From Candidatus Poribacteria bacterium (GTDB lineage: Bacteria > Poribacteria > DTPJ01 > WJIO01): 24,841 nt of DNA. Shown one piece after another: positions 1 to 24,841 of this stretch (the first letter of the stretch is position 1; every line of letters begins with the position of its first letter). The notes under the pieces were generated by a model, which was not told the DNA's origin, did not search any database, and saw only the letters and a program-made list of their open reading frames with translations. The stretch is from positions 1-24,841 of the forward strand of contig WJIO01000211.1 of assembly GCA_014730235.1 (NCBI GenBank), in the 5' to 3' direction. The translations under genes were made by a program, and so were the position numbers.

Positions 1-52
1 AAGCATAAAATCTATGTCCGTGAAAACTTTGGCTCTCCGGTTTGAATATGGT

Positions 53-162
53 AATAATTTGAAAATTTTCTCAGCTTGTCATTCCTGCTTTTGCAGGAAT
101 GACAAATGGAGAATATTTTTTTTCTTAATTGGACAATGTCTTTTACACTTCCACACTTAAAC
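53..162. repeat. Dispersed ~110-bp hairpin repeat, copy 1
   Basis: The core is a perfect 13-bp stem (76-88 with 93-105) around a TTTT loop, built on GTCATTCCTGC/GCAGGAATGAC. Similarity to the copy at 6787-6892 reaches well beyond the stem. The left flank shares TAATTTGAAAATT and the right flank shares a T-rich tract, ACAATGT and a CCA-ACT-AAAC block. The shared flanks suggest a mobile REP/MITE-like unit rather than an independent terminator. Confidence 0.75.
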
Positions 163-268
163 TGGATGAGCCAAAAATTTTGATACAGACTAAAAACTTT
201 ATTTGCTGCTCCGTTCTTCGCAATAACACAGAGATGTAAAATTTATGCTTGGAAATCGCACAGTTTCA

Positions 269-298
269 TTGACTTATTGATACTATTATTGATATAAT
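269..298 (+). promoter_or_regulatory. Sigma70-like promoter for the MFS-dehydratase pair
   Basis: TTGACT at 269-274 and TATAAT at 293-298 are separated by 18 bp. The predicted transcript would start near 305 and carry a leader of about 65 nt before the AGGAGG site at 358-363. The call rests on consensus match only, and the region is AT-rich, so chance matches are possible. Confidence 0.55.
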
Positions 299-369
299 TA
301 TCTAACATAATAATGATTAATACCTTTCTAATAATTACATTGACATAAAATTTCAACAGGAGGAAAACC

Positions 370-1752
370 ATAAATAACAAAGAAAAAACTATAGTAGCTT
401 TAGCCTGCACAGGACATGCCCTTACTCATACTTACATGTTGATCCTTCCTGCCTTGTTATTTCAGCTTAAAGACCACTTTGGTATTAGTGTAACACAGGT
501 TACATATTTGGGAACTATATGTTATTTCTTATATGGATTTATGGCTCTTCCCGGTGGTTTTATAGCTGATAAGCTGGGTTATAAAGTCGTTTTAGGTGCT
601 TTTTTTATAGGCACGCCTTTAGCCGCATGTGTTGTTGGATCAGCCAACAGCGTATTTACTCTGGGGTTAGGATTGGCACTCTTGGGATTATTTGCCAGTT
701 TATATCATCCTTCAGGTTTATCCATGATCTCTCACAATGTAAGAACAAGAGGAAAAGCTTTAGGGCTTCATGGTATGGGTGGAAATCTGGGCCTGGCCTT
801 TTCCCCTGTTATAGCAGGAACTATCGCCATGAGGTTATCTTGGCGATATTCTTATTATCTGCTTTCCCTACCCGGCTTTGTTGCAGGGATTATATTTCTT
901 TTTAGCTTACGCACAATTCTTAAATCAGATGATGGATCAGAAGCAGATTATGCAAATATTAATATAAATCAGCAAAACCATAAATTAAGATTTGCCGCCA
1001 TCTTTCTGCTTTATGCAGCCATGACTCTCAACGGTTTTTGCTATCGAGGTATGATAACCATGCTGCCAACTTACCTGGGTAAGTTTGAAATTGACACCCG
1101 GTTTGTTGATAACCTGAAAGCAGGAAATATAACACCGGAATTAAGAAAAACCTTTAAGGATAATGATGCACCCATTTCAGAAGACGCAACACTGGAAACT
1201 GAAGAGAAAGGCAGAAAGTGGTTAATCTCTCAGGGGAAAAGCAAGTATACTGTTATCAACGAGGGGAATGGTCTGAACGTATACGGCCGGCATGCGGCAA
1301 AAGGTGGTTTATTTGCCACTATGGTTCTTCTTGTAGGGATGATTGGTCAGTATATGGGCGGTCATTTTTCGGATAAACACCGGAAAACAAGGCTTTATCT
1401 GTTGTTTAATTCCATAAGCTTGCCGTTTATGATCCTCATAGGATTATTGTCTGGTTACTTTATTATAGTTGTCGCTGCATTATTCGCTCTATTTCATTTT
1501 GCAAATCAACCTGTGGAGAATAACCTCATTGCTCAGTATACCTCATCGAAATTGAGAAGCAGTGGATACGGATTAAAGTTTTTCCTGACATTTGGTATTG
1601 GTTCTTTTGCCGCAGGCTTTTCTGGATATGTTGCGGATAACTTTGGCTTCAACTCCGTCTTTTTAGTTCTTGGTGGCGTTATATTTTTGATAGTTCTGGT
1701 TTTAATATTGCTCAACATATACGCGGGAGAAAAGGTTGGAAATTCGCAGTAA
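370..1752 (+). CDS. MFS transporter, apparent AUA start codon
   Basis: A major facilitator superfamily permease of about 460 residues with multiple hydrophobic helices. An early-loop motif resembling [11 protein letters not shown] matches the MFS motif A region, and a second such motif ([10 protein letters not shown]) lies in the C-terminal half. The first ATG in frame (436) has no Shine-Dalgarno and would remove most of helix 1. The frame stays open back to 349, and AGGAGG at 358-363 sits 6 nt before an ATA at 370. The added residues ([21 protein letters not shown]) continue naturally into the first helix, so initiation at AUA is favoured. About 65 hydrophilic residues are inserted between the two halves, in what should be the helix 7-8 loop. 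The stop overlaps the next gene by 17 nt, suggesting translational coupling and a related substrate. The substrate itself cannot be read from sequence. Confidence 0.8.
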
Positions 1753-3415
1753 AAAGACGCTGGGTGGCATTGATGGAACGTATGCCCGATCCCTGTATCG
1801 GGGATGCGGATTTACCGGAGCAGACTTGTCCAGACCACTGGTAGCTGTGGTCAATTCCTGGACAGAAGCTAACCCCGGGCATTATCATCTACGCCAACTG
1901 ACGGAGCATGTAAAGAAAGGTATCATCTCATCTGGCGGTAATCCCGTTGAATTTTGCACCATTGCCCCATGTGATGGCATTGCCCAGGGTGCTGGTATGC
2001 ACTATATTTTACCGACCAGGGAGATAATCGCGGCTTCAGTGGAAATGATGATTAACGCCCATCAATTCGATGCAGCGATTATGATCTGCTCCTGCGACAA
2101 AATTATTCCGGGTATGCTTATGGCTGCGGTGAGATGCAATATTCCGACTATATTTGTAACCGGCGGAACAGCTTTGCCTTTTGATAATCCAGAAGGCGGT
2201 AATCCCGTAGTAGCCTGCGACGTTAAAGAGGCTGTAGGTAGATATAAATCCGGGAAAATTGATGCTACCCAGTTGTCATATATCGAAGCCAACACCTGTG
2301 CAAGTCCGGGCGCTTGTAGTATGATGGGTACGGCTAACACTATGGCCTGTATATCTGAAGCTCTGGGAATTTCAATGCCGGGAACATCCACCATGCTGGC
2401 GGTAAGTTCCGGGAAAATGGCATCGGCAAGGCTGGCTGGAGAGCAAATTTTGTCGCTCCTGGAGAAAGATATTAAACCGAAGGACATTATTACGGAAAAA
2501 TCCATACAAAACGCCATTAGATTGGGAGTTTCCATCGGCGGATCAACCAATATGCTGTTGCATATCCCGGCCCTGGCCTATGAAATAGGTTTGGATATAC
2601 CTATGGAAACCTTCGATAAATTCAGCAGAGAAACCCCGCTTCTGACAAAGCTTAAACCTGCATCAAAATATAACCTGCTGGACTTTCACAAGGCTGGTGG
2701 TGTTCCTGCTGTTATGAATGAAATGCGAAAGCTCTTGAATTTAGACACAATGACAGTAACAGGAAAAGCTACAGGGGAAAATCTATCAGGTGCAAAAGTA
2801 TTTAGCCAGGATGTGATATACAGTATAAATCGTCCTCTCGCCTTTGAAGGTGGAATTGCAGTTCTTAATGGTTCTCTTGCTCCTAAAGGAGCGGTGGTAA
2901 AGCAAAGCGCGGTTGTGCCGGAAATGCTGATTCATTCGGGCCCGGCCAGGGTGTTTGAATGCGAAGAGGATGTTAGGGATTACATGTCATCGGATAATGT
3001 CAAACCCGGTGATGTTTTGGTCATAAGAAACGAAGGCCCGAAGGGCAGCCCGGGTATGCGGGAACTTTCAATTCCTGCAGCCATGCTTATTGGCATGGGG
3101 CTTGGTAATTCCGTCGCTATGATCACCGACGGTCGGTATTCCGGGGCATCCCGCGGCCCCTGTATCGGTCATGTTTGTCCAGAAGCTGCTGAGGGCGGAC
3201 CCATTGCCATAGTAAAAGATGGTGATATAATAGATATTGACATACCCAATCGCACCCTTAACGTAAGGCTTTCTCAGGATGAATTATCAAAGCGTCGCGA
3301 AGAATGGAAACCAGAACCTTCAAAGTCTAAAGGTGGTTTTCTCAGTTTATATCAAAGGCTGGTTGCCGGTGCTGATAAAGGGGCAGTATTAGATGCTTTT
3401 TCTATTCGGCCTTGA
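1736..3415 (+). CDS. IlvD/Edd-family dehydratase (dihydroxy-acid or sugar-acid)
   Basis: A 559-residue Fe-S dehydratase starting at TTG, with GGGAG at 1725-1729 placed 6 nt upstream. Family landmarks are clear: [14 protein letters not shown] near residue 40, [13 protein letters not shown] around 118-130, GGSTNMLLH, and [20 protein letters not shown] near the C-terminus. Cluster-ligand positions Cys120 and Cys194 are present, and Gly48 occupies the third position, as in E. coli IlvD. However, the usual CPTCGSCSGM block reads [16 protein letters not shown], with Pro191 in place of the middle cysteine. That resembles sugar-acid dehydratases of the same superfamily. The family makes 2-keto acids from 2,3-dihydroxy acids, either in valine/isoleucine synthesis or in aldonate breakdown. 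Overlap with a transporter gene, and no other ilv gene in view, make a sugar-acid role plausible. Automated annotation would probably say ilvD. Confidence 0.85.
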
Positions 3416-3440
3416 CAATATCCCGGATTATCGTTAGAAT
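3412..3440 (+). promoter_or_regulatory. Sigma70-like promoter overlapping the dehydratase stop
   Basis: TTGACA at 3412-3417 and TAGAAT at 3435-3440 have the ideal 17-bp spacing. The -35 box overlaps the dehydratase stop codon. The transcript would begin around 3447, about 27 nt before the next start codon, leaving room for the ATCGGAGG ribosome binding site. Confidence 0.65.
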
Positions 3441-3473
3441 TTTCTTGAGCTTGCTTAATATCGGAGGACAAAA

Positions 3474-4556
3474 ATGCCGTTACGTCACGTTTATACTGGG
3501 ATATTAATTACATTACTTATTGTTGGCATAATAATGCCAGTTCAGGCTCAGAGTGGAGATAAAATTGCAGTATTATATTTCAAAGACCAAAGCGGTTTTG
3601 ACTCCGGCGGCTGCCTGTCAATATGGCCATTCAGATCTATATTTGGAACAGGAAAACAGCGGGAAAAATGGGATTTGCAATCTGGTTTCCGGGATATGCT
3701 GAATGAAAAGCTGGTAGAAAACGGCTATGAAATAGTAGAAACAAAATATGCAGATCAATCTATCGAAGACCTGGGAAAAGATAATCTCTCTGCTCTAGCT
3801 TCTAAATTAAATGCGGATATGATGATAATCGGTGATATAAGGAATTTTGGTCAACACCGTATGCGAGCCAGTTCTCAGGGACCCACAGTATATAACCCCA
3901 GCGAAACCACCCGAATGGTAGCCATGGGAGGAATTGGAGGATTTTATTATTCTTCAAGAGTTGAAACAAATATGACCTTTTATGATGATTCCGGCGATGT
4001 ATTAAAAGAAATACAGGTAGAATCCAAAAAGAACCTGGCTGACTTTTATATGGGTGTGGGACCCATGACATATCACCGGGGGGATACAGAACAGGATGAA
4101 AAAACTGAGGTAGAACCACCTATAGTTGATTATGACAAGCTGGACAAGATGAAATTCGGCACAGAGGAATTCAAAAATAAAACCCTTTTCGGCCTGGCAA
4201 CTATGGATGTAATGGATAAAGTAGTCAGTGAAGTGCAGGAATATATGAAACCTACGGAAATAATTGATGTTGAAGGTAAGATAATATATGTAGGCACAGG
4301 AAAACGCCTGAAAAACAATCAGGTATACATCGATCTGGGGGCCATTGATGGCCTTAAACCGGGACTCAAGTTAGGTGTATATCTGGAACCGGTTATTCTG
4401 GTTGATCCTGATACTGGCGAAGAAATTGGTAATATTGAAGAAAAAAAGATCGCCGAAATAAAGGTAATCAAAGTCGAAGCTGATCACCTATCCATAGCCG
4501 AAGTTATAAATAAAACAGAGGAAATTGAGAAAGGAAATTTTGTTAAAGCGAAATGA
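3474..4556 (+). CDS. Exported CsgG-like/FlgT-like protein
   Basis: A 360-residue protein with an N-terminal signal peptide: a hydrophobic stretch from about residue 9, with likely cleavage after VQA near residue 25. The mature N-terminal half (KIAVLYFKDQSG, then a predicted helix with GFRDMLNEKLVENGYEIVE, then NADMMIIGDIRNF) follows the TolB-N/CsgG pattern of lipoprotein and secretion assembly proteins. The C-terminal part (GKIIYVGTGKRLKNNQVYID, then GAIDGLKPGLKLGVY and an EIKVIKVEADHLSIAEVI strand) resembles the FlgT C-terminal domain. The likely location is the periplasm or the inner face of the outer membrane. No lipobox is present, unlike true CsgG, and no curli or flagellar genes are nearby, so a specific role cannot be assigned. 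A GGAGG site and a dedicated promoter precede it. Confidence 0.75.
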   Translation: MPLRHVYTGILITLLIVGIIMPVQAQSGDKIAVLYFKDQSGFDSGGCLSIWPFRSIFGTGKQREKWDLQSGFRDMLNEKLVENGYEIVETKYADQSIEDLGKDNLSALASKLNADMMIIGDIRNFGQHRMRASSQGPTVYNPSETTRMVAMGGIGGFYYSSRVETNMTFYDDSGDVLKEIQVESKKNLADFYMGVGPMTYHRGDTEQDEKTEVEPPIVDYDKLDKMKFGTEEFKNKTLFGLATMDVMDKVVSEVQEYMKPTEIIDVEGKIIYVGTGKRLKNNQVYIDLGAIDGLKPGLKLGVYLEPVILVDPDTGEEIGNIEEKKIAEIKVIKVEADHLSIAEVINKTEEIEKGNFVKAK

Positions 4557-4660
4557 TTAATTCTCCGGGTTGGCTTGAATCTTTTGCAGATGAACCTAAT
4601 GTAAATTTCCTCTCACCGGTTATTGGGGATATCGAATATGTTATGTATATAACCAAATAA
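4553..4660 (+). CDS. Small 35-codon ORF overlapping upstream stop
   Basis: An ATG overlaps the stop of the CsgG/FlgT-like gene in the ATGA configuration common in translationally coupled operons. The ORF ends with TAA at 4660, 35 nt before gatA. The peptide begins MINSPGWLESFADEPN, is acidic and mixed in composition, and has no transmembrane stretch. I do not recognise it. There is no separate Shine-Dalgarno, so expression would depend on reinitiation. It could equally be a chance ORF or the remnant of a longer gene. Confidence 0.3.
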   Translation: MINSPGWLESFADEPNVNFLSPVIGDIEYVMYITK

Positions 4661-4695
4661 AGTATTTGTATTAGTATTTTTCGAAAGGATAAAAA

Positions 4696-6159
4696 ATGGA
4701 ATTATGTCATCTTGCAGCCCATGACATACACCATCTGCTGGTAAAGCGTGAGGTAAGTTCAGTTGAAGTAACTGAATCAGTTTTCCGGCAGATTGATAAA
4801 GTGGAAGACACTATAAATTCTTATATTATGCTGGACAGGGTAAAAGCCCTGAATAAGGCATCAGAAGTTGACAAGAAAATCAGCGCGGGAGAAAAAATTC
4901 CACATTTAGCCGGTATACCCATGGCCATAAAGGATAACATGTGTACCAATGGACTTCTTACAACCTGCGGTTCAAATATACTTAATAATTATATCCCTCC
5001 CTACGACGCTACAGTCGTTAAAAAACTCCGGGAGCAGGATGTAGTTATTATTGGTAAAGCCAATATGGATGAATTTGCCATGGGTTCGTCAACTGAAACG
5101 TCTTATTTTGGTATTACCCGTAACCCATGGGATACCAACACAGTTCCCGGCGGCTCCAGCGGTGGCTCAGTCACAGCTACTACAGCAGGAGAAGCCATAT
5201 GCGCCCTGGGATCCGATACCGGAGGTTCTATAAGACAACCTGCATCCCTTTGCAGTGTTGTAGGATTAAAGCCCACCTACGGTAGGGTTTCCCGCTATGG
5301 TCTTGTGGCCTTTGCATCGTCGCTAGATCAGATAGGGCCCATTACCAAGGATGTTACGGATTCCGCTTTGCTGCTTAATGCCATCAGCGGCAGGGATGAG
5401 ATGGATTCCACATCTGTGGATTTACCTGTGCCGGATTACACAAAAAGCCTTATTAACGATATAAAAGGTATAAAGATCGGCATACCTGAAGAATATTTTG
5501 TAGATGATGGGATGGATCCAGAGGTTAACCAAAAAGTCAGGGATGCAATAGACCTGTTGAGTAAATTAGGTGCGGAATGTGAGGATGTATCACTTCCGAC
5601 TACTGAATATGGAATTGCCGATTACCAGATCATATCCAGGGCCGAAGCCAGTTCCAATCTGGCCAGGTTTGACGGTACGCGTTACGGTTATAGAGCAGAA
5701 AATGCAGAATCCCTGATGAATATGTATAAAAAAACCCGCAGCGAGGGATTTGGCCCGGAGGTTAAGCTGCGTATAATGCTGGGAACTTATGCCTTAAGCA
5801 CAGGTTATTATGACGCATATTATCTTAAAGCCCAGAAGGTTCGCACCCTTATCAAAAATGATTTCGATAAGGCCTTTGAAAAGTTCGATGTACTGGTTAC
5901 CCCTACATCACCCACAACGGCTTTTAAGATCGGTGAAAAAACTGATGATCCGTTGACTATGTATCTATCGGATATTTTTACCGTAAACTGCAACATGGCA
6001 GGGATCCCTGGTATATCAATACCTTGCGGATTTAGCTCTTCAGGCCTGCCTATCGGATTACAGATACTGGGAAAACCCTTTGACGAAGAGACCATATTTA
6101 GGGTATCCTATACATTTGAGCAAAATACTGATTACCATAGCAAGAGACCAAATATTTAA
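4696..6159 (+). CDS. gatA: Glu-tRNA(Gln)/Asp-tRNA(Asn) amidotransferase subunit A
   Basis: An amidase-signature enzyme of 487 residues, the normal GatA length. It supplies ammonia from glutamine to convert mischarged Glu-tRNA(Gln) or Asp-tRNA(Asn). The catalytic triad is visible at the canonical numbering: Lys79 in AIKDN, cis-Ser154 in GGSSGGS and nucleophile Ser178 in SDTGGSIRQ. The C-terminal region ([15 protein letters not shown], then [15 protein letters not shown]) is typical of GatA rather than of generic amidases. A GAAAGGA site lies about 8 nt before the ATG. Partner genes gatB and gatC are not in the window, so the complex must be completed from elsewhere. Residues in the aspS product here suggest the Asp-tRNA(Asn) route is used. 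Confidence 0.95.
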
Positions 6160-6234
6160 AAATAATAATATAAAAACTCGACCTGGGGGGAGAATTGATT
6201 GCTGGGTTGAGTATGATGGGAGGAAGTAGAAACA

Positions 6235-6759
6235 ATGTCTCGAAAGTCTCGAAAAACTGATTTCAGAACGCGAATTGGTGTTCTATCTGATACCCACATA
6301 CCGAAACAAGCTCAGAATCTGCCTGATAAACTTCTTGAGGAATTTGCTACCCTTGATTTTATTATCCATGCAGGGGATTTTGAAAATATTGACGCTTTAA
6401 AAGCTTTGAAAAAAGTAAATCGCCTGGTTGCAGTATCAGGAAATATGGATTCAGGTAAAGTCAAGCGAGAGCTTACTAGTCGGGAAGTGCTTAATGTTGA
6501 CCATTACAAGATCGGTATAATACACGGATGGGGAGATCCCCACTCTCTGCCTAAAAGAATGATGGAAGAATTCAAAGACGATGAGGTTGACTGCGTTGTT
6601 TTTGGTCATTCACATCAGGTATATAATGAAATTATTAATGATGTGTTGATGTTTAATCCAGGAAGCCCAACAGATACTATATACGCGCATTTTAAATCTT
6701 ACGGAATATTGGAGACTTCTCCTGATGGTGTTAGCGGTGAAATAATTCATCCGGAATAA
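6235..6759 (+). CDS. YfcE/MJ0936-family metallophosphoesterase
   Basis: A 174-residue calcineurin-like phosphoesterase of the small, cap-less YfcE/MJ0936 type. The metal-binding motifs appear in the expected order: SDTH (residues 18-21), HAGDF near 50, GNMD near 75, HGWGD near 100 and GHSH near 125, followed by NPGSP. Such proteins hydrolyse phosphodiesters in vitro with Mn or similar metals, and physiological substrates are mostly unknown. The start follows GGGAGG by about 11 nt. A basic leader of roughly 12 residues precedes the first beta strand. It sits between gatA (75 nt upstream) and a repeat copy downstream. Confidence 0.88.
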   Translation: MSRKSRKTDFRTRIGVLSDTHIPKQAQNLPDKLLEEFATLDFIIHAGDFENIDALKALKKVNRLVAVSGNMDSGKVKRELTSREVLNVDHYKIGIIHGWGDPHSLPKRMMEEFKDDEVDCVVFGHSHQVYNEIINDVLMFNPGSPTDTIYAHFKSYGILETSPDGVSGEIIHPE

Positions 6760-6786
6760 TTTTGCTTTTCATGGTTAAATGTGGAA

Positions 6787-6892
6787 ATAATTTGAAAATT
6801 CTCTCAACATGTCATTCCTGCGGAAGCAGGAATGACAAATAAATAAGATTTTTTCTTATTCATACAATGTTTTATTATTTCCAAACTCAAAC
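6787..6892. repeat. Dispersed ~110-bp hairpin repeat, copy 2
   Basis: The stem is 12 bp (6810-6821 with 6826-6837) around a GGAA loop, using the same GTCATTCCTGC core as the copy at 53-162. Left and right flanks also align with that copy. It ends about 20 nt before the Memo-AMMECR1 start codon and so forms most of that gene's upstream region. Confidence 0.75.
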
Positions 6893-6912
6893 CGAAAGAA
6901 CTAACAATAAGT

Positions 6913-8421
6913 ATGAGTAAAAACCTCACACCATTTTTAATAATTTTAATGATCCTGCTTACAGCCTGCGGAAGAGCCAGTGGGGAAAGCAAAGTCCGTA
7001 AAGCTGCCCATGCAGATGGAATGTGGTATCCAGGTAAAGCAGATGAGTTATCCAGATTAGTAGATGGATACCTTAACAATGCGGAAAAGCAGAACGTATC
7101 GGGTAAGGTTATGGGCCTAATAGTTCCCCATGCAGGTTATCGCTACTGCGGTCATGTGGCAGCACAAGCTTATAAGCAGATAATGGGTATGAAATTTGAA
7201 ACCGTTGTAATTATCGGCACAAGCCACAATTACAGGTTTTCAGGAGCATCAGTTTACCCTGAAGGAGTATACAGAAACCCTTTGGGTGATGTTGAAATTG
7301 ATGAAAAAATAGCCAGGAGTTTAACTGCCCAAAACGATTCAATAGGCTTTTGGGAAAAAGCCCATATTCCAGAACATTCTCTGGAAAATCAGATTCCCTT
7401 TTTGCAGAGAACCCTTTCGGATTTTAAGATAGTTCCTGTACTTATGGGAAATACAAAAGTCGAAGACCGTAAAATGCTTACAGATGCACTGGTAAAAGTC
7501 CTGAATGGGAAAAATGTTCTTCTTATAGCCAGCACAGATATGTCGCATTATCTGGAATATGATGAGGCGGTAAAAGCCGATAAATTCACAATTTCTACTC
7601 TGGAAAAAAATGATACAGACATGGCAGAATCACAGTTAAACAGCTACATGAAAAAAGAGATTAATGAACTCCATTGTATGATGTGCGCAAGAGAATCAGT
7701 CTTTGTTGTTATGGATACAGCAAAAAGACTGGGCGCAGATTCTATTAAAATACTGAAATATGCAAACTCCGGTGATATTCCCGATGGTAACAAAGATAGG
7801 GTGGTGGGATATATGGCAGCTATGATGTTTAAATCTGGTAAAGATGAAAATGTAAATTCTTCTAAACCTCTGGACTATCCACTAAATGAGGAACAAAAAG
7901 AATATCTACTAAAATTAGTCCGGGATCGAATTGAAACTTATGTTAAAACTGGAAAGAAAAAAGATTATAAAACTGATGATAAAAGGTTGAAGGTAAAGCA
8001 GGGAGCTTTTGTCACTCTAAAGAAAAATAAAGTTCTGCGCGGTTGTATCGGATATATAGAGCCTTTGGAGCCACTGGTTGACACTGTGGCAGACATGGCC
8101 CTGGCTGCAGCTACTCAGGACCCGCGCTTTCCTCCTGTATCTGAAAATGAGTTGGATGATATACATATAGAAATTTCTGTATTATCTATCCCCCGTAAAA
8201 CCCCAAATGCGGATGAGATTGAAATGGGCAAACATGGGGTTATTGTGCAAAAAGGTTTTAAAAAGGGTGTTTTTCTTCCCCAGGTTGCCAATGAAACAGG
8301 TTGGGATAAAAAGACATTTCTGGAACATTTATGCTGGAGTAAAGCGGGATTGTCAAAAGATGCATGGAAAGAAAAGGATACAGATTTATATACCTTTACG
8401 GCACAGCTTTTTGAAGAATAG
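6913..8421 (+). CDS. Lipoprotein with fused Memo and AMMECR1 domains
   Basis: A 502-residue protein. Residues 1-19 form a lipoprotein signal with lipobox LTAC (Cys19), so it should be exported and membrane-anchored. A Memo-like domain (about 30-310) carries the conserved metal-site pattern: His73 in VPHAGY, His105 in GTSH, EHSLENQIPFLQ, STDMSHY, and a cysteine in the CMMCARE segment. An AMMECR1 domain fills about 320-500, with the hallmark LRGCIG near residue 376 and TQDPRFPP. These correspond to components B and A of the AmmeMemoRadiSam set, whose function is unknown. The radical-SAM partner is not in the window. No good Shine-Dalgarno precedes the ATG, which was chosen because the signal peptide starts there. 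A second Memo gene follows 31 nt downstream. Confidence 0.9.
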   Translation: MSKNLTPFLIILMILLTACGRASGESKVRKAAHADGMWYPGKADELSRLVDGYLNNAEKQNVSGKVMGLIVPHAGYRYCGHVAAQAYKQIMGMKFETVVIIGTSHNYRFSGASVYPEGVYRNPLGDVEIDEKIARSLTAQNDSIGFWEKAHIPEHSLENQIPFLQRTLSDFKIVPVLMGNTKVEDRKMLTDALVKVLNGKNVLLIASTDMSHYLEYDEAVKADKFTISTLEKNDTDMAESQLNSYMKKEINELHCMMCARESVFVVMDTAKRLGADSIKILKYANSGDIPDGNKDRVVGYMAAMMFKSGKDENVNSSKPLDYPLNEEQKEYLLKLVRDRIETYVKTGKKKDYKTDDKRLKVKQGAFVTLKKNKVLRGCIGYIEPLEPLVDTVADMALAAATQDPRFPPVSENELDDIHIEISVLSIPRKTPNADEIEMGKHGVIVQKGFKKGVFLPQVANETGWDKKTFLEHLCWSKAGLSKDAWKEKDTDLYTFTAQLFEE

Positions 8422-8452
8422 TGTTTTATAGTTATTTAAAGAGGTGATTTTG

Positions 8453-9304
8453 ATGGTAAGGTTATTCTCTGGAGAAGGAAAAAACGAAACTCGGACCCCG
8501 GCAGTGGCAAATATGTTTTATCCTGGATCTCCCGATGAATTAAAATCAATGATACAGAAGTTTATGGAAAACACCCATAAAATCCCTGTAGATGAAAAAC
8601 CTATAGGGCTTATAGTTCCCCATGCTGGTTATGTATATTCCGGGCAAATTGCGGCTACAGCCTACAAGCAGATCGAAGGTATGAATTTTGATACTGTTAT
8701 TATGTTAGGCGTAAGCCATCGCTCAGGTATTAACGGTGCATCGGTATATAAGTCGGGTACATATGAAACACCTTTAGGATCAGTGGAAATAGACAGAGAT
8801 TTGGCCTCAATTATGATGGATAAAAGCGATATGTTTACTTTCCAGCCTAAAGCACATGCTGCTGAACATTCATTGGAAGTACAGGTTCCATTCCTGCAAT
8901 CCGTTATAAAAAACTTTAAAATCCTTCCTATACTCATGGGATACTGGTCTGAAGTTGTTTGTTCCCATGTAAGTGAAAGTATTATTGATTCTATAGGGGA
9001 AAAAAATATATTAATAGTCGCCAGTACCGATATGTCTCATTATTATCCATATGATACAGCCCGAAGAATGGATAACGTGGCCCTTTCAAGCATCAAGAAC
9101 ATGGATACAAGAAAGCTTATGGCTGATTTAGGGGCAAAGCGATGTGAACTTTGTGGAGCAGCTCCGGTTATTACCACGCTAATGACTGCAAAAAAAATGG
9201 GTGCTGAAAAACTGGAAATACTACAATATGCCAATTCTGGTGATGTAACAGGGGATAAAACAGATGGTGTCGTTGGTTATTTTGCAGCGGCTATTTATAA
9301 ATAA
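8453..9304 (+). CDS. Memo-family protein (AmmeMemoRadiSam component B-like)
   Basis: A 283-residue single-domain Memo protein. The conserved features of the preceding gene recur: VPHAGY, GVSH, AEHSLEVQVPFLQ, ASTDMSHY and a Cys in CELCGAAP. The putative His/His/Cys metal site is therefore complete. It has no signal peptide and no AMMECR1 domain, so it should be cytoplasmic, unlike its neighbour. The ATG at 8453 is preferred over a GTG at 8444 because GAGGTG (8441-8446) then acts as the Shine-Dalgarno, 6 nt upstream. The tandem arrangement and shared motifs point to duplication followed by a change of compartment. hisS follows after 35 nt and may be cotranscribed. Confidence 0.9.
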   Translation: MVRLFSGEGKNETRTPAVANMFYPGSPDELKSMIQKFMENTHKIPVDEKPIGLIVPHAGYVYSGQIAATAYKQIEGMNFDTVIMLGVSHRSGINGASVYKSGTYETPLGSVEIDRDLASIMMDKSDMFTFQPKAHAAEHSLEVQVPFLQSVIKNFKILPILMGYWSEVVCSHVSESIIDSIGEKNILIVASTDMSHYYPYDTARRMDNVALSSIKNMDTRKLMADLGAKRCELCGAAPVITTLMTAKKMGAEKLEILQYANSGDVTGDKTDGVVGYFAAAIYK

Positions 9305-9339
9305 CGATATAATTTACAATATCGAAAGGTTGAAACAAA

Positions 9340-10626
9340 GTGGCGGAACAAATTAAAGCAGTTAGAGGTACCAGGGATATTACCCCTGATGAAGTATATA
9401 AATGGCACTATGTTGAATCCGCAGCCAGAAAGGTTTTTGAAAAATTCGGTTTTCGGGAAATCCGTACACCTATATTTGAGCATACTGAGCTTTTTGTCAA
9501 AGGCACAGGAGAGATTACAGATATAGTCCAGAAGGAAATGTATACCTTTGAAGACAAAGGCGGAAGAAGTCTTACATTAAGGCCAGAAGGAACACCGCCA
9601 GTGGTGAGATCCTATCTTGAAAATAACCTTTTTGTGGATATTCCTGTAAACAAATTCTATTACATCGCTCCTATGTTTAGATATGAAAGACCTCAAGCCG
9701 GAAGATATAGACAGCATATGCAGTTAGGAGTAGAAAGTATAGGATCACCAAGCCCTGCGGCTGATGCCGAACTTATGTCAATGTATTGGCATTTCATAAC
9801 AGAACTTAACATAAAAGAAGTAAAATTGAGTATGAATAACGTTGGTTGCGGTAACGCTGACTGCCGTCCAAATTATGTAGAACATCTTAAATCTTATGCT
9901 AAAGAGAATATTGATTCCCTGTGTGATACATGCAAAGACAGGTTAGAGAGAAACCCCTTGAGAATGTTGGACTGTAAAGTAGAGGGATGCAGTGAGATTT
10001 TCAAAAAAGGTCCAAAGATACTTGATCATCTTTGCCAAGAGTGCAACAAGCATCTGAAGCTGGTTAAATCATACATGGAAAGGCTGGAGATTCCTTATGA
10101 GATGAATCCTTTTCTGGTAAGAGGTCTTGATTATTATACAAGGACAGTTTTTGAGGTTACAGCCACAGGTTTGGGCGCTCAGGATGCCATAGCAGGCGGC
10201 GGCAGATATGATAACCTTGTCGAACAGTTAGGAGGTAAACCAACCCCAGCCCTTGGGTTCGGATGTGGTCTTGATAGACTTATTGCCACTATGGAAGCTC
10301 AGAATACCAGGTTTCCAGACCCACCGGGAATAGATGTATATCTTGTAAGCGTAGGCGAAGAAGGTGTTTCCCGCATACTGGAAATATCATATCTGCTCAG
10401 AAGGAAAGGCATATCGGCTGAAATAGGTCTTGAAGACAGGAGCCTAAGAAGCCAGATGAAAACAGCTAACAAGCTGGGTGCAAAATATGTGATTATAATA
10501 GGTGAAGAGGAAATTGAAAAAGGTGTAGCTTCTCTCAAAAACATGCAGGATGGACACCAGGAAACAGTAGATATGCAAATGCTGGGCAGTACTATGGAGG
10601 ATAAACTCAGAATTTCCCACAGGTGA
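9340..10626 (+). CDS. hisS: Histidyl-tRNA synthetase
   Basis: A class II aminoacyl-tRNA synthetase of 428 residues that charges tRNA-His. It opens with AVRGTRDITPDE. Motif 2 lies in MFRYERPQAGRYRQHMQ, the histidine-binding signature in LVRGLDYYTRTVFEV, motif 3 in PALGFGCGLDRL, and GGGRYDNL is present. The C-terminal anticodon-binding domain (from about residue 335, VYLVSVGEEG) is intact, which separates it from the HisZ regulator. The insertion domain carries paired cysteines (CDTC, CQEC and others) common in many bacterial HisRS. The start is GTG, with GAAAGG 10 nt upstream. Confidence 0.95.
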   Translation: MAEQIKAVRGTRDITPDEVYKWHYVESAARKVFEKFGFREIRTPIFEHTELFVKGTGEITDIVQKEMYTFEDKGGRSLTLRPEGTPPVVRSYLENNLFVDIPVNKFYYIAPMFRYERPQAGRYRQHMQLGVESIGSPSPAADAELMSMYWHFITELNIKEVKLSMNNVGCGNADCRPNYVEHLKSYAKENIDSLCDTCKDRLERNPLRMLDCKVEGCSEIFKKGPKILDHLCQECNKHLKLVKSYMERLEIPYEMNPFLVRGLDYYTRTVFEVTATGLGAQDAIAGGGRYDNLVEQLGGKPTPALGFGCGLDRLIATMEAQNTRFPDPPGIDVYLVSVGEEGVSRILEISYLLRRKGISAEIGLEDRSLRSQMKTANKLGAKYVIIIGEEEIEKGVASLKNMQDGHQETVDMQMLGSTMEDKLRISHR

Positions 10627-10661
10627 ATATCCTCCTTCGTTCTGAGCAGATCGAAGAATCT

Positions 10662-10777
10662 TAATTAATATTCACTGTTTTTCTGTGAATATATTTAAAA
10701 TTAAGTCCTGTTATTCCCGCGAAAGCAGGAATGACGTATTCTATAGGCAACAATATAAAATCAGTGAATATTAATTA
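10662..10777. repeat. 116-bp element with 16-bp terminal inverted repeats
   Basis: Perfect 16-bp inverted repeats (TAATTAATATTCACTG at 10662-10677 and its complement at 10762-10777) bound the element. Inside is a third relative of the GTCATTCC hairpin (10710-10735, loop GAAA, with one mismatch and one G-T pair). The left terminus can also fold locally: ATATTCAC pairs with GTGAATAT. It has no coding capacity, so a MITE-like unit is the simplest reading. It fills most of the hisS-aspS gap. Confidence 0.6.
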
Positions 10778-10825
10778 CTGACGATTAGCAATTCTGTATT
10801 ATTATATTTCAGGAGACACTTTAAT

Positions 10826-12595
10826 ATGAAACCAACGCATCAGTGTAACCAAATAGATCTAAAACTTGAAAATCAGGAGGTGATTGTTGCTGGATGGGTA
10901 CAGCGTCGACGGGATCATGGAGGATTAATCTTCATAGATCTACGTGACAGCAATGATCTGGTACAAGTTGTATTCAGCCCTGAAACAGCTCAGGACGCCC
11001 ATAAGCTGGCTCATGAACTTCGCAGTGAATTTGTGATAGCTGTTCAGGGAAAAGTTTCCAAAAGACCGGAAGGTACAGAAAATCCCAATCTCACCACTGG
11101 TGAGATTGAAATAATGGCAGATGAACTGGAAATTATCAACCGATCTGAAACGCCACCTTTTGTAATAGAAGATTCAGGTCCCCAGGTTTCAGAAGATACA
11201 AAGCTCAAATACAGATACTTGGACTTAAGACGACCCAGCATGCAGCGTAATCTCCGAGTGCGTCATAAGGCAACTATGGCAGCGCGGAATTATCTGGATA
11301 AGCAGGGATTTTTTGAAATTGAGACTCCGGTACTTACTAAAAGCACACCAGAAGGTGCAAGAGATTTCCTTGTGCCGTCCAGATTCAATCCGGGTAAATT
11401 TTTTGCCATGCCCCAATCGCCTCAGCTTTTTAAACAGTTGCTAATGATCAGTGGTTTTGGCAAGTATTTCCAGATAGTTAAATGCTACAGAGATGAAGAT
11501 CTGAGGGCCGACAGGCAGTTTGAATTTACACAGATCGACATTGAAATGTCCTTTACTGATGAAGAAGAAATATTTGCTTTAACAGAAGGCCTATTTGCTG
11601 ATATATTCCAAAAATGCCTGGGGATAACCATACCAACGCCGATTAAACGTATGAAATACCATGAGGCAATGGAACGATTCGGAAGTGATAAGCCTGATGA
11701 ACGTTTTGGCATGGAACTGATTAATATATCAGATATTGTAGCCGACTGCCAGTTCAAGGTTTTTTCCAGCATAGTTGCAAAAGATGGTCAGGTAAAAGCT
11801 ATAGTCGCTCCGAAACAGGCTGATCTTTCCCGTAAACAGATAGATATACTTACCGATTTTGTTAAGGATTTTGGTGCAAAAGGTCTGGTTTCATTTAAGA
11901 TATTGGAAGATGAAGTAGATTCACCGGTTAGAAAATATTTCAGCGATGAAGTCCTTAAAAATATTATCGAAAGAACAGAAGCTAAAGTTGGTGATCTGAT
12001 TCTTATTGTTGCAGATAAACCTAAAGTTGTTGCCGAATCTCTAGGCCGCTTGCGACTGAAGCTCGGTAATGATCTGGGCCTGATAGATGAAAGTCAGTTT
12101 AAGTTTTCATGGATAGTGGATTTTCCCCTCTTTCATTATAACGAAGAGGAAAAACGCCTTGATTCAGAACATCATCCTTTTACAGGTATTCATGAAAAAG
12201 ATATGGAACTGCTGGACATTGATCCCCTGAAAGTTAGATCCAGGTCTTATGATCTTGTACTTAACGGCAGTGAATTGGCCAGTGGAAGTATAAGGATTCA
12301 TAAACAGGATTTACAGGAGAAGATATTCAGGATACTTAAGATCAACAAGGAAGAAGCCCAACAGAAATTTGGTTTCTTCCTTGAAGCTCTGAAATTCGGT
12401 GCACCGCCACATGGCGGAATAGCACCTGGATTGGATCGGCTTGTTGCTATAATGTGTGGTATTAAGTCCATCAGGGACGTGATAGCTTTTCCAAAAACTC
12501 AAAGTGGAACATGTCCCCTTACAGGCGCACCTTCTGAAGTGTCGGAAGAGCAGTTGAAAGAGCTTGGTTTAAGTGTTGAAGAAGTTTTAGAGTAG
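10826..12595 (+). CDS. aspS: Aspartyl-tRNA synthetase, likely non-discriminating
   Basis: A 589-residue bacterial-type AspRS comprising an OB-fold anticodon domain (about 1-110), a class II catalytic core and a GAD insertion (about 290-420). Motif 2 is FRDEDLRADRQFEFTQ in form (YRDEDLRADRQFEFTQ here). QSPQLFKQLLM precedes it, and motif 3 is GAPPHGGIAPGLDRL. Anticodon-domain residues His31 (RRRDHGG) and Gly83 (RPEGTENPN) match those reported to let the Pseudomonas aeruginosa enzyme accept tRNA-Asn, whereas E. coli AspRS has Leu at the first site. With gatA in the same window, this suggests Asp-tRNA(Asn) is made and then amidated. An AGGAGA site precedes the ATG by 9 nt. Confidence 0.95.
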   Translation: MKPTHQCNQIDLKLENQEVIVAGWVQRRRDHGGLIFIDLRDSNDLVQVVFSPETAQDAHKLAHELRSEFVIAVQGKVSKRPEGTENPNLTTGEIEIMADELEIINRSETPPFVIEDSGPQVSEDTKLKYRYLDLRRPSMQRNLRVRHKATMAARNYLDKQGFFEIETPVLTKSTPEGARDFLVPSRFNPGKFFAMPQSPQLFKQLLMISGFGKYFQIVKCYRDEDLRADRQFEFTQIDIEMSFTDEEEIFALTEGLFADIFQKCLGITIPTPIKRMKYHEAMERFGSDKPDERFGMELINISDIVADCQFKVFSSIVAKDGQVKAIVAPKQADLSRKQIDILTDFVKDFGAKGLVSFKILEDEVDSPVRKYFSDEVLKNIIERTEAKVGDLILIVADKPKVVAESLGRLRLKLGNDLGLIDESQFKFSWIVDFPLFHYNEEEKRLDSEHHPFTGIHEKDMELLDIDPLKVRSRSYDLVLNGSELASGSIRIHKQDLQEKIFRILKINKEEAQQKFGFFLEALKFGAPPHGGIAPGLDRLVAIMCGIKSIRDVIAFPKTQSGTCPLTGAPSEVSEEQLKELGLSVEEVLE

Positions 12596-12690
12596 TATAA
12601 TTGTTTGGGTTTAACTTAAAATTTGCCCTTTATAAAAGGGGAGTGGAGCGAAGAATCTAATAGTCCTTTAAAATGGAAAAGGAGAGTAAA

Positions 12691-13458
12691 ATGGCTGAAA
12701 CAGTTTTGGCAGCACAACTTTACACCATCAGGGAATTCATGAAAACTCCGGCTGACATGGCTAAATCTCTGAAGAAAATAAAAGAAATCGGTTATGACGC
12801 CGTTCAGTTATCAGGTCATGGTCCTGTTGCCGATGAAGAGATGAAAAAGATGCTGGATGACGCTGGTCTTGTAGTTTGCGCTACCCATACCAGCTATCAG
12901 CTTATGAGGGATGAACCTCAGAAAGTTATTGACCAGCACCTGTTGTGGGGATGTATGAATCCGGCCATCGGCGGTCTTCCTGGTGAATATCGCAACGCTG
13001 AGGGATACTCAAAATTTGCCAGGGAAGCGTCAAAAGTTGGGGCAAGACTGGCAGAAGCAGGTATGACTTTCTCGTATCACAACCACAGCTTTGAACTGGA
13101 AAAACATGGAGATCGCACCGGTCTTCAGATACTTTACGAAGACAGCGATCCTAAATATTTCTTCAGCGAAATTGACACTTACTGGGTACAGCATGGCGGA
13201 GGTGATCCGGCAGCTTGGATAAGAAGCTTGAAGGGTCGGGCAAAACTGGTTCACTTTAAGGATATGGCCATAAAAGGTCACGAGCAGAGATTTGCCGAAA
13301 TTGGCGAAGGTAATCTAAACTGGCCCGGTATTCTGGACGCATGCAAAGAAGCAGGGGTGGAATGGCATATAGTGGAACAGGATAGAACCTATGATTTGCA
13401 TCCCTTTGAAAGCCTTGCTATTAGTCTGAAGAACCTTAAAGCCATGGGTCTTAAATAG
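12691..13458 (+). CDS. Sugar phosphate isomerase/epimerase (TIM barrel)
   Basis: A 255-residue xylose-isomerase-like TIM-barrel protein of the AP-endonuclease-2 superfamily. It shows the usual succession of metal and substrate residues: HTSY near 73, YHNHSFE near 130, FFSEIDTYWVQHGG near 160, LVHFKDM near 190, and GEGNLNWPGILDACKEAGVEWHIVEQD at the end of the barrel. Enzymes of this group isomerise or epimerise sugars and inositols, and the substrate here is unknown. The ATG at 12691 is preferred over an in-frame ATG at 12673, because GGAG at 12681-12684 lies 6 nt before it. No catabolic partner is adjacent. Confidence 0.85.
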   Translation: MAETVLAAQLYTIREFMKTPADMAKSLKKIKEIGYDAVQLSGHGPVADEEMKKMLDDAGLVVCATHTSYQLMRDEPQKVIDQHLLWGCMNPAIGGLPGEYRNAEGYSKFAREASKVGARLAEAGMTFSYHNHSFELEKHGDRTGLQILYEDSDPKYFFSEIDTYWVQHGGGDPAAWIRSLKGRAKLVHFKDMAIKGHEQRFAEIGEGNLNWPGILDACKEAGVEWHIVEQDRTYDLHPFESLAISLKNLKAMGLK

Positions 13459-13483
13459 TTTAACCTTTGGCCGTGTTTTATTA

Positions 13484-13512
13484 CATAGGGCGACCTAATA
13501 GGTCGCCCTATG
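13484..13512. repeat. 29-nt palindrome with AGGGCGACC arms
   Basis: The arms CATAGGGCGACCTA (13484-13497) and its exact complement (13499-13512) flank a single A. Neither side is followed by a T run, so it is not a classical intrinsic terminator, although it could still end transcription of the isomerase gene. The TAGGGCGACC core recalls a palindromic repeat I have seen in diverse bacterial genomes; that is recollection, not a search result. Confidence 0.6.
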
Positions 13513-13619
13513 CGCGTCAATAAGGGAAATACTGTAAACAGCGATAGGGCTCTATTCGTATATAAAAACGTTATACATTAATCAAAACACAGAAAGGATG
13601 TAATTCTTCGGAAAATTAT

Positions 13620-15416
13620 ATGGACTTGAATAAAATACGCAATTTTTGTATTATAGCCCACATAGATCATGGCAAATCAACCCTGGCCGATAGAATACTG
13701 GAACACACCAAAGCGATAACTCCAAGAGAAATGCGGGAACAGTTTCTGGATACTATGGAGTTAGAGCGGGAGCGAGGAATAACTATTAAAGCTCAGTCGG
13801 TTCAATCCGAATACAAGGCAAAAGATGGCAATAAATATATACTTAATTTAATTGATACCCCCGGACATGTAGATTTTACCTATGAAGTATCCCGAAGCCT
13901 TAAAGCTTGTGAAGGTGCTATTCTGATAGTGGACGCCGTTCAGGGAATTGAAGCCCAGACCCTGGCTAACACATATCTGGCCTTGGATCACGATCTGGAC
14001 ATTATACCTGTAATAAATAAAATTGACCTGCCAAACGCCAGAGTCGAAGAAGTAAAGAAACAGATCGAAGATGTTATCGGCATTGATGCCAACGAAGCCA
14101 TCCTTACAAGTGCCAAAGAGGGTATTGGCACTCAGGAAGTGCTGGAAGCTGTTGTCCAGAGAATAAGCCCACCAAAAGGTGATCCGTCTAATCCGCTGAA
14201 AGCTTTAATTTTCGATTCCGCTTACGATCCCTACCGAGGTGTTATTACTACTGTCAGGGTGTTTGATGGCGTGGTTAAGAGAGGCATGGAAATAATCATG
14301 ATGTCAACACGTAAAGCCTATGAGGTTGACGAAGTGGGTATATTCAAACCGGTGATGACCTCTGTTAAAGAAATTACAGCCGGTTCAGTGGGTTATTTGC
14401 TGGCAGGATTCAAAGAGATCAAAGACGTTAAAGTGGGTGATACCATTACTGGAAAAGAGAATCCCGCATCCCTGCCTTTATCAGGATACAAAGAACTGCA
14501 ACCAATGGTTTTCTGTGGACTTTATCCGGCTGATACTGATGATTACGAAGATTTAAGGGAAGCTATGGAACGTCTAAAGCTGAATGACGCTTCTTTTGTA
14601 TATGAACCTGAAAGCTCACCGGCTTTGACATATGGATTCCGATGTGGTTTTCTAGGAACCCTGCACATGGAGATTATACAGGAACGTTTAGAGCGGGAAT
14701 ATGATCTAAACCTGATCGCAACTGCTCCCAGCGTTAAGTATAAAGTAATTAAAACTGATGGTACTATTGTTGAAGTGGATAATCCGTCAAGACTTCCAGA
14801 CCCAAATGAAATCGAAATTATAAAAGAGCCTTTTGTTAAGATCCATGTTATGCTTCCCAGTGACTATATTGGATCTATAATGGAACTCTGTCAGGGCAGG
14901 AGAGGGGTGTTTAAAGGGATGGAATATATAGACACTTCAAGAGCTCTTCTGTCATATGAAATGCCCCTGGCTGAGATTTTAATGGATTTTTACGACAGGC
15001 TTAAATCCCTTACTCGCGGTTATGGTTCTATGGACTATGAATTAGGTGAATACAAAGAATCAGAATTAGTCAAACTGGATATACTAATTCATGGAAAACC
15101 TATTGATGCCCTGTCTGCTATAGTACATAAAGATAAATCTTATGAGCGCGGTAAAGCCCTGGTCGAAAAGTTAAAGGAAGTTATACCAAGACAGCTTTTT
15201 GAAGTGCCTATACAGGCGGCTATAGGCAACAGGATAATAGCTCGTGAAAGTATAAGACAGTTGCGTAAGGACGTTATTGCAAGACTTTACGGCGGTGACT
15301 ATACAAGGAAAAGAAAGCTTCTGGAAAAACAAAAGGCAGGAAAAAAGCGCATGAAACAGATAGGTAACGTTGAAATACCTCAAGAGGCTTTCATGGCTGT
15401 TTTGTCTGTTGATTAA
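13620..15416 (+). CDS. lepA: Elongation factor 4 (LepA)
   Basis: A 598-residue translational GTPase, full length for LepA/EF4, which acts on the ribosome during translation under stress. The G motifs are intact: AHIDHGKST (G1), RGITIKAQS (G2), DTPGHVDF (G3), NKIDLP (G4) and SAKEG (G5). The LepA-specific C-terminal domain is present ([25 protein letters not shown] and the closing [10 protein letters not shown]). The region upstream of the ATG has only a weak Shine-Dalgarno. A signal peptidase gene follows 31 nt downstream, the same lepA-lepB order as in E. coli. Confidence 0.97.
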
Positions 15417-15447
15417 TTTACTATCCCGCTGCATGGAGGTGTTTATA

Positions 15448-16095
15448 ATGGCTAAAAACAAACAATCTACAAGGGAAAAATCTTTCAGGGATTCTACCAT
15501 TTGGGAATATATTAAAACCTTTGCTTTTGCTTTTGTTCTGGTATTTGGTTTCATGAGACCGTTTGTGGTCGAAGGTTTCAGTATCCCATCTTCATCTATG
15601 GAAAATACCTTGTTGATCGGTGACAGGATATTTGTGTCAAAGTTTGCATATGGAATAAAAATTCCCGGAACAAAGCATAGGATATTAGCTTTTCAGGAAC
15701 CAGAGGTTGGTGATATTTTTGTTTTTGATCCACCTCCCGCAGCCGGTAAAACGCAGAAGTTTGTCAAACGTCTGGTTGGTGTTGAAGGAGATACCATAGA
15801 AATCAGGAATGGTGAATTATACCGAAATGGTAAAAGGGTAACTGATGAAGATTATATAAAGAGGATAAACCGTTCTCCCTTGAGATATCAAAATTTTGGT
15901 CCCGTTACCGTTCCAGAGGATCATGTCTTTGCTATGGGCGATAACAGAGATCTGAGCAGCGACAGCAGAGCCTGGGGATTTGTTCCTGTAGAGGATATTG
16001 CCGGAAGGGCCTTTATCAGATATTGGTCATGGGATAAAAACGCTAATTGGTTTCACAAAATCAGGTTTTCCCGTATAGGCCGTCCTTTAAGCTGA
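15448..16095 (+). CDS. lepB: Type I signal peptidase, first copy
   Basis: A 215-residue membrane-anchored serine/lysine protease that removes signal peptides from exported proteins. One transmembrane helix (about 22-36) precedes the catalytic Ser50 in IPSSSMENTLL. The general base Lys107 lies in FVKRLVGVEGD, and the closing box is FAMGDNRDLSSDSRAWGFVP. The start at 15448 is set by GGAGGT at 15435-15440; an in-frame extension upstream would run into lepA and is rejected. A second copy of equal length follows after 98 nt. Confidence 0.95.
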   Translation: MAKNKQSTREKSFRDSTIWEYIKTFAFAFVLVFGFMRPFVVEGFSIPSSSMENTLLIGDRIFVSKFAYGIKIPGTKHRILAFQEPEVGDIFVFDPPPAAGKTQKFVKRLVGVEGDTIEIRNGELYRNGKRVTDEDYIKRINRSPLRYQNFGPVTVPEDHVFAMGDNRDLSSDSRAWGFVPVEDIAGRAFIRYWSWDKNANWFHKIRFSRIGRPLS

Positions 16096-16193
16096 TAAAA
16101 AAGGTATAAGTTTTGTTATCTTTTCTTCGATCACCTTTAATTTTACCTCTGATTATATTTGTTCTTATTTTAGTGGTAGGAGGAGTTATCTTT

Positions 16194-16841
16194 ATGAAGG
16201 ATAAGGAAAATTCTAAAGAGAAAAAGTCTTTCAGAGAAAGCACTTTTTGGGAGTATTTACAGGTATTTACGGTAGCCTTTGTGCTGGTTTTTGGTTTTAT
16301 GAGACCTTTTGTGGTAGAAGCCTTTAAGATACCATCAGCTTCTATGGAGGATACTCTCCTGATAGGTGATCGTATATTGGTAGCGAAGTTTATGTATGGT
16401 ATAAAGATTCCCTTCACCGATTATAAAATAATGGATTTCCAGGAACCTAAAGTCGGAGATGTATTTGTTTTCAAACCTCCAGCCGCTGCCGGTAAGACGC
16501 AAAATTTTATTAAGCGAATAGTGGGGGTTGCTGGTGATGTCATTTATTTAAGAGAGGGCAATTTATATAGAAATGGAAAAAGGGTTGAAGGTGAAGAATA
16601 TGTAAAAAGATCGTCTTATTCAAGGGGTAGTCCTCAAAATATGCCGCCATATAAAATACCCGAAGGTTATGTATTTGCAATGGGAGATAATCGGGATCAC
16701 AGCAGTGACAGTAGGGTCTGGGGACCTGTTCCCGTTGAAAATATTAAAGGGCAAGCTTTTATTAAATACTGGTCATGGAACAGTGAGGGAGACTGGCTTC
16801 ATAAGATCAGGTTCTCACGAATTGGACGACCAGTTAAATAA
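16194..16841 (+). CDS. lepB: Type I signal peptidase, second copy
   Basis: Also 215 residues and collinear with the preceding signal peptidase, with which it shares most positions. Ser50 (IPSASMEDTLL) and Lys107 (FIKRIVGVAGD) fall at identical numbers, and the FAMGDNRDHSSDSRVWGPVP box is intact, so it should be active. AGGAGGAG at 16178-16185 fixes the start at 16194. The main divergence is around residues 148-160 (SSYSRGSPQNM), near the region that shapes substrate access. This may give the two enzymes different preproteins. A recent tandem duplication in the lepA operon is the likely origin. Confidence 0.94.
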   Translation: MKDKENSKEKKSFRESTFWEYLQVFTVAFVLVFGFMRPFVVEAFKIPSASMEDTLLIGDRILVAKFMYGIKIPFTDYKIMDFQEPKVGDVFVFKPPAAAGKTQNFIKRIVGVAGDVIYLREGNLYRNGKRVEGEEYVKRSSYSRGSPQNMPPYKIPEGYVFAMGDNRDHSSDSRVWGPVPVENIKGQAFIKYWSWNSEGDWLHKIRFSRIGRPVK

Positions 16842-16869
16842 TATCATATATCATATTATTTCATAAGAC

Positions 16870-16896
16870 AGAATTCCTGCTGAATTTTTCTTTTTT
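16870..16896 (+). terminator. Intrinsic terminator after the signal peptidase pair
   Basis: A 7-bp stem (16870-16876 with 16882-16888, one G-U pair) with a CTGCT loop is followed by a T-rich tract including six consecutive T at 16891-16896. It is AT-rich and therefore modest in strength, but well placed between lepB and the convergent acetyltransferase gene. Confidence 0.5.
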
Positions 16897-16908
16897 CTCA
16901 AGCTCTTT

Positions 16909-17376
16909 CTAAAAGCTTGTTTCGTATATATCATAACGAAGTCCGGACATCCCTAATTTTTCATAGGTCTTTCTGGCTATATAGTTATTCTTATGCACAT
17001 ATAATCTGAAGCCGACCACATCTGGTATATTATCAGCTAAATTGCGCAAATGCTCAAAAAGGGATTTGAATACGCCGTTTTGTCGGTATCCGGGTTCTAC
17101 ATAAACGCTTTGAATCCACCAAAAGACACCGTTCCGCCAGTCGCTCCATTCAAAGGTTATAAGAAGTTGACCAACCACTTTACTGTCACACTCAGCGACT
17201 ATATAAAACCCTCTATTTTCATCTTCAAAAACGGATTTCACACCTGATTTAAGAGTTTTAGCGCACAGGTTAATACCTTCAGTCTCTTTTGCCATTGCCA
17301 TATTAAAATTTGCTATTGTATCAACGTCGGCTATATTTGCTTTTCGGATAATTATGTTTTGAATTTTATTTCTCAT
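16909..17376 (-). CDS. GNAT-family N-acetyltransferase
   Basis: A 155-residue single-domain acetyltransferase. It opens with the typical IIIRKANIADVDTIANF strand-helix. The acetyl-CoA-binding motif A follows IQSVYVEPGYRQNGVFKSL, with R-x-x-G in place. Late in the chain is a motif B-like segment, LYVHKNNYIARKTYEKLGM. The substrate is unknown. It is transcribed in the same direction as tyrS, lying 78 nt downstream of it with a strong hairpin between. The nearest bacterial relatives are usually annotated only as GNAT proteins. Confidence 0.88.
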   Translation of the reverse strand: MRNKIQNIIIRKANIADVDTIANFNMAMAKETEGINLCAKTLKSGVKSVFEDENRGFYIVAECDSKVVGQLLITFEWSDWRNGVFWWIQSVYVEPGYRQNGVFKSLFEHLRNLADNIPDVVGFRLYVHKNNYIARKTYEKLGMSGLRYDIYETSF

Positions 17377-17401
17377 TGTTATTAAAAACCAATAATTTAG
17401 A

Positions 17402-17441
17402 TTTCATAAGGGTTAATGGTTTACCATTAACCCTTATGAAA
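17402..17441 (-). terminator. Strong hairpin between tyrS and the acetyltransferase
   Basis: A perfect 18-bp stem (17402-17419 with 17424-17441) encloses a TTTA loop. On the minus strand it lies 14 nt beyond the tyrS stop, as expected for a terminator. The immediate downstream bases are TCTAAATTATT, and the T5 run comes 12 nt later, so it is not a canonical intrinsic terminator. It could also be an mRNA-stabilising hairpin or a palindromic repeat. Confidence 0.45.
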
Positions 17442-17454
17442 ATAGAAGAATCAG

Positions 17455-18732
17455 CTAGACGAATTTCAGCAGATGATAATTGCGCTTACCAGAACGCAAA
17501 ACAACAATATGACCTGAAGCCAGTGAATTTTTATCTACAACAGCATCAATATCTGTTACGCGCCTGTTATTAATATACATGCCACCATTGTCTATAAGCC
17601 TTCGTGCAGCACCTTTGCTTTTACTTATTTCACACTGCACCATTGCATCCACAACCGGCATACCTGATTCCAATTTATCCCATGAAATCTGAGTTGAAGG
17701 CACATCTTTAAATATGTCCTCTAGCATTTCATCTGTCATATCTGATATTTCCTGCCCGAAGAGCACCTCGGATGTTTTTACTGCTATATCAGCCTGTTTC
17801 TGGCCATGAACGAATTTGGTTACTTCGTAGGCAAGGATTCTTTGAGCTTCCCGCTTTTCCGGTTCTGCTTCATGCTGTTTTTCAATCTCATCAATTTCCG
17901 ACAGGGGCAGGAAGGTAAACCATCTCATGTATTTAATAACATCTCTATCATCAGAATTAATCCAATATTGGTAAAACTCGTATGGTGAAGTTAATTCAGG
18001 ATTAAGGTAGATTGCCCCCTCTTCAGTTTTACCCAATTTTTGACCTGTAGCTGTGGTGATAAGGGGGAAAGTCGCGCCGTAGGCCGATTCACTCACCATC
18101 CGACGAATCAGGTCTATTCCTGCTGTTATATTACCCCATTGATCACTGCCGCCAAACTGGACTTTGCAGTTTTTTGCTTTGAATAAATGCAGAAAATCGC
18201 AGGACTGAAGCAGCATATAGCTGAATTCCGTAAAAGAAATTCCCACGCCGCTTTCCATACGACGTTTAACTGACTCTTTTGCCAGCATTTCACCAACCCG
18301 AAAATGCTTGCCGAAATCCCTTAAAAATTCAATAAGCGTATATTTGGCCAGCCAGTCTGCGTTATTTATGACCGTAAGAGAACCGGAACTTTCGTTTTCA
18401 GGTTCAAGGAGATTTTTCAACTGTGCTTCTACACCTTTTATATTTTCGGAAAGCGCATCTTCAGAAAGCAAAATCCTCTCCTGGGATTTACCGCTGGGGT
18501 CACCGATCATACCTGTTCCGCCGCCGATAAGTGCAATGGCATGATGTCCACAGCGTTGAATATGTGCTAGGGACATCATGACAAACAGGTTACCTACATG
18601 CAGGCTTGATGCAGATGGATCAAATCCTGCATAACATGTCATTTCCTCTTTTTCAAAAAGATCAAAAAGACCCTTATCCGAAACCTGATCTATAAATCCC
18701 CTATCTTTAAGTATTTTCAGTGCATTTTCCAT
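17455..18732 (-). CDS. tyrS: Tyrosyl-tRNA synthetase
   Basis: A 425-residue class I synthetase that charges tRNA-Tyr. Tyr34 starts YAGFDPSASSLHVGNL, which contains the HIGH-like signature. The KMSKS-like loop is KLGKTEEGAIYL, and QFGGSDQWGNI precedes it. An S4 RNA-binding domain closes the protein (SKGAARRLIDNGGMYINN). The ATG at 18732 is chosen because the result aligns with the normal TyrRS N-terminus. An upstream in-frame GTG (18783) lies inside the leader terminator and cannot be the start of a leader-regulated gene. AAAGGA lies 12 nt upstream, slightly long. Expression appears to be controlled by the tyrosine-rich leader and attenuator at 18772-18967. Confidence 0.96.
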   Translation of the reverse strand: MENALKILKDRGFIDQVSDKGLFDLFEKEEMTCYAGFDPSASSLHVGNLFVMMSLAHIQRCGHHAIALIGGGTGMIGDPSGKSQERILLSEDALSENIKGVEAQLKNLLEPENESSGSLTVINNADWLAKYTLIEFLRDFGKHFRVGEMLAKESVKRRMESGVGISFTEFSYMLLQSCDFLHLFKAKNCKVQFGGSDQWGNITAGIDLIRRMVSESAYGATFPLITTATGQKLGKTEEGAIYLNPELTSPYEFYQYWINSDDRDVIKYMRWFTFLPLSEIDEIEKQHEAEPEKREAQRILAYEVTKFVHGQKQADIAVKTSEVLFGQEISDMTDEMLEDIFKDVPSTQISWDKLESGMPVVDAMVQCEISKSKGAARRLIDNGGMYINNRRVTDIDAVVDKNSLASGHIVVLRSGKRNYHLLKFV

Positions 18733-18771
18733 TTTTCTCAGGTATCCTTTCTTTTGATATATTAGGGACAT

Positions 18772-18809
18772 AAAAAAACCCACATATCGAGTTGCTTTCG
18801 ATTAGTGGG
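18772..18809 (-). terminator. tyrS leader Rho-independent terminator (C:D)
   Basis: Read on the minus strand, CCCAC (18809-18805) pairs with GTGGG (18783-18779). ATCGA (18802-18798) pairs with TCGAT (18790-18786) across a 2x2 mismatch. The loop is AAGCAAC and seven T follow (18778-18772). It lies upstream of the tyrS start, so it must be read through or prevented for tyrS to be made. Confidence 0.88.
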
Positions 18810-18932
18810 CTGTCCGAATTGATTTCTATTGTATTTTCTTTGTTTTAACTGAAAATCCCATTACCCACCATCGAAAGCAGCGAATAGACATACTGATAGG
18901 TATAATAAAAGTACGGCTGCGATTCGGTGGTG
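18772..18932 (-). promoter_or_regulatory. Ribosome-mediated transcription attenuator of tyrS
   Basis: Four segments form three alternative hairpins on the minus strand. A is 18932-18916, B is 18881-18864, C is 18809-18794 and D is 18790-18779. A:B pairs CACCA/TGGTG, CGAA/TTCG and GCAGC/GCTGC, 14 bp in all. B:C pairs GCTTTCGAT with ATCGAAAGC and GTGGG with CCCAC, again 14 bp. C:D is the terminator. The A:B loop (18915-18882) contains all six tyrosine codons of the leader peptide. A ribosome stalled at the first Tyr codons would cover A, free B to pair with C, and block termination. With ample Tyr-tRNA, or with no translation, C:D forms. Pairings are read by eye and energies were not computed. 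Confidence 0.88.
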
Positions 18933-18967
18933 AATATATTTTTCATAGAGATTTCAGTTTTTTTCAT
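18845..18967 (-). CDS. Tyrosine-rich leader peptide of tyrS
   Basis: A 40-residue ORF from ATG 18967, preceded by AAGG at 18981-18978 with a 10-nt spacing. A second in-frame ATG at 18946 would give 33 residues. The core PYFYYTYQYVY holds six Tyr in eleven residues, with codons at 18913, 18907, 18904, 18898, 18892 and 18886 (first base of each on the minus strand). The stop is at 18847-18845, 35 nt before the terminator begins. Translation passes through segments A and B of the attenuator. The peptide itself probably has no function beyond sensing Tyr-tRNA supply, as with trpL, hisL or pheM. Confidence 0.88.
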   Translation of the reverse strand: MKKTEISMKNIFTTESQPYFYYTYQYVYSLLSMVGNGIFS

Positions 18968-19030
18968 GGATTTAAAACCTTACTTGGTTTATAATTAAAA
19001 ACTTTAAATTGGCCAAATTAAATTAAACCC

Positions 19031-19059
19031 AATATACCATAATAATTCTCTTGTGTCAA
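19031..19059 (-). promoter_or_regulatory. Sigma70 promoter of the tyrS leader
   Basis: On the minus strand, TTGACA (19059-19054) and TATATT (19036-19031) are separated by exactly 17 bp. Transcription should start near 19024, about 57 nt before the leader peptide ATG. The resulting leader RNA to the terminator is about 250 nt. Confidence 0.8.
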
Positions 19060-19090
19060 GTAAAGTTTAGCTTTAAATGAGACAGGTACC

Positions 19091-19120
19091 TTGACAATTA
19101 ACATGCTCTTAGGATATAAT
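19091..19120 (+). promoter_or_regulatory. Consensus sigma70 promoter of the aldolase operon
   Basis: TTGACA (19091-19096) and TATAAT (19115-19120) are both perfect consensus hexamers, with an 18-bp spacer. It diverges from the tyrS promoter; the two -35 boxes are 31 bp apart. Start of transcription is expected near 19127, about 34 nt before the fba start codon. Confidence 0.82.
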
Positions 19121-19160
19121 TCAAAACAGTAAATAATTAAAATAATATAGGAGGAAACAT

Positions 19161-20081
19161 ATGAAGAGTAAGATGCTAGTTCCCAGCAAAGAATTAGTTC
19201 AGGATGCCAAAGCAGGAGGATATGCAGTAGGGGCTTTTAATGCTGTAAATATGGAAACCGCTCAGGCCATATTCGCCGCAGCAGAAAGAGAAAATTCTCC
19301 TCTCATTATCCAGGTTACTCAAACTACTATGGCATATACCGAGCCTGAAGATGTAGCTGCCGTTATTTTTAATCTCGCAGAAAGAAGCTCAATACCTGTA
19401 GCTGTGCATCTGGATCATGGTCGCAGCTTTGGTGTTATTATGCGTTTCCTGAAAATGGGTTTTTCATCAGTTATGATTGATGGATCGCTTCAGGAAGACG
19501 GAAAAACTCCTCGCACCTATGAGGAAAATGTTGCCGTTACAAAACAGGTTATTGAAGCTGCCCATAGTCTTGGCGTTTCTGTAGAAGCTGAGATCGGTAG
19601 ATTAGGACAAATTGGCCAGGACTCAGGCGTTGCTTTGACTGATCCTGACGAAGCCGCAAAATTTGTCGAAGATATTAAATTCGATGGCAAGACTGTTGAT
19701 ATGTTGGCCGTCGCTATTGGAACCAGACACGGACTTTTTAAAGGAAAACCCATCATCAGAAGCGATAGAGTAAAAGAGCTGGCCGACAAGTTGGATATGC
19801 CATTGGTAATGCACGGTGGAACAGGTGTTCCTGATGAAGATGTCCAAAAAGGTATCGAAGCTGGTATCTGCAAAGTCAACATTGATACTCAGATCAGAGT
19901 CGCTTTTTATGATAGGCTTCTGGAAGTCGTTACAGAAAAAGAAAAAGAATATGCCGAAGCCGATGCGGCTGGCGAACCTAGAAAATACGATATCCGAAAG
20001 ATCATTGCCCCGACTCGCGATGCTATGACTGATGCCATTGCTGAGAAAATGAGACTATTTGGTTCTGCTGGCAAGGCGTAA
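19161..20081 (+). CDS. fba: Class II fructose-bisphosphate aldolase
   Basis: A 306-residue zinc aldolase of the class II family, which cleaves fructose 1,6-bisphosphate (or tagatose bisphosphate in GatY/KbaY relatives) to triose phosphates. The catalytic Asp85 and zinc ligand His86 sit in VHLDHG (82-87). SVMIDGS, VEAEIG, a further histidine in GTRHGLFKG, and MHGGTGVPDEDV with CKVNIDT complete the active site. AGGAGG lies about 7 nt before the ATG. It leads an apparent four-gene operon and has a consensus promoter. Fructose versus tagatose specificity cannot be told securely from what is visible. Confidence 0.93.
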   Translation: MKSKMLVPSKELVQDAKAGGYAVGAFNAVNMETAQAIFAAAERENSPLIIQVTQTTMAYTEPEDVAAVIFNLAERSSIPVAVHLDHGRSFGVIMRFLKMGFSSVMIDGSLQEDGKTPRTYEENVAVTKQVIEAAHSLGVSVEAEIGRLGQIGQDSGVALTDPDEAAKFVEDIKFDGKTVDMLAVAIGTRHGLFKGKPIIRSDRVKELADKLDMPLVMHGGTGVPDEDVQKGIEAGICKVNIDTQIRVAFYDRLLEVVTEKEKEYAEADAAGEPRKYDIRKIIAPTRDAMTDAIAEKMRLFGSAGKA

Positions 20082-20098
20082 ACCTTCGGAGATATAAT

Positions 20099-22024
20099 GT
20101 GCAGAGAAAATTCGCCAGTGTTGGTATAACCTGGCGTGCGCTTATTATCGGCGCTGTACTTATACCTCTAAATAACTACTGGATAATGCAGGTGGAGGGT
20201 GTATGGAACACAGGCCACTCCACCTGTTTGTCCTTAATGTGGCATGTGGTTTTAAACCTCCTGCTTTTAATCTCCATAAACATATTTCTGCTCAAGAAAT
20301 ACCTGCCAAAATATGCCTTAACTGAGGCCGAATTAATTGCATTATATGCCATGCTAACCCTAGGAGCCAGCATCAGCGGCAGGGATATGTTGCAAATTCT
20401 TATCCCCGTTATGGGCTGGGCCTTCTGGTTTGCCACACCCGAAAACGAATGGCAGCAGCTTTTTCATCGCTTCCTGCCCAGATGGCTTACCGTTAGCAAT
20501 AAAAATGTTCTACAGGATTTTTACCAGGGCAAATCATCCCTCTATAGATCTGAAAACCTTAAAACCTGGCTTGAACCTGTATTGTGGTGGTCTGCTTTTA
20601 TCGTTGTCCTTGGAATTGTAATGATATGCCTGAACGTAATAGTCCGAAGGCAGTGGACGAGGAACGAAAGACTCAGCTATCCAATAATCCAGCTTCCTAT
20701 GGCCATTACAGAGGATGGCGGTACAAGGGAATTTTTCAGAAACAAAAATCTCTGGATAGGATTTGCAGGTGCAGCAGCCCTGAATATTATCAACGGCCTA
20801 CATCATTTTTTCCCCGCTTTACCCTATATACCTGTCTCTTATCTTGACCATGACCTGGGTAAATATTTCACATCCAAACCCTGGAACGCCATAGGTTCTC
20901 TAAGATTACCCCTTTATCCTTTTGCCATCGGTCTTGGATTTTTCTTACCTCTGGATTTATCATTCTCTATATGGTTCTTTTATCTTTTCAGAAAGGCCCA
21001 ACAAGTTATGGGTGTAGCTATGGGTATGCGGGCCCTTCCCGGTTTTCCTTACATTAACCAGCAGTCATCAGGGGCCTGGATCGGTATATTTTTTGTTGCA
21101 TTATGGCTCAGCAAAAGCCACCTGAAAACTGTAGCAAAATGTGTATTCAAAACAGGAGACACAGACGCGGAAGAACCCATGCGATACAGATCCGCTGTTA
21201 TTGGTATAATAATCGGTATGGTTCTAATAACTATGTTTTGTTACAGGGCTGGAATGTCAATATCCATAATAATTCCATTTTTCGTAATATTCTTTATGCT
21301 TTCTACTGCCATAACCCGAATGAGGGCTGAATTGGGGCCGCCCACCCACGAATTGGTCAGGATGAATTCCGGAAATATGCTGGTGGATATACTGGGTACA
21401 AGGCGTATTGGCCCGAATAATCTCAGTATTTTCCCGTTATTCTGGTTCTTTTCCGGCAGGGGTTATCGAAGTCATCTTATGCCCCATCAGCTTGAAAGTT
21501 TTAAGATGGCGGAGGAAGCGCGAGTAAATGGTAAAAGACTTATATATGCCATGATAATTGCCATGATCCTGGGAAGTCTTTCGGCCTTCTGGGCTTTGCT
21601 GCACATGTCTTTTGATTGGGGTTTAGACCTGATACCAATCGGACATGATTCCGGTGTTTTCTGGCAGCTTCAAAATCGCCTTAATAATCCCACAGGTACA
21701 GATGTTCCGGCTGTAAGTTTTATGGGTGTTGGATTTATTTTTACATTCCTACTTATGTTCCTAAGGATGAGATTCCTTTGGTGGCCCTTACATCCGGCTG
21801 GCTATGCCCTTTCCATGAATTTTGGTATTGATTATATTTGGTCTTGTCTTATTTTCAGTTCCCTGATAAAATGGCTGGTGTTAAAATATGGTGGTATGAA
21901 TCTGCATCGAAAAACCACTAAATTCTTCTTCGGCATTATCCTTGGGGAATACTGTGTAGGTGGCTTTTGGAGCCTCGTTAGTGTTCTGATTAAGCAAAGA
22001 GCCTACGATTTCTACCATGCCTGA
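20099..22024 (+). CDS. DUF6785-type polytopic membrane protein
   Basis: A 641-residue integral membrane protein with roughly a dozen hydrophobic segments spread over its length, starting near residue 12. The early region (ALTEAELIALYAMLTLGASISGRDMLQ and then FWFATPENEWQQLF) and the length match my recollection of the DUF6785/DUF6784 family, found mainly in Planctomycetes and candidate phyla. No function is established; transport is only a guess from topology. The start is GTG at 20099 with CGGAG 7 nt upstream; the overlapping ATG at 20097 is out of frame. The gap to fba is 17 nt, so cotranscription is likely. Confidence 0.72.
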   Translation: MQRKFASVGITWRALIIGAVLIPLNNYWIMQVEGVWNTGHSTCLSLMWHVVLNLLLLISINIFLLKKYLPKYALTEAELIALYAMLTLGASISGRDMLQILIPVMGWAFWFATPENEWQQLFHRFLPRWLTVSNKNVLQDFYQGKSSLYRSENLKTWLEPVLWWSAFIVVLGIVMICLNVIVRRQWTRNERLSYPIIQLPMAITEDGGTREFFRNKNLWIGFAGAAALNIINGLHHFFPALPYIPVSYLDHDLGKYFTSKPWNAIGSLRLPLYPFAIGLGFFLPLDLSFSIWFFYLFRKAQQVMGVAMGMRALPGFPYINQQSSGAWIGIFFVALWLSKSHLKTVAKCVFKTGDTDAEEPMRYRSAVIGIIIGMVLITMFCYRAGMSISIIIPFFVIFFMLSTAITRMRAELGPPTHELVRMNSGNMLVDILGTRRIGPNNLSIFPLFWFFSGRGYRSHLMPHQLESFKMAEEARVNGKRLIYAMIIAMILGSLSAFWALLHMSFDWGLDLIPIGHDSGVFWQLQNRLNNPTGTDVPAVSFMGVGFIFTFLLMFLRMRFLWWPLHPAGYALSMNFGIDYIWSCLIFSSLIKWLVLKYGGMNLHRKTTKFFFGIILGEYCVGGFWSLVSVLIKQRAYDFYHA

Positions 22025-22063
22025 TAATGAATACAAACACCATACATTTACAGGAGTTTAAAA

Positions 22064-23158
22064 ATGATTTCACCATTCTATCTTGTGACTTTTGTCTTGA
22101 TATGTAATAATCCAGGGCCTGAACGTACTCAACCAACAACATATACAATACCCATAATAGACATATCCCATCAAACCGAACGCCAGGTGATCATCGAATC
22201 AACCCCTGATCAATATCTTGGACATCCTACAACAGTTTTACTTAAGGACAATAAAACAATTTTCGTAACATATCCCTTGGGTCATGGAGGCCCGGCGGCA
22301 GTCCTTAAAAAAAGCACAGACGGAGGATTGACATGGAGCGAAAGACTACCTGTGCCCGATAACTGGGCGACAGCAACCAACTGCCCATGTATTCATCGTC
22401 TCACTGATCCTGAAGGTGTGGAAAGGTTGTTTGTTTTCGAAGGTAATGGAAAAATGCGGCAGTCCGTTTCGTCTGATTATGGAGAAACCTGGACACCCTT
22501 TGAGCCAAATGGTTTAAACTGCGTTGTTGCACCTATAACTATTATTCCCATCAAAGGCAAAAGGCATCTGGCCCTCTATCAACAACCCCAAAGTATATGG
22601 CAGAGCATCTCTCACGATGGCGGTCTTACATGGCAACCAGAGCGGAAAATTGCTGAGTATTATGATGCCTATCCATGCGAACCGGCGGTAATACGCTCCC
22701 CTGATGGTAAACAGATCGCCGCCGTTATGCGGGAAAACACCCGTCAATATAATTCGCTTCTTATTATAAGTAAAGATGAAGGTGAAACATGGTCAAAGCC
22801 CGTTGAACTGCCGGCCAGTATGACCGGTGATCGTCATCTCCCCAGATATTCCCATGATGGTCGCATCGTTATGCCCTTCAGGGATATGGCCATGGGAAGT
22901 CCCACAAAAGGTGATTTTGTAGCCTGGGTTGGCACTTACGATGATATTGTCAACCTGAGAGAAGGTCAATACAGAATAAAACTGCTGGATAGTCCGGTAA
23001 AAAGAGACCTGGGCTATCCCGGATTGGAATTATTACCCGATGGCACTTTTATTGCCACTACTTATGCTGTTTTAAAGGAAGGAGAAAAACATTCCGTAGT
23101 TAGTGTTCGCTTTAAACTTAGCGAGATTGACCAAATTCATAGATCAAGTAAGGAGTAA
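22064..23158 (+). CDS. Sialidase-like Asp-box (BNR) beta-propeller protein
   Basis: A 364-residue protein of the sialidase superfamily. Four Asp-box motifs of the S-x-D-x-G-x-T-W type are visible: STDGGLTW, SSDYGETW, SHDGGLTW and SKDEGETW, spaced as in a six-bladed propeller. The N-terminal 20 residues are hydrophobic (MISPFYLVTFVLIC) and may form a signal or anchor, though no clear cleavage site is seen. A standard F/Y-R-I-P motif is not evident, so true sialidase activity is uncertain; many such proteins act on other glycans or have no known activity. An AGGAG site precedes the ATG. It lies 39 nt after the membrane protein and 3 nt before the oxidoreductase. Confidence 0.82.
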   Translation: MISPFYLVTFVLICNNPGPERTQPTTYTIPIIDISHQTERQVIIESTPDQYLGHPTTVLLKDNKTIFVTYPLGHGGPAAVLKKSTDGGLTWSERLPVPDNWATATNCPCIHRLTDPEGVERLFVFEGNGKMRQSVSSDYGETWTPFEPNGLNCVVAPITIIPIKGKRHLALYQQPQSIWQSISHDGGLTWQPERKIAEYYDAYPCEPAVIRSPDGKQIAAVMRENTRQYNSLLIISKDEGETWSKPVELPASMTGDRHLPRYSHDGRIVMPFRDMAMGSPTKGDFVAWVGTYDDIVNLREGQYRIKLLDSPVKRDLGYPGLELLPDGTFIATTYAVLKEGEKHSVVSVRFKLSEIDQIHRSSKE

Positions 23159-23161
23159 AAC

Positions 23162-24247
23162 GTGGAAAAGGTAAAGATCGGTCTTGTAGGAACTGGTGGA
23201 ATAGGTAATCATCATGCCAGTGTTTATGACAAAATGGATGACGTTGAACTTGTGGCAGTATGTGATATATTCAAAGACAAAGCCGCCCAGTTTGCCGAAA
23301 AATGGAATATACCAAAGAAGAACGTATTTAAAAGATACAACAAAATGCTGGATTCTGTAGATATTGATGCTGTAAGCGTCTGCACTTTCAACCAGGCCCA
23401 CCGACGCCCCACAGTAGCAGCTTTAAGAGCCGGTAAGCATGTTCTTTGTGAAAAACCGATGGCTGCCAGACTTGCAGACGCAACAGCAATGGTTCGGGCA
23501 GCCAAAGAATCAGGTAAGATTCTTCATATAGCCATCCACAGCAGATATCAACCCACTGTTGACATGGCCCAGAAAATCATCAGCGCAGGAATCCTAGGCG
23601 ATGTATATTACAGCGAATCAACCGGATGCAGACGCAGAGGCATCCCGGGTCATACATTTATTTACCAGAAAACCGCTGGATTTGGCGCTGTTGTTGACAT
23701 TGGCGTATACAATATGCACAACACTCTTTTCCCGCTTGGTTATCCAAAACCCGTTACCGTATCGGCTTTTACCTGTGATCATATAGCAAGACAGACTCCG
23801 GGACTGGAAGATATGGACGTGGAGGAATTTGGTGCCGCCTGGATTAGATTTGAAGATGGCTCTATTATGGTGTTTAAAATATCATGGGCAGTGCATGCAA
23901 ACACCCTGGGGCCCAATTATTTCCTGGGTAAGAAAGCAGGTCTTTCCCTGGATAGGCTTGAGGTTTATGCTGATAGCTGCCCTGATGGCCTGGAAGAACT
24001 TGTTAAAGCTGAAGGAGGTAAACTTAATATCCAGGAAACAAACAATATGCTGAATATTAAGATTGAGGGTTTAAAACCTGTGGATGTCTGGCCGACTCAG
24101 ATAAAAGCCTTTGCTGATGCAGTAAGAAATGACGGTCCATCACCTATTGATCCTGAAGGTGTGCTTATTACCAACGTAATAATGGACGGAATAGGCAGAT
24201 CTGTTAAAAAAGGCAAAGAAGTCAGCGTTAAATTTCCGGAAATATAA
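23162..24247 (+). CDS. Gfo/Idh/MocA-family oxidoreductase
   Basis: A 361-residue NAD(P)-dependent sugar or cyclitol dehydrogenase-like protein. The N-terminal Rossmann fold starts KIGLVGTGGIGNHHA with glycines at 10, 12, 13 and 15. The family signature CEKPMAA places the conserved Lys98. The C-terminal alpha/beta domain follows, with FGAVVDIGVYNMH carrying the catalytic-region Asp and His (D-x-G-x-x-x-x-H form). The start is GTG at 23162, with AAGGAG inside the end of the preceding gene. The tight 3-nt spacing indicates coupling to the sialidase-like gene. The substrate is unknown; related enzymes oxidise inositols, glucosides and amino sugars. Confidence 0.9.
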   Translation: MEKVKIGLVGTGGIGNHHASVYDKMDDVELVAVCDIFKDKAAQFAEKWNIPKKNVFKRYNKMLDSVDIDAVSVCTFNQAHRRPTVAALRAGKHVLCEKPMAARLADATAMVRAAKESGKILHIAIHSRYQPTVDMAQKIISAGILGDVYYSESTGCRRRGIPGHTFIYQKTAGFGAVVDIGVYNMHNTLFPLGYPKPVTVSAFTCDHIARQTPGLEDMDVEEFGAAWIRFEDGSIMVFKISWAVHANTLGPNYFLGKKAGLSLDRLEVYADSCPDGLEELVKAEGGKLNIQETNNMLNIKIEGLKPVDVWPTQIKAFADAVRNDGPSPIDPEGVLITNVIMDGIGRSVKKGKEVSVKFPEI

Positions 24248-24255
24248 AAGATTAG

Positions 24256-24297
24256 CAACAACAGACCGGATACGATATCGTATCCGGTCTGTTGTTG
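24256..24297. terminator. 42-nt perfect palindrome between convergent genes
   Basis: Each 21-nt half (24256-24276 and 24277-24297) is the exact complement of the other, with no unpaired centre. As RNA it would form a stem of about 19 bp from either strand. It sits 8 nt after the oxidoreductase stop and 6 nt before the end of the convergent UbiA-family gene. A bidirectional terminator is the natural reading, although neither side carries a long T run. Confidence 0.65.
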
Positions 24298-24303
24298 TAT
24301 ATA

Positions 24304-24841
24304 TTACACTTTCTGGCTTGTAATTTCAATAAGTATGAGAGACACCATATAGGCCCCAAGAATAATAGCAGAACTTACATGTATAGAAAATACAGTGCTG
24401 ATAAGGCATGGGTACAAAGCCAGAGCACCTATCATAGAGCCTTTCAACGCCAGATAACCGTTGGATTCATCTTGTCGAAGTAGCAAAGGTAACCTTGTAA
24501 TTGCTGTCGTTCCAAAAGATAAACCAACCCATATCAAGTAGACAGACTCAACCTTGTTTATGGCATAAGGAATGATAAATACCATGAAAGCCCCAATGGT
24601 TGCAATTGTTGACAAAAACAGTGCTGGCTTTACGCCAATCTGAATTGGTGTGGTAACAATACCTGTTTTTCTGTCCTCTTCAATGTCTTTAAAGGTGGTG
24701 GCTATATGCGCTCCGAAATCATACAGGAATACACCTGCAAAAGCATACCATACCATAGGAACAATTCCACCCGAAATGGCCACTGAACCAAAGATGCTCA
24801 TAGAAGCAATACCCAAAGGTAGATCAATACTCCCTAGAATT
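24304..24841 (-). CDS. UbiA-family prenyltransferase, C-terminal part
   Basis: The reading frame enters from the right edge of the window without a start and ends at 24304, giving about 179 residues of a longer protein. Several hydrophobic helices are present. The second Asp-rich motif of UbiA enzymes is clear in FKDIEEDRKTG (D-x-x-x-D), followed by TTPIQIGVKPAL. UbiA proteins attach prenyl chains to aromatic rings or lipids in quinone, heme or archaeal-type lipid synthesis. Which of these applies cannot be judged from half a gene. In-frame TTG (24816) and ATG (24801) codons occur, but they fall inside the family fold and are not the start. Confidence 0.8.
   Translation of the reverse strand, partial: ILGSIDLPLGIASMSIFGSVAISGGIVPMVWYAFAGVFLYDFGAHIATTFKDIEEDRKTGIVTTPIQIGVKPALFLSTIATIGAFMVFIIPYAINKVESVYLIWVGLSFGTTAITRLPLLLRQDESNGYLALKGSMIGALALYPCLISTVFSIHVSSAIILGAYMVSLILIEITSQKV

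Follow-up and report, generated by a model that had tools for sequence, protein, structure and literature searches.

A predicted tyrosine-codon attenuator upstream of tyrS in a member of the Poribacteria, with candidate sister leaders

Leader-peptide attenuation of aminoacyl-tRNA synthetase genes is known from pheST of the Gammaproteobacteria, and attenuation of trpRS1 in Streptomyces has reportedly been studied by experiment. Leader-peptide attenuators have also been predicted for the trpS and leuS genes of Streptomyces, in a study where the tyrosine operons of Actinobacteria are reported to have no conserved upstream RNA structure and tyrosine genes are listed as T-box regulated (PMC1262725). 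In Bacillus, His leader peptides are predicted to precede a hisS paralogue and hisZ, and the same source wrote in 2010 that, until then, all demonstrated cases of such attenuators came from Proteobacteria or Actinobacteria (PMC2965389).

Here we analyze the leader of tyrS in a 24,841-nt stretch of DNA from Candidatus Poribacteria (contig WJIO01000211.1; hereafter the window). Based on its pairing potential and on folding models, we regard this leader as very probably a classical ribosome-mediated transcription attenuator tuned by the supply of charged tRNA-Tyr. The principle is that of textbook trp operon attenuation; what is new is the gene and amino acid (tyrS, Tyr) and the phylum, and the leader is apparently part of a small leader regulon. 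The open full-text literature, which leaves subscription journals mostly outside and makes any 'first' provisional, yielded neither a Tyr leader for tyrS nor any such attenuator in Poribacteria. Within that literature, the novelty that an earlier note on this DNA had claimed for a Tyr leader governing tyrS holds.

Anatomy of the tyrS leader

In the window, as in its relative Candidatus Poribacteria SpSt-970, the tyrS leader is predicted from sequence to comprise a promoter and then a short translatable ORF, with a run of cognate codons preceding the tyrosine--tRNA ligase gene (six Tyr codons in the window and YYYY in SpSt-970). The features are collected in Table 1. The ATG of tyrS is at 18732 on the minus strand. 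The leader promoter matches the sigma-70-type consensus at 11 of 12 positions and was found at 19059–19031 (minus strand), bearing out the TTGACA-17-TATATT promoter claimed in the earlier note. The sequence CTTGACAC, located at the -35 element of this promoter, is also present 5' of the SpSt-970 tyrS leader. Three neighboring features were seen in passing: (i) a divergent aldolase-like gene has a perfect 12/12 sigma-70-type promoter (TTGACA-18-TATAAT, 19091–19120, plus strand) at a distance of ~30 bp from that of the tyrS leader; (ii) the tyrS stop codon is followed by a perfect inverted repeat, TTTCATAAGGGTTAATGGT/ACCATTAACCCTTATGAAA, at 17401–17441 without a T-tract and (iii) two tandem, similar signal-peptidase-I-like ORFs (15370–16841, plus strand) lie directly 3' of a lepA-like gene.

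The short Tyr-rich ORF of the earlier note is present with its six Tyr codons, but these span ten residues and not eleven. The coordinates agree with the placement of all six in the A:B loop: the end of A lies 2 nt from the first Tyr codon and the start of B lies 2 nt from the last. Segments A–D can form three mutually exclusive helices, as had been claimed, and the series ends in a hairpin with T7, but the helices have lengths of 14 (A:B), 16 (B:C) and 11 bp (C:D) rather than 10–14 bp. The C:D terminator hairpin (18811–18772) has an energy of about -15 kcal/mol in energy folding and lies 39 nt 5' of the tyrS ATG. This hairpin escaped a generic terminator scan, probably owing to an internal loop in the stem.

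Table 1. Positions and sequences of leader features in the window and in related leaders
Feature	Position	Strand	Sequence or detail	Basis
tyrS, tyrosine--tRNA ligase	17455..18732	(-)		TIGR00234, 392.6 bits (cut-off 113.8)
-35 element, leader promoter	19054..19059	(-)	TTGACA	promoter scan, sequence
-10 element, leader promoter	19031..19036	(-)	TATATT, extended TG, 17-nt spacer	promoter scan
Weak Shine-Dalgarno-like site 5' of leader ORF	18978..18981	(-)	AAGG	inferred from sequence
Leader-peptide ORF	18845..18967	(-)	40 codons, MKKTEISMKNIFTTESQPYFYYTYQYVYSLLSMVGNGIFS	sequence
Regulatory run	18884..18913	(-)	YFYYTYQYVY, six Tyr codons, exactly in A:B loop	
Segment A	18916..18932	(-)	CACCACCGAATCGCAGC; pairs with B (protector helix)	
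Segment B	18863..18881	(-)	GCTGCTTTCGATGGTGGGT; pairs with A or C	
Segment C	18794..18811	(-)	AGCCCACTAATCGAAAGC; pairs with B (antiterminator) or D (terminator)	
Segment D	18777..18791	(-)	CTCGATATGTGGGTT; terminator 3' arm	
T7 tract of intrinsic terminator	18772..18778	(-)		
tyrS leader, SpSt-970			A CTGCTATCA, B TGATAGTGGGC, C AAAGCCCACATATCGG, D TTGATAGGTGGGC; T-tract 5' of tyrS	
ileS leader, window's genome (L122, contig C267)		(-)	...LNDDIIIIRLLQTMVGAEISS, IIII; terminator follows	
trpS leader, SpSt-970 (L136)			...KIGIWRWWCIDVQVCPKL, WRWW; strong terminator follows	
trpE leader, window's genome (L259, C337)			...ARNWCWWWRNEVRVCPTPD, WCWWW; strong terminator follows	
trpE leader, SpSt-970 (L258)			...NIRFWRWWWRSVLVCPRQE, WRWWW; strong terminator follows	
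leuA leader (probable), SpSt-970 (L261)			...LYALLLWLCGGLVSDDLALALLQTG, Leu-rich; terminator before 2-isopropylmalate synthase	

The arrangement suggests a scheme whose transcripts, ribosome stalling and response to tyrosine we infer. RNA polymerase would start near 19024, and a ribosome would translate the Tyr-rich peptide while the leader is being transcribed. With Tyr-tRNA plentiful, the ribosome would clear the Tyr run and reach the stop codon, making B unavailable to C, so that C:D could pair and transcription would stop in the T7 tract. With tRNA-Tyr uncharged, the ribosome would stall on the Tyr codons over A and B would be free to pair with C before D is made; no terminator would then form and tyrS would be transcribed. 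If the leader were not translated at all, A:B would form and termination would be the default. Both the pairings and the folding model place the Tyr codons of the window leader where a stalled ribosome would free B. The weakness of the Shine-Dalgarno-like site counts against this reading, as does the absence of the leader from Poribacteria of other orders.

Distribution among tyrS genes and the T-box alternative

The survey covered 80 tyrS loci of many phyla, and in 77 the upstream sequence reached 200 nt or more. A Tyr-rich upstream ORF combined with a terminator is found only in SpSt-970, and the other 79 surveyed genes are without the combination; in the same survey, Poribacteria of other orders have neither a Tyr leader nor T-box features at tyrS. 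Since more distant Poribacteria and other phyla are without the leader, the device is lineage-limited. Tyr-rich upstream ORFs at two further loci (L003 and L064) were set aside for want of a terminator between the ORF and tyrS, and the one in L064 seems to overlap an upstream coding sequence.

Could the terminator and its alternative helices be sensed in another way, by a T-box binding uncharged tRNA-Tyr, by a metabolite riboswitch or by an RNA-binding protein? T-box control of tyrS in Firmicutes (PMC1262725), which the earlier note had named as typical, fits the survey, where an Rfam T-box match is found at the Tuberibacillus tyrS (L028) and GGTGGYACC adjoins a terminator at eight other Firmicutes or Mycoplasmatota tyrS loci. 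A terminator directly 5' of an aminoacyl-tRNA synthetase gene is also the usual T-box layout. However, an Rfam scan of the window returns no T-box and no other family, GGTGGYACC is absent from the window tyrS leader and upstream of SpSt-970 tyrS, and the window tyrS shows none of the tRNA-binding parts of a T-box (RF00230), namely stem I, the T-box sequence and its antiterminator. Sensing by any of these routes would leave unexplained why six Tyr codons sit exactly in the A:B loop and why sister leaders carry cognate runs. We therefore consider sensing of this kind improbable, while it is the best placed of the alternatives to ribosome-mediated attenuation.

Modeled switching of the leader

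The probability of terminator formation was predicted as a function of ribosome position with an equilibrium model based on energy rules. It is 0.96 without a ribosome, ~0.00 for a ribosome stalled at Tyr 19, 21, 22, 24 or 26 (1-based residues), 0.78 for a stall at the sixth Tyr (residue 28) and 0.97 for a ribosome at the leader stop codon. The earlier note had proposed that uncharged tRNA-Tyr stalls the ribosome, that B:C then precludes C:D and that tyrS is turned on; under forced stalls at the Tyr codons the modeled terminator switches as this logic predicts, and the folding model thus supports it. When the stretch from the ribosome to the terminator is dinucleotide-shuffled, none of 300 versions matches the terminator loss under a Tyr stall. 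Increasing the assumed ribosome footprint from 9 to 18 nt shifts the transition by at most about three codons. The switch logic is robust over this range, within which the inferred mechanism does not depend on the footprint assumed.

We also applied a kinetic test in which the RNA is cut before D and the sequestration of C by B is calculated. In the tyrS leader, this sequestration is 95% under a stall and 31% without a ribosome; the value under a stall is equalled by 1 of 300 shuffles and, when the leader peptide is recoded synonymously, by 2 of 500 versions. The Escherichia coli controls pheM and trpL behave similarly, their values being matched by 2/300 and 56/300 shuffles, respectively; for pheM, the automatic terminator call is larger than the core hairpin. 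The trpL result indicates that a true attenuator can fail the kinetic test.

Support for the attenuator model also comes from SpSt-970, a member of the same order and another family, which has the nearest tyrS outside the window's genome (69% TyrRS identity). Its leader has a TTGACA-17-TAGAAT promoter and a 37-codon ORF ending ...SNFYYYYCG, and both leader DNA and peptide have diverged from those of the window apart from the Tyr run. The A:B, B:C and C:D pairings are kept with sequence differences in this comparison of two sequences, which are too few for covariation statistics. The three helices have duplex energies of -21.5, -15.5 and -19.4 kcal/mol, respectively, and all can form; the antiterminator is favored with a ribosome at the initial codons of the Tyr run. 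Loss of the Tyr run and the complementary segments from homologous loci had been named earlier as evidence that would count against the proposal, and the nearest relative keeps both in diverged sequence.

These observations bear on a second alternative, that the leader is a 5' UTR without regulation whose terminator leaks, its Tyr codons being accidental. TAT and TAC codons are cheap in AT-rich intergenic DNA, and a permissive scan of the genome for short, residue-rich ORFs 5' of terminator-like hairpins gives many residue-run short ORFs near T-run hairpins; the scan is not discriminating alone, and its top hits are mostly chance-like. The tyrS leader, however, is one of only 2 among 24,522 short ORFs (10–70 aa, from 1.21 Mb of the window's genome) with at least six Tyr in 11 residues, a density of ~1 in 12,000 short ORFs, for which the chance expectation is ~0.0002 per 250 nt on one strand. 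The B:C sequestration stands above shuffles and synonymous recodings, and the device has been kept in SpSt-970 despite the divergence of the leader DNA. Accident is accordingly very unlikely. Least credible of all is that the short ORF acts mainly in translation, by re-initiation or coupling into tyrS, or encodes a small protein with a function of its own. The ORF ends 112 nt upstream of tyrS, and leader ORFs have been proposed to boost translation via re-initiation (PMC4833913), but a terminator with T7 lies between the ORF and tyrS and the peptide is unconserved outside the Tyr run.

Sister leaders and comparison with known systems

A targeted survey of selected aminoacyl-tRNA synthetase and biosynthesis genes in the window's genome and in SpSt-970 identified the further leaders of Table 1. 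We think it probable that this order of Poribacteria runs a regulon of leader-peptide attenuators that respond to cognate charged tRNAs and cover tyrS, ileS, trpS and the trpE operons, with leuA a probable member. Its tyrS and ileS leaders would be the first leader-peptide attenuators for these genes, and the regulon the first such system in the phylum, taking the place that the T-box has in Firmicutes. The ileS leader of the window's genome is a candidate for attenuation of isoleucyl-tRNA synthetase in response to Ile, as judged from its promoter (TTGACA-17-TAGAAT), an ORF ending in LPAIDLLLALNDDIIIIRLLQTMVGAEISS and a strong terminator, AAAAGCCCATCATTGAATAAATTCAATGATGGGCTTTTT. Common descent of the three Trp leaders is suggested by the V-x-V-C-P or V-L-V-C-P stretch that they share, whose coding sequence, GTGTGTCC, is the B segment. 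On the same strand of the window's genome, trpE is followed by a trpG-like ORF and then trpS, and the trpE attenuator could thus govern trpS as well. In the probable leuA leader, the B segment is at the ORF stop codon (GGGTAGTGGGC).

In the kinetic test, stalling in the ileS, trpS and trpE leaders leads to sequestration of C by B, and C is mostly free once the ribosome moves on; the observed values are reached by 1 to 12 of 300 shuffles. The leuA leader gives no significant result in this test (53/300). In the full-length equilibrium model, switching is seen only in the window tyrS leader and, partly, in the SpSt-970 trpE leader. The other leaders switch only if folded before D exists, and their case therefore rests on kinetics.

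No Phe leader was found upstream of pheST in either genome, no Asp or His leader was seen at aspS and hisS in the window, and the same kind of scan gave no Trp leader at trpE of 28 other Poribacteria. A Trp-rich hit of the permissive genome scan (L182) was rejected, since it overlaps a 671-aa membrane-protein-like ORF at that ORF's end. Other repeats are present in the intergenic regions of the window's genome. A REP-like inverted repeat, TGTCATTCCTGCnnnnGCAGGAATGACA, recurs upstream of pheS, leuS, trpS and other genes (L112, L125, L127 and L137) and is also found at ~10713–10735 of the window. A hairpin of the repeat TGTCATTCCTGC lies just 5' of trpS (L137, C337), which is located between trpG-like and trpD-like ORFs.

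Taken with its sister leaders, the tyrS leader suggests that (i) attenuation of synthetase genes coupled to translation extends beyond the groups in which we found it described (Proteobacteria, Actinobacteria and Bacillus), (ii) tyrosyl-tRNA synthetase, otherwise known for T-box control, can be under leader-peptide attenuation and (iii) control of several synthetase genes in an uncultured lineage works through the reading of codons, not tRNAs.

The closest parallel is E. coli pheST, likewise a synthetase operon under the control of a cognate-rich leader peptide (pheM), with antiterminator and terminator hairpins that compete, but there the amino acid is Phe rather than Tyr, pheM has 14 codons versus 40 and the host is a gammaproteobacterium rather than a member of the Poribacteria. 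The trp operon of E. coli (trpL) has the same four-segment logic of A:B, B:C, C:D and T-tract, but controls a biosynthetic operon and reads Trp. The Streptomyces trpS and leuS candidates are likewise synthetase leaders outside Proteobacteria and differ in amino acid (Trp or Leu) and phylum (Actinobacteria), and the Bacillus hisS paralogue and hisZ are likewise synthetase-type genes with a leader peptide in the place of a T-box, but in Firmicutes and with His. The tyrS T-box of Firmicutes (RF00230) has the same gene, the same signal (uncharged tRNA-Tyr) and the same output (antitermination before tyrS), but reads the tRNA directly, without translation, and none was found at the window tyrS. Codon reading would be another solution to the problem solved by the T-box, and it lends itself to testing in a laboratory host.
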